The translations under genes were made by a program, and so were the position numbers. Shown here piece by piece: positions 1-64,000 of a DNA stretch of 64,000 nucleotides (position 1 is the stretch's first letter; the number at the start of each line of letters is the position of its first letter). Below the pieces are notes generated by a model. That model saw only the letters and a list, made by a program, of their open reading frames with translations. It searched no databases and was not told the DNA's origin. Origin of the DNA: Bacteroidota bacterium (lineage in GTDB: Bacteria > Bacteroidota > Bacteroidia > NS11-12g > UBA955); contig JAEUUL010000041.1 in NCBI GenBank assembly GCA_016787485.1, positions 1-64,000 on the forward strand. The letters run 5' to 3'.

Positions 1-1053
1 GAACTGGCAAAAATGGAAGCCGATATGGGCAACCTGGCCATGGAACACGGACTGGAAATTCTCCATGTGCTGCCACAGGAATACCGCATAGACGATGAGG
101 AAGGGGTAAAAGAACCGGTGGGCCGCATGGGTGTGCGTGTGGAATGCAACTACCATATCATCACCGGACAAACAGCTGCTGCCCGCCATATTCTCATGGC
201 AGTGCGCAGGGCCGGACTGGATGTGGCAGACCTCATTGTGGAACCCTTTGCCTCATCTGCAGCTGTGCTTAGTCCTGCAGAAATGGAAGCAGGTGTGGCC
301 CTTGTGGACATAGGTGGTGGCACCACAGATATGTGCATTTTCGAAGATGGCTTTATCCGTCATACAGCCATTATCGATATCGGTGGAGACCGCATCACCA
401 AAGACATTCAGGACGCCTTCGGCATTTTGAAGGAACAGGCTGAAATTGTAAAGGTGAATTATGGCAGCTGTTACCCCAGCGATAATATGCGCAATGAAGT
501 AGTGGTGGTCCCTGGCCTGCCGGGACGCAAACCCAAGGAAATATCACTTTATGCCATTTCGCAGGTTATCAAAGCCCGCATGGAAGACATCATTGAACGG
601 GTAAACTACGAAATAGAAGTAAGCGGGCAAAGGAAACGTCTTACCGGAGGTATCGTGCTCACCGGAGGCGGATCCGCTATGAAAAACATCATCCAGCTCT
701 TTACCTATGAAACCGGCCTGGAAGTACATATAGGCAGCCCGGGACAACATCTGGGACGCGGTATGGTGGAAGAAGTGCGGAATCCAATGTATGCCACAGG
801 TATTGGTTTGGTTTTGAAAGGATTCGAAACCCGGAATGAACAAAACCTTCCGGTCAATACCCTGATACAGAAAGAGACCCAACAATCTGCACCCATAGAA
901 GATACAGTGCTTGCCGAAGAACTTGAGGAAAAGGAACCAAGGGAAGGTTTGTTCGATAAACTGAAGAAACCCTTTTCCGGAAACTGGGGCCTTTTCAATG
1001 GCCTGGACAGATGGATGAAAGAAGGGGATGATTTTAATGACGACATGAAATAA
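1..1053 (+). CDS. ftsA: Cell division protein FtsA (5' end missing)
   Basis: FtsA is the actin-like ATPase that tethers FtsZ filaments to the cytoplasmic membrane and recruits later divisome proteins. The frame is open from base 1, so the N-terminus lies outside the window; about 350 residues remain. Visible are the actin-family phosphate-2 segment (DIGGGTTDMCIF, encoded near 310-345) and the adenosine motif (GGIVLTGGGSAMKN near 645-690). The C-terminus has a Lys/Trp-rich amphipathic stretch (FDKLKKPFSGNWGLFNGLDRWMKE) suited to membrane targeting, as expected for FtsA. ftsZ follows after a 22-base gap, the standard division-cluster order, so the two are probably co-transcribed. Identity is secure; only the start is unknown. 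Confidence 0.95.
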   Translation, partial: ELAKMEADMGNLAMEHGLEILHVLPQEYRIDDEEGVKEPVGRMGVRVECNYHIITGQTAAARHILMAVRRAGLDVADLIVEPFASSAAVLSPAEMEAGVALVDIGGGTTDMCIFEDGFIRHTAIIDIGGDRITKDIQDAFGILKEQAEIVKVNYGSCYPSDNMRNEVVVVPGLPGRKPKEISLYAISQVIKARMEDIIERVNYEIEVSGQRKRLTGGIVLTGGGSAMKNIIQLFTYETGLEVHIGSPGQHLGRGMVEEVRNPMYATGIGLVLKGFETRNEQNLPVNTLIQKETQQSAPIEDTVLAEELEEKEPREGLFDKLKKPFSGNWGLFNGLDRWMKEGDDFNDDMK

Positions 1054-1075
1054 GTAAAACCATAAAAACAACCAA

Positions 1076-2401
1076 ATGCCAAACAATTTTGAACCAGATG
1101 TTATCCGCATGTCGGGCTCCATCATAAAAGTAATCGGCGTGGGCGGTGGCGGCAGCAATGCTGTAAATCACATGTTTCGCCAGGGAATCGAGGGTGTGGA
1201 ATTCTACGTATGCAACACAGATGCGCAGGCACTGATAGACAGTCCCGTTCCCAACCGGATCCAGCTCGGCCTGCAACTCACAGAAGGTCTGGGTGCAGGC
1301 AGTGAACCGGAAATGGGGCGCAAAGCAGCTCTTGAAACAGTAGGGCAACTCACCGATTTGTTGCGAACCAATACCAAAATGGCCTTTATCACAGCGGGTA
1401 TGGGTGGTGGCACCGGAACAGGTGCAGCGCCGGTAATTGCAAAAATTGCGAAGGAACTGGGCATACTTACCGTAGGCATTGTAACTGTGCCTTTTGAAGA
1501 CGAAGGTCCGGAAAGGAACTCACAGGCCCGTGAAGGGATAGACAATCTGAAACCCCATGTGGATGCATTGCTCACCATCTGCAACGACCGTATCGTGGAA
1601 ATGTACGGCGATTTGCCTGTAAGCCAGGCCTTCTCTAAAGCAGATGACATTCTGTGCACTGCCGCAAAAGGTATAGCCGAAATCATCACCAAACCCGGCA
1701 AGCTGAATGTTGATTTCAAAGACGTGCAAACAGCCATGACCAACAGTGGCCGCGCTATCATGGGAACAGGCATCAGCAGCGGAACAGACCGCGCAGAAGA
1801 GGCTGTACGCACTGCACTTGACAGTCCTTTGCTGGACAATACCCGCATCAGTTCTGCCAAACACCTGCTGGTAAACTTCACCTATGGAACCAAAGAACCC
1901 CTGATGAGTGAAACCGCCAAGGTGAAACGCTTTCTGCAGGATGAAGCCGGACATACTGCACACCTTAAAATGGGAATCACACACGATGCAAGATTGGGAG
2001 ATGAAATTTCCATTACTGTGATAGCAACCGGCTTTGAAGCTCCGGTGAGCAAAATAACAGAACCCGTGGTGCCTGAAGTACAGGCCATGCCGGAAACATT
2101 GACGGTAGAACCTGCATTGGGTAAAGAACCCGTGCCTTTCAACGAAGCCGAACTTCAACCCCTGGGCAATCTCGACGATTTGTGGCGCCCTGCACAACCG
2201 GAACTGCGGCGCAATGAACGCGAGAACCTGCTGAACGGCGACCTGAATGTACCCGCCTGGCAACGCAAGAACATTCAATTGGTGCAGGCTCCTCCCAGTG
2301 AGTCAGGGGCGCAGATATCCCGCATTACCATCTCTGAGGTAAGTGAAGAAACGGATATGACTATCAAACCCAACAAACATCTGCACGACAACGTAGATTA
2401 A
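1076..2401 (+). CDS. ftsZ: Cell division protein FtsZ
   Basis: FtsZ is the tubulin-like GTPase that polymerises into the division ring. The 441-residue protein has the nucleotide-binding start (IKVIGVGGGGSNAVNHM, residues 17-33), the tubulin signature GGGTGTGA (110-117) and the catalytic T7-loop region (NVDFKDVQTAM, about 210-220). Residues from about 320 onward are a Pro/Glu-rich linker, longer than in many phyla but usual for Bacteroidota, ending in a short tail that resembles the FtsA-binding peptide only weakly. The start is the first ATG after ftsA; 11 residues precede the conserved core. A hairpin terminator follows at 2440. Confidence 0.97.
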   Translation: MPNNFEPDVIRMSGSIIKVIGVGGGGSNAVNHMFRQGIEGVEFYVCNTDAQALIDSPVPNRIQLGLQLTEGLGAGSEPEMGRKAALETVGQLTDLLRTNTKMAFITAGMGGGTGTGAAPVIAKIAKELGILTVGIVTVPFEDEGPERNSQAREGIDNLKPHVDALLTICNDRIVEMYGDLPVSQAFSKADDILCTAAKGIAEIITKPGKLNVDFKDVQTAMTNSGRAIMGTGISSGTDRAEEAVRTALDSPLLDNTRISSAKHLLVNFTYGTKEPLMSETAKVKRFLQDEAGHTAHLKMGITHDARLGDEISITVIATGFEAPVSKITEPVVPEVQAMPETLTVEPALGKEPVPFNEAELQPLGNLDDLWRPAQPELRRNERENLLNGDLNVPAWQRKNIQLVQAPPSESGAQISRITISEVSEETDMTIKPNKHLHDNVD

Positions 2402-2439
2402 TCAATAAACCCTCCGGCTTTGTCCCCGCAAAGCCATGC

Positions 2440-2464
2440 AAAGGCAGCTATCCGCTGCCTTTTG
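2440..2464 (+). terminator. Rho-independent terminator after ftsZ
   Basis: A 7-bp stem (AAGGCAG at 2441-2447 with CTGCCTT at 2455-2461) with a 7-base loop and a short T-tract lies 40 bases after the ftsZ stop. It probably ends the division-cluster transcript. Confidence 0.7.
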
Positions 2465-2520
2465 TGTTTCATAAAATACACACCCATTCTTTCATAGCAT
2501 GTGGAGAACAACCTAACAAC

Positions 2521-2559
2521 CTCCGCATTTATTACGGCTTATAAAAGAAATAAGCGGAG
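2521..2559. repeat. Inverted repeat between convergent genes
   Basis: CTCCGCaTTTATT at 2521-2533 pairs with AATAAGCGGAG at 2549-2559 around a short spacer. It sits between ftsZ and the convergent barrel gene ending at 2625. No long T-tract follows on either strand, so it is a weak bidirectional terminator at best. Confidence 0.4.
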
Positions 2560-2624
2560 TTTAAAGCAATTAACACAGGTAAATTCTGACTCTGAATTCA
2601 TATCGTATTCAATCGTGTGTTCCA

Positions 2625-3302
2625 TCACCTGACCCACAAAAAAGCCACCGTAAACATCCATGCACTGCTGTTTTCTTTGCCCGCTTCCCTGCGCCGGTAC
2701 CATTGGGTTTGTGTCTGAACCTGCACCCTGCACAACAAATCCGGATTCAACTCAAATTCCGACCCCATGCCGGCACTCATTCCCACATGAAAACTGCGGA
2801 CATTTTTCCCTTCGGCATAAGAGGTACTGAATTGTGAATCCAATGAAGATTCAGTCCTTTCCTGCCATGACTTATTGAGTAAAAACGAACTGACAGGACC
2901 TGCACTAAAATACAAACGGCCCTGCTCATGGCCGGTGTAAACCAAAGCCTGCAAAGGCAATTGAATCCATTGTTCCCGGGCTTTATTCAAGGCAGGTGGA
3001 TAATAATTCTTTCCCGTTACTCCGTTGCTTTGCCAGTTCCATTCTCTGGCATGGAATTCAGCCCCTGTTTGCAGCCATAAAAATTCAGAAATATTATAAG
3101 CGTAAATTCCCCCAATACTGATCGCATTCCCGGGCTTTTTACCATAAACAGTTCCTGCATATGGTGCATACAACCGTTTCCCGGTTCCTATACCATAGGA
3201 CAAATATGGGCCATACTTGTGCTTGTTGAATTGCATAACCTGGGCAGATAGCACAAATGGCAGAAAAAACAGAACAGCCGCTGCAGATTTAATCCAGCAC
3301 AT
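2625..3302 (-). CDS. Small outer-membrane beta-barrel-like protein
   Basis: This 225-residue protein starts with a signal peptide (IKSAAAVLFFLPFVLSAQ, cleavage near residue 20). The rest has alternating aromatic and polar residues and ends in aromatic-rich segments (FTVAFLWVR), typical of small Bacteroidota outer-membrane barrels. I cannot assign a specific family or ligand. Its start codon lies inside the last 14 bases of the subtilase gene, so translation is probably coupled, and the two products may act together at the outer membrane (inference). Confidence 0.7.
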   Translation of the reverse strand: MCWIKSAAAVLFFLPFVLSAQVMQFNKHKYGPYLSYGIGTGKRLYAPYAGTVYGKKPGNAISIGGIYAYNISEFLWLQTGAEFHAREWNWQSNGVTGKNYYPPALNKAREQWIQLPLQALVYTGHEQGRLYFSAGPVSSFLLNKSWQERTESSLDSQFSTSYAEGKNVRSFHVGMSAGMGSEFELNPDLLCRVQVQTQTQWYRRREAGKENSSAWMFTVAFLWVR

Positions 3303-6300
3303 AAACGATTCCGTTTTTAATTACTTCCTGCACCCTGCCTTTGTATTTTCCCTTTACCGAAAGCACACAATAATAAGCTCCGTCCGGTACCCGCTTGCCC
3401 AAATAATTTCCATCCCAAAGTACATTGAGATCAGCGGTTTCAAATACCTTTTGCCCCCACCGGTTATAAATTCTAAGGTTGGCACTGCTGTACGGACAAG
3501 TAAAGACAATATTCAGCCTGTCATTCAATCCTGAACTGCGGCCCGGCGTAAACGCATTCGGGATATATACAGGACACATACAATTGTCGAATTTAACCAC
3601 AATGGTGTCCTTTTTTTCACCACATATATTTCGCGCTGTACAGATATAAGTTCCTGCCGTACTCACCCAAACTGAAGACGTGGCTGCCCCTTGATTCCAG
3701 AGATAACTTGTACCAGGAACCGGCGCAGTTCCAATCCATGTACTTTCCCCTGTGCAGAGGGTGGTGTCCGGGCCCAGATATGCCTCCGGAGGAGTACCAA
3801 ACCCAATAACAACCGTGTCCAAATTGCTGCATCCATTCTCGTCTGAAACTTTTAAATGATACACTACCGGTGCTGTGATTCTTGCCACCGGATTTGCAAT
3901 GACTGTTGAATTCAATCCGGCAGTGGGGGACCATCTGTACTGATTTCTTCCCACCGGATCTTCGCCGAGTTGCAAACTGTCTGCCCTGCAGAATAGTGTA
4001 TCATGGCCCGCATAGGCCTTTGGTTTAGGGAAAATAAAAATGTTGGAATCTATTGCATCAGAACTGCACTGGTCCAGCAGACTCAAACTCACTTTGTATA
4101 CGCCTGACTTTGGAAACACAACACCTGTCGGATTTTTTCCATTATATACCGGCAAGTTTGTTCCGGGAAATTTCCAGGCAAAAACTGCATTGCTTTTAGC
4201 GGTGGAAATATTGCGAAAATAAATAGTATCTCCTTCACAAAATGGTGCATTGACAGCCCACCGGGCTTTGGATTTGCAACAATTCGGATTTACTGTGATT
4301 TTCATAAATCCTGTTGCTTTCCTACCCAATCCATCGGTAACTTCCACGGAATAAAACTGTGTCATTTTGGGCGAAACCCAGGGTCTTGCCGCAGTCGCAT
4401 GATTGATCCATACCGGGGTCCATTTGTATTTCAGCAGAGGATTTTCACACAGAAACTGTATGGCTGAAAGTTGTATACTGTCTCCAGCACAAATGGTGGT
4501 ATCGGGTGGCATGGAAAGTATCCGAAACGAATCCACGGCGCGATAAAATTGCACGCTGGAATCTATACATGTAAAATTCCCCAGGCGGCTCAACACTTTC
4601 ATTACTACCCTGTAGGTTCCTTGCTTTGTAAAACGATGTTCAACCGGATTGCCAGAAGCACTTCCTCCGTCTCCAAAATCCCATGACCAGCTCTCTGGAA
4701 TATACTTTTCTATGGTTCCGGCATACGTAAATCCCACCGGCTTACCCCAACAATTGTCTGTGATTTTAAAAGCAGGTTTCCCGTCGCAGGGCGGTTTCTG
4801 TATTTTGTTGCTTTTGCAAATCACAGTAAGTGAAGGAGTAAAACTGGTCTCAGTTAAATTAAAGGTTACCGGCCGATTAAAATCTTTTACATTCCAGGAA
4901 AGATTCCCGCTGTTCAGTGTAATGTTTTGTACACCCGGAGTGGCATCTGTTGCATTGCAGAGGGCATTCAGCCGGCAACCTGTTTTGCCAAACCATGCTC
5001 TTGACGTTCCGGGATTCTGATAGCCTGCAAAATAGATTTCTTTATTATTTGTTGTGCGCAAACCAAAAATATATTCACTGGCAGTAGTGCCTAAATTTTT
5101 AGCCAGCAATACATTCCCGTTGCTGTCTGTAAGTAAAATAAACCCATCTTCTCCGTTGTTTGAATTGCCACCGGAAAGCAGAATCTGCTTATCTATGATT
5201 TGCATTTGCCACGGATTGGTTGTGCTCAAACTGTATTTTTTTGCCCACTTTACAGTGCCATCACTGGCTAATCGTGCAAGCATGGTTTCACGCGTCACAC
5301 TTGTGTTTCCTCCACTATTTAACCCCAAATATCCATACACAATCAAATCATTTCCCCAGGACTTGATATCGTGAAAAGAAACCTGATAATTGGTGGGCAA
5401 CTGATACTTTTTATTCCAAACAATACTCCCGTTTGCATCCAGTTTCAGCAGGCATCCATGTAAGACAGGAAAGGCATCCCCAAAATTTCCGATTACATAC
5501 AAATCGTTGCCATTGTTGGTTTCCAGCATCTGATGATTTCTGTTCAGTTCCCCGTCTCCCACCTGTTTGACCCATTGTACATTGCCGTTGGTATCCAGTT
5601 TGTAAATGGTAAAATCCTCACTTCCATAACTTTGATCTAAAGAAAGGCCTGTGAAATAAACATACTTACGGTCTGCTGAAACATTAACCCTGTAAATGTA
5701 CTCACTGCCGAATCCGTAAATTTTGCGCCAGGCCAGGCTCCCGTCGGGTTTGTATTTTGCCATTACTGCAGACCGGCCTGAGGTGGCTGAATAGGTGTAA
5801 CCACCTGTATAAACTGATCCTGATTCATCGATATCCACACAATAAAACCCGTCTTCACTGCTGCCTCCTGACCGTTTAGCCCAGTTGATTTTTCCATTTG
5901 TGTTCACACTGGCCAGAAAGCCATCCTGACCTGAGCCTGACCCATTGTATCCGGCCAGTAACACGGTACTGTCATTCGCTACTTCTAAATCCAATGCCCG
6001 CATGGCCCTGCTTCCATCTGACAGTGCCATTTGAAACAAATACCCACTGTCGCAGCTTCCGCTGCCCCCTGCTGGTGGCGGCAAAACGGTGAATACGGCA
6101 GAATCCGAAACAGTGCCGTTACACGCTGACTCCGAAACAGTAAGGGGTTTATATATTGTATTCTTTTTAGGGCTAACCAATATGAAATAGGGAGAATACT
6201 GAATTCCTTTGTTTGTGAATACATTGGTTCCATCTGTATAGGTTATGTCCCAGGGTCCGGTGCCCGAAAGGATTGCTTCTATTGTGCCATAATCTCCGGA

Positions 6301-7866
6301 ATAAATACTCTGTTTTCCAGAAAAAGCGAGTGTAGGAACCCCGGCAGAAATAGCAAACTCTATCTCCACACTGTCAGCATCTTTGCCATCCGTTACCCAC
6401 AATTTTACTTTGTATTTACCTGGTGTATTATACCTTACCACCGGATGCTGTAACGCAGAACTATTCGGGGTTCCGCCGGAGAAAGTCCATTTCCACTGTG
6501 TGACATTCGTGGTGCTTCTATCCGTAAACTGAATTGTATCACCCGTGCATACCCTCCATTTTGATGGCTGAAATCCAGCAAGTACACTGGCCAAACAACG
6601 CATGGATTGCAAGGCATTGATGCGACCACTCCCCATTTGATTGATGTATGAGGGATTCATGCCATCGATGTTTTCGCAGCCAGATTTCAGGCATGCCTCT
6701 ATCTGAGTGGCACTTGCCGATGGATTTTTGCTGAGCATAAGTGCGCACAATCCACTAACCAGAGGGCAGGCCATAGATGTACCACTATAATTCCCATAGG
6801 TATTTCCGGGCAATGTGCTATAGATTGCAGACCCGGGGGCCATCACATCCACCCACGAACCATAATTACTGAATCCGCTTTTGGCATCTGTATTTGTGGT
6901 AGAGCCTACGGCAATGACATGGTTATATCCTGCGGGATACATCACGGCATTTGTGCTGCTGTTGCCGGCTGCTGCAACGCAAATCACCCCCTTTTTATAG
7001 GCATAATCGAAAATGGCCTGATAGGTAGCGCTGTATCCACCGCCACCCCAGCTCATACTGACAATACGGGTCCCGTTGTTGATGCAATATTCTACGCCTT
7101 CATATCCATTATAAATATAAGGCTGTCCGTTTTTACCACATTTCACGGCGAGAATTTTAACATTATACCCAATGGAAGCAATGCCATTGCTGTTGTTTGA
7201 GGCTGCACCGATGATTCCCGCACAGTGCGTGCCATGCGAAAGGTTGTCTGAAACGACCACCCCGGGATTGTTGTCATTATCTGCCATGTCCCAACCATAA
7301 CAGTCATCCGCATAGCCATTGCCGTCATCGTCTTTGCCATTGCCGGGAATTTCTTTCGGGTTATGCCATAAGGCAGGTTGAAGGTCGCTGTGGGCGGTAT
7401 CCATGCCATCATCCACCAAACCAACCAGTATGTTCTTTCCTCCTTTGCTAATATCCCAGGCAGATTCAGCCTGAATTTTATTCAGGTTCCATTGTTTGGT
7501 TTGTAAGTCATTTGGCGTGTGAAAAAAACGATAGTCAGGGATACTTTCTACCATATCTACACCCGTCATTCTCTGGATAAGAATGGCAAACTGGTCCCTG
7601 ACATTTGCATTACTGAATCCCTTAACTGTATAAATCCTGTTCAGCGGCTCTGTATTTGTGATAAACGTCCTTTTCCATTTATAATTTGCCAATTCCGGGT
7701 TGTCCTGCAGGAATTTTTTCAGATTCTCATCTGCATTCAATCCATCTGTTGCCTTGAGCCACACAAACAGGCCGTCTTCCGATGCATCTCCTGCAACAGG
7801 ATTTTGTGCAAACAGCCACTGGGGGGCTATAAACAGCAAGACACAAAGGTTTAATCGCAGCCTCAT
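3289..7866 (-). CDS. Exported S8 subtilase with PKD domains, propeller-like region and T9SS type B sorting domain
   Basis: This is a 1525-residue secreted serine protease. Residues 1-20 are a signal peptide; 21-120 resemble an inhibitor-like propeptide. The S8 domain (about 130-420) carries the full triad: Asp152 (VDDGMD), His211 (SHGTHCAG) and Ser364 (GTSMACP). A PKD-like domain follows (about 430-510), then a long region of repeated DG.., GNVQW and YVIG-type strands (about 600-960) resembling SBBP/beta-propeller repeats. A second PKD domain (about 1060-1130) and Ig-like strands come next. The C-terminus (NAFTPG, YNRWGQKVFE, WDG, PDGAYYCVL) is a gliding-motility/CHU_C type B sorting domain, so export is expected through the type IX system with retention at or release from the surface. 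The substrate is unknown. Confidence 0.93.
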   Translation of the reverse strand: MRLRLNLCVLLFIAPQWLFAQNPVAGDASEDGLFVWLKATDGLNADENLKKFLQDNPELANYKWKRTFITNTEPLNRIYTVKGFSNANVRDQFAILIQRMTGVDMVESIPDYRFFHTPNDLQTKQWNLNKIQAESAWDISKGGKNILVGLVDDGMDTAHSDLQPALWHNPKEIPGNGKDDDGNGYADDCYGWDMADNDNNPGVVVSDNLSHGTHCAGIIGAASNNSNGIASIGYNVKILAVKCGKNGQPYIYNGYEGVEYCINNGTRIVSMSWGGGGYSATYQAIFDYAYKKGVICVAAAGNSSTNAVMYPAGYNHVIAVGSTTNTDAKSGFSNYGSWVDVMAPGSAIYSTLPGNTYGNYSGTSMACPLVSGLCALMLSKNPSASATQIEACLKSGCENIDGMNPSYINQMGSGRINALQSMRCLASVLAGFQPSKWRVCTGDTIQFTDRSTTNVTQWKWTFSGGTPNSSALQHPVVRYNTPGKYKVKLWVTDGKDADSVEIEFAISAGVPTLAFSGKQSIYSGDYGTIEAILSGTGPWDITYTDGTNVFTNKGIQYSPYFILVSPKKNTIYKPLTVSESACNGTVSDSAVFTVLPPPAGGSGSCDSGYLFQMALSDGSRAMRALDLEVANDSTVLLAGYNGSGSGQDGFLASVNTNGKINWAKRSGGSSEDGFYCVDIDESGSVYTGGYTYSATSGRSAVMAKYKPDGSLAWRKIYGFGSEYIYRVNVSADRKYVYFTGLSLDQSYGSEDFTIYKLDTNGNVQWVKQVGDGELNRNHQMLETNNGNDLYVIGNFGDAFPVLHGCLLKLDANGSIVWNKKYQLPTNYQVSFHDIKSWGNDLIVYGYLGLNSGGNTSVTRETMLARLASDGTVKWAKKYSLSTTNPWQMQIIDKQILLSGGNSNNGEDGFILLTDSNGNVLLAKNLGTTASEYIFGLRTTNNKEIYFAGYQNPGTSRAWFGKTGCRLNALCNATDATPGVQNITLNSGNLSWNVKDFNRPVTFNLTETSFTPSLTVICKSNKIQKPPCDGKPAFKITDNCWGKPVGFTYAGTIEKYIPESWSWDFGDGGSASGNPVEHRFTKQGTYRVVMKVLSRLGNFTCIDSSVQFYRAVDSFRILSMPPDTTICAGDSIQLSAIQFLCENPLLKYKWTPVWINHATAARPWVSPKMTQFYSVEVTDGLGRKATGFMKITVNPNCCKSKARWAVNAPFCEGDTIYFRNISTAKSNAVFAWKFPGTNLPVYNGKNPTGVVFPKSGVYKVSLSLLDQCSSDAIDSNIFIFPKPKAYAGHDTLFCRADSLQLGEDPVGRNQYRWSPTAGLNSTVIANPVARITAPVVYHLKVSDENGCSNLDTVVIGFGTPPEAYLGPDTTLCTGESTWIGTAPVPGTSYLWNQGAATSSVWVSTAGTYICTARNICGEKKDTIVVKFDNCMCPVYIPNAFTPGRSSGLNDRLNIVFTCPYSSANLRIYNRWGQKVFETADLNVLWDGNYLGKRVPDGAYYCVLSVKGKYKGRVQEVIKNGIVYVLD

Positions 7867-7945
7867 ACTAGATAGAGACGCAAATTGGGTAATTCGTTGC
7901 TTTTAAGGGCAGTTAAATTCCGGTTATTATGTCATTTTTTGGGTT

Positions 7946-9202
7946 TCAATGATTCCCGGCATACAGCTCAAAATACCGCTGTGCTACTTTCCGGCTGTCC
8001 CAGGCATTAAGTGCCGATTCTCTGCACACTTCACGCTTCTGGTTTTGTATTTCCTGCGCACTTTGCAACCAGGCGGCAATTTTATTTGCCAACTCATCCG
8101 AGCTCTTCAGGGGAGCCAAAACCCCGGTTTCACCATCCTCCACCATTTCCGGTATCCCCCCCACCTGAAACGCTGCCACCGGTGTGCCGCAAGCCATACT
8201 TTCCATAATGGTTGTAGGCAGGTTTTCTTCAAGTGATGTGGTTACATACATGTCTGCCAGGCCATACCATTCTGCCATTAGCTCCGGTTTTGAAATGTAA
8301 CCGGTGCTTTGCACCGGCCAGGCATTGGAAAATGTCACCCCTGATTTGTTTTCACCAATCAATACAATACGCACTTTCTGCAAATTCAGTGCTTTCAGAG
8401 CATCCAGCACTTCATTCAATTGTGCAAACCCTTTGTACGGATTGCTCAGGTTGGCCGCTGCAAATAACAACACATTCTCGTCTTCACTAATATTGTATTT
8501 TTTACGGAGTTCCATCCTGTTTGCAGGTGCAAATTGCCGGGTGTCTATTCCATTCGGAATCACCACAGGACTTACATGAGGCATTACAGCACTGCGGCCA
8601 GCGGTATCGGACAGCCATTGGCTGGGAGCCACAAACTGAAACTGCCTGGCCTGCGCATACATCTGCTGTTTCTGTAAAAAAACCTGTGAACTCAAATCAT
8701 CCATTTCGGGCTTCTTCAGGTAGGGACAATTCCCGCAACCGTGTGTAAATCCGTCGCAGTCCCTGGGATGGTAACAACCTCCGGTGAAAGGCCACAAATC
8801 ATGACAGGTCCACACGATTTTCTTACCGGATTGCAGCATATTTTCCAGTCCATCCAAAGAAATAAATCCTTTGTTGATCCAGTGCAGATGAACAACATCG
8901 GCATTGCGGTACAAAGGGTGGCTGAGGATGTCGATTCCACTGCGGCCATGTGAAAATGCAAAGCGCACCGATTTGTCTTTTTCATACCGCAAAAAATCGA
9001 GTTTTTCGAATGCGTGCAGAGCAGTGGCCCAGTATCGTTTTATCCGGTTCTGGGCCCACAAATCGTAATTGCCGGGTGCACCACTGAATACCAGATGATG
9101 ACTGAGAATATCCTGTCTTTGCTGAAAAGCCTCATGCAATCTCTGAGCTGCCATAAACGCACCTCCGGCACTGTTGGCATTCAGGTGTAGCACACGCATC
9201 AT
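7946..9202 (-). CDS. Family 4 glycosyltransferase
   Basis: This 418-residue GT-B fold enzyme probably transfers a sugar from a nucleotide donor onto an envelope glycan. The N-terminal half has the glycine-rich acceptor-side motif (NSAGGAFMAAQRL) and a Cys-rich segment (CYHPRDCDGFTHGCGNCPYL, about 150-170) common in WcaC-like members. The C-terminal half has the donor site: IPNGIDTRQF, a strand-rich region, and the E-x7-E region (SLEENLPTTIMESMACGTPVAAFQVGGIPEMV). It starts 13 bases after the MFS gene and is the last gene of that operon. ATG codons occur at positions 1 and 2; either may be used. Donor and acceptor cannot be read from the sequence. Confidence 0.9.
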   Translation of the reverse strand: MMRVLHLNANSAGGAFMAAQRLHEAFQQRQDILSHHLVFSGAPGNYDLWAQNRIKRYWATALHAFEKLDFLRYEKDKSVRFAFSHGRSGIDILSHPLYRNADVVHLHWINKGFISLDGLENMLQSGKKIVWTCHDLWPFTGGCYHPRDCDGFTHGCGNCPYLKKPEMDDLSSQVFLQKQQMYAQARQFQFVAPSQWLSDTAGRSAVMPHVSPVVIPNGIDTRQFAPANRMELRKKYNISEDENVLLFAAANLSNPYKGFAQLNEVLDALKALNLQKVRIVLIGENKSGVTFSNAWPVQSTGYISKPELMAEWYGLADMYVTTSLEENLPTTIMESMACGTPVAAFQVGGIPEMVEDGETGVLAPLKSSDELANKIAAWLQSAQEIQNQKREVCRESALNAWDSRKVAQRYFELYAGNH

Positions 9203-9215
9203 GGCAATGTTCAGA

Positions 9216-10502
9216 TTAAGTGGTTAATGGACCTGCAGGTTTGTCTTCATTCCCTATCTGATGGGAAAGGCGAATGGCCAGCCAGAATGCAACCAGCATT
9301 AAACCTGCGGCAACCAGATACGGCAACATATAAAAAATGGAATAAATAGCGGTGGAAATCAATGGTCCAATTGCCCGGGAAAGTGAACTGAAACTTTGCA
9401 ACAATCCCAGCGTTTTACCCTGATCCATTGCAGATGTATTGATAGAAACCAGTGAATTGATCGATGGCATCAGAAATCCGTTACCCACTGTAAGACACAA
9501 AATGCTGATTGCCTGCACCGGATAAAACCAGTCCTGTGATGGCAGGGGTACAAGCACCAAACCTATGGCTACAAGCGGACAACCGTAAACCAACATTTTC
9601 TTTACACCGATCCATTTCTGGAATTTCCCGATGAGTCCTCCCTGAATGACTGCGGAACAAAGTCCGATAAATCCGAATATATACCCGGTATGCACTTCAT
9701 CCAGTCCGTACCTCTCTTTCCACATAATGGCGGAATTGATTTGCATCATCATAAATGCAGCAATGTATATTACGTTGATGACAAACAACTCACCAATAAT
9801 TTCTACACGCCAAATGGAGGTAAACCCCTGAAAAGACTGGCTGAATTTTCGGTGATCTTCATTCTTTCTGCTCAAACTTTCAGGCAATAAAAAATAAGCA
9901 AGAATAAAATTCAGAACGCATAATCCTGCACAGAAAAAACCCAATAGTCTGAGTCCCCCATCGGGATAAATTGTTTCACCATTTTGCAGCATTGATGCGC
10001 CTATGTGAATGGATGTTTGCCCGAGATGGAACAGCCATCCGCCAATGGGTGGACCCAATACGAACCCGATTCCGAATGCTGCTCCGATAAGACCCATGCG
10101 TTTTGCACGGTCATGCGGTTCTGTAATGTCTGCGATATAGGCCTGGGCTGCGCTGATGTTTGCACTGCCAATACCGGACAATACGCGGGCTGCAAAAATC
10201 ATAAAAAGACTTTGTCCGAAACCCAGGGTAAAATATCCTGCCGCGGCGATGAGTATGCTGATGAGAATAATCGGCCTCCGGCCCACCCGGTCGCTGAGTG
10301 AGCCCCACAATGGAGAAAACAAAAACTGCATGATGGCAAAAAAGAAAACCACCATGCCCACAGCCATGTCCGGACCCAAAAAAAATCCTGCCTTGGCCGC
10401 CACCGATTTTGTGAGTGTAGGTAATATGGGAATGACAATCCCGAAACCAATCAGGTCTATAAGAATGGTAAGAAAAAGAGTAAGTATGCGTTTGTCTTTC
10501 AT
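9216..10502 (-). CDS. TetA-like major facilitator exporter
   Basis: This 428-residue inner-membrane antiporter-type transporter has about 12 hydrophobic segments. The first helix holds the D-x-x-G-FGIVIPILP pattern of the TCR/Tet (DHA1) family, and MFS motif A (GSLSDRVGRRP) lies between helices 2 and 3. Helix 5 carries motif C-like glycines (FGIGFVLGPPIGG). Such proteins export drugs or metabolites by proton exchange; the substrate is unknown and a tetracycline-resistance role is not implied. Its start overlaps the stop of the preceding gene by 4 bases, indicating translational coupling. Confidence 0.9.
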   Translation of the reverse strand: MKDKRILTLFLTILIDLIGFGIVIPILPTLTKSVAAKAGFFLGPDMAVGMVVFFFAIMQFLFSPLWGSLSDRVGRRPIILISILIAAAGYFTLGFGQSLFMIFAARVLSGIGSANISAAQAYIADITEPHDRAKRMGLIGAAFGIGFVLGPPIGGWLFHLGQTSIHIGASMLQNGETIYPDGGLRLLGFFCAGLCVLNFILAYFLLPESLSRKNEDHRKFSQSFQGFTSIWRVEIIGELFVINVIYIAAFMMMQINSAIMWKERYGLDEVHTGYIFGFIGLCSAVIQGGLIGKFQKWIGVKKMLVYGCPLVAIGLVLVPLPSQDWFYPVQAISILCLTVGNGFLMPSINSLVSINTSAMDQGKTLGLLQSFSSLSRAIGPLISTAIYSIFYMLPYLVAAGLMLVAFWLAIRLSHQIGNEDKPAGPLTT

Positions 10503-10996
10503 TTTGCAAGCAGATTGGCGGCCAACTGTCGGCCAAGCCAGGAGTTTTCAAAAGGGATTAAGGCCGCTTCAGGCCCGGAGTTCAATTGCATTTCAAGTGT
10601 GTTCAAAACCAGTGTATCTGATTGAATCTTTCCGCTTTGTATAGCTTCAGCAACTTCTGTTTTGGTTAATATTCTGGCTGAATCCCCTTCCGGTACAATC
10701 AGCAAAGTGCGTTGGAACAAGTCCATCCGGTGGCGCGAACCAAAATCCTGTAAAATCCTGAATGCTTTATCTATACTGCAGCCGCTGGGTGCGGTAAAGT
10801 TTTCATCTACCGCAATACAAACCACACAATCATACAACAAAGAATAACCTGCTTTCAGGTCTGCTCCATGCGCCTGCCAGGTTGCTGTAAAATCTGCCAA
10901 CAATGCACGAAGTTCATCAGCTTCTGCATGGGTAAAGGGTCTGTTGGCTGTAAACCACCAAACCCTGGAATGCGGAGCCATTCCCGCAAGACTCAT
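10499..10996 (-). CDS. Conserved Bacteroidota protein, often mislabelled ABC transporter ATPase
   Basis: This 165-residue cytoplasmic protein belongs to a family found next to CCG-domain Fe-S proteins in Bacteroidota. Recognisable segments are RVWWFTANRPFTHAEADELR near the start, VVCIAVDEN, GCSIDKAFRILQD in the middle, and VLNTLEMQL near the end. Family members are commonly annotated as ABC transporter ATPase, but no Walker A, Walker B or signature motif is present here. The function is unknown. The gene overlaps both neighbours by 4 bases (10993-10996 and 10499-10502), so it is made together with the Fe-S protein and the exporter. Confidence 0.8.
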   Translation of the reverse strand: MSLAGMAPHSRVWWFTANRPFTHAEADELRALLADFTATWQAHGADLKAGYSLLYDCVVCIAVDENFTAPSGCSIDKAFRILQDFGSRHRMDLFQRTLLIVPEGDSARILTKTEVAEAIQSGKIQSDTLVLNTLEMQLNSGPEAALIPFENSWLGRQLAANLLAK

Positions 10997-11772
10997 GACT
11001 GTGCCGCCCCCGAAAGCAATTCAGCAATGTCCAGAACCTGTACCTCACTGTCTTTTTCAAAATGCTTGGTGCCATCTTTGATCATGGTCATACAGAATGG
11101 GCAATTCACGGCAATGATTTCTGCACCGGTTGCCAATGCTTCTTCTGTGCGTTCCACGTTCACTTCCTTATCACCTGCTTCAGCTTCCTTGAACATCTGA
11201 GCCCCGCCGGCACCGCAACACAGGCCATTGGTGCGGCATCTTTTCATTTCTACCAGGTCTGCATCCAATCTCTCCATCAGCATGCGCGGAGCTTCGTATA
11301 TCCCGTTTGCACGCCCCAGATAACAACTGTCATGATACGTGATTTTGCGCCCTTTGTAAGCACCACCCTCTATGGCCAGTCTGCCAGAAGCAAGCAATTC
11401 ATTCAGAAACTGTGTGTGGTGCACCACATCGTAATTGCCACCCAAACCGGGATATTCATTTTTCAGGGTATTAAAGCAATGCGGACAAGCCGTGACAATA
11501 CGTTGAATGCCATACCCGTTCAATACTTCTATGTTCTGCATAGCCTGCATCTGAAACAGAAATTCATTGCCGGCTCTTTTGGCAGGATCGCCGGTGCAGC
11601 CCTCTTCGGTGCCCAGGATTGCGAATTTTACACCTGCTTTTTCAAGCAAACCTGAAAATGCACGGCTCACCCGCTGCGCACGTTCATCAAAGCTTCCGGC
11701 ACAACCCACCCAAAACAAAATTTCGGGTGTCTCACCGGCTTGTATGTACTCCTGAATTGTTTTTACCTGCAT
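10993..11772 (-). CDS. CCG-domain (Fe-S)-binding oxidoreductase subunit
   Basis: This protein of about 259 residues has two cysteine-rich CCG domains like those of GlpC, LldE and heterodisulfide reductase subunit D. The first has WVGCAGSFDE, GTEEGCTGDPAKR and ACPHCFNTLKNEYP; the second has YHDSCYLGR, CCGAGG and NCPFCMTM. These cysteines bind Fe-S clusters and point to electron transfer, with an unknown partner. I chose the ATG at 11772 (MQVKTIQEY) because relatives begin at this point; an in-frame ATG at 11790 would add six residues. It is the first gene of a four-gene operon and its stop overlaps the next start. Confidence 0.88.
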   Translation of the reverse strand: MQVKTIQEYIQAGETPEILFWVGCAGSFDERAQRVSRAFSGLLEKAGVKFAILGTEEGCTGDPAKRAGNEFLFQMQAMQNIEVLNGYGIQRIVTACPHCFNTLKNEYPGLGGNYDVVHHTQFLNELLASGRLAIEGGAYKGRKITYHDSCYLGRANGIYEAPRMLMERLDADLVEMKRCRTNGLCCGAGGAQMFKEAEAGDKEVNVERTEEALATGAEIIAVNCPFCMTMIKDGTKHFEKDSEVQVLDIAELLSGAAQS

Positions 11773-11845
11773 ATGGGAAACAGCGTGCAATTTCTGAAAT
11801 AACCCACAGATTGCATGCAGGTTTTATACACAAAAATGTTGAGGC

Positions 11846-12661
11846 CTAGTACCCGCCACCAATCACCCCTACCACCACACGGTTGTGAATGGCCATAACA
11901 GGAATGGGACAATGATTGATCAGCTGCTGGGCCACGGTGCCCATAAACATGCCGCTGGGCTCTGTTTCAGTCATCATCATCACCAGTCCGCAATGGGTTT
12001 CCCGCGAATATTTGATGCATTCCTGGGCAATATTGGCTCCTGCCCTTGTTTCTGTGGTAAATCTTATGCCCCTTGTGGCCAGGTATTCTTCAGTCTGAGC
12101 CGCATATACCCTGAGGTGCTGAAGGGTGTCGTCGTCTTTGTCTTTGCTCACGCACAAAATATGGATGGTGCTGTGGAACTTTTTGGCCAACAGGGCCGCC
12201 CAGGGCAATTTCTGCCGGGTTTCGGGGGTACTGTCCAACGGCAACAGAATTTGGCTGAAATCCAGATCTTCTGAGTTTTCCTGCACGGTAATCACCGGGC
12301 ATTTGCTGCTGCTTACCACACGGTATGCGGTGCTACCAATCCAGAATGGCGTAAACCCTTCAATGCCGTGGGTGCCTACAAGAATCAGATCGGCACCGAT
12401 TTCCTTCTCGGTATGTACAATCTCCCGGTAAGCCTTTCCCTTCTTATGGTGCTCAGTTATCTGCATGCCGGTGTCGCGGCGCAGGCCTGCTACATAATCG
12501 TGAACACTGTCCCAGTCCAGGAAATGCCCGGTAGCCTCCACATACACAATGTGCAGCTCAGCCCCCATGCGCTTGGCCAGTTGCAAACCCTTTTCCAGCG
12601 CCACTGTTGAAGATGGCGAATGATCGAATCCCACGAGAATTTTTGCTACCGTTGCTTCCAT
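11846..12661 (-). CDS. Tandem-domain universal stress protein
   Basis: This 271-residue cytoplasmic protein contains two UspA domains. Domain 1 (about 5-140) starts with KILVGFDHSPSS and keeps the ATP-binding pattern GTHG-x8-GST (GTHGIEGFTPFWIGSTA). Domain 2 (about 145-265) starts with ILLPLDSTPE; its binding loop (ETEPSGMFMGTVAQQL) is degenerate, so only the first half may bind nucleotide. Usp proteins modulate survival under starvation or respiratory stress; the specific role is unknown. The gene is divergent from 12741 and has a TATATTCG box 19 bases before its start. Confidence 0.9.
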   Translation of the reverse strand: MEATVAKILVGFDHSPSSTVALEKGLQLAKRMGAELHIVYVEATGHFLDWDSVHDYVAGLRRDTGMQITEHHKKGKAYREIVHTEKEIGADLILVGTHGIEGFTPFWIGSTAYRVVSSSKCPVITVQENSEDLDFSQILLPLDSTPETRQKLPWAALLAKKFHSTIHILCVSKDKDDDTLQHLRVYAAQTEEYLATRGIRFTTETRAGANIAQECIKYSRETHCGLVMMMTETEPSGMFMGTVAQQLINHCPIPVMAIHNRVVVGVIGGGY

Positions 12662-12680
12662 ATCCTGCCTATTTTTTCAA

Positions 12681-12688
12681 CGAATATA
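12681..12688 (-). promoter_or_regulatory. -7-like box of the universal stress gene
   Basis: On the minus strand the bases read TATATTCG, one change from the Bacteroidota -7 consensus TAnnTTTG. The box lies 19 bases before the ATG at 12661. No clear -33 element was found. Confidence 0.5.
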
Positions 12689-12728
12689 TTGGTTTCCTTC
12701 GAAAAAACAAGTGCCTGCTGCCCAATGC

Positions 12729-12736
12729 TATCTTTG
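12729..12736 (+). promoter_or_regulatory. -7 box TATCTTTG directly before a start codon
   Basis: TATCTTTG matches TAnnTTTG exactly and ends four bases before the ATG at 12741, which implies transcription begins at or next to the start codon. It also argues for 12741 over the upstream in-frame ATG at 12711. Confidence 0.6.
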
Positions 12737-12740
12737 CCAC

Positions 12741-13805
12741 ATGTTTCGTGGTTCCCTGTTATTATGTCTTTATCTCCCGCTTTCTGTGTATGCGCAAAGT
12801 TTCCGCGGAATGTGCGTTACCGGTATAAATTCAGCCTGGGTAAGCGGCAGCAAAGGAACTGTATTGCGCACCAGCGACGGAGGATTGCACTGGGATACCC
12901 TGAATCCTGAAGGGTATGAACGCAAGGATTTCCGTGATATCCATGCCTGGAGCCGTAAACATGCTGTGATAATGAGTGCTGGAGACACTTCTGTGTTGCT
13001 TGAAACAAGAGACGGAGGGAAATCCTGGAAGCTCATTTACTCCGACAGCATGGCCGGCAGTTTTTTCGATGCCATTGATGTGCGCCGGAATCAGATCCTG
13101 CTGGTGGGTGACCATACCCGTGCTTCAAACCCCTATCTGGTATTGCTTGCCAGGAATAAAAAGTCCGTCTTGTTCAGGAATCATTTCTTTCGAAAGCAGT
13201 CCACACTCTGGAAAATGGGTAATTTGAACGAATCTGGAAAAGACAGCTTTACCTTTTTTGCAGCCAGTGGTAGCAATGTGCAATGGATGGACCGCAACCG
13301 TTTTATGTGCATCCCTGTAACCCCAGACAGCAGTTATTGTCTCAGTGGTTCATTCACCCGGCGTCATGGATTGAAATATCCGGATCCATCCATCAAAGCC
13401 GAAAAGTACCTCTTCCTTGATGATTTCACACGTATTCCATTTCCTTCACAGAAAGCCGGCGGCGCCTATGGTTTTGCCATGTACTCACGCAAGAATGGCA
13501 CCGCAGTGGGCGGAAGTTTTTATACACCCGATAGCGGAAGTGCAACTTGTTTTATCACCCAAAATGGCGGCAAAACATGGCTGCCCTCCACAACCATGCC
13601 GCATGGATACCGAAGCGGAATATGCGGCAGACAAAAGGGAAAAATTCAGGTCTGCACAGGCCCTAACGGTACGGACATCAGCCGTGATTTTGGCCATACA
13701 TGGTCACAATGGTTAAAGGAAGGCTACAATACATGCGCCATGAAAGGAAAATATCTGTGGTTGGCTGGGGGAAAAGGAAAAGTGAAGCGGATGCGAATCC
13801 GTTAA
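12741..13805 (+). CDS. Exported BNR/YCF48-like beta-propeller protein
   Basis: This protein of 354 residues has a signal peptide (MFRGSLLLCLYLPLSVYAQS). Its body is made of short repeats of the type W-SGSKGTVLRTSDGGLHW, ETRDGGKSWKLIY and ITQNGGKTWLPS, the T-x-DGG-x-x-W signature of BNR/YCF48-like propellers. In Bacteroidota such proteins are often labelled oxidoreductase or photosystem assembly factor without evidence; a binding role outside the cytoplasm is the safest reading. The start at 12741 is preferred because a TATCTTTG box ends four bases before it and the signal peptide begins there. It is convergent with the next gene. Confidence 0.8.
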   Translation: MFRGSLLLCLYLPLSVYAQSFRGMCVTGINSAWVSGSKGTVLRTSDGGLHWDTLNPEGYERKDFRDIHAWSRKHAVIMSAGDTSVLLETRDGGKSWKLIYSDSMAGSFFDAIDVRRNQILLVGDHTRASNPYLVLLARNKKSVLFRNHFFRKQSTLWKMGNLNESGKDSFTFFAASGSNVQWMDRNRFMCIPVTPDSSYCLSGSFTRRHGLKYPDPSIKAEKYLFLDDFTRIPFPSQKAGGAYGFAMYSRKNGTAVGGSFYTPDSGSATCFITQNGGKTWLPSTTMPHGYRSGICGRQKGKIQVCTGPNGTDISRDFGHTWSQWLKEGYNTCAMKGKYLWLAGGKGKVKRMRIR

Positions 13806-13835
13806 TTCAAGCTCCGAAACTGAAAATCCCTGCAT

Positions 13836-15422
13836 TTATTTCTCCTCATGGTAATCTTCCTCCGTATTGATTTGCCAGAGATTGCTCTTATCCAGATTTC
13901 CACTGAGAATATTATCCACTGCAGTCATTGCTGTGAGCATGCTGTGATCGCTGTTGTTGTATTTGTGCATGCCATTACGGCCTATTGGGTATAGGTTTAC
14001 AATGCCATCCAGTACCCTTTTCACCTTATCAAATTCCCGGTAACTGCCTGTATACGCGGGATACGTTTTTTTCATGCGCAGCAGAGTGGAATCAAGTACT
14101 TTTTCCGGATTCAGTATGCCAATTTTATGCAATTCCTGTATGGCCATTTGTATAAAAGATGCGTCATCCAGGCTCCACAATTCATCCCCTTCATTGCAAA
14201 AATATTCCAGCCCAATCCATGTGTGGTGCGGGTTTGCCACCATATAGGGACTCCAATTGTTAAAAATCTGTAAGCGCCCGATTTTTACATCTCTTTCCTG
14301 AATATATATCCAGTTGTCTGGTACGATTTTCTGTTTTTCGGATTGATTCTTTCCGTTGTTTTTTATTTCCAGTTCATCGCACAACAGGCCCACTGTTATA
14401 AAATCACGATAAGGCAGCTTCACGGCTACATCCTTTGCCATTTCATCAACCCCAAACCGGAAGGATTCAAACAAATCCTTTACCGGCATAGTACTGAACA
14501 CAAGATCTGCATCGTAAGTTACTGTTGTACCGTCGGCACAACGCGCGGATACAGCATTTAATCTGTTTACCGTGCCGTCTATCCCACACACCTCTTGTTG
14601 CAAGTGCAATACAGCACCCATTTTCTTTACTTTTTCGGCCACCCCTTCCCACATTTGTCCGGGACCGAATTTGGGGTATAAAAATTTCTCAATTAATGAG
14701 GTTTCGGTGCCTTTTTGTCCGATATCTGTTTTGCTTTTACCAAAGAGAAGTTTACCTATTGCATGCATAACCGTTTTCCAGACACTTAATCCCTTAATTC
14801 TCTGTACACCCCAGTCTCTGGATATTTCACTGCATTTAAAACCCCACACTTTTTCTGTATAATCTTTAAAAAATGTGAGGTATAATTCTTTTCCAAAACG
14901 ATTAATAAAAAAATCTTCCAGTGTCTTTTCCGGTTTGCGGGGAAATACATTAACCCATGCATAACTAAAGAGTATTTTGACAATACGCACTGCACCCAGA
15001 TTTCGCATGGTATCCCAACCCATGGAAACGGGATAGGTAAAAAACCGGCGCAGAAAATATATCCGGCTGAGCCGGTTGCGCACGAGCATCACGTTGTCTT
15101 TTCCTGCCGGCGGAGCAGAGATTGGGACATGCAATTCACGGGACTTTCCATGATAACGGATTTCGATGTCCTTCCCGGCCTGTTCATCTACTGGCATCAT
15201 TTGCAGCCACCAGTTCATCACCCGGTCGCTTTTGGAAAAAAACCGATGCCCACCAATGTCTATGCGGTTGCCCTTGTAATTTACGGTTTTGGAAATGCCT
15301 CCTATATCGGCACTGGCCTCCAGAATGGTTACTTCAAAGCCCGAACTGCGGCTGAGAAGTTCATAGGCTGCTGTGAGTCCGGCAGGCCCTGCGCCGATGA
15401 TGATTACTTTCTTTTGTTCCAC
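13836..15422 (-). CDS. FAD-dependent oxidoreductase, amine oxidase/UDP-galactopyranose mutase-like
   Basis: This protein of about 528 residues opens with a dinucleotide-binding fold ([16 protein letters not shown]) and an adenine-ribose acidic end ([12 protein letters not shown]), followed by the GG-x-R-x-F motif [14 protein letters not shown]. The C-terminal FAD contact ([19 protein letters not shown]) is shared with the paralog at 17022. The fold groups with protoporphyrinogen-oxidase and UDP-galactopyranose-mutase-like enzymes; position among glycan genes suggests work on a sugar or lipid-linked intermediate, which is inference. I chose the GTG at 15422 ([12 protein letters not shown]) because relatives begin just before the dinucleotide fold and a CATCTTTG box lies 10 bases upstream; ATG at 15473 or 15503 would overlap the promoter and the divergent gene. 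Confidence 0.83.
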
Positions 15423-15473
15423 AAATGCACTGCAAAGATGCGCATGTGGGGTTGAAAGCGCGAATGGTCGCAT

Positions 15474-15481
15474 TATTTTTG
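15474..15481 (+). promoter_or_regulatory. -7 box TATTTTTG directly before a start codon
   Basis: TATTTTTG fits TAnnTTTG exactly and ends four bases before the ATG at 15486, the same spacing as at 12729. It serves the polytopic membrane gene. Confidence 0.6.
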
Positions 15482-15485
15482 CCCG

Positions 15486-16958
15486 ATGCGTTGGCTCAGG
15501 CAAGGCTCATGGCCACTGTACATTTCTATCCTCTTTGGTATTGTTGTTACCGCCTGGCAATGGTATGCCATCAATCCTGATGGAATTGCCTACAGCGATA
15601 TCGCCGGAAAATGGGCACATGGCCGCTTCTATGAGGCTATTAATGCCTACTGGTCGCCATTCTGGAGCTGGCTTTTGGTTCCCTTTCTCTGGCTCGGACT
15701 TACACCACTAGCTGCCATAAGGCTGCTGGAATTGTTGCTCCTGTTCTTTGCGCTGATTGACTGGAAACACTGGCTGCAATGGCTTGCCGGAAAACAAAGA
15801 CCAGCCTGGTTACCCTGGCTTGAACTGGCCGGAGGTATCAATCTGGCCTATTATGCACAAGCCATTTCAGGGCCGGATTTGTTGGCCACACTGCTTGTAT
15901 TGCACTTTGTACGATTGCTTATTTCTGACAGACACACAGCATATATGGGTATTCTGCTGGGCATCATGTTCCTTACCAAGGTTTATTTGCTGTACTTTGG
16001 TATTCTTGCATCGGGCCTTGCCCTTATTTACCGCATTCAGCAGGGCACAATATGGGCTGCTGAACTTCGGCGTGTATTCTCCATTCTCAGTATTTCCCTG
16101 CTTTTCATTGTTCCATGGATAGCCGCATTGAATTATAAATACGGAAATCTGAGCCTGGGTTCATCTGGCAAATACAACGCGCAGAACCGTTTTGCCGGAG
16201 GGATAGAACATCCCTGGAAAAACGGTGGCCTGATACCTCCCCCGGATGAATACAGCACATTTGTATGGACAGATATCACAACGGTCTATCCGACTTACCA
16301 GCGTTTGCAGCAACAGAAACCGGCATCTGTTATTCCAGTGCTCAGTTACAACGTGAAAAAATCTGTGCGGTTATTGATGATTAACTGCGCATTCACTCTC
16401 TTCGCTTTTTACTTTTTGGTCCGTCATAGAAAAAAGAAACTGCATTCATTCCCACGGGTTCTGATCCTTACCGCCCTGGCAGGCCTGTACCTGGCTGGCT
16501 ATCAACTGTTTTCTGCCGAACACCGGTATTTCTGGCCTGTGTTTATGATAGGCATCAGCCTGCCTGTATTATGGATGGATTTTTTACCCAAAAGAGTTCT
16601 GTTTACCGGAGGGTTGTGTCTTTTGCTCACCATTCCGCACAGCCTGGTGCGAGCATTTTATCCCAGAAACGGGCTGGATGACTACAAACAAGCTGTTGCC
16701 TTGCTTGACAAAATTCCCCCGGGGTCCAGAATTGCAAGCTGGAAAACCCGTGAAACCTGGTTTATCAGTTTCCACAACCGATACCGTGATTATGGTGGGC
16801 TTATGGGTGAGGCAGAAGTCAGACAAAGCCTCGCTGCCCGGCAGCATCAGATACAATTTGTTTTGTTCCAAAGTACGGATTTGGCTTCAGTGAAAGCCGC
16901 ATTTCCGGCCCAGACCATAGACTCCGCGGGAAACTGGTACTATCTCACGCTGAAATAG
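15486..16958 (+). CDS. Polytopic membrane protein, GT-C/GT39-like
   Basis: This 490-residue protein has roughly 10-12 hydrophobic segments. The first external loop holds acidic and aromatic residues ([29 protein letters not shown]), matching the position of the catalytic Asp in GT-C transferases of the ArnT/GT39 type, and a soluble part follows the last membrane segment. Such enzymes use a polyprenyl-phosphate sugar to glycosylate lipids, proteins or polysaccharides on the outer face of the inner membrane. Family assignment rests on topology and the loop motif only. The gene sits between two paralogous FAD oxidoreductases, suggesting one pathway. Confidence 0.72.
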
Positions 16959-17021
16959 GCAGGCACTTTCTTTGGATTCCGCTGGCAATTGTGCCAAAAA
17001 AGCCCGTATTTCGCGCGTTTT

Positions 17022-18461
17022 ATGAATGAATCCCCTCAACCACGTCGGGTGGCAGTGATAGGTGCAGGTCCGGCAGGACTCACCGCAGCCTACCAACTTG
17101 CCAGGCAGGGGGTACTGGTAGATGTGTATGAAGCCAGTGATTCTGTTGGCGGATTATCCAAGACCATTGACCTGTGGAACCAAAAAGTGGACATTGGCCC
17201 TCACCGCTTTTTCAGCAGCGATTCCCGGGTGAACCGATTCTGGCTGGATATAGTCGGCAAAGACTATCGGATGGTAAACAGACTCACCCGCATTTACTAT
17301 AAACGCAAATTCTTCTATTATCCACTAAAACCTTTTGATGCTCTGCGCAAACTGGGGATTTTCACAGCCGCACAATGCCTGCTCAGTTATTTTGCCGGCA
17401 AAATCTCACCCAGTGGCGATGAAAGTACGTTTGAAGGCTGGATCAGTCGCAGGTTTGGTAAAAAACTGTACCGCATTTTCTTCAAAACCTATACTGAAAA
17501 GTTGTGGGGTATTCCATGTACCGAACTGGATGCCGACTTTGCCGCACAGCGTATTAAAAAATTATCGCTGTGGGAAGCCCTTAAAAATGCCCTGATCGGC
17601 GGCAAGGGGAACAAACACAAAACGCTGGTTGATCAGTTTGCCTACCCCACGGGTGGTACAGGCATGGTTTATACACGCATGGCAGAATACCTGACGCAGA
17701 ACGGACATCAGGTTTTATTGAAAACACCGGTAGACGCTGTTTTGAAAGACGGCGACAAAGCCACAGGCCTGCGATTGAAGAACGGCACCGAAATCCGGTA
17801 CGACGAAATTATTTCTACCATGCCCCTCAGCCTGATGGTGCGCAGTTTACCAGATGTACCTAAGGATATTCACGACAAAGCCGGAAGCCTTTCCTTCCGA
17901 AACACACTGATTGTATATCTGCATGTTAACAATAGCAACCTGTTTGGTGACAACTGGCTCTATGTGCATGCTGCAGACTTGCAAATGGGCAGAATTACCA
18001 ATTTCCGGAATTGGGTTCCTGAAATTACACAGGGCCAAAATGCAAGCATACTTGCACTGGAATACTGGTGTTATGACAACGATACACTTTGGAACTGCCC
18101 TGAACAGGATTTGATTGAACTGGGTAAACAGGAAATCATTAAAACAGGGCTGGTGAATGCAGGCGACATACTGGATGGTATGGTGTACCGCATTCCGCGC
18201 TGTTACCCGGTTTATAGCAAGGGCTACAAAGAAAACCTGAAACCGGTTGAACAATACCTGAGCAGCATTTCAAACCTGCATGTGATAGGTCGTTACGGGG
18301 CCTTCAAATACAACAATCAGGACCACAGTATTTTAATGGGATTGCTCGCTGCCGAGAACATTGTAAAAGGCACCCACCATGATTTGTGGGAAATCAACAC
18401 CGATTACGAGGAATACCAGGAGAAATCGGTTATCACCGAAACCGGACTGGTGGTTGAATAA
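17022..18461 (+). CDS. FAD-dependent oxidoreductase, paralog of 13836-15422
   Basis: This protein of 479 residues has the FAD fold [18 protein letters not shown], the acidic end DVYEASDSVGG, and DIGPHRFFSSDSRV, the counterpart of GGHRFF in the paralog (Gly replaced by Pro). The segment TYTEKLWGIPCTELDADFAAQRIK matches [22 protein letters not shown] in the paralog, and the C-terminal GRYGAFKYNNQDHSIL motif is conserved. It belongs to the same amine-oxidase/mutase-like group. I chose ATG 17022 rather than 16989 because the FAD fold follows at once and a box-like TATTTCGC with an upstream TTG 18 bases away lies at 16989-17014. Role in glycan precursor chemistry is inferred from context. Confidence 0.85.
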   Translation: MNESPQPRRVAVIGAGPAGLTAAYQLARQGVLVDVYEASDSVGGLSKTIDLWNQKVDIGPHRFFSSDSRVNRFWLDIVGKDYRMVNRLTRIYYKRKFFYYPLKPFDALRKLGIFTAAQCLLSYFAGKISPSGDESTFEGWISRRFGKKLYRIFFKTYTEKLWGIPCTELDADFAAQRIKKLSLWEALKNALIGGKGNKHKTLVDQFAYPTGGTGMVYTRMAEYLTQNGHQVLLKTPVDAVLKDGDKATGLRLKNGTEIRYDEIISTMPLSLMVRSLPDVPKDIHDKAGSLSFRNTLIVYLHVNNSNLFGDNWLYVHAADLQMGRITNFRNWVPEITQGQNASILALEYWCYDNDTLWNCPEQDLIELGKQEIIKTGLVNAGDILDGMVYRIPRCYPVYSKGYKENLKPVEQYLSSISNLHVIGRYGAFKYNNQDHSILMGLLAAENIVKGTHHDLWEINTDYEEYQEKSVITETGLVVE

Positions 18462-18472
18462 AGCCCCGGGAA

Positions 18473-19195
18473 TTAACGGGAAAACAAATTGTATTTGAGT
18501 ATGCAGTAAATGGCGCGGAAACCATCTTTCCAGCCAATTTTCTTGCCTTCAGCATAGGTGCGGCCGTAATAACTGATACCTACCTCATAAATCCGGATTT
18601 CCGGAATCCGGGCAATTTTCGCAGTAACCTCAGGCTCGAAGCCAAACCGTTTTTCTTTCAGTTTCAAACCCTGCACGATATCCCGCCGAAACAGTTTGTA
18701 ACAGGTTTCCATATCCGTAAGATTCAGGTTTGTAAACATGTTTGACAGGGAAGTAAGAAACTTATTGCCGATGGAATGCCAGAAAAACAAAATACGATGC
18801 GGGTTTCCACCCATAAACCGGCTGCCGTATACTACATCGGCAAATCCGGACAATACAGGCTTTAACAGCAAATTGTACTCCTGTGGATCATACTCCAGAT
18901 CTGCATCCTGTATAATCACATATTCACCGGTGGCTTTGGCTATGCCTGTGTGCAAAGCAGCCCCTTTACCCTGGTTCACTTCGTGTTTGTGATACTGTAT
19001 GTTCAAGCCGGGGTTTGCTGCCTGATAGGCAAGAATGGCCTCCTCGGTATTGTCTTTGGAACAGTCATTCACAATGATGACCTCCTTTTCTATACCCCCA
19101 TCCAGATTGACCACGATGAGTTTATCCAGTATGTGATGAATGGTAGGACCTTCGTTGTATGCCGGGATGACAATGGACAGCTTCTTTATCTGCAT
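18473..19195 (-). CDS. Family 2 glycosyltransferase (polyprenol-phosphate type)
   Basis: This 240-residue GT-A enzyme starts with [21 protein letters not shown] and keeps the nucleotide-binding [13 protein letters not shown], the metal-binding DADLEYDP and GSRFMGG. It resembles dolichol/undecaprenyl-phosphate mannosyl- or glucosyltransferases without membrane anchors, which charge the lipid carrier used by GT-C enzymes; the polytopic proteins nearby fit as users (inference). The frame is open far upstream, but the homologous start is ATG 19195, preceded by a perfect TAATTTTG box eight bases before it, inside the upstream gene gap. Confidence 0.9.
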
Positions 19196-19203
19196 GAAAG
19201 GGG

Positions 19204-19211
19204 CAAAATTA
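19204..19211 (-). promoter_or_regulatory. -7 box TAATTTTG of the GT2 gene
   Basis: The minus strand reads TAATTTTG, an exact TAnnTTTG match, eight bases before the ATG at 19195. It supports this internal start and separate transcription from the gene upstream. Confidence 0.6.
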
Positions 19212-19218
19212 AGGCATT

Positions 19219-20523
19219 TCAGGGATTGGATGGGCGATGTCCTTTCATACCCCTGAACAGGAGGAGAAAGAAAAGGACAATAACCAGCGGATAAAAGACG
19301 ATGTGAAACCGGTCTCCCTGCCAAAAGGATAAAGCACTCACTGCAACGGTAAACACACAATGACCGGCAATAAAAAGGCCCATCCATCCAACACCGTCTG
19401 CCCTGAAGCGATTTCTGAACCACAGCAGGACGGCAAAACCCGTCAGTAAAAACAAACCAAGCGTAAACAAAACATTCTCCCATTTGCTGAGTGAATACAA
19501 AATTCCGGCATACCGGTTCCCGGGTTTCAGTTTTTTCAGCAACATTAGTTGTGGATTCCCGGTAGTTGCATTCTCCTTCATATCCTGTATCCAGGCTACA
19601 ACCAGCTGCTTTTTCCTTTCGCGAATGATTTTACTGATTTCAGACTTGTAATATGCATCTCTTGCAAGCCAGTCCACCCGGTTGCTGCCTGTGCCTGAAT
19701 CTTTTACAAACTGCTTGTCTGCACGCATAAAACTATCGTACATGGCAATTTGGGTGCTCTGTGGAATACTTGCCGCATAGCTCCCGACATAATGATACAC
19801 CATATAATTGTCATTGAATGTGTATCTCCATTGCCCATACTGACTTTTCATGGTTCCCACCGGCAGTAAATAAAACAGAGCCATGCTGCCAGCAGGCACC
19901 AGCAATTGTCTCCATGGAACTTTTTTCAGAAGAACAAACAGGAATAACAGTGCAAATGCTGCCAGTGCCGGGTACAAATTCCCGGGGCGCACCGCGGCAT
20001 TGAAAAAGGCAAGATAAAAAAAGAGATTCAGGTATTTGAATGCTCCCTTCTGCCAGAACAAATACAAACAGTAATAACTGAGTACTGACAACAGAATGCT
20101 CAAAGGCTCGGACAATGTGGTGATGTTTGCCACGGCAGTACCCGGCAAACTAAGGAATACCAGGCCTGCGATAATCCCATAGTTTACATTTTGGGTTATA
20201 CTCTTAACCCAGTGCAGGAGCACGTAAGCCGTTCCCAACCAGAAACCGAACTGAAATACAATCAGGCAAACCCGGGCTGCATCCTCATTCAGTCCCAGCA
20301 TAAAAGGAATCCCTGTAAAAAAAGGATAACCTGGCGTGCGAAAAGGGTGAATTTTACCCTCATACAACCACTTGCCTGCTTCCAGATAACCCGGGGCATC
20401 GCTGTTGAGGATTTCCGGGTGATGGATGAGGTCAGCAAAACCCAAAACCCATAGCACCAGCAAGGCCATACCGATTGCGCCTGTCAGGATCCAGGCCCAG
20501 GGGTTGTAAATCTTTACCTTCAT
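19219..20523 (-). CDS. Polytopic membrane protein, GT39-like glycosyltransferase
   Basis: This protein of 434 residues has about ten membrane segments. After the first helix comes [32 protein letters not shown], a loop typical of ArnT/PMT-like (GT-C) proteins in which Asp, Arg and Pro-Gly residues sit at the periplasmic face. This suggests transfer of a lipid-linked sugar. The ATG at 20523 (MKVKIYN) is chosen over an in-frame TTG four codons upstream because a TATATTTG box occupies 20533-20540. A basic tail closes the protein. Acceptor unknown. Confidence 0.75.
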
Positions 20524-20532
20524 TGTTGCGCA

Positions 20533-20540
20533 CAAATATA
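20533..20540 (-). promoter_or_regulatory. -7 box TATATTTG
   Basis: The minus strand reads TATATTTG, an exact TAnnTTTG match, ending nine bases before the ATG at 20523. Confidence 0.6.
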
Positions 20541-20550
20541 TAAGCTAGAA

Positions 20551-22122
20551 TTACTTGCGGCACAACGGCAGATTCAGCATAGTCGTATCCACCGGAAGGT
20601 TCAGAACATAAACGGTTGTATACCTGCCTACCCTTGTCCCGTTTTTCAACAAGGGGTGTAATGTGTCCGGTGCTGCGCCTGGTGCATCTCCGTGAAAAAT
20701 AAGACCGGCTTTAGCTGGTCTCAGACCTGTCCAGTAAAACAGGCTTTCCATATCTTTCAGTTTCTGCACCGGATATACCCTTTTCCGGCTTATGGCCAGC
20801 AATTGAGGTGGATTGTCCGGAATCTCAAAATTGGCACCAAACCAGATTTCATCTTTGGCCGCATGGGTTTTCAACCATTGCGCAGCTTCCATCCCTTCAA
20901 GTTCAGGAGGTTCAAACAGGTTTAGATTATTCGGCCATTGCCAGACTAAGTATGCCGCCGAACCCATGAGACCTGCAACCAAAACAGTTCTGGATTGAAA
21001 TACCCTGATAAAAAACGGCAAAACCGGAAGTAAAGCCAGCAGAATCTGCCATTTCAGGGCACTGAATTCATGTTCGCGGGCATGATTGCGCAGGACAAAG
21101 GTGTGTAATAAAAAGGCTAGCCCCAGAGACAGGAAAAACCCAAAAAGAGCAGGAACGGGATTGCGCTTCCGGTAAAAAAGTGTTGTATATAGTGCTATTG
21201 TCAAAACCCCTGCCCAAACAAGGATTGAAGGAATCCACCCAACGTATTCACCCCAGTATTTTTGGGCAAAAGGAGTTGGTGGTCCGTACGATGCCGGGGC
21301 TGAAGATGCCCGCAGCAATCCCCTTCCCAGCAAGGTTTCCCACTCTCCCAGATACCAGGCATGCAAGGCTACCAAAAGACTTGCTGATACAACCGGAAGC
21401 CACTCCATAATAATTGGTTTCCATTGCCAGCTTCTCCGTTTCATAATAAATGAAACCCCAAAAAATCCTGCCACAACAAAGAGCATCAGCCAATCTGTAA
21501 GGGTGCCATAGAAAGCGACAAAGGCCAGGAGAACGGATTGTGATTTAGGAACACCCCCGGGTGCAAATCTCCTGCAGTATAACCAGCCATATAATACCAC
21601 CCAGAGAATCACAGCCTGATCTGAAAAATATACGGGCATATGGTAATACATAGACACCGGAAGAAAATAGTAAAAGGCAGGCGGTACAAGCCCAAGCCAT
21701 CGTGTGGTTTTGCCCGCAAATGAGGACCATACTATCCATCCCAGAATCAGGCCGATTAAAAACTGGTTAAACAAATTCCACCCCTGTATCATTCTGACCG
21801 ATGGAGGGTTGCCGGAAATACGGGCCAGCAGCCAGACGGGTATCTGACTTCCAGTTCCGTAACTGACATAAAACTTCCTTGCTTTAAGCCCGGTGCCAAA
21901 TTCAGGACCCGGTGGGTTCTCCACCATTGCCCCTTTAAGCAGCAAGAAACCTTCTTCGTACCAGTTGGTGGTGAATTTCAGCGTGCTACCGGTGAGATAT
22001 TGGTGGTGCCAGCGATTGATACCGCCCCAATAAGGCAAACGCCTGACTACGGAAACAGAAAACAGAACGGCAATGACAAGGCAAAAAAGGAATATGGGAA
22101 TATGGCGTTTCCAGCGGCTCAT
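20551..22122 (-). CDS. Polytopic membrane protein, unknown, GT-C-like topology
   Basis: This protein of about 523 residues has about ten hydrophobic helices and a soluble C-terminal domain of about 120 residues beginning near AAQWLKTHAAKDEIW. No family motif is certain; topology and neighbours suggest a membrane glycosyltransferase or flippase-like role. I chose ATG 22122 because it forms an ATGA overlap with the SprT-like stop, a standard coupling; ATG 22137 would add five residues. It is the third gene of the lhgO-sprT-membrane protein run. Confidence 0.68.
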   Translation of the reverse strand: MSRWKRHIPIFLFCLVIAVLFSVSVVRRLPYWGGINRWHHQYLTGSTLKFTTNWYEEGFLLLKGAMVENPPGPEFGTGLKARKFYVSYGTGSQIPVWLLARISGNPPSVRMIQGWNLFNQFLIGLILGWIVWSSFAGKTTRWLGLVPPAFYYFLPVSMYYHMPVYFSDQAVILWVVLYGWLYCRRFAPGGVPKSQSVLLAFVAFYGTLTDWLMLFVVAGFFGVSFIMKRRSWQWKPIIMEWLPVVSASLLVALHAWYLGEWETLLGRGLLRASSAPASYGPPTPFAQKYWGEYVGWIPSILVWAGVLTIALYTTLFYRKRNPVPALFGFFLSLGLAFLLHTFVLRNHAREHEFSALKWQILLALLPVLPFFIRVFQSRTVLVAGLMGSAAYLVWQWPNNLNLFEPPELEGMEAAQWLKTHAAKDEIWFGANFEIPDNPPQLLAISRKRVYPVQKLKDMESLFYWTGLRPAKAGLIFHGDAPGAAPDTLHPLLKNGTRVGRYTTVYVLNLPVDTTMLNLPLCRK

Positions 22123-22733
22123 ACCACCGGCTTGCATTGCATCAGCGCGGGCACCAGGTACATCTTACCAGTAGATTCTTCTATACATGTATAGCGCGTT
22201 CGGTTCTTTTTTTGTTTTACAAACACTTTCCCGTCCGGCGTGCTAAAACGGGTATGCGGAAGAATTTCCTCCACCAGCACCCAGTCGTTCTGCAAATCAT
22301 ATTTGCGCAGGGTTTTAAACAGCAATGGGCTGGTGCAACTGCTTGCCTTCGGGTTGCTCAGATAATGTCCCAATGCCTGATGCACATCGGCCGGTAGCAC
22401 ACGTCTCTCAAACATGGGCTTGCTAATTTCCTGAAATTGCCGCTTCCATTCCATGCCATGTGGAGACACCATGCCCTTGTGTGTTTCATGGTTGACCAAA
22501 TGGGCCATCTCATGCATAAAGGTAACCAAAAATGCATAGGGGTTCAGGTCTTTGTTCAGAGATATGCGGTGTCTCTCTCCGGGCATGGGCGGCCGATAGT
22601 CTCCATATTTGCTGCTGCGTGGTTTTTTGATATGCAATTGCACACTGTGCCTTACCAGCAGTTCCACCGCATATTCATGTGTACCATCCGGTAAAAAAGG
22701 ATGAAGGATATGTAGCAGTTGCTCCTTTTTCAT
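22119..22733 (-). CDS. SprT-like zinc metallopeptidase domain protein
   Basis: This 204-residue protein carries the SprT-like metal motif HEMAH (74-78, Glu75 catalytic) in VTFMHEMAHLVNHETHKGMVSPHG, with a further His nearby as probable ligand. The N-terminal helix (LHILHPFLPDGTHEYAVELL) fits the family. SprT-like domains in eukaryotic Spartan cut DNA-protein crosslinks; bacterial functions are mostly unknown. The C-terminal part (KYDLQNDWVLVEEILPHTRFSTPDGKVF) looks like a small strand-rich module. Start and stop each overlap the neighbour by 4 bases. Confidence 0.85.
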   Translation of the reverse strand: MKKEQLLHILHPFLPDGTHEYAVELLVRHSVQLHIKKPRSSKYGDYRPPMPGERHRISLNKDLNPYAFLVTFMHEMAHLVNHETHKGMVSPHGMEWKRQFQEISKPMFERRVLPADVHQALGHYLSNPKASSCTSPLLFKTLRKYDLQNDWVLVEEILPHTRFSTPDGKVFVKQKKNRTRYTCIEESTGKMYLVPALMQCKPVV

Positions 22734-23932
22734 TTTTCAAAGTGGCGCAATGCCAGCTCACTTACCGTTTGCCCGATAGACAAACTGCTGGTGGCCGCTG
22801 GTGAAGGAGCATTGAGTACATGAATACAACCTTCTCCTTCCCGGATATAAAAATCGTCTATAAGCCCGCCTGTGCTGTCACAGGCCTGAGCCCGCACTCC
22901 AGCTCCGGCCGGTTCAAGGTCTTCACTCCGCACTTCAGGGACCAGCGCTTGTAATGCCCGGGTAAATGCTGCTTTGCTAAAACTGCGGTAATACTCTCCA
23001 AACCCGGTGCGCCAGTATTTCATCGCAACCTTCCGAAAACCTTTCCAGCTAATACTTTGCCAGAACTCACCCCAACTGAAGTCAGTCTTTTTATACCCCT
23101 CCCTCCGGAAGGCAAATACTGCATTCGGTCCGGCTTCTATCTCTCCGGATATTCTGCGTGTAAAGTGAACCCCCAGAAATGGAAAATTCGGGTCTGGTAC
23201 CGGATAAATAAGGTTTTTTACCAAAGCAGCCTTTTCCGGTTTCAGACTGTAATATTCACCCCGGAAAGGAATGATACGAACATCCAGCTTCTGCCCTGCC
23301 ATTTCTGCAATTTTATCACAATACAATCCTGCGCAGTTAATCAGCAGTTTTGCAGTAACTGTAGTACCCGGAGTGGTAATTTCCACCCGGTCCTTTCCTA
23401 TGCTTATTTCCTGTACCTGAGAAGAAGTTAAAATCTGTCCACCGGATTTCTCAAACGCTTCGGCCATCTTTTCACTCACCAACCTGTAATTTACAATTCC
23501 GGTTTGCGGTACCCATATACCTTTTATTCCTGTGCAGTGCGGCTCTTTTTCCAAAATCTCCTCCCGGTTCAGATATAGCAAACCCTCCAGACCATTGTCA
23601 AGACCACGCTGATACAATTTTTCCAGTTGCCCGAGTTCCGACTCTTTAGTGGCTACGATAACCTTGCCACACAAATCATACGGGATATCCCATGCCTTGC
23701 AGAACTCCAGCAACATATGATATCCTTTAATGCAATTTGTCGCTTTCAGACTGCCCGGTTTGTAGTAAATTCCACTATGAATGACTCCGCTGTTGTTTCC
23801 GGTCTGGTGTTTGGCCACACGGTCTTCTTTTTCCAGCACCACCACCTGCAAATCGGGTCGCTGTTCCTTAATGCGCAGTGCTGTAGCCAGCCCCACTATT
23901 CCTCCTCCAACAATGGCAATGTCCGTATGCAT
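22730..23932 (-). CDS. lhgO: L-2-hydroxyglutarate oxidase/dehydrogenase
   Basis: This 400-residue flavoenzyme oxidises L-2-hydroxyglutarate to 2-oxoglutarate, passing electrons to oxygen or quinone. It opens with IAIVGGGIVGLATALRI (FAD fold) and VVVLEKEDRVAKHQTGNNSGVIHSGIYY, the diagnostic LhgO segment. Further motifs are CGKVIVAT, NCAGLYCDKIAEM, RGEYY and the C-terminal NAPSPAATSSLSIG. The frame extends 57 codons upstream, but ATG 23932 is the family start and a TATTTTTG box ends nine bases before it. Its stop overlaps the sprT-like start by 4 bases. Confidence 0.93.
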   Translation of the reverse strand: MHTDIAIVGGGIVGLATALRIKEQRPDLQVVVLEKEDRVAKHQTGNNSGVIHSGIYYKPGSLKATNCIKGYHMLLEFCKAWDIPYDLCGKVIVATKESELGQLEKLYQRGLDNGLEGLLYLNREEILEKEPHCTGIKGIWVPQTGIVNYRLVSEKMAEAFEKSGGQILTSSQVQEISIGKDRVEITTPGTTVTAKLLINCAGLYCDKIAEMAGQKLDVRIIPFRGEYYSLKPEKAALVKNLIYPVPDPNFPFLGVHFTRRISGEIEAGPNAVFAFRREGYKKTDFSWGEFWQSISWKGFRKVAMKYWRTGFGEYYRSFSKAAFTRALQALVPEVRSEDLEPAGAGVRAQACDSTGGLIDDFYIREGEGCIHVLNAPSPAATSSLSIGQTVSELALRHFEK

Positions 23933-23941
23933 AAAACTGTA

Positions 23942-23949
23942 CAAAAATA
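23942..23949 (-). promoter_or_regulatory. -7 box TATTTTTG of lhgO
   Basis: The minus strand reads TATTTTTG, an exact TAnnTTTG match, nine bases before the ATG at 23932. A TTTG lies 25 bases upstream of it, longer than the usual -33 spacing. Confidence 0.6.
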
Positions 23950-23984
23950 CCAAACACTTATTGGCGGTTATTCCCAAATTTTCC

Positions 23985-25259
23985 TCATTGCACTTTCGCC
24001 AGCAGTTTTTGCCCGATGGTACAATCAAGACAGCGCTTCGCACTGCAGTACAATTGCTGCAATCCCAGAATAGCCTGACTGTCGCTGGCTGTTTGATTCT
24101 CAAAACCCAGTTTCTGCCATTGCCTTGTTATGCGGTTATTTTCAGCAGGCAAACTACTCAGCAAATCAATGGCTCTCTCTTTCCAACCATCTTCATGCGT
24201 ATAGTCGCCATAGGCAAACAGCAAGGGCGCAATCGCGTTGATGAGAAGTACATCTGCTGTATCTTTACCCACACGCTTAAACCGTTGTGGACTGGGAACC
24301 CCAAAACGATAATGGCTGTGCCAATAATCCGGTGCGGACACATTAAGCCAGTTTTTCCACGCAGCCGCCGAATGGAAATCTGCGAGCAGCCCAAACCTCC
24401 CTCCCTTAAGTACAATCTCAGCAAGTTGGGCTATACGAATGGTAGGAAAATTGCCGGGATGCATGCGCATAAACTTCCACTGTTCCGGATTCAGAGGTTG
24501 CAGGTAATATTTATGTTGTAAAAACCGCCAGGTTTTGAACATGTCCCTTGAATAGGCATCTTTCATACCGGCATGAAGCATCCCTGCCGCACCAAACAAC
24601 AAAGCGTGAACCTCAGCGGGCTTATCGGTGTGCCTGAGCAGGAGCCTGAGTGGCAGCCTTTCCGCCAGGGTCTCCAAGGCGTCAGCATTTACTTTCATCC
24701 CCATATATCTGGCCATCTGGCGGTAGAACAATTCATCCCAATCGCCCTTGAGCAATTTGAGTTTTTCGGTCATTACCCCTGCTTTCTTTAGCAGTCGTTC
24801 CGACAATGCCCGGTGCATCATCTGCTTAGCTTCCGGTTGCATGTTGCCCGGTTGCCCATATGCACACGGGATATTCTCCATTCCACCCATCAATTGGGTA
24901 TATCTTGTCTCAGTGCCCTTGAAAAGACGGCTGCCGATTTCCAGACAGGGCACACGGGTGCCGTCTTTGCGGTACACATCCTCGTCGGCAGTATGCACCA
25001 CATGCAACACAGTGCTGTTGTAGGCAGCATCACGCTGATGTCCGTGGCGGTTCCAATCCGATGCCACAATATGAATCTCCACATGACCTGCCCATTCCTT
25101 TTCATCCAGTTGAATCCGGGCATGTAAAAAATCCGGACCGGAATTGAGGTTGTAGGTACCCCTGTTTTGCAGTATTACAGGAATTCCACAGGTCGTTCTC
25201 AGCAGGCCGGGTTCAAATAAGCCGTGTTGCCAAACAAAATGAAGGTAGGCTTCTTCCAT
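23985..25259 (-). CDS. DUF2851 family protein
   Basis: This 424-residue protein matches DUF2851, a family of Bacteroidota and Chlorobi with no known function. Typical segments are LHFVWQHGLFEPGLLRT at the start, GTYNLNSGPDFLHARIQLDEKEWAGHVEIHIVASDWNRHGHQRDAAYNSTVLHVV, and a C-terminal Cys pair region (CSAKRCLDCTIG). The strand-rich N-terminus with conserved His, Asp and Glu residues recalls nuclease-like cores, but I cannot prove catalysis. An AGGAGG sequence lies 16 bases before the ATG, too far for a standard ribosome site. The gene is divergent from the E2 gene. Confidence 0.85.
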   Translation of the reverse strand: MEEAYLHFVWQHGLFEPGLLRTTCGIPVILQNRGTYNLNSGPDFLHARIQLDEKEWAGHVEIHIVASDWNRHGHQRDAAYNSTVLHVVHTADEDVYRKDGTRVPCLEIGSRLFKGTETRYTQLMGGMENIPCAYGQPGNMQPEAKQMMHRALSERLLKKAGVMTEKLKLLKGDWDELFYRQMARYMGMKVNADALETLAERLPLRLLLRHTDKPAEVHALLFGAAGMLHAGMKDAYSRDMFKTWRFLQHKYYLQPLNPEQWKFMRMHPGNFPTIRIAQLAEIVLKGGRFGLLADFHSAAAWKNWLNVSAPDYWHSHYRFGVPSPQRFKRVGKDTADVLLINAIAPLLFAYGDYTHEDGWKERAIDLLSSLPAENNRITRQWQKLGFENQTASDSQAILGLQQLYCSAKRCLDCTIGQKLLAKVQ

Positions 25260-25376
25260 GTCAGGTTTTTAATCAATTCCTCCTTTCCCAAGGTACAACT
25301 TTGCCCTTGAAACACACAATCCTTATACCACGCAGGGATGTTTTACATATCCGCACACCGGAGCCGTAAAATGTCC

Positions 25377-25384
25377 TAATTTTG
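25377..25384 (+). promoter_or_regulatory. -7 box TAATTTTG before the E2 gene
   Basis: TAATTTTG matches TAnnTTTG exactly and ends eight bases before the ATG at 25393. Confidence 0.6.
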
Positions 25385-25392
25385 CTGCCTCG

Positions 25393-26646
25393 ATGGCCTT
25401 AGAGATTAAAGTTCCTGCACCCGGCGAAAGCGTGAGTGAGGTAACCATAGCCAATTGGTTAAAAAAAGAAGGAGAATGGGTAGAAATGGATCAACCCATT
25501 GCTGAATTTGAAAGTGACAAAGCCACCTTTGAAGTGAATGCTGAAAAGGCGGGTATGATTGAGAAGCTATTGGGGAATGTGGGCGACACAATCCCTGTAG
25601 GTACCGTTGTGGCAGTGATTAACACAGAAGCCGCAAGGCCGGCATCTGCACCTGAGAAAGAAAAGAAAGGACCGGAAAAGCCCTCGGCACCCGCAGCATC
25701 TGCACCAAAATCAGAAGTGAAAACAGAAACCCCGGCTGCCGGTGCTGAAACTTCACACATCAGTCCGCTGGCTGCTAGCCTGCTGGCGGAGTACAACCTG
25801 TCCGCTTCGCAAATAAAAGGCACAGGCACGAATGGCAAAATCACCAGAACCGATGCCCTTGAAGCCATTGTGCGCATGGGACTTGCCGGCAAACCCGGCA
25901 ATGTGGCTGCACCGGGCACCCGTGACGAACGGCATGAAAAAATGAGCAATCTGCGCCGCACAGTCAGCCGCAGGCTGGTGGCTGTGAAAAATGAAACAGC
26001 TATGCTCACCACCTTCAACGAGGTGAACATGAAACCCATCATGGATCTTCGCACACGGTACAAAAAGGAGTTCGAAGAAAAATTCGGGGTGGGACTTGGC
26101 TTTATGAGTTTCTTTACCCGCGCTGTTTGCATCGCACTCAAAGAATGGCCGGCAATAAATGCCAAAATTGATGGTGATGAAATTGTCTATCACGACTTTT
26201 GCGATATCAGCATTGCGGTAAGCGCCCCTAAAGGCCTTGTTGTTCCTGTGATACGCAATGCGGAAGCTATGAGCCTGGCCGAAATTGAGAATGAAATCAA
26301 ACGCCTGGCAACGCGTGCCCGTGAAAACAAACTGAGTATAGAAGAAATGACAGGTGGTACATTTACCATTACCAACGGCGGTGTCTTTGGCAGTATGATG
26401 AGTACTCCTATCCTCAATGCACCGCAAAGCGGAATTCTGGGCATGCACAATATCGTGGAAAGACCCGTTGCGGAAAACGGGCAGGTGGTTATCCGCCCTA
26501 TGATGTATCTGGCCCTCAGCTACGACCACCGCATCATCGATGGCAGAGAAAGTGTGAGTTTTCTGGTAAAAGTAAAAACCTTGCTCGAAAACCCGGAAAT
26601 GATGCTGGATGGCACCAGACCGGTGGAGAAGGTGCTGGGATTTTAA
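25393..26646 (+). CDS. sucB: 2-oxoacid dehydrogenase E2 (probable dihydrolipoyllysine succinyltransferase)
   Basis: This 417-residue core subunit moves an acyl group from lipoamide to CoA. Domains in order: lipoyl domain (1-80, lipoyl-Lys43 in SDKATFE), Ala/Pro/Lys-rich linker, peripheral-subunit-binding domain (about 120-157, [14 protein letters not shown]...GKITRTD), and the catalytic domain (about 185-417) with the active-site motif [11 protein letters not shown]. The sequence [12 protein letters not shown], the FNEVNM strand and the single lipoyl domain fit the 2-oxoglutarate rather than the pyruvate complex. No E1 or E3 gene is adjacent in this window; in Bacteroidota sucA often lies next to sucB, so the separation is worth noting. 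Confidence 0.9.
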
Positions 26647-26693
26647 GCGCTGTTGCTTCTCCGCGCAATCTGTATTTTTTCTCTTCCACTTAG

Positions 26694-26701
26694 TAACTTC
26701 G
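26694..26701 (+). promoter_or_regulatory. -7-like box TAACTTCG before a TTG start
   Basis: TAACTTCG has one change from TAnnTTTG and ends five bases before the TTG at 26707. The spacing matches that of the boxes at 12729 and 15474 and is the reason for choosing TTG 26707 as the start of the transporter gene. Confidence 0.5.
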
Positions 26702-26706
26702 CAGGG

Positions 26707-27606
26707 TTGAGCCATTCGCACGACCACAATCACAGCCATCACCATCCCGGCCATGGACAGAGTCATTTGTTTGTTTTGGGTATTTTACTCAACACTGTTT
26801 TTGTGGCTGTTGAATTCTTCTTTGGTGTCTATTCCGGCTCAGTCTCCTTAATTGCAGATGCCTGGCACAACCTGGGCGATGTGGCAGGCATGGCTGTTAG
26901 TCTGCTCGCTTTTCGTATGGCAAGCCGGAAACCCACGGCAAAGTTCACCTACGGCTTCAGCAAAGGAACCATTCTCGCCTCTCTGGCCAATTGCGTGTTG
27001 CTTTTTATAGCTGTAGGCAGCATTGGCTATGAAGCCTTCGATCGGTTTTTTCACCCGGTACATGCAGAACCTTGGACCATGGGATGGGTAGCTACCCTTG
27101 GCATAGTCATCAATGCGGCCACAGCGATGCTCTTTTTCCGTCAGAAAGAATTAAACAGCCGTGCTGCTTATCTGCACATGCTTGCCGATGCTCTGGTCAG
27201 TGCCGGAGTAGTGCTGGCAGGGGTACTCATTTTCCTTACCGGATGGCAATGGGTGGATTCCCTCGCAGGTCTTCTTATCTGTGTGGTCATTCTCCGCGGC
27301 ACCTGGCAATTGCTGAAACAAAGTCTTACCCTGAGCATGGATGGCGTACCTGATTCCATCAACATGGAAGCCGTAAAAAATACGGTGAACAGCTACCCGC
27401 AGATTAAAGACATTCACCATGTTCATATATGGGCTATGAGCACAACCAGAAATGCACTTACAGCGCACCTCACAGTTATTCCGATGACCGATCAGGAAAC
27501 AGGAGAACTAAAGCGGAAACTGAAACACGATTTCAGGCACCTGAATATTCACCATACTACGCTGGAGCTGGAAAACAGCCATGCGCAGGATTGTGATACC
27601 TGTTAA
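26707..27606 (+). CDS. Cation diffusion facilitator (zinc/cadmium exporter type)
   Basis: This protein of 299 residues exports divalent metal in exchange for protons across the inner membrane. It starts with a His-rich tail (SHSHDHNHSHHHPGHG), has six membrane segments, the helix-2 motif SLIADAWHNLGD and helix-5 motif HMLADALVS, which form the metal site, and a cytoplasmic C-terminal domain (about 205-295). It resembles ZitB/CzcD. The start is inferred: there is no ATG before the His-rich tail, and TTG 26707 is five bases after a TAACTTCG box; a TTG at 26653 would add 18 non-conserved residues. It follows the E2 gene by 60 bases. Confidence 0.9.
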   Translation: MSHSHDHNHSHHHPGHGQSHLFVLGILLNTVFVAVEFFFGVYSGSVSLIADAWHNLGDVAGMAVSLLAFRMASRKPTAKFTYGFSKGTILASLANCVLLFIAVGSIGYEAFDRFFHPVHAEPWTMGWVATLGIVINAATAMLFFRQKELNSRAAYLHMLADALVSAGVVLAGVLIFLTGWQWVDSLAGLLICVVILRGTWQLLKQSLTLSMDGVPDSINMEAVKNTVNSYPQIKDIHHVHIWAMSTTRNALTAHLTVIPMTDQETGELKRKLKHDFRHLNIHHTTLELENSHAQDCDTC

Positions 27607-27608
27607 AA

Positions 27609-27983
27609 TCAGACCAATACCAGCCGGCTTTCCAGAAACCTCAGCAGTTCACTATAAGTGCCTTTACTGCTCAGCGGAAACGCAGTTCCATCCGTCATTA
27701 CCACAGTCCTTAACGGTTTTCCCTCCTGCTGCTCTTTACGAACCGTGCGAATGGCATCGGTGTTCAAAATCATGGATCTGGATAAGCGGCAGAATACCGT
27801 TTCATCCAGTTGTGCAGCAAGCACCCCTATGGGTACTGATACCCTGATTTCTTCCCCACCCCGGCAGTGCAATACACTGTAAGAACCCAGCGCCTCCACC
27901 CAGTTAATGTCTGGTACATCAACCACGAACAGACAGTCGTGGCGGTTGATCAACAATTTGTCTTTTCTTTTTTCAGTTTTCAT
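27609..27983 (-). CDS. Stand-alone LytTR DNA-binding regulator
   Basis: This 124-residue protein is almost only a LytTR domain: FVVDVPDINWVEALGSYSVLHCRGG, a VCRLSRSMILNTDAI-like segment (here FCRLSRSMILNTDAI), and the C-terminal MTDGTAFPLSSKGTYSELLRFL. It lacks the receiver domain found in most LytTR regulators, so activity must be set by amount, by a partner, or by its own sensing. I chose ATG 27983 because the upstream in-frame codons look non-coding. It is convergent with the cation exporter and divergent from the histidine kinase at 28195; control of that pair is a reasonable guess. Confidence 0.85.
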   Translation of the reverse strand: MKTEKRKDKLLINRHDCLFVVDVPDINWVEALGSYSVLHCRGGEEIRVSVPIGVLAAQLDETVFCRLSRSMILNTDAIRTVRKEQQEGKPLRTVVMTDGTAFPLSSKGTYSELLRFLESRLVLV

Positions 27984-28194
27984 TATACAGTTTTTGGGAT
28001 ATCCTGTGCTTCCCCAGAACATCTGTGTCAGTCCGTCAGAATTTTCCGATACAAAGCAAACACACACCCGCAGGTATCAAATAATGGGAAACCCCTGTTT
28101 TCTCCCAAAACGACATAGGGGTACCCCCCCACCGAAACCGGTTTTCCTTTTACAGGAGATATCTTTTTATGTGTGAAACAGAATTTCTCTTTGG

Positions 28195-29589
28195 TTGTCA
28201 ATAGAATCCGTTAACATTGCCTCACCCTTCAACATCCCTGCATTGGAAAGAACACTTCCTTCTTTTTTTGCACAGTTCATTGTGCATTTGGCTCCGGACG
28301 GAACCGTTATGGACTGCGAACCTACTGATGGTCTTGAATTTACACCTGATGGGCTGAATAAGAAAAAAATGCACATCGAAGGAACCGATCCGGAAACAGG
28401 TTACACGCGTGCCCATGTCGCCGGGTTTGAAGTGCAGCTCAAACCTTTCGGAAGCAACGGTGTGTATCTGGGGCAAATCATTGCCGAAAACCAGATAGCA
28501 AGAATGCCTGCTGGTTTTTATAAAAGAGTCCTGGATAATTTCCCGTCAGACATCGCCGTTTTTACGCCAGATAAAAAGTACCGGTACATCAATATAAACG
28601 CCGTGAAGGATTCTGCAACCCGGAATTGGCTCATTGGTCGTGATGACCTGGAATACTGTGAATACCGCAATCTGGACCCAAACATTGGCAGACACAGACA
28701 ACAACTGTTTGACCGTGCACTGCAGAATTACATGAATCCCCTCAGCTTTGAAGAGCACACCCATGTCAACGGTGACAAGTGGCATATTCGTGTTTTTAAA
28801 GCCCTGCTCAATGAAAAAAAGGAGCCCGAATATATCATTGGCTATGGCCTGGATACTACAGATTACAAATTGCAGGTACAGCAGTTTGCCGACCTTCGCA
28901 GCCGATTCATCAATCTGGCCAGCCATGAATTCCGGACCCCGCTGACAGCCATTCAATCCGCAGCTCAACTCATAGAATTGCTTCAGGAAAAAAAGGCTAA
29001 ACCGGAGGATATTCAACATTACCTGAAACAGATTCAGGACCAGGTAAACCGTTTGAATACCATCATGGAGGACATACTTATGCTGGGTAAACTGGAAGCG
29101 GCGAAATTACCCTTTCAGCCAAAACCCATTCATGTATGGCCGGCTATGGAAGAAGTATGCAATATTTTGCGCAGTGGCAATCCTGAATTGGGTGAACCCC
29201 ATGTTGTGATTGAAGGCGAACCCAGACCTGTTTTACTGGATCCGGTTTTGTTTCCTATAATCGTTAACAATGTCCTTACCAATGCACTGAAATATGCCAG
29301 GGACTGCGATGGTATCGAAATTAAGGTGCAGTTTTTGCCCGAAGAGGTGCGCATCTGCGTGGCCGATGACGGGATTGGCATACCGGAATCTGAATTGCCA
29401 TTTATTGGAAACTCCTTTTTCCGTGCCAGTAATTCCGAATCGTTTCCAGGAACCGGCCTTGGGCTCACAATTGTAAAAGAACTGGTAAAATACCACCAGG
29501 GATATTTTCAGATAGATTCAACGCTGAACAAAGGCACTACCGTAACGATCAGCTTTCCCGATTTCCAAAAACCGCAGAAAAATGGCTAA
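28195..29589 (+). CDS. Soluble PAS histidine kinase
   Basis: This 464-residue sensor kinase has no membrane segment. The N-terminal 200 residues contain at least one PAS fold (VLDNFPSDIAVFTPDKKYRYINI). HisKA follows with the phosphorylated His244 in NLASHEFRTPLTAIQSAAQL, then HATPase_c with the N box (NNVLTNALKYA), G1 (VADDGIGIPE) and G2 (FPGTGLGLTIVKEL). The start is uncertain: TTG 28195 is the only candidate near the first conserved residues, since the nearby ATG at 28169 is out of frame. It overlaps the response-regulator gene by 8 bases, so the two form a pair. Confidence 0.88.
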   Translation: MSIESVNIASPFNIPALERTLPSFFAQFIVHLAPDGTVMDCEPTDGLEFTPDGLNKKKMHIEGTDPETGYTRAHVAGFEVQLKPFGSNGVYLGQIIAENQIARMPAGFYKRVLDNFPSDIAVFTPDKKYRYININAVKDSATRNWLIGRDDLEYCEYRNLDPNIGRHRQQLFDRALQNYMNPLSFEEHTHVNGDKWHIRVFKALLNEKKEPEYIIGYGLDTTDYKLQVQQFADLRSRFINLASHEFRTPLTAIQSAAQLIELLQEKKAKPEDIQHYLKQIQDQVNRLNTIMEDILMLGKLEAAKLPFQPKPIHVWPAMEEVCNILRSGNPELGEPHVVIEGEPRPVLLDPVLFPIIVNNVLTNALKYARDCDGIEIKVQFLPEEVRICVADDGIGIPESELPFIGNSFFRASNSESFPGTGLGLTIVKELVKYHQGYFQIDSTLNKGTTVTISFPDFQKPQKNG

Positions 29590-30211
29590 AATTCTCATCA
29601 TCGAAGATGAAAAAGCCATTTGCGACAATCTCGAGCAAATGTTGATCCTGCACGGATATTCCGTGGCCAAGGCAAACAACGGTCCTGATGGGTGGCTGAC
29701 CATTCAGCGAACACATCCCGATTTGATTCTTTGCGATATAAAACTCCCCGGAATGGATGGACGCGCTATTCTGGAAAAACTACGCGCACATGGTTCTTTG
29801 TCTCATACACCGTTCATCTTCATCAGCGCCATCATTGACAGGGAAGAAATACGAAACGGCATGAACATGGGCGCCGATGATTACATCACCAAACCATTTC
29901 ACCTGAAAGATGTAATTGGCTCTGTGCAGGCCCGGATTTCAAGGTTCCAACCCATTGGCAAGCCCGCATTGAAACAATCCGCCAGCATGCAGTCCGCCTG
30001 GAATTCACTTTCGGCCAGTCAAAAAAAAGTACTCAGGCTTGTAGCCATGGGTTTATCCACCAAAGAGATTGCGGATAAACTCTGTATCAGTCCCAAAACA
30101 GCAGAAAACCACCGCTGCAGTATTGCCGACAAACTCATGCTCTCCGGACCCAATGCCGTGCTCAACTATGCCCTTACACACCGCGATGTCCTGCTGGCTT
30201 TGCCTGATTAA
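29582..30211 (+). CDS. Response regulator, receiver plus LuxR-type HTH
   Basis: This 209-residue regulator has a receiver domain (1-122) with acidic pocket EDE (8-10), phosphorylated Asp in LILCDIKLPGMDG, Ser/Thr switch in FIFISA and Lys in ITKPF. A NarL/LuxR helix-turn-helix follows (about 140-200: LSASQKKVLRLVAMGLSTKEIADKLCISPKTAENHRCSI). It is the cognate partner of the overlapping kinase gene. Targets are unknown. The DNA-binding type differs from the LytTR proteins nearby. Confidence 0.93.
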   Translation: MAKILIIEDEKAICDNLEQMLILHGYSVAKANNGPDGWLTIQRTHPDLILCDIKLPGMDGRAILEKLRAHGSLSHTPFIFISAIIDREEIRNGMNMGADDYITKPFHLKDVIGSVQARISRFQPIGKPALKQSASMQSAWNSLSASQKKVLRLVAMGLSTKEIADKLCISPKTAENHRCSIADKLMLSGPNAVLNYALTHRDVLLALPD

Positions 30212-30218
30212 ATCATAC

Positions 30219-31280
30219 CTATAATCTGGCTTTTACCCAGGGTACCACGACTCCCACAAAATCCTCCATTTGGTTCAGCATGGGACTGTGACCACTGTTT
30301 TTAAAACTCACAAACGTCTTGTCAATCCCTCCGTACTGGTTGAAGCCTGAAAATCCGCTGCTAAAGGGAACCACCATATCATATTTTCCCCAGATAAATA
30401 ATCCCGGTACTTTTATCTGGTTCATTTTTCCGGTTAAATCCACAGTTTTTAATTCATTAAACATGGCATTGTTTGTATAGAATTCATTCATTTTAGCCAG
30501 CGTTACACTGTAACTGCTCCGCCACATATAGGCCCCGTTTGCCACCGTTCCGCTATTCCCGGCTATCTCACCAAATTCAGACAAATAACTTTCTGCCGTA
30601 AATCCATAGGCATTCAATTTACTGATTTGTTCATCGGTAGGATTCGAAGGATCTACTGTTTTGCAATAATCAATGATTTCCTGCCACTCTGCCGTACGGC
30701 GGCCTTTCAGAATTTCTGCACCCCCAATGGATTTGAATGCATTGATGATCACATTCACACTCTTAAAGTCATGTGCGCCATCCACTTCAATAAATCCCGC
30801 AATCTTTTTTTGTCTTTCTGCATCTATGGCATAATTGGTAATCAAAGTACCGCCCCAGCTGTGGCCCAGAATAAAAATACGGCTGTCGCCGCCATATCTC
30901 ATTTTTAATACATCAATCAACTTGTCCAGATCTTCCGTATAGGTAAGCAGTGTATAGTCTTCCTGTGAAAAATGGCCGGCGCTGTTGCCGCTGCCCCGCT
31001 GATCCCAGTAAACCATGGCCAGTTCCGATTCCATTTTGTCACTGAATTCTTTCATATACGTGTTATAAATCTGTGCATCGCCGCCCGGACCGCCATGTAC
31101 CACCACAACAAACCCTTTGGATGTGGCATTGCCCTCTACCCATACAGGCATATCCGCCCCTTTGTGCCGCAGTGTAAACTGGTCATGCAGGTGTTGCAAA
31201 TCCTGTTTGCGGCAACTGGTCAGAAAGCTGAAAATAAGAAGAACCCAAAAACCGATTCTATGCAAATTCAATGGGATCAT
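30219..31280 (-). CDS. Lipoprotein alpha/beta hydrolase (proline iminopeptidase-like)
   Basis: This 353-residue protein has a lipobox (FSFLTSC, Cys23), so it is a lipid-anchored envelope enzyme. The hydrolase fold shows the oxyanion motif HGGPGG (62-67), the WDQRGSGNS loop, the nucleophile elbow GHSWGG (Ser141), a late Asp in WGKYDMVVP and His in NSGHSPM. HGGPG and WDQRGSG are hallmarks of proline iminopeptidases and related S33 enzymes, so a dipeptide, ester or lactone could be the substrate. It is last in the TonB-receptor operon and overlaps the barrel gene by 4 bases, suggesting it processes what that system handles (inference). Confidence 0.87.
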   Translation of the reverse strand: MIPLNLHRIGFWVLLIFSFLTSCRKQDLQHLHDQFTLRHKGADMPVWVEGNATSKGFVVVVHGGPGGDAQIYNTYMKEFSDKMESELAMVYWDQRGSGNSAGHFSQEDYTLLTYTEDLDKLIDVLKMRYGGDSRIFILGHSWGGTLITNYAIDAERQKKIAGFIEVDGAHDFKSVNVIINAFKSIGGAEILKGRRTAEWQEIIDYCKTVDPSNPTDEQISKLNAYGFTAESYLSEFGEIAGNSGTVANGAYMWRSSYSVTLAKMNEFYTNNAMFNELKTVDLTGKMNQIKVPGLFIWGKYDMVVPFSSGFSGFNQYGGIDKTFVSFKNSGHSPMLNQMEDFVGVVVPWVKARL

Positions 31281-31996
31281 CTTTTCACCTCCTTACCCTG
31301 AAGCAACCTGGTAAATCCTTTCCATTGAAAACGATATCCAACACTTGTATAGCTCATAAAACCCACATTGGCACCAAAAGGAGTAAGTAACGCGGCCTGT
31401 ATCCTGAAAGTAAGTATACCCGGATTTTTCAACCTTTTCCAGTTGCGCATATCCCAACCCAGACCAAATGTGCCAATGCCTGCCATATAACCCCGTGTTC
31501 CCAGATTCTTCTGTTTTATACTTCCGTCCGCTTTTACTGCGTATACATCGCCCATATACCATGTGCGCAAATGTCCCAGACCCATACCCCACTCATATAC
31601 AAAACCGCGGTTGCAGGTGCGGCGGTAAAATCCCTGCACAGCCGGCATCACTGCAGTATGCAATCTCTCCTGTCGGTAAACAATCAGGGAAGGCACGATT
31701 ACGCGGCTCAGACTCTGTCGGCGCACACCATCTTTTACCGGAATGCCCAAACGCAGAAATACCCGGCCTTTTTTAATCTCTTTTCTCCGGATTTTATACG
31801 TCCATTCCGTAGAAGCCTGCAGGCCCATATGTAAACCAAGAGGTGTGACAAAACCCAATTCACACGGCCAGGATTGCCTGCCTTTTTTCCATATTTGTAC
31901 TTCTTTGTATTTCGTTTTTTTCACTGTTCTCCATTCCTGACCCAACACTGCTGATACAGCGAAAAAACAAAGACCTAATATACAATATTTTCTCAT
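31277..31996 (-). CDS. Small outer-membrane barrel-like protein in TonB operon
   Basis: This 239-residue exported protein has a signal peptide (ILGLCFFAVSAVLGQ). The body alternates Gly/aromatic and charged residues (GIGTFGLGWDMRNW, TSVGYRFQWKGFTRL), as in small outer-membrane barrels. I recognise no named family. It shares 4-base overlaps with both neighbours (31277-31280 and 31993-31996), so it is made in step with the DUF4249 lipoprotein and the hydrolase. Confidence 0.7.
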   Translation of the reverse strand: MRKYCILGLCFFAVSAVLGQEWRTVKKTKYKEVQIWKKGRQSWPCELGFVTPLGLHMGLQASTEWTYKIRRKEIKKGRVFLRLGIPVKDGVRRQSLSRVIVPSLIVYRQERLHTAVMPAVQGFYRRTCNRGFVYEWGMGLGHLRTWYMGDVYAVKADGSIKQKNLGTRGYMAGIGTFGLGWDMRNWKRLKNPGILTFRIQAALLTPFGANVGFMSYTSVGYRFQWKGFTRLLQGKEVKR

Positions 31997-32937
31997 GGAA
32001 ATGGAATATCTGCTGTACTGAAACTTCTGGCCCCGAACACACCATACCCGTTGAGAATATTGCTGTATATCTGCACCGGCTCCTGGAAAAAGTCATCTTG
32101 TGTACTGTTATACAACCGAACAGAATAATCATGGTGAAACAAATCCGTACTGAGTGTATATAAATTGATCTGAAAGGCCACAACACTGTCATCGTCATAA
32201 CGGTAATTGTAACTGCTGTATTCGTCAGATTCCCGGCTCAATTTCACCTGAACATTTTTACCGTCATACAATGCATCATCCAGAAAATAAAAGCCACCAC
32301 CACTCATAGATGATTGATAATCATACACATACTCCAGCCCGGGCATGTTATAATTCCACCGCGGGGTATATCTGCCAGAACCCGAAGAAGGTCCGTCCCA
32401 TACCTCTTCAACGGTAAATAAATATCCGTTTTTTACACCACCCTCATCCTGAAAATTGAATGTCAGCTCGGCATTTGTATATGAACCATAAATCCTGCTG
32501 CCAGAACCCCAATTATAAACAACGGTATTTTTACCCTTTACTTTCAAAGTTTTAGCCAGAATAGGGGCAGGTCTGGGCACCGTACATGCAGCTGATACAT
32601 CTTTAAATCCGGGCGCACTTACTTCGATTTTATAGGCCTTACCATACTCTGCCTTTGCCTTGCTGTAATAAGTCTGGTCTATATTGTCCCACAAAATATC
32701 CTCTACAAAAAGTCCTTCACGGTACAATTTTATTTTGGCATTTTTTAAATTCTTTATCGGTGCATTATCCAGCGATGAAAGAGACTTTGACACCACAAAT
32801 TCAAAAACATCCCCGTCCTCGGCCACACTGTTTACAACCAGTTTTGGGGTAATCGTTCCTACTTTTTCTATTTTTTCAACCTTTTGGCATGAGAATACCA
32901 TCAGGCAAATAGCTATGTAATATATTCCTGTTTTCAT
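31993..32937 (-). CDS. DUF4249 family lipoprotein
   Basis: This 314-residue lipoprotein has a lipobox (LMVFSC, Cys at about 17). KLVVNSVAEDGDVFEFVVSKSLS at the start and the following beta-sandwich-like region (AKIKLYREG, YKIEVSAPGFKDVSAACTVP) match DUF4249, a Bacteroidota family almost always encoded just after a TonB-dependent receptor. It likely works as the surface partner of that receptor, perhaps a plug or lid, though this is unproved. It overlaps the receptor gene by 4 bases. Confidence 0.88.
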   Translation of the reverse strand: MKTGIYYIAICLMVFSCQKVEKIEKVGTITPKLVVNSVAEDGDVFEFVVSKSLSSLDNAPIKNLKNAKIKLYREGLFVEDILWDNIDQTYYSKAKAEYGKAYKIEVSAPGFKDVSAACTVPRPAPILAKTLKVKGKNTVVYNWGSGSRIYGSYTNAELTFNFQDEGGVKNGYLFTVEEVWDGPSSGSGRYTPRWNYNMPGLEYVYDYQSSMSGGGFYFLDDALYDGKNVQVKLSRESDEYSSYNYRYDDDSVVAFQINLYTLSTDLFHHDYSVRLYNSTQDDFFQEPVQIYSNILNGYGVFGARSFSTADIPFP

Positions 32938-35294
32938 TTAAATACAATGTTGCAGCTGAAGAATGGGAGTATGGGAAACAACGCCGTCCGGTACAATACT
33001 TTGTTGTTGTAATTGTCCGTTCCGAACTGATAGTAAAACGGATTGCGACGACTGTATGCATTGTACAATCCAGCAACCAGGTTGAGCTCACCGAATTTCT
33101 TCGGATAATGCCGGATAAGACTGATGTCCAGCCGGTGATAATCTGCCCCCCTGAACTGATTGCGTTTATCATAGGTCTCTACCTGAGCTATGTTTCCATC
33201 TGCATCCATGGCATTGAAACGAACAGAGCTGAGTGTAAACGCATTGCCGGTGGCATAAATCCATGTCGCACTCAGGGTATGCTTTTCGTTAATATCATAA
33301 ACCATTACCGCGGCAATATTATGACGGCTGTCGTATTTGAACGGGAAACGTTCACCAAAATTAATGGTAGTGAATTTCCTGTCCGTTTTACTCAATGTAT
33401 AAGCGACCCAACCCGTAAGTTTTCCTATTTTCCGCTGAAGAAAAAACTCCAGTCCGTAGCTTCTTCCCAGTCCCGCTTCTACTTTCTTGTACCACGTTTC
33501 ATACGTATTGTAAAATGTGGCTCCGTTCTTATAATCAAGCACATTCTGCATGGTTTTATAATATCCTTCCACAGTGAAAATATATTTTTTCAGCAGGGTT
33601 TTCGCAACACCCAAACTTACCTGATTGCTGAATTCCGGCTTCAGATCACGCGTGCTGGGAACCCATAAATCTGTGGGCAATCCCACGGTGCTGTTCGTAA
33701 GCAGATGAATGTATTGCTGCATTCTTGCATAACTGGCTTTAATTGCCCAGTCACGATTCAAAAGATACCGCATACTTATGCGCGGTTGCAATGCATGATA
33801 CAACTTTTTGTCCACCCAAAACTGACTGTAGTGCAAACCTGCATTCACTTTCCACCTGTGACCCAGCACCATATCATCTTCAATAAACACGTAATTTTCA
33901 ATGGCCTGAATGGCCGCAGACCCAATGGTACTGTCCAGTTTCTGCCCGGCCTGCGGGTCGTTCAGATTATACACAGTTGCTCCGGGTGAGAATTTATGCG
34001 CAATGAGGCTCATGCCTGCCTTGGCAGAATGCTTATTGTTCGGTGTGTAGTCCAGTTCATACCTTGCGCCCCAGTCCCGCACCTGACTGCGGAAATCCTG
34101 TGCATATTGGTTTGACAAAACTCCGGTATCCGACTGCTCACTGTGGCGGCTCATCTGGTATACCCGGTACCTGTAGCGGGTGTAATTGGCAATGGCACTG
34201 CCAAACAATCTGGGACTTATCCGGTGATTCCACCTTACTGAAGCGAGCCGGTTCCCCCAGTTCAATTCATCTTTCTCCTCATTTTCATACACCACTCCGT
34301 CATACAAAAATTTATACGGTTTTACGTTGTTATAGAATTTATCATCACCCATATAACTGCTGATTAAAATCTGGTGATTTGCATTTGGTTTGATATTCAG
34401 TTTTCCATTCAAATCATAAAAATAATATCCCTGTTTGGCATAAGGGTTCAATGTAGCTGCGCGCATCAACGGCGTATACAGTGCATCCAAATAGGTGCGG
34501 CGTGCGCTGACGATGAAACTGATTTTGTTTTTCCAGATGGGTCCTTCAAGGGTGCCATTGCTGCTTACCAAACCCAGATTGGCACTGCCGCGGAATTTGC
34601 GCATATTCCCATCTTTCATCGTGAGCTCCAAGACTGAACTCAGTCTGCCACCATACCGGGCCGGGAATCCCCCTTTGATCAACTCCACCTGGTTTAATGC
34701 GTCTGTATTGAAAACGGAGAAAAAACCGTAAAGATGAGATACATTGTACAATGGGGTTCCATCAAGCAGAATCAGGTTCTGATCCGGACTACCGCCCCGC
34801 ACATAGAGTCCGCTGGTACCTTCCATCCCGGGTTTCACGCCTGGCAGCAACTGTAAAACCTTCAGCACATCCGTTTCCCCGAAAATCGCCGGCATCTTCT
34901 TTATGGTTTGTATGGGCACTGAGATGGAACCCATCTGACTGCTATTGGCAATGTTTTCCACTTTCTCAGCCACTACTTTTGCTTCACCCATCACCGGAGC
35001 ATACAGCAATTCCACGTTGAGCAGGAGATTGCTGTTTACCATGAGTTCGATTTCCTTTTTTTCATAGCCGGCATGGGTAAATACCAGTATGTGTTTCCCT
35101 TCCGGCACACTGATGCTGTAACTGCCGCTTGTATTGGTCACCGCCAGGGCAGCCCCGTTCTTTTCCGAAATGATACTGCCTACCCGCTTTTCGGCCGACG
35201 CAGAGTCTGTAACCGTTCCGTAAATCTGAAATGTCTTTTGTGCCTGCGCAGCTGTAAAAATGAATAGTGCCGCAAAGGCCAATAAAATCCGCAT
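32934..35294 (-). CDS. TonB-dependent receptor with carboxypeptidase-regulatory-like domain
   Basis: This protein of 786 residues is an outer-membrane gated transporter. A signal peptide (MRILLAFAALFIFTAAQAQ) is followed by a carboxypeptidase-regulatory-like domain (about 20-100: TFQIYGTVTDSASAEKRVG...), the plug (about 125-235, with PAIFGETDVLKVLQLLPGVKPGMEGTSGLYVRGGSPDQNLILLDG) and a 22-strand barrel ending in ILPFFSCNIVFK. No TonB-box could be fixed. The start ATG 35294 begins the signal peptide; GTG 35321 in frame would add nine residues. It heads a four-gene operon with DUF4249, a barrel and a hydrolase; no SusD-like gene is present, so this is not a Sus-type glycan system. Confidence 0.93.
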   Translation of the reverse strand: MRILLAFAALFIFTAAQAQKTFQIYGTVTDSASAEKRVGSIISEKNGAALAVTNTSGSYSISVPEGKHILVFTHAGYEKKEIELMVNSNLLLNVELLYAPVMGEAKVVAEKVENIANSSQMGSISVPIQTIKKMPAIFGETDVLKVLQLLPGVKPGMEGTSGLYVRGGSPDQNLILLDGTPLYNVSHLYGFFSVFNTDALNQVELIKGGFPARYGGRLSSVLELTMKDGNMRKFRGSANLGLVSSNGTLEGPIWKNKISFIVSARRTYLDALYTPLMRAATLNPYAKQGYYFYDLNGKLNIKPNANHQILISSYMGDDKFYNNVKPYKFLYDGVVYENEEKDELNWGNRLASVRWNHRISPRLFGSAIANYTRYRYRVYQMSRHSEQSDTGVLSNQYAQDFRSQVRDWGARYELDYTPNNKHSAKAGMSLIAHKFSPGATVYNLNDPQAGQKLDSTIGSAAIQAIENYVFIEDDMVLGHRWKVNAGLHYSQFWVDKKLYHALQPRISMRYLLNRDWAIKASYARMQQYIHLLTNSTVGLPTDLWVPSTRDLKPEFSNQVSLGVAKTLLKKYIFTVEGYYKTMQNVLDYKNGATFYNTYETWYKKVEAGLGRSYGLEFFLQRKIGKLTGWVAYTLSKTDRKFTTINFGERFPFKYDSRHNIAAVMVYDINEKHTLSATWIYATGNAFTLSSVRFNAMDADGNIAQVETYDKRNQFRGADYHRLDISLIRHYPKKFGELNLVAGLYNAYSRRNPFYYQFGTDNYNNKVLYRTALFPILPFFSCNIVFK

Positions 35295-35349
35295 AAGTGG
35301 TTTAAACGTTCGAATATGCACTTTAATATGGTAAATTGATGAAAATATC

Positions 35350-35367
35350 TGTCAACTTTTTTTGACA
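35350..35367. promoter_or_regulatory. Palindrome TGTCAA-N6-TTGACA upstream of the TonB operon
   Basis: A perfect 6-bp inverted repeat with a 6-base T-rich spacer lies 56 bases upstream of the receptor start and 150 bases upstream of the divergent T9SS gene. It could be an operator for either gene. The AT-rich spacer could also make it a chance hairpin. Confidence 0.35.
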
Positions 35368-35517
35368 ATCTCTCACCCGATGCATCCATACCCGCTATTG
35401 GATTCAATAAACGGTTGATTCTGAAGAAATGGCTGTCTTTCTTACCCTTAAACTTTAATTGTTAATCCCATGAAAGTGTTTGTACCACTTCTGACCCTTA
35501 GGCGGCAAATTCGCGCC

Positions 35518-36975
35518 ATGAAAAAAATATACCTGTTTTTTTTGGTATTGCTTTGTGCCGGATGGTCTGAAGCACAGTACCGCTACGCCGGTAAAGTGCT
35601 TGGTTTTGGTACACAATACAGAAAATACCCCGAGAGTTGGTGCGCCTCACAGGCCCTGGGAGCCCCAAATGTGTATCCAAGATATGACGATATCGATGGT
35701 GCCTGGACTGTGCGCAATTATGGCAAAAAAAGAGACACACTCATATTGGGTTTTGAAAACAACAGCCCCATTGACAGTATCCTGATCTGGGAAACATGCG
35801 GTGCAGGCATCATAGATACCGTGTATGTGAAAAACCCCGGCAACGGGCAATGGGTTCGGGTTTTTGGCCGCAAAGGTCAAAACTATCCCAGTGCCGGAGA
35901 CACCCTTGCACGCATTCTGCGCATTGGTTTTCCCATGACCAGCTTTGCAGTATCCGAAGTACGCATTGATCTGGCTTCGGATTCTTCAACCGAGTGGCCC
36001 GAAATCGATGCCGTTGCCATTCACCCGCAAACCCTTTTGCCCACAACCTATAGCGACCAGGCTGGCAAAGCGGCTTCATTCGATGGTATAAACGATTATT
36101 ACAGAACAAATTTCAGTTCCTGGCATTTGGTGAACAAAAGCAAATTCTCCATTGCAGCCTGGATAAACGGATCTGATACCGCCCCCAAAGTGGCCCGCGC
36201 AAATTACGGCAGTCCGGTCATATCCGATGCCAGTTACGGGTCTTATGGTTTGTATATCTCTAATGTGAATGGAGGCGGTGACAGTATTTATGCCTATGTA
36301 AACTGGGATGACCGCTATAGCATAGGCATTCCTTATACCAAAGGGCAGTGGGAACATGTAGCCATGGTGAATGATGATTCTTTTCTGAATGTATATCTCA
36401 ATGGCCAATTGTATTCAAGGACATTTAGTACCAAATTCGATTCAACTGACGCTTTCGGTTTCATAGAATTTGGCCGTGATTATGATCAGGGTGGCCAACC
36501 TTTTAAGGGCATGCTGGACGAAGTGAAGGCTTTTAACCGTGCGCTTTCATCAGCAGAAATTATGAAACAGAAATACAGCATTGGTCAGTCTGCAGTGATT
36601 CCCGGGCTGATAGGATACTGGCAGTTCAATGATTTTTCTGACAGCTTTGCCTGGAACAAGTACACGCATATGGCAGACAGTATGCACAACGGTGGAATGT
36701 TTGCCACTTCGGGTACCATTCTGCGCACCAGGCCCATTGCACAAAACGGCAAAAACCTTTACCCCAACCCCAACAATGGTTCATTCAGCATATTGCTGCC
36801 TGAGTCAATCAAAGGATCTGTGGCAATATGCATTACAGACATGCAGGGGCGTGAAGTGTATAAGACTATCGCAACTGCAAAGGGTCGTGTTATGCAGTTG
36901 AATAACACCGGACTCGGCAAAGGCATTTACCAGCTTCAGGCAAATGACCAGGTGTATAAATTCATCATTGAATAG
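35518..36975 (+). CDS. Exported LamG-like protein with T9SS type A sorting domain
   Basis: This protein of 485 residues has a signal peptide (KKIYLFFLVLLCAGWSEAQ). The first domain (about 20-180, LILGFENNSPIDSILIWETCGAG) is a jelly-roll-like fold with discoidin-like features; the second (about 190-390) is a LamG/concanavalin-like domain (AASFDGINDYY, SIAAWINGS, WEHVAMVND, LNVYLNGQLY, MLDEVKAFNRALSSAEI). The C-terminus (LYPNPNNGSFSILLPES...GIYQLQANDQVYKFIIE) is a type A sorting domain. It probably binds glycan on the cell surface. ATG 35518 is chosen because the signal peptide begins there and a CAAATTCG box ends four bases before; 35470 would add 16 residues. Confidence 0.85.
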   Translation: MKKIYLFFLVLLCAGWSEAQYRYAGKVLGFGTQYRKYPESWCASQALGAPNVYPRYDDIDGAWTVRNYGKKRDTLILGFENNSPIDSILIWETCGAGIIDTVYVKNPGNGQWVRVFGRKGQNYPSAGDTLARILRIGFPMTSFAVSEVRIDLASDSSTEWPEIDAVAIHPQTLLPTTYSDQAGKAASFDGINDYYRTNFSSWHLVNKSKFSIAAWINGSDTAPKVARANYGSPVISDASYGSYGLYISNVNGGGDSIYAYVNWDDRYSIGIPYTKGQWEHVAMVNDDSFLNVYLNGQLYSRTFSTKFDSTDAFGFIEFGRDYDQGGQPFKGMLDEVKAFNRALSSAEIMKQKYSIGQSAVIPGLIGYWQFNDFSDSFAWNKYTHMADSMHNGGMFATSGTILRTRPIAQNGKNLYPNPNNGSFSILLPESIKGSVAICITDMQGREVYKTIATAKGRVMQLNNTGLGKGIYQLQANDQVYKFIIE

Positions 36976-36999
36976 TTTTTTCTGAATACAATTTCCAAA

Positions 37000-37031
37000 G
37001 GCAGAATCAATCGGTTCTGCCATTTTTTTTT
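37000..37031 (+). terminator. Rho-independent terminator
   Basis: A 7-bp perfect stem (GGCAGAA at 37000-37006, TTCTGCC at 37015-37021) with an 8-base loop is followed by A and a run of T residues. It ends the LamG-like gene and isolates it from the CHAT genes. Confidence 0.88.
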
Positions 37032-37046
37032 ATCCCGCAATTCAAT

Positions 37047-37054
37047 TACATTTG
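37047..37054 (+). promoter_or_regulatory. -7 box TACATTTG before the CHAT pair
   Basis: TACATTTG matches TAnnTTTG exactly, 35 bases before the ATG at 37090. The overlapping ATTTGTCT (37050-37057) also occurs twice upstream of the 46019 gene on the minus strand. Confidence 0.55.
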
Positions 37055-37089
37055 TCTGTAATACAACTGTAATCCCAATCATTCTTCTC

Positions 37090-38442
37090 ATGTTGAAGCG
37101 TATCGCATTCACAGGACTTTCCATTCTGGCATTATTAACTCCGCTTTCCGGACAGAATATTGACTATTTGTATAAAGCATACCAGAACCAGTATGAAGAA
37201 CTGGCAACTGCGAGGGGATTGAAACCATTAGAAGTCTCAAAAAACCTGAGTCAATTCCGGCAAATCAATTTAAATACTGTCGAAGACTTGTCGAGGAAAA
37301 TGGGAGAATACTATCGCGGACAGAAAAATCTTGCTGTAGTTCTCTTTTTCTTTCATGAGGATACTTTGCACCGGTTGTTTTTTGAACCAGGCAGATGCCG
37401 GGAAATAAAGCATTTTCCCATCACCAGAAATGCACTTCAAAATCTTACCGAAAACTTTTATTCCACCCTGAATTTGTACGACATGGTGGCAAAACGGTCG
37501 GCCGTAAAACGGGGAGCCAGTGTGAGCCATTCCATAACAAATCCTACCCTTTCTTATGATCAGTACATCGATACGTTTACCCGGTTATTTTTGCCCGATA
37601 CATTTACAGAAAAATACCAGCACCTGATTGTTATACCTTCTCTGAACATCGGGGTATTTCCGTTTCAATTGCTCAGACCCTATGCAAACAAACAGGAACT
37701 GATTCATCACTGCAGTTTCAGCATTGCTCCTACACTTCTTGACTTTGCATTTGCCAATGAAATGCGCAGATTTACCGGCAATGGTGCAAAATTGAGTGAC
37801 ACCGCCTTTTGGACAACAAATCATGCACTGCTTATCAATAATCCCACATACCCTGTGAGTGAAAACTATCATTTCCCTGACTTACCGGGGGCTGAAAAGG
37901 AAATCAAACTATCCCTTCCCTATTTTAAAAAAGAAAAGCGGATACTCACCGGAAAACAGGCCAGAAAAGACAGTGTGATGGCGCTGATGAGTGGGTGCGA
38001 CCTGGTGTATTTTGCAACCCATGGAATGTCCGATGTTGAAAATCCTATGCAAAACAATTTTCTCGTTTTATCCGGAGAAAACCCCTATCTCACCTCAAAA
38101 GAAGTGATGGATATGCGGCTGATAGACAAATACCGCGCCCCCGAAATGGTCATATTGTCGGCCTGTCAAAGCGGACTGGGCAAATCCATGGAGGCGGGTG
38201 TCGCCGGCTCTATGGCCAGGTCATTTGTGATCAGCGGTACAAAATATGTCATCCAAAGTTTGTGGAGTGTGGATGATGACGCGACGGCCTATCTCATGAG
38301 CCGCTTTATGCATTGGATCCATCAGGGGGTTCCGTTTTTCCCCGCAGAAGCTTTGCGTTTGGCTTCGCTTGAAACCCGGGAAAAGTACCCGGACCCTGCC
38401 CACTGGGCATCCTTTTCACTCATTGGAACCATGACCCAATAG
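37090..38442 (+). CDS. Exported CHAT-domain (caspase-like) protein 1
   Basis: This 450-residue protein has a signal peptide (RIAFTGLSILALLTPLSGQ) and a C-terminal CHAT domain (about 155-450), a caspase-HetF-associated-with-TPR cysteine peptidase fold. The dyad is present: His311 in YFATHGMSD and Cys359 in LSACQSGLG. The DLPGAEKEI segment and SLWSVDD are also typical. The N-terminal part lacks the usual TPRs. CHAT proteins cut after Arg, Lys or other sites in defence, death or signalling; an exported form, active in the periplasm, is less usual. It is followed 46 bases later by a paralog. Confidence 0.88.
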   Translation: MLKRIAFTGLSILALLTPLSGQNIDYLYKAYQNQYEELATARGLKPLEVSKNLSQFRQINLNTVEDLSRKMGEYYRGQKNLAVVLFFFHEDTLHRLFFEPGRCREIKHFPITRNALQNLTENFYSTLNLYDMVAKRSAVKRGASVSHSITNPTLSYDQYIDTFTRLFLPDTFTEKYQHLIVIPSLNIGVFPFQLLRPYANKQELIHHCSFSIAPTLLDFAFANEMRRFTGNGAKLSDTAFWTTNHALLINNPTYPVSENYHFPDLPGAEKEIKLSLPYFKKEKRILTGKQARKDSVMALMSGCDLVYFATHGMSDVENPMQNNFLVLSGENPYLTSKEVMDMRLIDKYRAPEMVILSACQSGLGKSMEAGVAGSMARSFVISGTKYVIQSLWSVDDDATAYLMSRFMHWIHQGVPFFPAEALRLASLETREKYPDPAHWASFSLIGTMTQ

Positions 38443-38488
38443 AAGGTTCTGTTCTTATCGTCGTCAGGATATTTTCAGAAAAGAACAA

Positions 38489-40048
38489 ATGAATGTTTAT
38501 CAAATAATGAGTTTCAGATTCGTTCATTTCTTTACGCTTATTGTTTATTCCGTTTTTTTGAATGCACAATTCAATGGTCGTACACCCAATATCAGACAAT
38601 CCATTTCAGAATACAACCAGTTGCTCCATAAATCAGAAGGGATGAGCAGGAATGAATTGATTCATCTTTTAACACAAAACAATCTATTGCAACTGCACAA
38701 TTTTAATTTGTCCTATACAAATGGAATTGGCGAATTCATTCACTTCAAAAATGCCTTTCATTATGCCATCGGCCGATCAGATATTCCCCGGTCTCAAACC
38801 CCGGCGGAGTATCTTGTATCTGTCATTCAGAAATACGAATCAGAAGGCAAAACAAGGGTGGGTATCGTCTATTATGATGCGTTTGTTCCCGGAGCAGAAA
38901 CCCCTTCAGCGGATTTTGACCCTTTCAGTGAATTACAAAAACCCGACAAACAACGTAAGGAATATCGTTCACTGCATGCTTTCATGCGCATTTACTATTT
39001 GTCTTCACAGCAACTCATCACACACACATCAACGGCCACTTACAAACAATTGTACGCATTGGAAATTCAGATGCGCGACGAATTAAACGATGATTCAGGT
39101 TCACAGTCCGTTTCTGCAAGAGGTGCAGCAATATCCAAAGCAGGGGAAGTTGAAACAGCACGCGTGAAACCCGGTGCACTCTCCCGCTTATCATCCATCT
39201 TGTTGCCCAAACCCATTCGTGACGGGCTTATCCGGGACAGCATCAATGCACTCATTGTCATCCCGTACGAAAACATCGGCCAACTGCCATTTCTCGCATT
39301 TCCGTTTGAAAAAGACACAATCAAATCTGCAGTTGCCGATTACATGTGTGTTACCATTGCGCCGCATTTGTGCAATTACAACCGGGTATTTGGTGCAAAT
39401 CAATCCAGGATCGGAAAGCAAAATGCCATGGTTTCCAGAAATCCCATCATCATCGGAAATCCGGTATATGCCCAGACTGCAGGTATGGAGTTCCCGGATT
39501 TACCCGGTGCAGAAGATGAAGCGAGAAAGGTTGCTGCCTTCCTGCACACTTCTCCGTTGCTTGGCAAATCTGCAAGAGTAGATACCGTCCTGCATCGCCT
39601 GAAAAACGCAGATTTTGGCTATTTCGCCACCCATGCTGTTCCCGATTATTCAAATCCTGCCGGAAAAAGTTTTCTGGCTCTTACGCCTGACATTAAACAC
39701 CCAACAGGATGGCTGAACATTGAAGAAATCCAGGAAATCACCAACAACAGACTCAAGTTGGTGGTATTGAGTGCCTGTCAAACCGGAATCGGGAAAGCCT
39801 ATAAAAACGGTTACTGTAACATTGGCCGGGGCTTTTTTATCGCAGGCACCGACAATATTCTGATGAGCCTATGGAATCTGAACGACAGGGATATGGTGCC
39901 CTTCATGCAAACCGTCATGGAGGAACTGGCAAAACCCCAGTATTTCTACCCTGCAGAAAACCTCCGGCAGGCAGTACTGCGCTACCGAAGAATCAATCCG
40001 AACCCCGCAGTTTGGGCTGCTATGGTTAAGTTTGGGATTGATTACTGA
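38489..40048 (+). CDS. Exported CHAT-domain (caspase-like) protein 2
   Basis: This 519-residue protein has a signal peptide (SFRFVHFFTLIVYSVFLNAQ); the ATG at 38507 would also begin it. The CHAT domain (about 220-519) keeps His382 in YFATHAVPD, where Ala replaces the common Gly, and Cys430 in LSACQTGIG. FPDLPGAEDEARKV and MSLWNLND align with protein 1 (LPGAEKEI, QSLWSVDD), showing tandem duplication. The N-terminal 200 residues, partly helical and with a Ser/Ala-rich stretch, differ from protein 1. Substrate is unknown; the pair may cut each other or a shared envelope target. Confidence 0.87.
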   Translation: MNVYQIMSFRFVHFFTLIVYSVFLNAQFNGRTPNIRQSISEYNQLLHKSEGMSRNELIHLLTQNNLLQLHNFNLSYTNGIGEFIHFKNAFHYAIGRSDIPRSQTPAEYLVSVIQKYESEGKTRVGIVYYDAFVPGAETPSADFDPFSELQKPDKQRKEYRSLHAFMRIYYLSSQQLITHTSTATYKQLYALEIQMRDELNDDSGSQSVSARGAAISKAGEVETARVKPGALSRLSSILLPKPIRDGLIRDSINALIVIPYENIGQLPFLAFPFEKDTIKSAVADYMCVTIAPHLCNYNRVFGANQSRIGKQNAMVSRNPIIIGNPVYAQTAGMEFPDLPGAEDEARKVAAFLHTSPLLGKSARVDTVLHRLKNADFGYFATHAVPDYSNPAGKSFLALTPDIKHPTGWLNIEEIQEITNNRLKLVVLSACQTGIGKAYKNGYCNIGRGFFIAGTDNILMSLWNLNDRDMVPFMQTVMEELAKPQYFYPAENLRQAVLRYRRINPNPAVWAAMVKFGIDY

Positions 40049-40161
40049 AAGCTTGGAATAAACCCAATTCAGGTATACAAATTCGCATATTTCATTTACG
40101 TTTCATATTATTCCAACAGTTTTCAGGAAAATATAGTCGAATCGCTTCTGTTTATTATTTC

Positions 40162-40587
40162 CTATTCATAATCCAGATAAACCACAACCGGGCGTACATC
40201 TGCATCAGATGACTGAATCAGACTGCCCGCATTTCTTACGGTCTGCTTGCCTTCCGGTGATTGGAAAATGAATGTATGATAATTGCTCAGATAAAAAGTC
40301 CTCCTGAAAATACCACTTTCATTGGTTCGACCCAACCTCACCTTGGCTTCACTTAATTCCCGGTCTGTATGATAAATCTGAGTATTTGAAACTGCACCGG
40401 TGTATGTTCTGTGGTAAGTGCTTTCATATTTTATTCCATACACTTTATACCCCGCTGCGATTGCATGATTTGGCAAAACCAAAGAAACAAACAAAGTCTT
40501 CTTCTGTTTCAGAATTATCCTGATGACCATTCCCCAAACAAATACAATCAGAAGCACGATAAATGCAAACCAAATAGCTGTTACCAC
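40162..40587 (-). CDS. Small membrane-anchored protein, unknown
   Basis: This 141-residue protein begins with a membrane helix (IWFAFIVLLIVFVWGMVIRII). The remainder is strand-rich with alternating charged residues (AIAAGYKVYGIKYES, SGIFRRTFYLSNYHTFIF, VVVYLDYE). I recognise no family. It overlaps the DUF2207 gene by 7 bases and is the last gene of the LemA operon, so it may be an accessory to the membrane complex. Confidence 0.7.
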   Translation of the reverse strand: MVTAIWFAFIVLLIVFVWGMVIRIILKQKKTLFVSLVLPNHAIAAGYKVYGIKYESTYHRTYTGAVSNTQIYHTDRELSEAKVRLGRTNESGIFRRTFYLSNYHTFIFQSPEGKQTVRNAGSLIQSSDADVRPVVVYLDYE

Positions 40588-42446
40588 CCTGAACCGCCTC
40601 CTCCACCGGCTCCACCACCTGTTGATCCACCCGAAAAAGATGAGCCGCCACTGCCAGATGATGGTGGACTGGCTGCACTGCTTACAGCTGCGCTAAATGC
40701 ACCAAATGAACTACCGCTGCTCGAACTTAGACTAAACTTCATAGTATGTATATCCGTAACAACAGCTTTGCTCAATACTTCACTGAACTTTTCACTCCAT
40801 TCCAATTCACAATTTAAAGCTATTGCAAAAGGCAAATAGCGATAATACAGATCGGGTGACTTTTCGGGGGCATTCATTAAATCCATTTCCTTTTCCTCTG
40901 CCATAACCAGATACAACCTGAATCCCTGAATTTCACTTAACAATTCACTGCCCGCCTTTCCGTAATTGGGCATCAAACGATACCACAAAGCCTGAAAAGC
41001 AAAGCCAGAAAGCATGCCTGCACCGGCATACAATACACCCCATGGATTTGGCAATGGCTCTTTTACAAACCACCAGAAACTAATGACAAATGCCAAACCC
41101 ATTGCGATATTTCCCGGCACCAATAACTTATGATTCAACTGAATCCATACGTTACCATACGAGGTAGATTTTACAAATTTATTTTGACTGAATTTTTTTA
41201 CATAAGAATCATAAGATGCCAGTGCTGAAGAATACTCACCCTTCCTGACTACGGATTCTTTTGGCATCCCGGTTTCATTCAGAAATCGAAAGTATGAAAT
41301 CCCCTCAAATTCCGCATTTTCATCTGGTACTATGTGATAAAGTGTTTTGGGAAACAAACCCGGTTCTTTACTCACCCTGATGTCAATTATTCCTTTCACA
41401 GCCAAGTCGGTAAGCGCTGCAACAGTATGTCTTACGTGGTGGTCCTGCTCGTATAAAAATCCCAGTTCAGCCGGTGAATATCCGTCAGGAGGATCAAACC
41501 TGGGAAAATTGACAGATGCCCGTGTTTCCCTACCTTTGAAATACCAAAATAAGAAACCAAGAATGAATATAATTAAGGCAACTGAAGGAAAAACAAATAC
41601 ATATTTATTGGCAATAAATATCCATTTTATTTTATCATATAACTGAGGGCTATAGATCATACCGGCAGTAAACGAAGCCGCGATGGTAATCCCATTTCCC
41701 GGATTTAATGGGTTGAGATGCCGGATGAAAATTACCGAATCACTCAGTCTCCTTATTTCCGCCGCGCCTGAACTTGTATCACCCTGACTGCCTGAATAAA
41801 TCCTGTAGCTTAAGAGAGTTGCAGGCAAAACTACCTTTGCAGATACGGAACCAATGGACATAGTCCAGCTCTGACCTGTAATGTTCCAATAAATCTCATC
41901 GAACTTTTTATTTTGTGCGAGAGCATTTTCCATCTCATAACGCAATACATAATGATGAAAACCTTCATCCAGGTAGTTGGACATGCTGCCAATGACAATT
42001 TTTCCTGAGTTTCCGGTCTCATATAGTGCCCAGTTTTCCTTTCTTTCATTGCGTCTTATTTCATGGATTGTAATCGGTGTAATTCGGTTCAAACGATAGC
42101 CAAGTTTGTAGCGAACTGGAATATACCGGATAATGCCGTACTTGATTTCATTCGTTATTCCGGAGGTAACAGCAGGGTCTGCATTGTAAACCAAAATGTT
42201 CTCCGTGATTATTATGGTTCTGAGATTTGTCACGCTGATTTCTGCATGCATATGCACAATTCTGTCATATGGTCCGGGCTCTGTGTTTGCCTTGTTGTAT
42301 CTGGTATGCCCAATCCATGCATTCAATAGAGAGTCTGCCTTTTTTTTGCCAAAACCCGCACCATAGATAGCATTCTGAAAAATCAGAACCAACAATATAA
42401 ACAGATATTTCAAATTGGGATTAATGAAAGATTCGGATTCATTCAC
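40581..42446 (-). CDS. DUF2207 family membrane protein
   Basis: This 621-residue protein has a signal anchor (LKYLFILLVLIFQNAIYG), an extracytoplasmic strand-rich domain (about 40-275, TNEIKYGIIRYIPVRYKL near the start), a membrane helix (about 285-305, YVFVFPSVALIIFILGFLFWY), a cytoplasmic part with a winged-helix-like segment (YSPAELGFLYEQDHHVRHTVAALTDLAVKGII), two further helices (about 450-490) and a Gly/Ser-rich tail (GGSGGSSFSG...). This is the DUF2207 layout. The family is often paired with LemA, as here; its role is unclear, possibly envelope stress or lipid organisation. Confidence 0.88.
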   Translation of the reverse strand: MNESESFINPNLKYLFILLVLIFQNAIYGAGFGKKKADSLLNAWIGHTRYNKANTEPGPYDRIVHMHAEISVTNLRTIIITENILVYNADPAVTSGITNEIKYGIIRYIPVRYKLGYRLNRITPITIHEIRRNERKENWALYETGNSGKIVIGSMSNYLDEGFHHYVLRYEMENALAQNKKFDEIYWNITGQSWTMSIGSVSAKVVLPATLLSYRIYSGSQGDTSSGAAEIRRLSDSVIFIRHLNPLNPGNGITIAASFTAGMIYSPQLYDKIKWIFIANKYVFVFPSVALIIFILGFLFWYFKGRETRASVNFPRFDPPDGYSPAELGFLYEQDHHVRHTVAALTDLAVKGIIDIRVSKEPGLFPKTLYHIVPDENAEFEGISYFRFLNETGMPKESVVRKGEYSSALASYDSYVKKFSQNKFVKSTSYGNVWIQLNHKLLVPGNIAMGLAFVISFWWFVKEPLPNPWGVLYAGAGMLSGFAFQALWYRLMPNYGKAGSELLSEIQGFRLYLVMAEEKEMDLMNAPEKSPDLYYRYLPFAIALNCELEWSEKFSEVLSKAVVTDIHTMKFSLSSSSGSSFGAFSAAVSSAASPPSSGSGGSSFSGGSTGGGAGGGGGSGW

Positions 42447-42463
42447 ACTACAACCATTGTCAT

Positions 42464-43018
42464 TCAGAATTTGACATTCACCGGTTTATCGGCACCTGCC
42501 CCGGCTGTAAAAAATGGCATAGGAGTAAACCCAAATATTCCGGACAACAGATTATTGGGGAATATTGCAAGTGCCTGATTGTATTCCCGCACAGTGCCAT
42601 TGTAATAGCGTCTTGTCTGATTCAGGAGAGTTTCGATCTCCTCCAGACTGTCCTGCAAAGCCACGAAGTTCTCGTTGGCTTTAAGATCGGGGTATGCTTC
42701 AGACAATGATAGAACCTCTGCCAGAGCCTGAGAGGTTACCACATCTGCGGCAGCTTTGTCTGATGCATTCTTGCTACCCAGCCCTTTATTTCTTGCATTA
42801 ATCACTTCAATCAGTGTCTTATTCTCGTGACCGGCATATCCTTTTACTGTCTCTACCAGATTTGGTATCAGATCAAATCGCTGTTGCAGTCCTGCATCAA
42901 TTCCGGATAAGCCTTCCTGGGCCATAATTCTGCCCTTGGTAAGTCTGTTGAAGATGGAAATAACCCAGAGCAGAAGAATTCCTGCCAGGGACAAACTGAT
43001 AATGAGTGTTGTATTCAT
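42464..43018 (-). CDS. LemA family protein
   Basis: This 184-residue protein has one N-terminal membrane helix (IISLSLAGILLLWVISIF) and an extracytoplasmic four-helix-bundle domain with family marks DAGLQQRFDLIPNLVETVKGYAGHE, EAYPDLKANENFVALQDSLEE and RRYYNGTVREYNQALAIFPN. LemA proteins are anchored in the inner membrane with the domain outside; the function is not established. It lies 17 bases before the DUF2207 gene and 4 bases after the T9SS protein gene. Confidence 0.93.
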   Translation of the reverse strand: MNTTLIISLSLAGILLLWVISIFNRLTKGRIMAQEGLSGIDAGLQQRFDLIPNLVETVKGYAGHENKTLIEVINARNKGLGSKNASDKAAADVVTSQALAEVLSLSEAYPDLKANENFVALQDSLEEIETLLNQTRRYYNGTVREYNQALAIFPNNLLSGIFGFTPMPFFTAGAGADKPVNVKF

Positions 43019-43022
43019 GTTT

Positions 43023-44915
43023 TTATTGTATAATTAAATACCTTGAACAGGATTTACTGCCATTTTGATAGCGAATCAGATATATGCCTGCATTCAACCC
43101 TAAGGTGGGGATATATATCGACTTCTCATTAATAAGATGCTGATTATAAATCAGTCTGCCGGTATTAGACATCAGAGACAATGTGAAGGTCCCCTCCGAC
43201 ATTTCCTGATTCAACAATACCTTGAAGCCACCTTTTCCGGAAGGATTTGGGAAAACCTCCATTATTGCATCTGTAGCGGCTGAATTCAGCCCTGTTATGT
43301 CATCTTCTTTGCAGGCATCCTCATAATCGGGGGTGGTTGTAAATTCGCTGAATTCATAATCCCGGAACCAGGAACTGTCTGATGCAATTAAATTATCAAT
43401 ATCCAGAGGCGGTACTTCAAACTCATTGTCGGAAGGTAAAATCGGGAGAATGACAGGCAACCTGAAGTTTTTACCGCCCCCACGCGATTCTGAAAGAACT
43501 GCGGAAGATAGATATGGGCTGAAAGATAATCCGGCATACAACAGGTGGCCCCGTGTTGGATGCTTAATGCAAGACTTTAAGTTATTCAGCAAATTCACAC
43601 CAGTAACACAAAGATCGGGACTCGGATTTTGTGCAAAGCCACCCGGGTTATACATTAATCCATTTGTATCCAAATCAATCCAACTCGCAAAATAAGTGAT
43701 ACCTTCCTGATCCATCGCTGCCTTCAGATGATTCGAAAAACGAATTTTGTTCGAGGTTGATGGTGATACGCGTTCAAAATTTTTGGAATAAATGGGTGCT
43801 ATTTCCCTGAATGACCAGTTTACACCCATATCAGAACTACTGAATTCAATGACTCTGCCATTGAGTGGTGCATCAATCTGGTATCCGTTGGATTGGATAT
43901 TCATTTCCTTCGATTGCCATGCACCGGCAATAAACCTCGGTGTGCCATTCTTGTCCACAACCAGGTCGTATTCATCGAATAGTGTGCGGGGCCTGTTTAT
44001 CAGCTTGTCATTTCCATCTACCCAATTGGTTAACCAGTTAAGGAACTTAACATCCGGATAGTAAGGTCCTGTCCATGTTGTGCCAGCATCTCCGGTTCTG
44101 AACAAAATGGGATGATATATTCCTCCGTTTAATGCGGTATCCCCGGTCAATCCAATCCAACCGATTTGACCTGATGGGTCAAATGCAATGACAGGGTCTT
44201 TTTCCACACCTCCCTGAAGGTGCGCCATACTTCCAGTATTCACTCTTTTGGTCCAGGCCCATACTACGTCTCCCGATGTTGAATTGTAAACCCCTTTATA
44301 GATTTCAATTTTTTCAGGTTCAAACATTCTATAGCCAACAGCAAAAAATGTATTCCCTGAGGCCATTGCAACTGAACTGATTCTTACCTGCTGACTGTCG
44401 AATAACGTATAGCGTTCTGTTGACGAAAAAGTTCCGGCTCCGGGCCTGCAAACGCCAGAAACTATTCCATCAAAGTCACCATTTGGGCCAATAGAATTCG
44501 CAAGCCAGAGAACACGATCATCATCAGGATCAGTAGTGTTATCCGGATTAAAAATAACAATTTGCGGATTTCGGGTTATTTTCTGCAAAGTCGTGTTCAA
44601 CAGACCCAAATTCTTAACCAGATGACTCTTCATTCCATCGTTGGAATAATCCAACTGCAAACCTTTGGTCCTGACACCGCCTGTTGTGACAGTATGATGG
44701 ATAAATGCCACTGAACCAGTTGCCGGGTTGCATGCAACGGGATCGGATTTGCTGCATGCAGAACCCTGATTAGAGTAATGGTTGAGATTACTATAACAGG
44801 ATGAGCCGCTTGCCTTACGGAATGTATACTGAGCATGTAAAGCAGTTACACAAAAAAGAGGGAGAAACAGAATGAAATGTTGTCTACTTTTTGCTGAATC
44901 TAAATTGGTCTTCAT
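43023..44915 (-). CDS. Exported sialidase-like/BNR protein with T9SS type A sorting domain
   Basis: This 630-residue protein has a signal peptide (HFILFLPLFCVTALHAQ). The body shows propeller-like repeats with DPSGQIGWIG, FRTGDAGTTWTGPYYP and FSSSDMGVNWSFREI, the S/T-x-D-x-G-x-x-W pattern of BNR/Asp-box repeats. No sialidase active-site arginines can be assigned with confidence. The C-terminus (MEVFPNPSGKGGFKVLLNQ...GIYLIRYQNGSKSCSRYLIIQ) is a type A sorting domain, so the protein is sent to the surface. It is second in an operon with a lipoprotein upstream and LemA downstream. Confidence 0.83.
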   Translation of the reverse strand: MKTNLDSAKSRQHFILFLPLFCVTALHAQYTFRKASGSSCYSNLNHYSNQGSACSKSDPVACNPATGSVAFIHHTVTTGGVRTKGLQLDYSNDGMKSHLVKNLGLLNTTLQKITRNPQIVIFNPDNTTDPDDDRVLWLANSIGPNGDFDGIVSGVCRPGAGTFSSTERYTLFDSQQVRISSVAMASGNTFFAVGYRMFEPEKIEIYKGVYNSTSGDVVWAWTKRVNTGSMAHLQGGVEKDPVIAFDPSGQIGWIGLTGDTALNGGIYHPILFRTGDAGTTWTGPYYPDVKFLNWLTNWVDGNDKLINRPRTLFDEYDLVVDKNGTPRFIAGAWQSKEMNIQSNGYQIDAPLNGRVIEFSSSDMGVNWSFREIAPIYSKNFERVSPSTSNKIRFSNHLKAAMDQEGITYFASWIDLDTNGLMYNPGGFAQNPSPDLCVTGVNLLNNLKSCIKHPTRGHLLYAGLSFSPYLSSAVLSESRGGGKNFRLPVILPILPSDNEFEVPPLDIDNLIASDSSWFRDYEFSEFTTTPDYEDACKEDDITGLNSAATDAIMEVFPNPSGKGGFKVLLNQEMSEGTFTLSLMSNTGRLIYNQHLINEKSIYIPTLGLNAGIYLIRYQNGSKSCSRYLIIQ

Positions 44916-44960
44916 AGCTATTGTATATTCTGAAATCTGATTGTGATAAATTGCATCCGA

Positions 44961-46019
44961 TTAATTGAACTGCGTCAAAGTCAGATAATCTACTGTTTGA
45001 ATTTCTCCAAGTGCGTTCGCATGTCCTGCTCCAGCAACACCGGCCCCGGTATACAGCTTGAAATACACCTGAATGCCACCTCCAAATTGGGAAGTTTGAC
45101 CACCTATTGTCATTGTTGACTGATCCAGTATCTTCTCAGAACTCATTTGCCAGATTATCGGCGCAACACACCATACGCTGCCGATATTTCGTATAACACC
45201 TGAAGTCAATCCGGGATCTGAAGGCATACATACCAGATCCAATTTACTTTCACTGCCGCTGCCACCCAATGCACTGGCAAAACATGAAATATGCGATTTT
45301 TTTAATGCCGCCTGAATTCTGAAATATCTGTAATTGTTGTCTAAAGTGATTGAATTTCCCAGCTTTCCTTCAACGATACCACCTCCAAGTAAATCCGCGT
45401 TCATTACCAATCGGATTTTGCTTGTATTGTTGCTTCCGCTTCCTCTGCCATTTAATACACCAGAACCGGAACTGTTGGAGATAAGAAAAGGTATACCAAG
45501 ATTATGAGTTGTCTCTTGAGGGGTCTGTGTGGTACTACCTGAATTAACTGGTGCAACAGAACTTATCTGGCCAAATTCCCCCATCTCAAAGGGGATACTT
45601 CCCAATATATTCTTAGCCCTGTTTGTAAGTGCCGCTTTATCAAAACCAAGATTGTTCCATGCTTCTGCCACCCAGGACTTATAAGTAGATTCAATATAAC
45701 TGTGAAAAGCGATTCTGCCCTGGGTTGTAGTTATCGTGTCATATGATTCAAGGTCTTTTTTAAATGCTTTCAACTTTACAGCATCCAAACGGTCCAACTC
45801 GTTAAACACAGATGTGCGTTCTGCTTCAAATTCATTGAAAAGTCGCACGCGTGTGGCGGAATCCGGGGTGATGCTAACATTGGATCTGCTCCAGTCCTCA
45901 ATCGGCTTAAAAGAATCATCCAGAATTCCGGCATTGTTTTTTTCGCATGCCACTATAAACAATAGCATGACTGACATCAAAAGTGTGCTTAAATGTTTAA
46001 TATTTATCATTTTAATCAT
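44961..46019 (-). CDS. Lipoprotein of unknown function
   Basis: This 352-residue protein has a lipobox (LLFIVAC, Cys about 25). An acidic, helical region (about 40-130) precedes a Ser/Gly/Asn-rich linker (about 160-200) and a strand-rich C-terminal domain (about 200-352, IRLVMNADLLGGG, YRYFRIQAALKK, GGIQVYFKLYTG). No family is recognised. ATG 46010 could also be the start. It heads the five-gene run 46019 to 40162, and its promoter region holds two direct repeats. Divergent from the LytS-like gene. Confidence 0.72.
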   Translation of the reverse strand: MIKMINIKHLSTLLMSVMLLFIVACEKNNAGILDDSFKPIEDWSRSNVSITPDSATRVRLFNEFEAERTSVFNELDRLDAVKLKAFKKDLESYDTITTTQGRIAFHSYIESTYKSWVAEAWNNLGFDKAALTNRAKNILGSIPFEMGEFGQISSVAPVNSGSTTQTPQETTHNLGIPFLISNSSGSGVLNGRGSGSNNTSKIRLVMNADLLGGGIVEGKLGNSITLDNNYRYFRIQAALKKSHISCFASALGGSGSESKLDLVCMPSDPGLTSGVIRNIGSVWCVAPIIWQMSSEKILDQSTMTIGGQTSQFGGGIQVYFKLYTGAGVAGAGHANALGEIQTVDYLTLTQFN

Positions 46020-46356
46020 GTTTTTTGCTGTATTATTATCGGTTTAAATGTCCTGAGACAAATCCCTTTGAACGGTATGAGACAAATAAGGTAATACGCC
46101 AGATGCTTGTCAAAAATGCACCTGAACCACAGTGATGGTTGGTGTGGTATTGGCTTCGCTGATTTTGCAGTCCGGTATTTTGGTTCATGACCTCTCGACT
46201 ACAAATTTGACATTTGCTTCCCGGGCAGGGTGATATGAACTCAAATCTGGTCATCCCGGTTTCAAAAACGGTAAGTTTCACTCAACAAAAGGGCATTTGA
46301 GGCTTGACTATCAGATTCAATCTATTCGGGATTTTTGAAAATCAGATGCTTCTTAA
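46020..46356. other. Divergent intergenic region between lipoprotein operon and sensor gene
   Basis: This 337-base stretch has no gene. It holds the two TGAGACAAAT direct repeats near the lipoprotein side and leads into the TACTTTTG box of the sensor gene. Apart from these, I see AT-rich sequence with no RNA gene or strong hairpin. Confidence 0.6.
46054..46087. repeat. Direct repeats TGAGACAAAT, candidate operator
   Basis: TGAGACAAAT occurs at 46054-46063 and 46078-46087, 24 bases apart start to start. On the minus strand (ATTTGTCTCA) the repeats lie 34-68 bases upstream of the ATG at 46019, and the nearer one could overlap a -33 TTTG. Two direct repeats about two helical turns apart fit LytTR-type operators, and a LytTR regulator is encoded in the divergent operon. 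Confidence 0.5.
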
Positions 46357-46364
46357 TACTTTTG
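46357..46364 (+). promoter_or_regulatory. -7 box TACTTTTG before the sensor gene
   Basis: TACTTTTG matches TAnnTTTG exactly and ends 16 bases before the ATG at 46381. Confidence 0.55.
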
Positions 46365-46380
46365 ATTGTCTAACAGGTAT

Positions 46381-49300
46381 ATGAAAGTTTGCAAAGACGA
46401 AACATTTTCAACAAGACGTTTTCCCATTGCCTGGTTGATAATGTTCTCTTTTTCCATCCTCTCTGGCCTTTCATTCATCACTTCCTACAATCTGCCCCGG
46501 CCAGAAACAGAAGAGTTCGAAATGGAAAGAACTCCCTTTATTACCGTACATACGCGAAGCAACGGATTACCGGTTGGAGAAGTGAATAAACTCTTCCGCG
46601 ACAAAAGCGGCATTCTCTGGCTGATGTGTCCGGAAGGTCTGGTCCGGTATGACGGAATGGGATACAGGCTTTTCAAATATGAACCGGGTGACAGTTCATC
46701 ACTGCTTGACAACTGGGTGGAAGGACTCACCGAAACTCCTGACCGCAGAATCTGGATTGCAACCGGTAAGGGAATCAATATCATCCATCCAGGGAATTCG
46801 GCCATACAGACATTCTCCTTACCAGACACCTTTAAAAAAGACATTAACCATACAGCCATTACCTGCATTTATTATGACGCGTTTACAAAAAGTATGTTTT
46901 TCGGGTTCAACAAAGGTGTTGGACAGGTCAGCACTGATGGTAAATTTATAGGATACTATGATGTGTTCGGAGCAGACAGAGGTTACCATAAAGTTACCAG
47001 CATTTTTCGGGATTCGACACAACGACTTTGGATCAGTGCACTTCACTTCGGGGTAATGCAACTGAATGAAAAAGAAAGGAAAATAAAACACATACCAACA
47101 ATTGACAACATCAGTGGAAAACCCATATTTGTGCAAGCTGTCTCTGTCTCCGAACCCATAAGGGGGATGCATTATATCAATACCTGGGGACAAGGAATAT
47201 TGAAAGTTGTAAGGCTAAAACAGGATACTATGTATGTAAAATCCCTAATCTGGGATAAAAATCCGGGGCTCGAAAATTGGTCAAACATTGCGACGGGCAC
47301 TTTTATGAAGGCCGACTCCGGCAGTCAATTGGTCTATTTTTCATCTATGGATGGCGGGTTCGGAACGCTGAATCTACACACAGACGAAATAGAGTTTATC
47401 AAATATCAAAACAACCTTGTTACAGGCAACCAACAAATATTTTGCTCTGATATACTTTACGCGAATGGTTCAATCTGGATTGCGACAAACATTGGTATGT
47501 TGCAATATTGTCCTGATAATCAATTCCTTGAAAAATTCAAATTTCCGCAGGATAACAGGTCTTTCTGGGGCGTGAATGCAAAATATATCGTTACGGACAT
47601 CATTGCTCAACCCGGGCATAAAGGGCAATACTGGATGCTAAGTGAAAAGGGGGTCATTGCCCATTGGAATCAAAACAAACATAAAATAAAATACTTTTAT
47701 CGCCCATTTCTAAACAAACCCGATTATTTTTTAGCTGCAAGAAATATTCATATTCTTACGGGACATTTTCTGCTTATCACAGACCGGGGAAATTTTGTTG
47801 TAGATAGCTCAACCATGGAAGTAAAAGAAAATCATCCATTTACTTTTTTCAAAACACATTCTGTTTCCGTAATAGAAACCATAGACAATGAGCACTGGCT
47901 GATAACCACCCCCAACCAAGGAATTTATATTTATGCCCACAGGACAAATCAAAGTCGCAAATTGTACCAGGATAACGGTGAATTGGGTTGGTTGAGGCAT
48001 TCCACATTCTTCAGGGAAAACCTTCTCATTACGGGCACAACGGGATCACTCTTACTTATTGATACCGCATCCGGGAAAAAGACAACTTCGGGGACCATCA
48101 GCATCAGACATTCAAAAGACACACTGAATGGCTTGTACAGGGCTGCTATCCAAAACAATGCAGAATGCTGGCTATCCTCGCCATACGGTTTGTTCCATTA
48201 TTCAGCACCTGACACCCAGGTCACCTCATGGCCCAATCCTGTTTATGGCAAAAACCATTGGATAACCGATGTTGTGAAAGATTTCCATGGAAACATATGG
48301 TACACAGGCCGATCCTTTCTGGGATTTGTAAATCATAAAAAATCAATGCAGTATACCTTTGACCATTCAAATGGATTGGATGAAATTCCAGTTCACAAAC
48401 TGGTCCTGAACGGTGATAGCAGTTTGTTTGTACTGGCACGTCATACACTTTACTTTAAACCCCCGTATTCAATACAACCTGAGGTTACAAAACCAGTACT
48501 TAAGCTGGAATCCATAACTATGGAAGGCAAACAAGTACAGGAAACTATCGACAATAAAATTCAGGTTCCGGCATCGGTCAAGTCCCTTGAATTGGCGTTT
48601 ATCAATCTTCGGTTCGGATCAGCCACACAATTCAGGTATCATATTATTGTCAAATCCAGCCTCGGTGATTCCCTGTACTTTAACACCAATAAAATCAGCT
48701 TCCCATTCCTTAAACCAGGTATATATAAAATATATGCTGCGGTTATCGATAAAAACAATGCATGGAATCATGCAAAATTATTTTTTGAACTGAATGTTCT
48801 GAGACCATGGTATTTAAGTTATTTGGCATATGCGCTTTACCTGGTTATTTCAGTTGGTATCGTGGCTCTTATTGTATCAATCTTAATGATTAGAAAAGAC
48901 AAAGTGTACGCTGAAAAAAGGAAAATTGAAAAAACGATTTCTGACCTTGAAATGAGCACCCTCAGAGCTCAGATAAATCCGCACTTTATATTTAACTCTC
49001 TCAATAGTATTCAGAACTACATTCTATCCAATAAGGCACTTGATGCTTCTGAGTACCTGGCCAAATTCAGCAGATTAATCCGGTTGATTTTAGAATCTTC
49101 CATGGAGAACCTTATATCTCTGGAACAGGAGAAGGAACTTCTGATCTATTACCTCGAACTGGAGAAACTGCGTACAAACAATAAATTTTCTTTTACTATT
49201 TTTGTTGATCCGGCTATTAATCCGAAGGTTAAAATACCGTCTATGTTGGCCCAACCCTATCTGGAAAATTCAATCTGGCATGGCTTTGATGGAATCAAGC

Positions 49301-49569
49301 ACCCTGGAATCATTGATATTCAGTTTCTTCTTCAACAAGGATATTGTCTGTGTATCATTCGCGACAATGGCAAGGGTCTTACCGCTGCCAGTCAGCAGAT
49401 TCACACCCCCCACAAACACAAATCAAGAGGAACAGCTATCACCAGACAGCGATTACAAATAATGAGTTCAGACATAGACAAGGCAGTTGAATTAAGGGAA
49501 GTCAAGGATTTAAAAGGACGCGTTTCTGGCACTGAAGTGAGAATTAAAATTCCGATTCATGAAAATTAA
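46381..49569 (+). CDS. Membrane sensor: Reg_prop propeller, Y_Y_Y domain and LytS-type histidine kinase
   Basis: This protein of 1062 residues has an N-terminal signal or anchor helix (IAWLIMFSFSILSGLSF) and a long extracytoplasmic part with Reg_prop repeats (GLPVGEVNKLFRDKSGILWL, RRIWIATGKGINII, QRLWISALHFGVMQL) forming two propellers, then a Y_Y_Y domain (about 715-805) and a membrane helix (about 815-840). The cytoplasmic part is a His_kinase/LytS module with His868 in QINPHFIFNSLNSIQNYI and a degenerate HATPase_c with DNGKG. It probably senses an external ligand and phosphorylates the LytTR regulator, whose gene it overlaps by 11 bases. ATG 46381 is preferred over TTG 46366. Confidence 0.92.
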   Translation: MKVCKDETFSTRRFPIAWLIMFSFSILSGLSFITSYNLPRPETEEFEMERTPFITVHTRSNGLPVGEVNKLFRDKSGILWLMCPEGLVRYDGMGYRLFKYEPGDSSSLLDNWVEGLTETPDRRIWIATGKGINIIHPGNSAIQTFSLPDTFKKDINHTAITCIYYDAFTKSMFFGFNKGVGQVSTDGKFIGYYDVFGADRGYHKVTSIFRDSTQRLWISALHFGVMQLNEKERKIKHIPTIDNISGKPIFVQAVSVSEPIRGMHYINTWGQGILKVVRLKQDTMYVKSLIWDKNPGLENWSNIATGTFMKADSGSQLVYFSSMDGGFGTLNLHTDEIEFIKYQNNLVTGNQQIFCSDILYANGSIWIATNIGMLQYCPDNQFLEKFKFPQDNRSFWGVNAKYIVTDIIAQPGHKGQYWMLSEKGVIAHWNQNKHKIKYFYRPFLNKPDYFLAARNIHILTGHFLLITDRGNFVVDSSTMEVKENHPFTFFKTHSVSVIETIDNEHWLITTPNQGIYIYAHRTNQSRKLYQDNGELGWLRHSTFFRENLLITGTTGSLLLIDTASGKKTTSGTISIRHSKDTLNGLYRAAIQNNAECWLSSPYGLFHYSAPDTQVTSWPNPVYGKNHWITDVVKDFHGNIWYTGRSFLGFVNHKKSMQYTFDHSNGLDEIPVHKLVLNGDSSLFVLARHTLYFKPPYSIQPEVTKPVLKLESITMEGKQVQETIDNKIQVPASVKSLELAFINLRFGSATQFRYHIIVKSSLGDSLYFNTNKISFPFLKPGIYKIYAAVIDKNNAWNHAKLFFELNVLRPWYLSYLAYALYLVISVGIVALIVSILMIRKDKVYAEKRKIEKTISDLEMSTLRAQINPHFIFNSLNSIQNYILSNKALDASEYLAKFSRLIRLILESSMENLISLEQEKELLIYYLELEKLRTNNKFSFTIFVDPAINPKVKIPSMLAQPYLENSIWHGFDGIKHPGIIDIQFLLQQGYCLCIIRDNGKGLTAASQQIHTPHKHKSRGTAITRQRLQIMSSDIDKAVELREVKDLKGRVSGTEVRIKIPIHEN

Positions 49570-50278
49570 AACGGTTGTAATAGATGATGAAATAAACAAC
49601 GTAGAAGCACTGTGTACATTATTGCAGTATTTACCGGATATTGAAATATCTGGTAAATTTACTGAATCTATATCCGGCTTAAGATATATAAATGAGAATC
49701 CGGTTGATTTGCTTTTCCTTGACATTCAGATGCCCGATTTAACAGGCTTTGACATTGTTGAACGGATTTCGGGTCAAAAACCGGAAATTGTATTTGTAAC
49801 TGCTCACAGTGATGCAGCAGTGAAAGCGTTCAGACTTGCAGCAACTGACTTTCTTGTCAAACCTGTTATTTTTTCTGAATTAAAAAATACCGTAGAAAGA
49901 GTCGGATTAAAACTCAGAGAAAGGAAAACTGCTACTAAATCTCAGAGAATCAGTTTTCACTCTCAATCAGGTATTGACATCGTTGATATCTCACAAATTT
50001 TATATTTTATGGGTACCGGCAGCTATACTGAAGTTTTTTTGTCCGACATGAAGAAAATAACTGTCAGTAAGAATCTTGGAGAATTTGAATCTATGTCTGC
50101 ATTGCGGAATTTTTTACGGATACACACATCATATCTGGTGAATACCTCGCATATAGAGAAATTTATAAAAGAAGATGGGGGAATGGTGATGATGAAAAAT
50201 GGCGTAATGATACCTGTTTCCCGACGTAAAAAAGAAGAACTGATAGAATGGTTAAAATCTCTTCAGGGTGAGAATTGA
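49559..50278 (+). CDS. LytTR response regulator
   Basis: This 239-residue regulator has a receiver (1-120: VVIDDEINNVEAL, phosphorylated Asp in LLFLDIQMPDLTG, T/A switch in IVFVTAHSD, Lys in LVKPV) and a LytTR DNA-binding domain (about 140-235: IVDISQILYFMGTGSYTEVFL, FLRIHTSYLVNTSHIEKF, NGVMIPVSRRKKEEL). It is the partner of the overlapping sensor. LytTR proteins bind paired direct repeats, and candidate repeats occur in the divergent region at 46054-46087. Confidence 0.93.
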   Translation: MKIKTVVIDDEINNVEALCTLLQYLPDIEISGKFTESISGLRYINENPVDLLFLDIQMPDLTGFDIVERISGQKPEIVFVTAHSDAAVKAFRLAATDFLVKPVIFSELKNTVERVGLKLRERKTATKSQRISFHSQSGIDIVDISQILYFMGTGSYTEVFLSDMKKITVSKNLGEFESMSALRNFLRIHTSYLVNTSHIEKFIKEDGGMVMMKNGVMIPVSRRKKEELIEWLKSLQGEN

Positions 50279-50324
50279 AATCCGGGCGGTTTGACGAGAA
50301 AGCTACAAACTACCGGTTGCTAAG

Positions 50325-50428
50325 AAAAAAGCCCCGCTATGGCGAGGCGAATGTAGCGGACACGTAGGGATTCGAATAGCGGGGCCTTGCCCGCCACCGC
50401 GGGTTTACCCCGCGGCCCCAAACCTTCT
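50325..50428 (-). repeat. Displaced copy of tRNA-Arg 3' half plus terminator, with 39-bp insertion
   Basis: Bases 50325-50376 are identical over 52 bases to 50673-50724, which hold the tRNA-Arg acceptor and T-loop end and its terminator. Bases 50416-50428 repeat 50725-50737 (the T-stem, variable loop and anticodon-stem end). In this copy the two parts are split by 39 extra bases (50377-50415) containing the hairpin CCGCGGG-TTTA-CCCCGCGG. The 5' half of the tRNA is absent, so it is a pseudo-tRNA fragment. Confidence 0.9.
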
Positions 50429-50672
50429 ATGTATACTTTTGAATGAACTTTTTCAGGTCTTCCGTATTCAGATTCTTCAATTTTCTTTCGAGTATGATTG
50501 CCTCTTTTCTGCTCTCCTTATGCAATACAAGCACTACTCGCCAAGGCTTGTATGGAGATGTAGACTTTTCATAACCGGAATTGTGTCTGTTCAATCGGGA
50601 ATCAAAATCAGAGGTCTGGCCTATATAATACCGATTGTGTGACGTGGAATACAAAATATACACAAAATACAT
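50427..50672 (-). CDS. Small GIY-YIG nuclease-domain protein between tRNA-Arg repeats
   Basis: This 81-residue protein is a minimal GIY-YIG domain: VYIL (4-7), YYIGQT (15-20), Arg26 and Arg29 in SRLNRHNSG, and the metal-binding Glu62 in LERKLKN. All catalytic positions are present, so it could nick or cut DNA. Such small proteins (UPF0213/YhbQ-like) usually have no attached DNA-binding domain. The ATG directly follows the U-tract of the tRNA-Arg terminator and the stop overlaps the displaced tRNA fragment, so the gene fills the space between repeats. No promoter or ribosome site is visible; it may depend on read-through from the tRNA. Confidence 0.9.
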   Translation of the reverse strand: MYFVYILYSTSHNRYYIGQTSDFDSRLNRHNSGYEKSTSPYKPWRVVLVLHKESRKEAIILERKLKNLNTEDLKKFIQKYT

Positions 50673-50696
50673 AAAAAAGCCCCGCTATGGCGAGGC
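50673..50696 (-). terminator. Terminator of tRNA-Arg
   Basis: On the minus strand GCCTCGC-CATA-GCGGGGC forms a 7-bp stem with one G-U pair, followed by six T residues (plus bases 50673-50678). It ends at the base before the GIY-YIG ATG. The same hairpin recurs at 50325-50348 after the displaced fragment. Confidence 0.85.
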
Positions 50697-50737
50697 GAAT
50701 GTAGCGGACACGTAGGGATTCGAACCCCAAACCTTCT
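50673..50737 (-). repeat. Intact copy of the tRNA-Arg 3' half repeat
   Basis: This 65-base unit (terminator, acceptor 3' strand, T-arm, variable loop, end of anticodon stem) is part of the functional tRNA-Arg. It is the direct-repeat partner of 50325-50428. Confidence 0.9.
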
Positions 50738-50778
50738 GATCCGTAGTCAGATGCTCTATCCAATTGAGCTACGCGTCC
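50705..50778 (-). tRNA. tRNA-Arg (anticodon ACG)
   Basis: The cloverleaf folds fully: acceptor GGACGCG/CGTGTCC, D-stem GCTC/GAGC, anticodon stem TCTGA/TCAGA with loop CTACGGA (anticodon ACG at plus 50742-50744), variable AGGTT, T-stem TGGGG/CCCTA with loop TTCGAAT, discriminator G. CCA is not encoded. It reads CGN Arg codons after adenosine-to-inosine editing. Confidence 0.95.
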
Positions 50779-50941
50779 GTTTGTTTTACCCTTGGGCAAA
50801 ACCGGGCTGCAAAGGTAACAAAAAAATCGTTCATGTCAACCATTTCGCGCAGAGACCTCCCCAAAACCGGATTTTATGGCCGTTCATCGAGCCCATTGCA
50901 ACTTTTCCTGCCTCTGTCCTATCATTGTAGTTCTTCTTCGC

Positions 50942-53494
50942 ATGAAAAAACAGATACTTCTACTCATTGCGGCAATGGCCGGATCAGGCCTGCTTACTGC
51001 ACAGAACAAATCCAAAAACAACAAGAAAAAGCCACAACCGCCGGCAGAGGCGGCCAAGCCAAAGGAGGACAAACCCAGTATTGCCTCTAAAACCAAAACC
51101 TGCAAAAAAATCCCGGGGCTGTTTACCCTCTACCGCGATACAGTGAACGGTAAATTGTACATGACTGTGCGCAAGGACCAGATAGGAAAGGAATTCATCC
51201 ATTTTACCTACACCGAAAATGGTGTTGTGGAAGCTGGCGCCAATCGTGGACAATACCGCGGCAGCCGCATTTTCACCATAAAAAAATACTACGAGTACAT
51301 AGAATTCGAGCAACAGAATACCGGTTTTTATTTCAATCCGAAAAGTGAACTTGCCAAAAGCGCTGGTGCCAACATCAGCCACTCGAGTCTGGCCTTTGAA
51401 AAGATACTTGCTGCCGATGAAAAAGCCGGTGAATACCTTCTGGATGCGGATGAACTGTTTCTCTCCGAAAAGCTGCATCAGATAAAACCCACTCCCATGC
51501 CCGGTATTTTTGGCGGAATGGGATTTACGCTGGGTTCTCTGAGTAAAAACAAAACCCGATATGATGCAGTTCGTAATTATCCCGAGAATACCGATCTGGT
51601 GGTGAAATATGTATTTGACAATCCCTATCCTGGAAACGGCGGCAGCAATGAAGTAACGGATGCCAGAGCTGTGAGCATTCTTGTACAGCACAGTTTGCTT
51701 CAGATGCCTGAAAATGATTTCAAACCCCGTTTTGACGATCCCCGTGTAGGCTATTTCAGCGAAGAAGTGAATGATATGACGACCACACAGGCTGTAAACT
51801 ACCGGGACATGATTCACCGCTGGCATCTGGTAAAAAAAGACCCCGCCACCGCCGTGAGTGAACCCGTAAAACCCATTACCTGGTGGATTGAGAATACCAC
51901 ACCAAAAGAGTACCGTGAAACCATAAAGCAGGCTGCACTTGCCTGGAACAAAGCCTTTGAACCACTGGGTTATAAAAATGCGGTTCAGATTTTTGAACAA
52001 CCCGATACTGCGACCTGGGATGCAGGCGATATCCGTTACAATGTACTGCGCTGGACTTCTTCTCCAAACCCTCCCTTCGGCGGATATGGACCCAGTTTTG
52101 TAAACCCCCGTACTGGTGAAATTCTGGGTGCAGACATTATGCTGGAATATGTGTTTGTAACCAATCGGCTTGTGATGGAAAAACTGTTTGAAGCCAAAGG
52201 CTCAGATGCACAATCTTGCGAAGCCGGCCATGCCCTGCACTTGGAAACCCTGCTGGGAGCCGAAATGTTGAAAGCCACCGGTGCAAGCGAGGTGGAAATG
52301 ACTAAACTCATCAAGCAGTCTTTGTTTTATCTTATACTGCATGAAATGGGTCACACCCTTGGTCTCATGCATAACATGAAAGCCAGCCAGTTGCACAGTC
52401 CTACCGAACTCCGCAGCCAGGATGAAACCGGACGAACCGGTCTGATTGGCTCAGTGATGGACTACCCGGCCATAAACCTGAATGGGATTACCGGCGGTCC
52501 TTTGCAATATTGTCAAACCCAACCCGGACCTTATGATTTGTGGGCTGTGGAGTTTGGCTACTCTGATGCAGTTGCCGACGAATCGGCAGAAGCTGCCCGT
52601 TTGGAAAAGATTCTCAGCCGCAGCACCGAGCCTGCGCTTGCCTTTGGCAACGATGCCGATGACATGCGTTCACCCGGCAAAGCCATAGACCCAAGGGTGA
52701 TGATTAACGACCTGAGCAATGACGCGATTACGTATGGTACAGAACGCATAGAGCAGGTGCAGTCACTGATGAAAACCATCAAAGACCGCTATGGAAAAGA
52801 CGCCGCCAGTTATCAGGAAATGCGCAATGCGTGGTCTGTGCTCAGTGGAAACTACTCAACCATGGTGGGCGTGATAAGCAGATATATAGGCGGAGTATAT
52901 GTGGAGAGGGCTGCTGCCGGACAATCCGGTGCAAAACAACCCTATACCCCGGTTTCCAAAGGAGACCAAAAGCGGGCCATGGCTGCCCTTGCCAAATATG
53001 CCTTCTCTCCCAATGCAATGGAAGTTCCTTCTGACCTGATTCCCTACCTGCAACCCCAACGCCGCGGTTTTGGTTTCTTTGGCGGTGGGGAAGACCCCAA
53101 ACTGCATAACCGGGTGGAAAGCATGCAAAATTCCGTGCTCGACCATTTGCTCAGCCCTTCGGTATTGCTGCGCCTTACCGATAGCCGTGAGTATGGCAAT
53201 GACTACTCCGCAGGTGAAATGATGGGAGAACTGACACAAGCCATTTTCCAGTCAGATTTGGCCGGGCCGGTAAACACACACCGGCAAATATTACAAACAA
53301 ACTATATAGACCGTTTGATTGCGATTGCTGGTCTGAAATCTGGTTCGCGATATGACAAAATAAGCAGAGCCAGAGCCACTGGTCAGTTGCTGGAGATTCA
53401 GAAACAATTGAAATTAAACCCGGGTGCTGACAAGGAAACCCGCGAACACCGCAGTTTCCTGCTGCAAACCATAGAAAATGGTTTAAAACCATGA
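50942..53494 (+). CDS. Exported zinc-dependent metalloprotease (DUF5117/DUF4953 type)
   Basis: This protein of 850 residues has a signal peptide (MKKQILLLIAAMAGSGLLTAQ) then a basic linker. Residues about 40-330 match the DUF5118/DUF5117 region (GLFTLYRDTVNGKLYMTVRKDQIGKEFIHF..., VGYFSEEVNDMTTTQAVNYRDMIHRWHLVKKDP). The catalytic part has the metzincin motif HEMGHTLGLMHNM (His467, Glu468, His471, His477), with SVMDYPAINL as Met-turn, and a DUF4953-like C-terminus. This type is widespread in Bacteroidota; the target is unknown. ATG 50942 begins the signal peptide; 50876 would add 22 residues. Confidence 0.9.
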   Translation: MKKQILLLIAAMAGSGLLTAQNKSKNNKKKPQPPAEAAKPKEDKPSIASKTKTCKKIPGLFTLYRDTVNGKLYMTVRKDQIGKEFIHFTYTENGVVEAGANRGQYRGSRIFTIKKYYEYIEFEQQNTGFYFNPKSELAKSAGANISHSSLAFEKILAADEKAGEYLLDADELFLSEKLHQIKPTPMPGIFGGMGFTLGSLSKNKTRYDAVRNYPENTDLVVKYVFDNPYPGNGGSNEVTDARAVSILVQHSLLQMPENDFKPRFDDPRVGYFSEEVNDMTTTQAVNYRDMIHRWHLVKKDPATAVSEPVKPITWWIENTTPKEYRETIKQAALAWNKAFEPLGYKNAVQIFEQPDTATWDAGDIRYNVLRWTSSPNPPFGGYGPSFVNPRTGEILGADIMLEYVFVTNRLVMEKLFEAKGSDAQSCEAGHALHLETLLGAEMLKATGASEVEMTKLIKQSLFYLILHEMGHTLGLMHNMKASQLHSPTELRSQDETGRTGLIGSVMDYPAINLNGITGGPLQYCQTQPGPYDLWAVEFGYSDAVADESAEAARLEKILSRSTEPALAFGNDADDMRSPGKAIDPRVMINDLSNDAITYGTERIEQVQSLMKTIKDRYGKDAASYQEMRNAWSVLSGNYSTMVGVISRYIGGVYVERAAAGQSGAKQPYTPVSKGDQKRAMAALAKYAFSPNAMEVPSDLIPYLQPQRRGFGFFGGGEDPKLHNRVESMQNSVLDHLLSPSVLLRLTDSREYGNDYSAGEMMGELTQAIFQSDLAGPVNTHRQILQTNYIDRLIAIAGLKSGSRYDKISRARATGQLLEIQKQLKLNPGADKETREHRSFLLQTIENGLKP

Positions 53495-53874
53495 AGCTGA
53501 ATCCTGGAGTTGCGGCAATAGCAGCAATCTGGTTGGGTTCTGGCATCGCATTCGGAGCATTTGGTGCGCATGGACTGAAGGAGCAACTGAGTGCGCAGTA
53601 TCTTGCAGTATTTGAAACGGGCGTGCGCTATCAGATGTATGCCGGGTTCGGACTTTTGTTTTTTTCAATTTGTGGTGATTACATGAAATGGCCGGTCAGG
53701 TTGCTCATATGGGGTAGTTTCATTTTTTGTCTCAGTGTATACGCCGTTAGTCTGAATGAATTATTTGGCGATTCTTTGAAAAAATTCGGAGCCATTGCCC
53801 CTATTGGCGGACTGTCAATGATTGCTGCATGGGCATGGGCGGCATGGATCTGGATGAAAAACAAAACAAAATGA
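53491..53874 (+). CDS. DUF423 family membrane protein
   Basis: This 127-residue inner-membrane protein has four hydrophobic segments and the DUF423 (YgdD-like) marks FGAFGAHGLKEQL near the start, FETGVRYQMYAGFGLL, and APIGGLSMIAAWAW. The function is unknown. The start overlaps the metalloprotease stop by 4 bases and the stop overlaps the SixA start by 4 bases, giving a coupled three-gene operon. Confidence 0.92.
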   Translation: MKLNPGVAAIAAIWLGSGIAFGAFGAHGLKEQLSAQYLAVFETGVRYQMYAGFGLLFFSICGDYMKWPVRLLIWGSFIFCLSVYAVSLNELFGDSLKKFGAIAPIGGLSMIAAWAWAAWIWMKNKTK

Positions 53875-54344
53875 TGAAAGTGGTTTTGATGCGCCATGGT
53901 AAGGCTGCCGATGCGATGGATTTTGACAACGATTTTGAAAGGCCACTCACCCACCGCGGTAAAGCCGAAGTGCGCGCTGCTGCGGAAAAACTGCTGGAAT
54001 CAGGATTTCGCCCTGATGTCATTATGAGCAGTCCGGCAAACCGCACTGCCGGCACTGCAAGAATTATTGCTGATGTTTTTGGCATAGACGAGAATGCCAT
54101 TGTTTATTTTGCCCCCTTATACATGGGCTCCGAGTCAGACTATCTGGATGCAATGAATTCGCGGCATGAACAAACGATATTCATTGCAGGACATAACCCG
54201 ACTACCGGAACCCTGGCGGGTCATTTCGGAAAACTAAGGCATACCGGGTTTCCCACCAGTTCTTTTGTTGTTCTGGCATTTGCAGAGAAACCCATTCGTA
54301 TGTCTTCTGCTGCCACCTTGCAATTTAACGGTATAAGGCAATAA
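53871..54344 (+). CDS. sixA: SixA-type histidine phosphatase
   Basis: This protein of about 157 residues is a branch-1 histidine phosphatase. The phosphorylated His lies in LMRHGKA, with Arg in SPANRTAGTARI and the second His in AGHNPT. In enterobacteria SixA removes phosphate from phosphohistidine in HPt/phosphotransfer proteins; here the target is unknown. ATG 53871 or 53874 (MMKVV) starts just before the catalytic strand; 53829 would add 14 non-conserved residues. It is the last gene before a strong terminator. Confidence 0.9.
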   Translation: MMKVVLMRHGKAADAMDFDNDFERPLTHRGKAEVRAAAEKLLESGFRPDVIMSSPANRTAGTARIIADVFGIDENAIVYFAPLYMGSESDYLDAMNSRHEQTIFIAGHNPTTGTLAGHFGKLRHTGFPTSSFVVLAFAEKPIRMSSAATLQFNGIRQ

Positions 54345-54348
54345 AAAA

Positions 54349-54376
54349 GGCTGCCTGAAACAGACAGCCTTTTTTT
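54349..54376. terminator. Bidirectional terminator
   Basis: GGCTGcCTG-AAA-CAGaCAGCC (54349-54369) is flanked by six A residues on the left and seven T residues on the right. It serves both the sixA gene and the convergent FKBP gene. Confidence 0.9.
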
Positions 54377-54396
54377 ATTCAATCTTGCGAAAATGC

Positions 54397-55155
54397 TTAT
54401 TCCTGGGGCATATTGGGAATCTGGGGCATTCCGGGCTTTTCTTTTGATGGTGGGGGCTGCTTGCCTGGAGTCACTTTCAGGAATTCCACATCAAATATGG
54501 AAATACCATACATATCTTCAAATGAACCGGCATTTCTGCTCAGTGCAGGATAGGCATCATTGGCAATGGTCACTTCAAACTTAGCTCCGGCAGCCGACTT
54601 CTGGAATGCTTCTTCCAGGGGAGGAAGTGCCAGACCACTTAGTGTACCGCGATAGGGCATGGGGTTTTTTCTTCCATCAAATACGACTTTTCCCTTGGCA
54701 TTGGTCACCTTAAAATAGCACTCTACGGTATCCCACTGGCCCGGACTTGCGCCATTGCCAGCTGAAATCTGACGGAACTGACCACGGCTTGGGAGATAAG
54801 AAACACCTGCTTTTTTGGCATTTGCATCCATGTATTTTTTCGTTTCAGCCTGGTATACTTTGATTTTCTTTTCCTGCTCACGCATCATATATCCCCGTTG
54901 CGCCTTTTCCCAGTCTTTTTCTGCAATGGCATAACCACTGTCTTTTTTCAGGGCATCTTCGATACCATGCAAAAGGCTGCTGTAGTCAATCTTATCCAGC
55001 CCTTGTCCTTTCAACCCTTTGCCCAGGTTCAATCCCACTACATAGCTGAATGAATCCAAAGAGCTTTTTGGGGCTTTGTTTACGTTTACGGTTTTACCGC
55101 AACCCGCAGCCAGCAATACCGCCAGCCCGAGAATACTTGTTGTTATTTTATTCAT
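54397..55155 (-). CDS. FKBP-type prolyl isomerase lipoprotein
   Basis: This 252-residue lipoprotein has a lipobox (LLAAGC, Cys about 19). The N-terminal helical domain (SFSYVVGLNLGKGLKGQGLDKIDYSSLLHGIEDAL, about 36-115) is the FKBP dimerisation/chaperone domain. The C-terminal FKBP fold (about 145-232) has DTVECYFKVTNAKGKVVFDGRKNPMPYRGTLSGL; several active-site aromatic residues of classic FKBPs are changed, so chaperone rather than isomerase activity is possible. A Pro/Met-rich tail follows. It works in envelope protein folding. Confidence 0.85.
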   Translation of the reverse strand: MNKITTSILGLAVLLAAGCGKTVNVNKAPKSSLDSFSYVVGLNLGKGLKGQGLDKIDYSSLLHGIEDALKKDSGYAIAEKDWEKAQRGYMMREQEKKIKVYQAETKKYMDANAKKAGVSYLPSRGQFRQISAGNGASPGQWDTVECYFKVTNAKGKVVFDGRKNPMPYRGTLSGLALPPLEEAFQKSAAGAKFEVTIANDAYPALSRNAGSFEDMYGISIFDVEFLKVTPGKQPPPSKEKPGMPQIPNMPQE

Positions 55156-55179
55156 TTGTTTTTTGTTTCCAGTGAATTG

Positions 55180-57150
<1,971 letters not shown>

Positions 57151-57182
57151 AAAAAAGACCGGCAATCCTGCCGGTCTTTTTT
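57151..57182. terminator. Strong bidirectional terminator
   Basis: GACCGGCA (57157-57164) pairs with TGCCGGTC (57169-57176) around a 4-base loop, with six A before and a T-run after. It ends the repeat-protein gene and could stop transcription in either direction. Confidence 0.92.
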
Positions 57183-57201
57183 ATTAAAACAGTAAAATGA
57201 A

Positions 57202-60200
57202 TTATTTATTTAAAACCACGGGAATCTGCTGAACTCCATGGTTTGTAATCACGCGCACATAATAAAGACCACCTGCAAGATTTTCTGATGTAAGGGTTAC
57301 TTGCTGCGTTCCAGCTTCCTGTATACCATTCTGCAATGATTTTACCAGGGCTCCGTTGGTGTTGTAAATACCCACATTTACAGGGGTTTTGCTTTTCAGT
57401 TCATAACCAATAGTCGCTGTGCTGGTAAATGGGTTAGGGTAGCTGGTGAGGGACTGAACCACTGCTATCTTTCCGGAATTCGCAGAAGCACTTGAACCTG
57501 TTACAGAGGTGTTTACCGTGGTCTGCACTTTGGCATCTTTGGTAACCAACGCCTCAGACTGATTAATCTCTTTGTCTTTCACCGTATTGTCGGCTGCTAT
57601 TTCGCGGCTGATGCTGCTGCCATTGTATATAAAGATAACCAGGTCGGTTGCATTGTTAATGGTCTCAACTTTTTCTTTGGAAAGGCTTGAATAAACCATT
57701 TTAAACGAAATACTACCCGGGAACATTTCTTTCTCACATTCGCCGGTTGAGGAAGCACCCGTAGTACCGAATGACTGCCATCCGCCTGCGTAATACGAAA
57801 CTGAACCTCCATTGAGCAATGAACTGCTTGCGTTGGTTAACCGCACGGTAACCAGGGTAGTTGAAAAGGTCACTGTTGGATTTGTTCCCACATTTTGTGT
57901 CATTTCCTTACGGGCATTGCCATAAGACATTGCAAAGGTGTAATTCATCGGAAGCATTTCCATGGTTTCGTCACCACCGGTGGTGCTGCCGGAGCCAAAT
58001 GTTCTCCAGCCCCCTGCGTAATACTGCAGGCTGCTTCCTTCACTCAGCAGGTTGTTGCTGTGGTCGCGCAACTCCATGGTTACCAATTCGGTTTCAAACA
58101 CAACTGTGCTGTTGGTACCTACGTTTTGCGTTTTCTCCTGACGGGCAAATCCATGGGACAGTGCGAATGTGTAGTTCATGGGAAGAAGTTCCATTGTTTC
58201 ATCTCCGCCTGTTGTTGCACCGGAACCAAACGTTCTCCATCCACCTGCATAGTATTGCAGGCCACTTCCTTCACCCAGCAGGTTGTAGTTGTGGTCGCGC
58301 AGTTCCATGGTTACCAGTTCGGTTTTAAACACAACGGTGCTGTTGGTGCCTGTGTTCTGGGTTTTCTCCTGACGGGCATAACCATAAGACAGTGCAAATG
58401 TGTAATTCATCGGAAGCATTTCCATGGTTTCATCTCCGCCGGTAGTTCCGCCGGAACCGAAAGTTCTCCAGCCACCTGCATAATATTGCAGGCTGCTTCC
58501 CTCGCCGAGCAGGTTGTTGCTGTGATCGCGAAGCTCCATCGTAACCAATTCGGTTTTAAATACCACCGGATTCGTGGTACCTACATTTTGTGTTTTTTCC
58601 TGACGGGCAAAACCATAAGACAAAGCGAAAGTGTAGTTCAGGGGTAATAACTCCATGGTTTCATCACCACCTGTGGTGCTGCCAGATCCGAAGGTTCTCC
58701 AGCCACCTGCATAATACTGAAGATTGCTTCCTTCGCCCAGCAGGTTGTTGTTGTGGTCACGCAATTCTATTTTCACATTCGTGGTTTGGAATGTCACAAC
58801 GTTGTTTGAAGTGACATTTTGTGTTTTTTCCTGACGGGCAAATGCATGTGTCATGGAAAAGGTCCTGTTGCCCGGATTCAATCCATCAAGCAAGACCAGC
58901 AGGTTGCCGTTTGCCGGGGTAACACCGGCATTCTGCCAGCCACCACTGTAATGCTGCACCGCACCGTTGGCTATAGGGGCATTGGTAGAACTGATCAGCT
59001 TAACAATTACAGCCGTCTTTGCCATACTGCAACCAGAAATGGCAATGTTGGTGCTGTTGCTTCCATTGAAGGTAAATGTATAATTTCCCGGAAGGAAATA
59101 TTTCGGATTGGAATAAGTACCCCATCCGTTCTGATAATGCTGGATGGTACCCGAATAATTGATTTCAACTTTGGTTGCCGTAAAGGTGATTGAACTGGTG
59201 CAACCGGAAACGGAAACATTGCTTTTGGTTTCCACACCATTGTTGTATTTCATCTGAAAAGTGTAATTGCCTGCCAGCAGTTCTTCGTTGGTATTGGCCG
59301 TTTTTACGCCGGACCAGCCATTCTGATAATATTGGAAAGTACCACCTGACAATTGGTTACCGCTGCAATCTTTCAGGGCAATGGTTACTTTGGAAGTAGT
59401 AAACAGCACATCATCTGTACATCCGGATATTACTACTCCACTTTTGGTTTCAACACCGTTGTTATACTTCATCTGGAAGGTATAATTACCAGCCAATAAT
59501 TCTTCATCCGTATTGGCATTTTTCACGCCAGACCAACCATTCTGATAGTATTGGAATGTGCCGCCACTCAAAGCATTGCCGCTGCAATCTTTCAGTGCAA
59601 TGGTTACTTTGGAAGTTTGGAACAGCACATCGTCTGTGCAGCCTGAAATTGCCACAGAACTTTGCGTTTCAACACCGTTGTTGTATTTCATCTGGAAGGT
59701 ATAGGTACCTGCCAGCAATTCTTCATCTGTATTGGCGTTTTTCACACCAGACCAGCCGTTCTGATAGTATTGGAAAGTACCGCCGGATAATTGATTTCCG
59801 CTGCAGTCTTTCAGCGCAACGGTTACTTTCGAGGTCTGGAAGAGTACATCATCCAGGCAATTGGCAATCACAACATTCGACTGTGTTTCAATGCCATTGT
59901 TGTATTTCATCTGAAAGGTATAGTTACCCGGCAACAATTCTTCACTGGTATTGGCGTTTTTCACCCCGGACCAGCCATTCTGATAGTATTGGAAGGTGCC
60001 GCCACTCAGCGCATTGCCATTGCAATTTCTAAGATAAACGGTGGCAGCGGTTGTAGAGAAAAGTACTTGTTGCTGAGAACCTGAAATGGCAACACTACTT
60101 TTTGTTTCTATGCCATTGTTGAATTTCATTTGAAAGGTATAGCTGCCCGGCAACAATTCTTCAAACGTGTTGGCGTTTTTTACACCGGACCAGCCATTCT

Positions 60201-60627
60201 GGTAGAATTGGAAAGTTCCGCCACTCAAAGCATTGCCACCGCAATTTTGCAGCGCCACATCCACATTTACTGTCGTAAACTGCACTGTGGTGGTTGAAGT
60301 AGAAACGGTTTTGGACTGAACCCCATTGTTGTAAGACAACTGGTAGATAAGGGAACCGGAAGACGAAGTGGTAACCGTGAAGTTACCGGAACCGTCATTG
60401 GTTTTGGATGACCAACCGCCATCGTAGACCTGAAGACTTGCACTGCCTGCACCGGGCACAGTGTTACCCAGATAATCCCGCAGTTGTACGGTAATTGTGG
60501 CCGCAAAAGCGGATGAAACGGAAAAAAGTAATGTCAATAAAGCGATTCGTTTGAACACTTTAGCATTGGGCAATCCTAGCCTGAATAAAGGCAAGCTTGC
60601 AATTTGATGATGGAGGGTTGTTCTCAT
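57202..60627 (-). CDS. Large exported repeat protein with T9SS type A sorting domain
   Basis: This 1141-residue protein is built from one beta-strand-rich repeat type seen in two sub-classes. After a long n-region and signal peptide (VFKRIALLTLLFSVSSAFA, to about residue 42) come a divergent first unit, five 73-residue units (about 122-486, GGTFQYYQNGWSGVKNAN...NYTFQMKYNNGVET), two divergent units, four 77-residue units (about 618-925, LQYYAGGWRTFGSG...NYTFALSYG.ARQEKTQN) and a last divergent unit. Each has a Y-x-x-GW core. The C-terminus (YPNPFTSTATIGYEL...VVLNK) is a type A sorting domain. A surface adhesin, stalk or matrix fibre is likely, but binding is unknown. ATG 60627 follows a TATTTTTG box by seven bases. 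Confidence 0.9.
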   Translation of the reverse strand: MRTTLHHQIASLPLFRLGLPNAKVFKRIALLTLLFSVSSAFAATITVQLRDYLGNTVPGAGSASLQVYDGGWSSKTNDGSGNFTVTTSSSGSLIYQLSYNNGVQSKTVSTSTTTVQFTTVNVDVALQNCGGNALSGGTFQFYQNGWSGVKNANTFEELLPGSYTFQMKFNNGIETKSSVAISGSQQQVLFSTTAATVYLRNCNGNALSGGTFQYYQNGWSGVKNANTSEELLPGNYTFQMKYNNGIETQSNVVIANCLDDVLFQTSKVTVALKDCSGNQLSGGTFQYYQNGWSGVKNANTDEELLAGTYTFQMKYNNGVETQSSVAISGCTDDVLFQTSKVTIALKDCSGNALSGGTFQYYQNGWSGVKNANTDEELLAGNYTFQMKYNNGVETKSGVVISGCTDDVLFTTSKVTIALKDCSGNQLSGGTFQYYQNGWSGVKTANTNEELLAGNYTFQMKYNNGVETKSNVSVSGCTSSITFTATKVEINYSGTIQHYQNGWGTYSNPKYFLPGNYTFTFNGSNSTNIAISGCSMAKTAVIVKLISSTNAPIANGAVQHYSGGWQNAGVTPANGNLLVLLDGLNPGNRTFSMTHAFARQEKTQNVTSNNVVTFQTTNVKIELRDHNNNLLGEGSNLQYYAGGWRTFGSGSTTGGDETMELLPLNYTFALSYGFARQEKTQNVGTTNPVVFKTELVTMELRDHSNNLLGEGSSLQYYAGGWRTFGSGGTTGGDETMEMLPMNYTFALSYGYARQEKTQNTGTNSTVVFKTELVTMELRDHNYNLLGEGSGLQYYAGGWRTFGSGATTGGDETMELLPMNYTFALSHGFARQEKTQNVGTNSTVVFETELVTMELRDHSNNLLSEGSSLQYYAGGWRTFGSGSTTGGDETMEMLPMNYTFAMSYGNARKEMTQNVGTNPTVTFSTTLVTVRLTNASSSLLNGGSVSYYAGGWQSFGTTGASSTGECEKEMFPGSISFKMVYSSLSKEKVETINNATDLVIFIYNGSSISREIAADNTVKDKEINQSEALVTKDAKVQTTVNTSVTGSSASANSGKIAVVQSLTSYPNPFTSTATIGYELKSKTPVNVGIYNTNGALVKSLQNGIQEAGTQQVTLTSENLAGGLYYVRVITNHGVQQIPVVLNK
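57853..58776 (-). repeat. Four tandem 231-bp coding repeats
   Basis: Four in-frame units of 231 bp encode residues 618-925 of the surface protein. They are very alike at DNA level, suggesting recent expansion or gene conversion; copy number may vary between strains. Confidence 0.88.
59170..60264 (-). repeat. Five tandem 219-bp coding repeats
   Basis: Five in-frame units of 219 bp encode residues 122-486. The centre copies are the closest to each other, the outer ones more diverged, as in arrays that grow by unequal crossing-over. Confidence 0.88.
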
Positions 60628-60634
60628 AACAGGT

Positions 60635-60642
60635 CAAAAATA
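60635..60642 (-). promoter_or_regulatory. -7 box TATTTTTG of the repeat-protein gene
   Basis: The minus strand reads TATTTTTG, an exact TAnnTTTG match, ending seven bases before the ATG at 60627. It supports this start in spite of the long signal-peptide n-region. Confidence 0.6.
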
Positions 60643-60952
60643 GGCAGGGGGTGAAAAAAGAGAGTATGATACCCGGAGTAAGTTTACCAAACTGCCGTTT
60701 CACTTTGCGTATTTCCGGTTTCGGTTTACGAAAACGATGACATTGAAATCCATAAAAACCAGCATTTTCCGGATTGACAATCATTCGTTTAGACAAATGA
60801 CAGGGCTGAATTTGACCGTTACCCAAGATGCATGTTTGAGACTTCTTTCCGTTTGAAGGATTAGGTCGGATATTGGATAAGGCACAGATTTCTTTGGACG
60901 ATCACCTCTTTGCAAAATGGGAAAATCCATGGCCATTTGCCGGGATGCGGTT

Positions 60953-61016
60953 GGCCCGAATGGTATCCCTGCCTGAACTGACGTTCAGGCAGGGATACCA
61001 AACACCTGCTGATTAT
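60953..61016 (-). repeat. Decayed tRNA-Met 3' half, copy 3, with palindrome insertion
   Basis: On the minus strand ATAATCAGCAGGTG followed by a TTTGG/CCA arm and GGGCC matches the 3' half of elongator tRNA-Met, with the T-loop replaced by the long palindrome at 60961-61000. The acceptor part is poorly kept and no D-arm is present. Confidence 0.6.
60961..61000. repeat. Perfect 18-bp palindrome
   Basis: TGGTATCCCTGCCTGAAC (60961-60978) pairs without mismatch with 60983-61000 around TGAC. Related hairpins (core CCTG..TGAAC) occur at 61177-61200 and within 61062-61110. Confidence 0.95.
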
Positions 61017-61022
61017 AAATAA

Positions 61023-61044
61023 AAACTCCGCAAATGCGGAGTTT
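61023..61044 (-). terminator. Terminator-like hairpin following tRNA fragment 2
   Basis: AAACTCCGCA/TGCGGAGTTT forms a 10-bp stem with a 2-base loop; on the minus strand it ends in a T-run. It has the position of a tRNA terminator with respect to the fragment at 61045-61126. Confidence 0.7.
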
Positions 61045-61126
61045 GTGATGAGCACACTTGGTCCCTGTTCAGTCGGGACCAAGCCTGACTCAACGTCAGT
61101 TCGGACAGGGAACCAGGCACCGTTGA
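61045..61126 (-). repeat. Decayed tRNA-Met 3' half, copy 2, with complex T-loop insertion
   Basis: On the minus strand a T-stem-like CCTGGTTC opens, a nested hairpin insertion of about 46 bases follows, and ACCAAG-TGTGCTCATCA closes, three changes from the TGGGCCCACCA end of copy 1. The 5' half is absent. Confidence 0.55.
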
Positions 61127-61134
61127 AACAAAAA

Positions 61135-61154
61135 GACTCCGCATTAACGGAGTC
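61135..61154 (-). terminator. Terminator-like hairpin following tRNA fragment 1
   Basis: GACTCCG (61135-61141) pairs with CGGAGTC (61148-61154); the minus strand then runs into TTTTT. The stem sequence resembles that of the hairpin at 61023, so unit plus terminator was probably duplicated together. Confidence 0.75.
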
Positions 61155-61156
61155 CT

Positions 61157-61231
61157 TGGTGGGCCCACTTGGAATCCCCGCCTGAACGACTTCAGTCGGG
61201 CAGGGAACCAAGCACCTGCTGATTATGAGTC
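61157..61231 (-). repeat. tRNA-Met 3' half, copy 1, with 28-bp T-loop insertion
   Basis: On the minus strand GACTCATAATC (anticodon CAT at plus 61225-61227), AGCAGGTG, T-stem CTTGG, TTC, an insertion of 28 bases (61177-61204), GATT, CCAAG and TGGGCCCACCA give the 3' half of elongator tRNA-Met. The insertion is an imperfect hairpin (CCCGCCTGAA-CGAC-TTCAGTCGGG). There is no D-arm or acceptor 5' strand, so it cannot be a working tRNA. Confidence 0.78.
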
Positions 61232-61838
61232 ACCGTGCCGTTTTTTAAGTTGTTGTTTTTCAGTTAGTTATATTTATTTTCGTACTCCGTACATTTTTAT
61301 ATGTACGGAATTTCTTTCAAAAACCTCTGCGTTAGAACCCCATTGTCGGCTGTTTTTAGGGTTTTAGGAGATGGTTTTGAGTCCGTACAGATTCTGTTTT
61401 ACACAAATCTTAGTAATTCCGCACTTTGTTATGCAATTTCACTTAAAAATTGGTTAAAATTCACCTTTGGGAAAAATAATGTTGTTCGGTTCAAAAAAGG
61501 AGTTAACCATTTTTGAAATTTAGGTTCTTCAACAATAATGTCTTGTATTATGCTGAAATGAGCCTCATCGGTTCCACTTGTAATAAAATCGGCGTATTTG
61601 ATTTTGGTTTCTCCTATAGCAGTTTTATGCTGGATGAGCTGGAATTGTTCCTGGCCGGTTTTTTGTTTTTGCTTTTAAGATGCGCTTTTATTTACCAATT
61701 TGGGTGATGTGGAAGTGAACATCCATTGTTCGAATAAGTACTTTCAGGAATGGAGACATAGGCGAGGTGCCAGGTGACCGTGTATTAAATGTTAGGAAAT
61801 ATTTAGAATCCCTGATAGCCATACGATTTAGGCAACAA
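61232..61838. other. Intergenic region, AT-rich, one hairpin
   Basis: About 600 bases with no convincing gene. A perfect inverted repeat CCGTACAT/ATGTACGG lies at 61287-61308. Two short overlapping open frames (61301-61516 and 61513-61707) show no family likeness or codon pattern and are not called. Confidence 0.55.
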
Positions 61839-61846
61839 TAGATTTG
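61839..61846 (+). promoter_or_regulatory. -7 box TAGATTTG
   Basis: TAGATTTG matches TAnnTTTG exactly and ends 18 bases before the ATG at 61865. Confidence 0.55.
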
Positions 61847-61864
61847 CCATGCTTAAAAGATACC

Positions 61865-63295
61865 ATGAAAATAAGGCTACCCTTTTTGATTTTTTATTTT
61901 TTCGTTTTTACTGGATTTGCTGACCTTAATGGCCAGCAAGTGCCGGTGGGAACGGCCGGATGGCAATTTTCAGCAGACGGCAGTCAGGGATTTGTAGTGA
62001 ATTCCAGAAATCTGCGGATCACACAATTAACCAGCCAGCAGTTTAACAGTTACAGTTATTTACAGGATGTGCGCACCAAACAAAATCAGCTGCTTTACCG
62101 ATTCACGTCTCCTTTTATCAGGGATGGTCATCCCGGGTTTTTTGTAAACCGCCGCAAACTTGGGATGGCTGGTTTTTCTTTTTACCCGTCCATGGCGGTT
62201 GGATTGGCCTGGGTGAAGGAACAAAGTGCGGTGAGTGACTGGAATCGGGATGATGCAGGAATTGCATTGGTGCCTGCATTGAATCTGGCATTGCCGTTTT
62301 CTGAAATTGAACTGAACCTGAATGCCAACTATTATTTTAAAGGGAATACAAGTATTGGCAAGTTTAAATTTCAGCCCACACTTGGAATAAAAATGGATGG
62401 TTTGTTTGAAATGTTGGGGCACGATGTTGAATTGAAATCCCAAACGGATATGACAACCATCAGTACCGTGGTAGATAAAATAGATTATTCCAGAAATGAA
62501 ATTACCTATCACTATCAGGTAAATGCAAGGTCAACCCAATATTATTCGTGGACAATTCTGGGTTTTGGCGGACTTACACCGCGGTATACTTTTACCAAAC
62601 CAATGCCTTGGATGGGAAAAACTGAAATGATGGGATTGGGATACAGCCTGAGGGCGTATAACAGTGGTTTTGATGTGATCGCAGAAACGGGTAAGGTCGG
62701 ATATGCAAGCATGGCTGCGTATCCTTCATATACCTACGATCCGGTGCCGGAAGAAAGAAGAATTGCTGAAGATTCGGGATTGTTTTCTTCGGTAGGTACC
62801 CAAACCAGGGTATTTGCACGATACAGCATTGATCTGAAGGAATTGCTTTTTGGCATGCTGAGTCAACAGCCAAATCCCGGTGAAACGGTAATATCGAAAT
62901 CCACAACCAAATATGCAGCCTCCAGAAAAAGCAATGCTTTCAGGGTAATGGGTGGTTTGGGTTTTGGTTATGCCTGGGTAAAAAAACCAGAATTTATTTA
63001 TCCGGAAGCAGAAGCGGCTTTGGACAAAAAACTTTACGACAATCCGGATATGTTGCACAATGATTGGAATGATCCCCGCAAAGTTAAAAGTGGGTTGATC
63101 GTACACTACTTTGTTGCCATTGAATTTGGTGTGATGGGTGTAGAATGGGGTACAACGCAGCTCAGGTCCACACCACTCAGTGCCGGCAAACCATATGGCA
63201 CTATCAGCATATACTATACCTTACCTTTGGGAAAACTGATGGCTGGATATAAGGGCATGAGAGAAACCAGAAAGAAATTGTTGGAGAGCAAGTAA
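61865..63295 (+). CDS. Exported protein of unknown function, outer-membrane-like
   Basis: This protein of 476 residues has a signal peptide (MKIRLPFLIFYFFVFTGFADLNGQ). The body has many amphipathic strands with aromatic residues (FSFYPSMAVGLAWV, LNLALPFSEIELNLNANYYF, GGLGFGYAWVKKPEF, YFVAIEFGVMGVEWG, GTISIYYTLPLGKLM), suggesting a barrel or strand-rich outer-membrane protein. I recognise no family. ATG 61865 begins the signal peptide and follows a TAGATTTG box; the upstream TTG is unlikely. The next gene starts one base after its stop. Confidence 0.75.
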   Translation: MKIRLPFLIFYFFVFTGFADLNGQQVPVGTAGWQFSADGSQGFVVNSRNLRITQLTSQQFNSYSYLQDVRTKQNQLLYRFTSPFIRDGHPGFFVNRRKLGMAGFSFYPSMAVGLAWVKEQSAVSDWNRDDAGIALVPALNLALPFSEIELNLNANYYFKGNTSIGKFKFQPTLGIKMDGLFEMLGHDVELKSQTDMTTISTVVDKIDYSRNEITYHYQVNARSTQYYSWTILGFGGLTPRYTFTKPMPWMGKTEMMGLGYSLRAYNSGFDVIAETGKVGYASMAAYPSYTYDPVPEERRIAEDSGLFSSVGTQTRVFARYSIDLKELLFGMLSQQPNPGETVISKSTTKYAASRKSNAFRVMGGLGFGYAWVKKPEFIYPEAEAALDKKLYDNPDMLHNDWNDPRKVKSGLIVHYFVAIEFGVMGVEWGTTQLRSTPLSAGKPYGTISIYYTLPLGKLMAGYKGMRETRKKLLESK

Positions 63296-63296
63296 A

Positions 63297-64000
63297 ATGG
63301 TTAAAAAAATAATTTACACTTCCATATTGTTTTATTGCTTGAATTCAGTGACTGTGAATGCACAATTGCTGGCACCCCGCAAACCTACAAAAGTGAATGT
63401 CCTGCTGGAAGTTGGCGGAGCTGCAGAAATGATGGCAGAGAATTCAACCCATGCATTTATTACGGGAACAAGTACCTTACAACTTGGAAAAATTCTAATA
63501 CTGAGGGGTATTGTAACGCAGGGTACGAAATCACGATTTCAGAATTTGAAAAGTCAGATCAGCAACAATCAGTTTGTTGAATTTCACTTCAGTCCTCTGG
63601 GCAAGTACTGGGGATTTTACGGAGCTTATGATCATGGTGTTCGCAATTATAAGTTCGAAAATTTAATTCAAAATGATGTAGAAACGGGGGCCAGCTCCAA
63701 ACAACCTGATCCTGTGCAATACTCACCGGAAGAGAACACTGGGAATGCTGTTTTACAGTATGCATTGCCCTCATACCGATTTGGATTTGGATGGTATTTG
63801 GGTGGGGCCGAAACCAGCGAAGGTGCTGCCGTAAATTTTCAATTTTCTTTGTTCGGATGTCATTCACCCAAAGCTTCAAATTTGAACAACGTACTTTCCA
63901 CCCTGAATTCATACAACGTGAATGTTCCGGTGATGTATGAAGGAGCTTCAAATCTGAAGGCCAGTTCATCGGGTTTCGGGGCTTTATTTTTATTGCAGTC
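63297..64000 (+). CDS. Exported protein, 3' end missing
   Basis: An open frame runs from ATG 63297 to the window edge (234 codons seen, no stop). The N-terminus is a signal peptide (KKIIYTSILFYCLNSVTVNAQ) and the rest has strand-like segments (KVNVLLEVGGAAEMMAE, FVEFHFSPLGKYWGFYGAYDHGV, YRFGFGWYLGGAETS, VNFQFSLFGCHS). The gap to the previous gene is one base, so both belong to one operon and probably act together at the outer membrane. No family is recognised. Confidence 0.78.
   Translation, partial: MVKKIIYTSILFYCLNSVTVNAQLLAPRKPTKVNVLLEVGGAAEMMAENSTHAFITGTSTLQLGKILILRGIVTQGTKSRFQNLKSQISNNQFVEFHFSPLGKYWGFYGAYDHGVRNYKFENLIQNDVETGASSKQPDPVQYSPEENTGNAVLQYALPSYRFGFGWYLGGAETSEGAAVNFQFSLFGCHSPKASNLNNVLSTLNSYNVNVPVMYEGASNLKASSSGFGALFLLQ

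Follow-up and report, generated by a model that had tools for sequence, protein, structure and literature searches.

A minimal GIY-YIG nuclease unit with a twin hairpin and a displaced tRNA part recurs beside tRNA genes of Bacteroidota

The 3' part of tRNA genes is a familiar target of tyrosine-integrase elements, which restore it, and folded ends beside a short ORF, tandem or dispersed units and non-autonomous derivatives are all known from IS200/IS605 ends, REPINs and integron cassettes. SegB of phages T4/T6 is a free-standing GIY-YIG homing endonuclease (PMC13096335, PMC2988022); it is reported to cut tRNA genes, preferring RAWTSGAAC, and to multiply tRNA-segB units in tandem through homologous recombination (PMC13096335). 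By our reading, the reverse complement of this motif, GTTCSAWTY, would fit the tRNA T-loop. In mitochondria of fungi, mobile ORFs at Allomyces atp6 and at Glomus atp6, atp9, cox2 and nad3 swap the 3' end of a gene, and in the consulted part of that work the endonuclease ORF carries a replacement 3' part and rebuilds the invaded gene, the native 3' part being left downstream (PMC3630166).

The locus described here lies in the window, by which we mean the whole 64,000-nucleotide stretch of Bacteroidota DNA that was analysed. Its features, in the order in which they are read on the minus strand, are as follows.

50704-50778, minus: intact tRNA-Arg(ACG) (ARAGORN; Rfam RF00005 tRNA, 66.5 bits)
50717-50725, minus: GTTCGAATC in the T-arm of the intact tRNA-Arg, from a pattern scan; fits the reverse complement of the SegB motif RAWTSGAAC
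50673-50703, minus: 3' trailer and terminator of the intact tRNA-Arg; TTTTTT directly before the ATG at 50672
50427-50672, minus: GIY-YIG nuclease gene, 81 codons, catalytic domain only (PF01541, E 2.3e-15)
50416-50428, minus: displaced copy of tRNA positions 42-54 (variable loop and 5' T-stem strand), 100% repeat of 50725-50737
50397-50415, minus: hairpin A, CCGCGGG-GTAAA-CCCGCGG, a conserved covarying helix
50377-50396, minus: hairpin B, TGGCGGG-CAAGGC-CCCGCTA, a conserved covarying helix
50325-50376, minus: displaced T-loop, 3' T-stem strand, acceptor 3' strand, trailer and terminator (52 nt), 100% repeat of 50673-50724

The arrangement in the original prediction, an intact tRNA-Arg(ACG) with its terminator, then an 81-codon GIY-YIG gene, then a second tRNA 3' part with its terminator (ending at 50325), was borne out, and the repeats of 52 and 13 nt are 100% identical; an exact 52-nt repeat at 348 bp is far above chance. 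Equally correct were the placing of the ATG against the terminator U-tract (TTTTTT before 50672) and of the stop codon within the repeat, the last two bases of TAG falling inside the 13 nt. The second copy had been taken for a tRNA 3' half, and both of its pieces are indeed exact, but an insert at the T-loop border had been missed: 39 bp (50377-50415), absent from the intact tRNA, split the copy between its 5' T-stem strand (TGGGG, 50416-50420) and its T-loop. This insert consists of two adjacent hairpins, so that the second copy is more than a simple tRNA half. Projected onto the intact gene, the place of the hairpins in the displaced copy predicts a cut or insertion point at 50724^50725, the border of T-stem and T-loop. 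A DNA search of the genome's own assembly found this tRNA-Arg(ACG) as a single complete copy, so the inserting unit had to leave the tRNA working.

The GIY-YIG gene is the sole ORF of the unit, and neither an HUH transposase nor a tyrosine integrase is present within it; no integrase or other recombinase was found in the unit or among the nearby genes, which encode a response regulator, a histidine kinase and a metzincin-like protein. Upstream on the opposite strand, at 46366-50278 of the window, a histidine kinase with a regulator propeller and a LytTR response regulator form an ordinary two-component pair. Rfam matches in the window were to tRNA only, with no self-splicing intron around the gene, and the GIY-YIG protein scored far below the cut-off of TIGR01453, used as a test for group I intron endonucleases. 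The unit is like the integrative elements of tRNA 3' ends in its target and its restoration, but it has no integrase and measures about 350 bp. With IS200/IS605 elements, REPINs and integron cassettes it shares a folded unit boundary by a short ORF, repeated units and non-autonomous derivatives, whereas here HUH transposase and integrase are lacking and the flanks are tRNA-derived.

The encoded protein is little more than its domain. The PF01541 match covers residues 1-70 of 81, and no separate DNA-binding module was found beyond the 81-residue catalytic domain. Y5, G18, R26, H30 and E62 are invariant in 14 diverse family members, and the conserved Tyr, Arg and Glu of the GIY-YIG domain are present. 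The nearest structural relatives by sequence are UPF0213 proteins and SLX1 (PDB 1zg2, 1ywl, 7wme, 6seh; E about 4e-8 for SLX1), which have the same small GIY-YIG domain, SLX1 being larger and structure-specific. The gene is under purifying selection, with a median dN/dS of ~0.11 over 53 pairs among relatives, not all of them independent. A search of viral contigs with the window's profile returned no relatives.

Three further GIY-YIG matches occur in the same genome, beside tRNA-Gly(GCC), beside tRNA-Cys(GCA) and at a contig end with no tRNA detected, and a family profile, built mostly from tRNA-adjacent members, matches 189 of 296 sampled Bacteroidota genomes with up to 18 copies each. A sample was also drawn by protein only, giving 79 loci from named genomes of Bacteroidota and Chlorobiota, 75 of them judgeable; it is biased to the window's clade, since a 14-sequence alignment gave no conserved stretch for the scan and a five-sequence alignment of that clade was used. 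An intact tRNA lay within 200 nt in 62 of the 75 loci (same strand in 61, median 46 nt, 18 anticodons), with a partial tRNA copy usually beyond the nuclease. A tRNA was equally close in 6 of 1654 background windows from the same loci away from the gene, and the association of nuclease and tRNA is not chance. In most of the remaining loci the tRNA stood behind another unit, or the unit stood beside a degenerate or missing tRNA. Five loci (L166, L162, L140, L148, L122) keep T-loop, terminator, nuclease and hairpins, and adjoin a degenerate tRNA or none; among five others (L077, L182, L185, L213, L220) some have a complete second tRNA (Ser, Asp, Val) flanking the element or close to it, a hint that entire tRNA genes may be duplicated by units as well. 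Across Bacteroidota, similar nuclease genes adjoin tRNA genes in their hundreds, in what looks like an undescribed mobile-element family; our search of the open-access literature, with subscription papers and preprints outside its scope, found no prior description of the element.

The unit comes in two forms. In the 3' form, that of the window, the intact tRNA is followed by the nuclease and the displaced 3' part; in the mirror-image 5' form, a displaced 5' part is followed by the nuclease and then the intact tRNA. Tandem arrays are frequent, with 8-9 units in one genome (G108) and five at tRNA-Leu, tRNA-Asp and tRNA-Met loci elsewhere. In this the unit is like SegB, a GIY-YIG nuclease beside tRNA genes of many isotypes with tandem tRNA-nuclease repeats; SegB, however, is phage-borne, and the consulted sections of its description mention neither a displaced tRNA half nor a hairpin module nor derivatives devoid of the nuclease (PMC13096335, PMC2988022). 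GIY lineages track the tRNA: on a nuclease tree of about 80 columns, many forks of which are weak, we counted 61 anticodon changes against 97.0 ± 2.3 after shuffling, and for the 62 loci with host codes clustering by amino-acid identity (19 vs 41.6) was tighter than by host family (31 vs 43.2). Among candidates for a recent move of a GIY gene from one isotype to another, no informative pair exceeded ~74% nucleotide identity, pairs at 99.5% identity being tandem copies mis-assigned to a neighbouring tRNA; consequently the exact moving piece was not seen. In Draconibacterium sediminis two related nucleases of one genome (L169 and L191) sit at tRNA-Gly and tRNA-Asp and have similar hairpins; the target may have changed within one host line.

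Empty sites were sought in relatives of other elements than the window's own. At the tRNA-Met site that carries a five-unit array in genome G225, the upstream flank had a match in 78 of 81 congeners. All 29 sites that were fetched were empty, each with a single intact tRNA and its terminator and with neither a nuclease nor a partial copy; the downstream gene was collinear in several. This is the single-copy state foreseen for relatives lacking the gene. Since the terminators in the G225 array are unlike those of the congeners, a unit perhaps arrives with its own. Of 30 congeners compared at a tRNA-Val site related to that of F. dankookense, 20 were empty, 6 had two intact tRNA-Val genes, 1 had a nuclease of another clade, 2 had GIY-less repeats and 1 was unjudgeable. 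Orthologous sites in congeners are, at these two loci, mostly empty. Nuclease genes lying apart from tRNA repeats, or empty sites already carrying the duplicated part, either of which would make the link a coincidence, were not encountered as a rule; a few elements lack an intact tRNA, and a few congeners have partial tRNA copies with no nuclease, which we read as derivatives and not as pre-existing duplications.

Such data bear on the idea that the nuclease is a passive passenger, a small protein with a host role that hitchhikes by tRNA genes, the partial copies and arrays arising from ordinary tandem duplication and unequal crossing-over. Repeats of 50-100 bp do favour unequal crossing-over, copy number does vary among arrays, and the nearest solved structures are UPF0213 proteins with no assigned role. 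Patchy presence, mostly empty orthologous sites and association with many unrelated tRNAs, with isotype tracking across host families, speak against it, as do the precise insertion point of the hairpins and their co-evolution with the nuclease described below, and we regard it as improbable.

In the window's GIY clade the displaced part reads 5' T-stem strand, hairpin A, hairpin B, T-loop, 3' T-stem strand, acceptor 3' strand and terminator. Over 19 sequences, standard pairs fill 97.5% of cells against 75.6 ± 1.4% after shuffling, double-changed cells number 81 against 25.6 ± 4.0, and 14 of 19 pairs show compensatory change. In controls with the structure slid along the sequence, pairing falls to 31-47%, a comparison favoured by the fact that the structure was partly derived from the tested 19 sequences, although this does not account for the double changes. 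With a covariance model (R1), the module is detected beside the nuclease gene at 61 of 79 loci, of which at least 42 lay outside the set used to build it; the model scores 61.8 bits at 50365-50420, the window's sequence being included in it. Single-sequence folding of the window copy gives a z of about -0.9. The twin hairpin has no match in Rfam, the window and 7 related loci yielding tRNA alone. The covariance model does not match other GIY clades, which have different hairpins, at the D-loop, anticodon arm or T-loop. Four loci (L041, L042, L043, L058), whose tRNAs are for different amino acids, are 5'-form remnants with G+C-rich palindromes, e.g., CCTGCCTGCCGGCAGGCAGG, at an identical D-loop point. 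We also considered the hairpins as chance REP-like insertions and, for the window's clade, rejected this on their precise position, covariation and co-evolution.

The loop-proximal stem bases fall into two classes, GAG/CTC and GAC/GTC, and both hairpins of an element are always of one class (37 CC, 16 GG, 0 mixed; Fisher 7e-14). Mapped on the nuclease tree, hairpin class changes 2 times, compared with 14.2 ± 1.3 after shuffling and 12.3 ± 1.4 when shuffling was confined to one amino acid at a time (0/500 in each case), the shuffles controlling for amino acid but not separately for host relatedness. One of the classes occurs in both forms and at Arg, Ser, His, Leu and Met tRNAs. Across isotypes, hairpins and nuclease co-evolve, the stem class keeping to the nuclease tree, and the hairpins appear to be the nuclease's specific partner.

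Such a partnership invites two other readings of how the unit moves. Perhaps the GIY-YIG protein binds the two hairpins, whether as a cruciform or as single-stranded DNA that has folded, and cuts beside them, at hairpin B ^ TTCGA and T-stem ^ TTCGA, so that the unit moves as a piece ending in them, like IS200/IS605 ends or integron cassettes with attC. The hairpins lie exactly at the unit boundary, covary, keep to one class per element, follow the nuclease tree and are retained in GIY-less units, and the structure-specific nuclease SLX1, whose kind acts on branched DNA, is among the nearest characterised structural relatives. Set against this, no excision product or circle was seen, a nearby recombinase gene is absent and, to our knowledge, GIY-YIG enzymes are hydrolases with no strand-transfer activity; we think this reading unlikely. 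Alternatively, a transcript of the GIY gene, twin hairpin and tRNA part might act like the omegaRNA of TnpB, with the hairpins as scaffold and the tRNA part as guide. The order in 3'-type units (ORF, covarying hairpins, then target-identical sequence), the need of a bare catalytic domain for an outside source of specificity and the way hairpin class follows the protein regardless of isotype would all fit. In 5'-type units, however, the hairpins are upstream of the gene, GIY lineages track isotype too, and we know of no RNA-guided GIY-YIG enzyme that would serve as precedent, which leaves RNA guidance very improbable.

Units without the nuclease occur as well. The window's own genome has two tandem 199-bp units lacking it after tRNA-Pro(TGG) (G000:C36:145276-145530, L195), with hairpins nearly identical to the window's; these are possibly non-autonomous relatives. 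Further GIY-less units, their hairpins kept, stand at tRNA-Ala, tRNA-Asp, tRNA-Pro and tRNA-Val loci. At L232:2486-3620 (G406) tRNA-Val is followed by at least six GIY-less 188-bp units, in every one of which a pseudo-tRNA encloses the hairpin TTCCGATTTTTCATCGGAA.

The reading that we prefer, with a probability of roughly 60%, is a minimal selfish element that targets tRNA genes, would spread by a nuclease-made break and recombinational copying, and would rebuild the tRNA. The GIY-YIG protein would break a tRNA loop, here at the T-stem/T-loop border, in an element-free copy; repair against an element-bearing copy, anchored at one end in the tRNA 5' part and at the other in the displaced 3' part and terminator, would insert a unit running from T-loop to terminator, GIY gene, T-stem strand and twin hairpin. 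The tRNA would thereby be rebuilt and its old 3' part pushed downstream. Computation supports the anatomy and its recurrence, the empty sites and arrays, selection on the gene, the covarying and co-evolving hairpins and the GIY-less derivatives, while the cut site, the route of repair and the function of the hairpins are inferred. The base before TTCGA, set by hairpin B, is A in 29 of 29 parsed displaced copies compared with G in the intact tRNA, and this change probably stops recutting of the displaced copy. The intact tRNA might be recut, with recombination then giving tandem arrays; because it keeps the presumed target, self-cutting must be tolerated or avoided.

In outline, this agrees with the selfish unit first proposed, one nuclease gene and a replacement tRNA part with no integrase, an outline upheld by the 18 anticodons, the empty sites and purifying selection; the hairpins, the 5'-half version, the tandem arrays and the GIY-less relatives had no place in it. 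As in free-standing homing ORFs, there is a GIY-YIG domain, there are empty alleles (at other sites) and the invaded gene is rebuilt by element-carried sequence; the separate DNA-binding module expected of such an ORF is absent. Simple homing, however, does not explain the covariation of the hairpins and their co-evolution with the nuclease, nor the colonising of a new isotype with that isotype's tRNA part duplicated. The fungal mobile ORFs differ in invading mitochondrial protein genes, mostly with LAGLIDADG enzymes (one is GIY-YIG), and the part of their description consulted mentions no twin hairpin (PMC3630166). Neither parallel, SegB nor the fungal ORFs, accounts for co-evolving hairpins. 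Tentatively, the unit might be a new kind of mobile element, one whose minimal GIY-YIG nuclease owes its specificity to a co-evolving module of two hairpins (as DNA or RNA) together with a tRNA part that it has captured, and which carries itself and units lacking the nuclease between tRNAs with no recombinase, transposase or intron, though we would not yet count this as probable.

Small GIY-YIG genes, usually annotated as that alone in many Bacteroidota, gain from this work a likely role, as selfish elements on essential tRNA genes that they rebuild. The co-evolution of hairpin and nuclease offers a testable case in which structure may direct a catalytic domain that has no DNA-binding module, and the partial tRNAs and GIY-less arrays account for odd tRNA fragments in these genomes.
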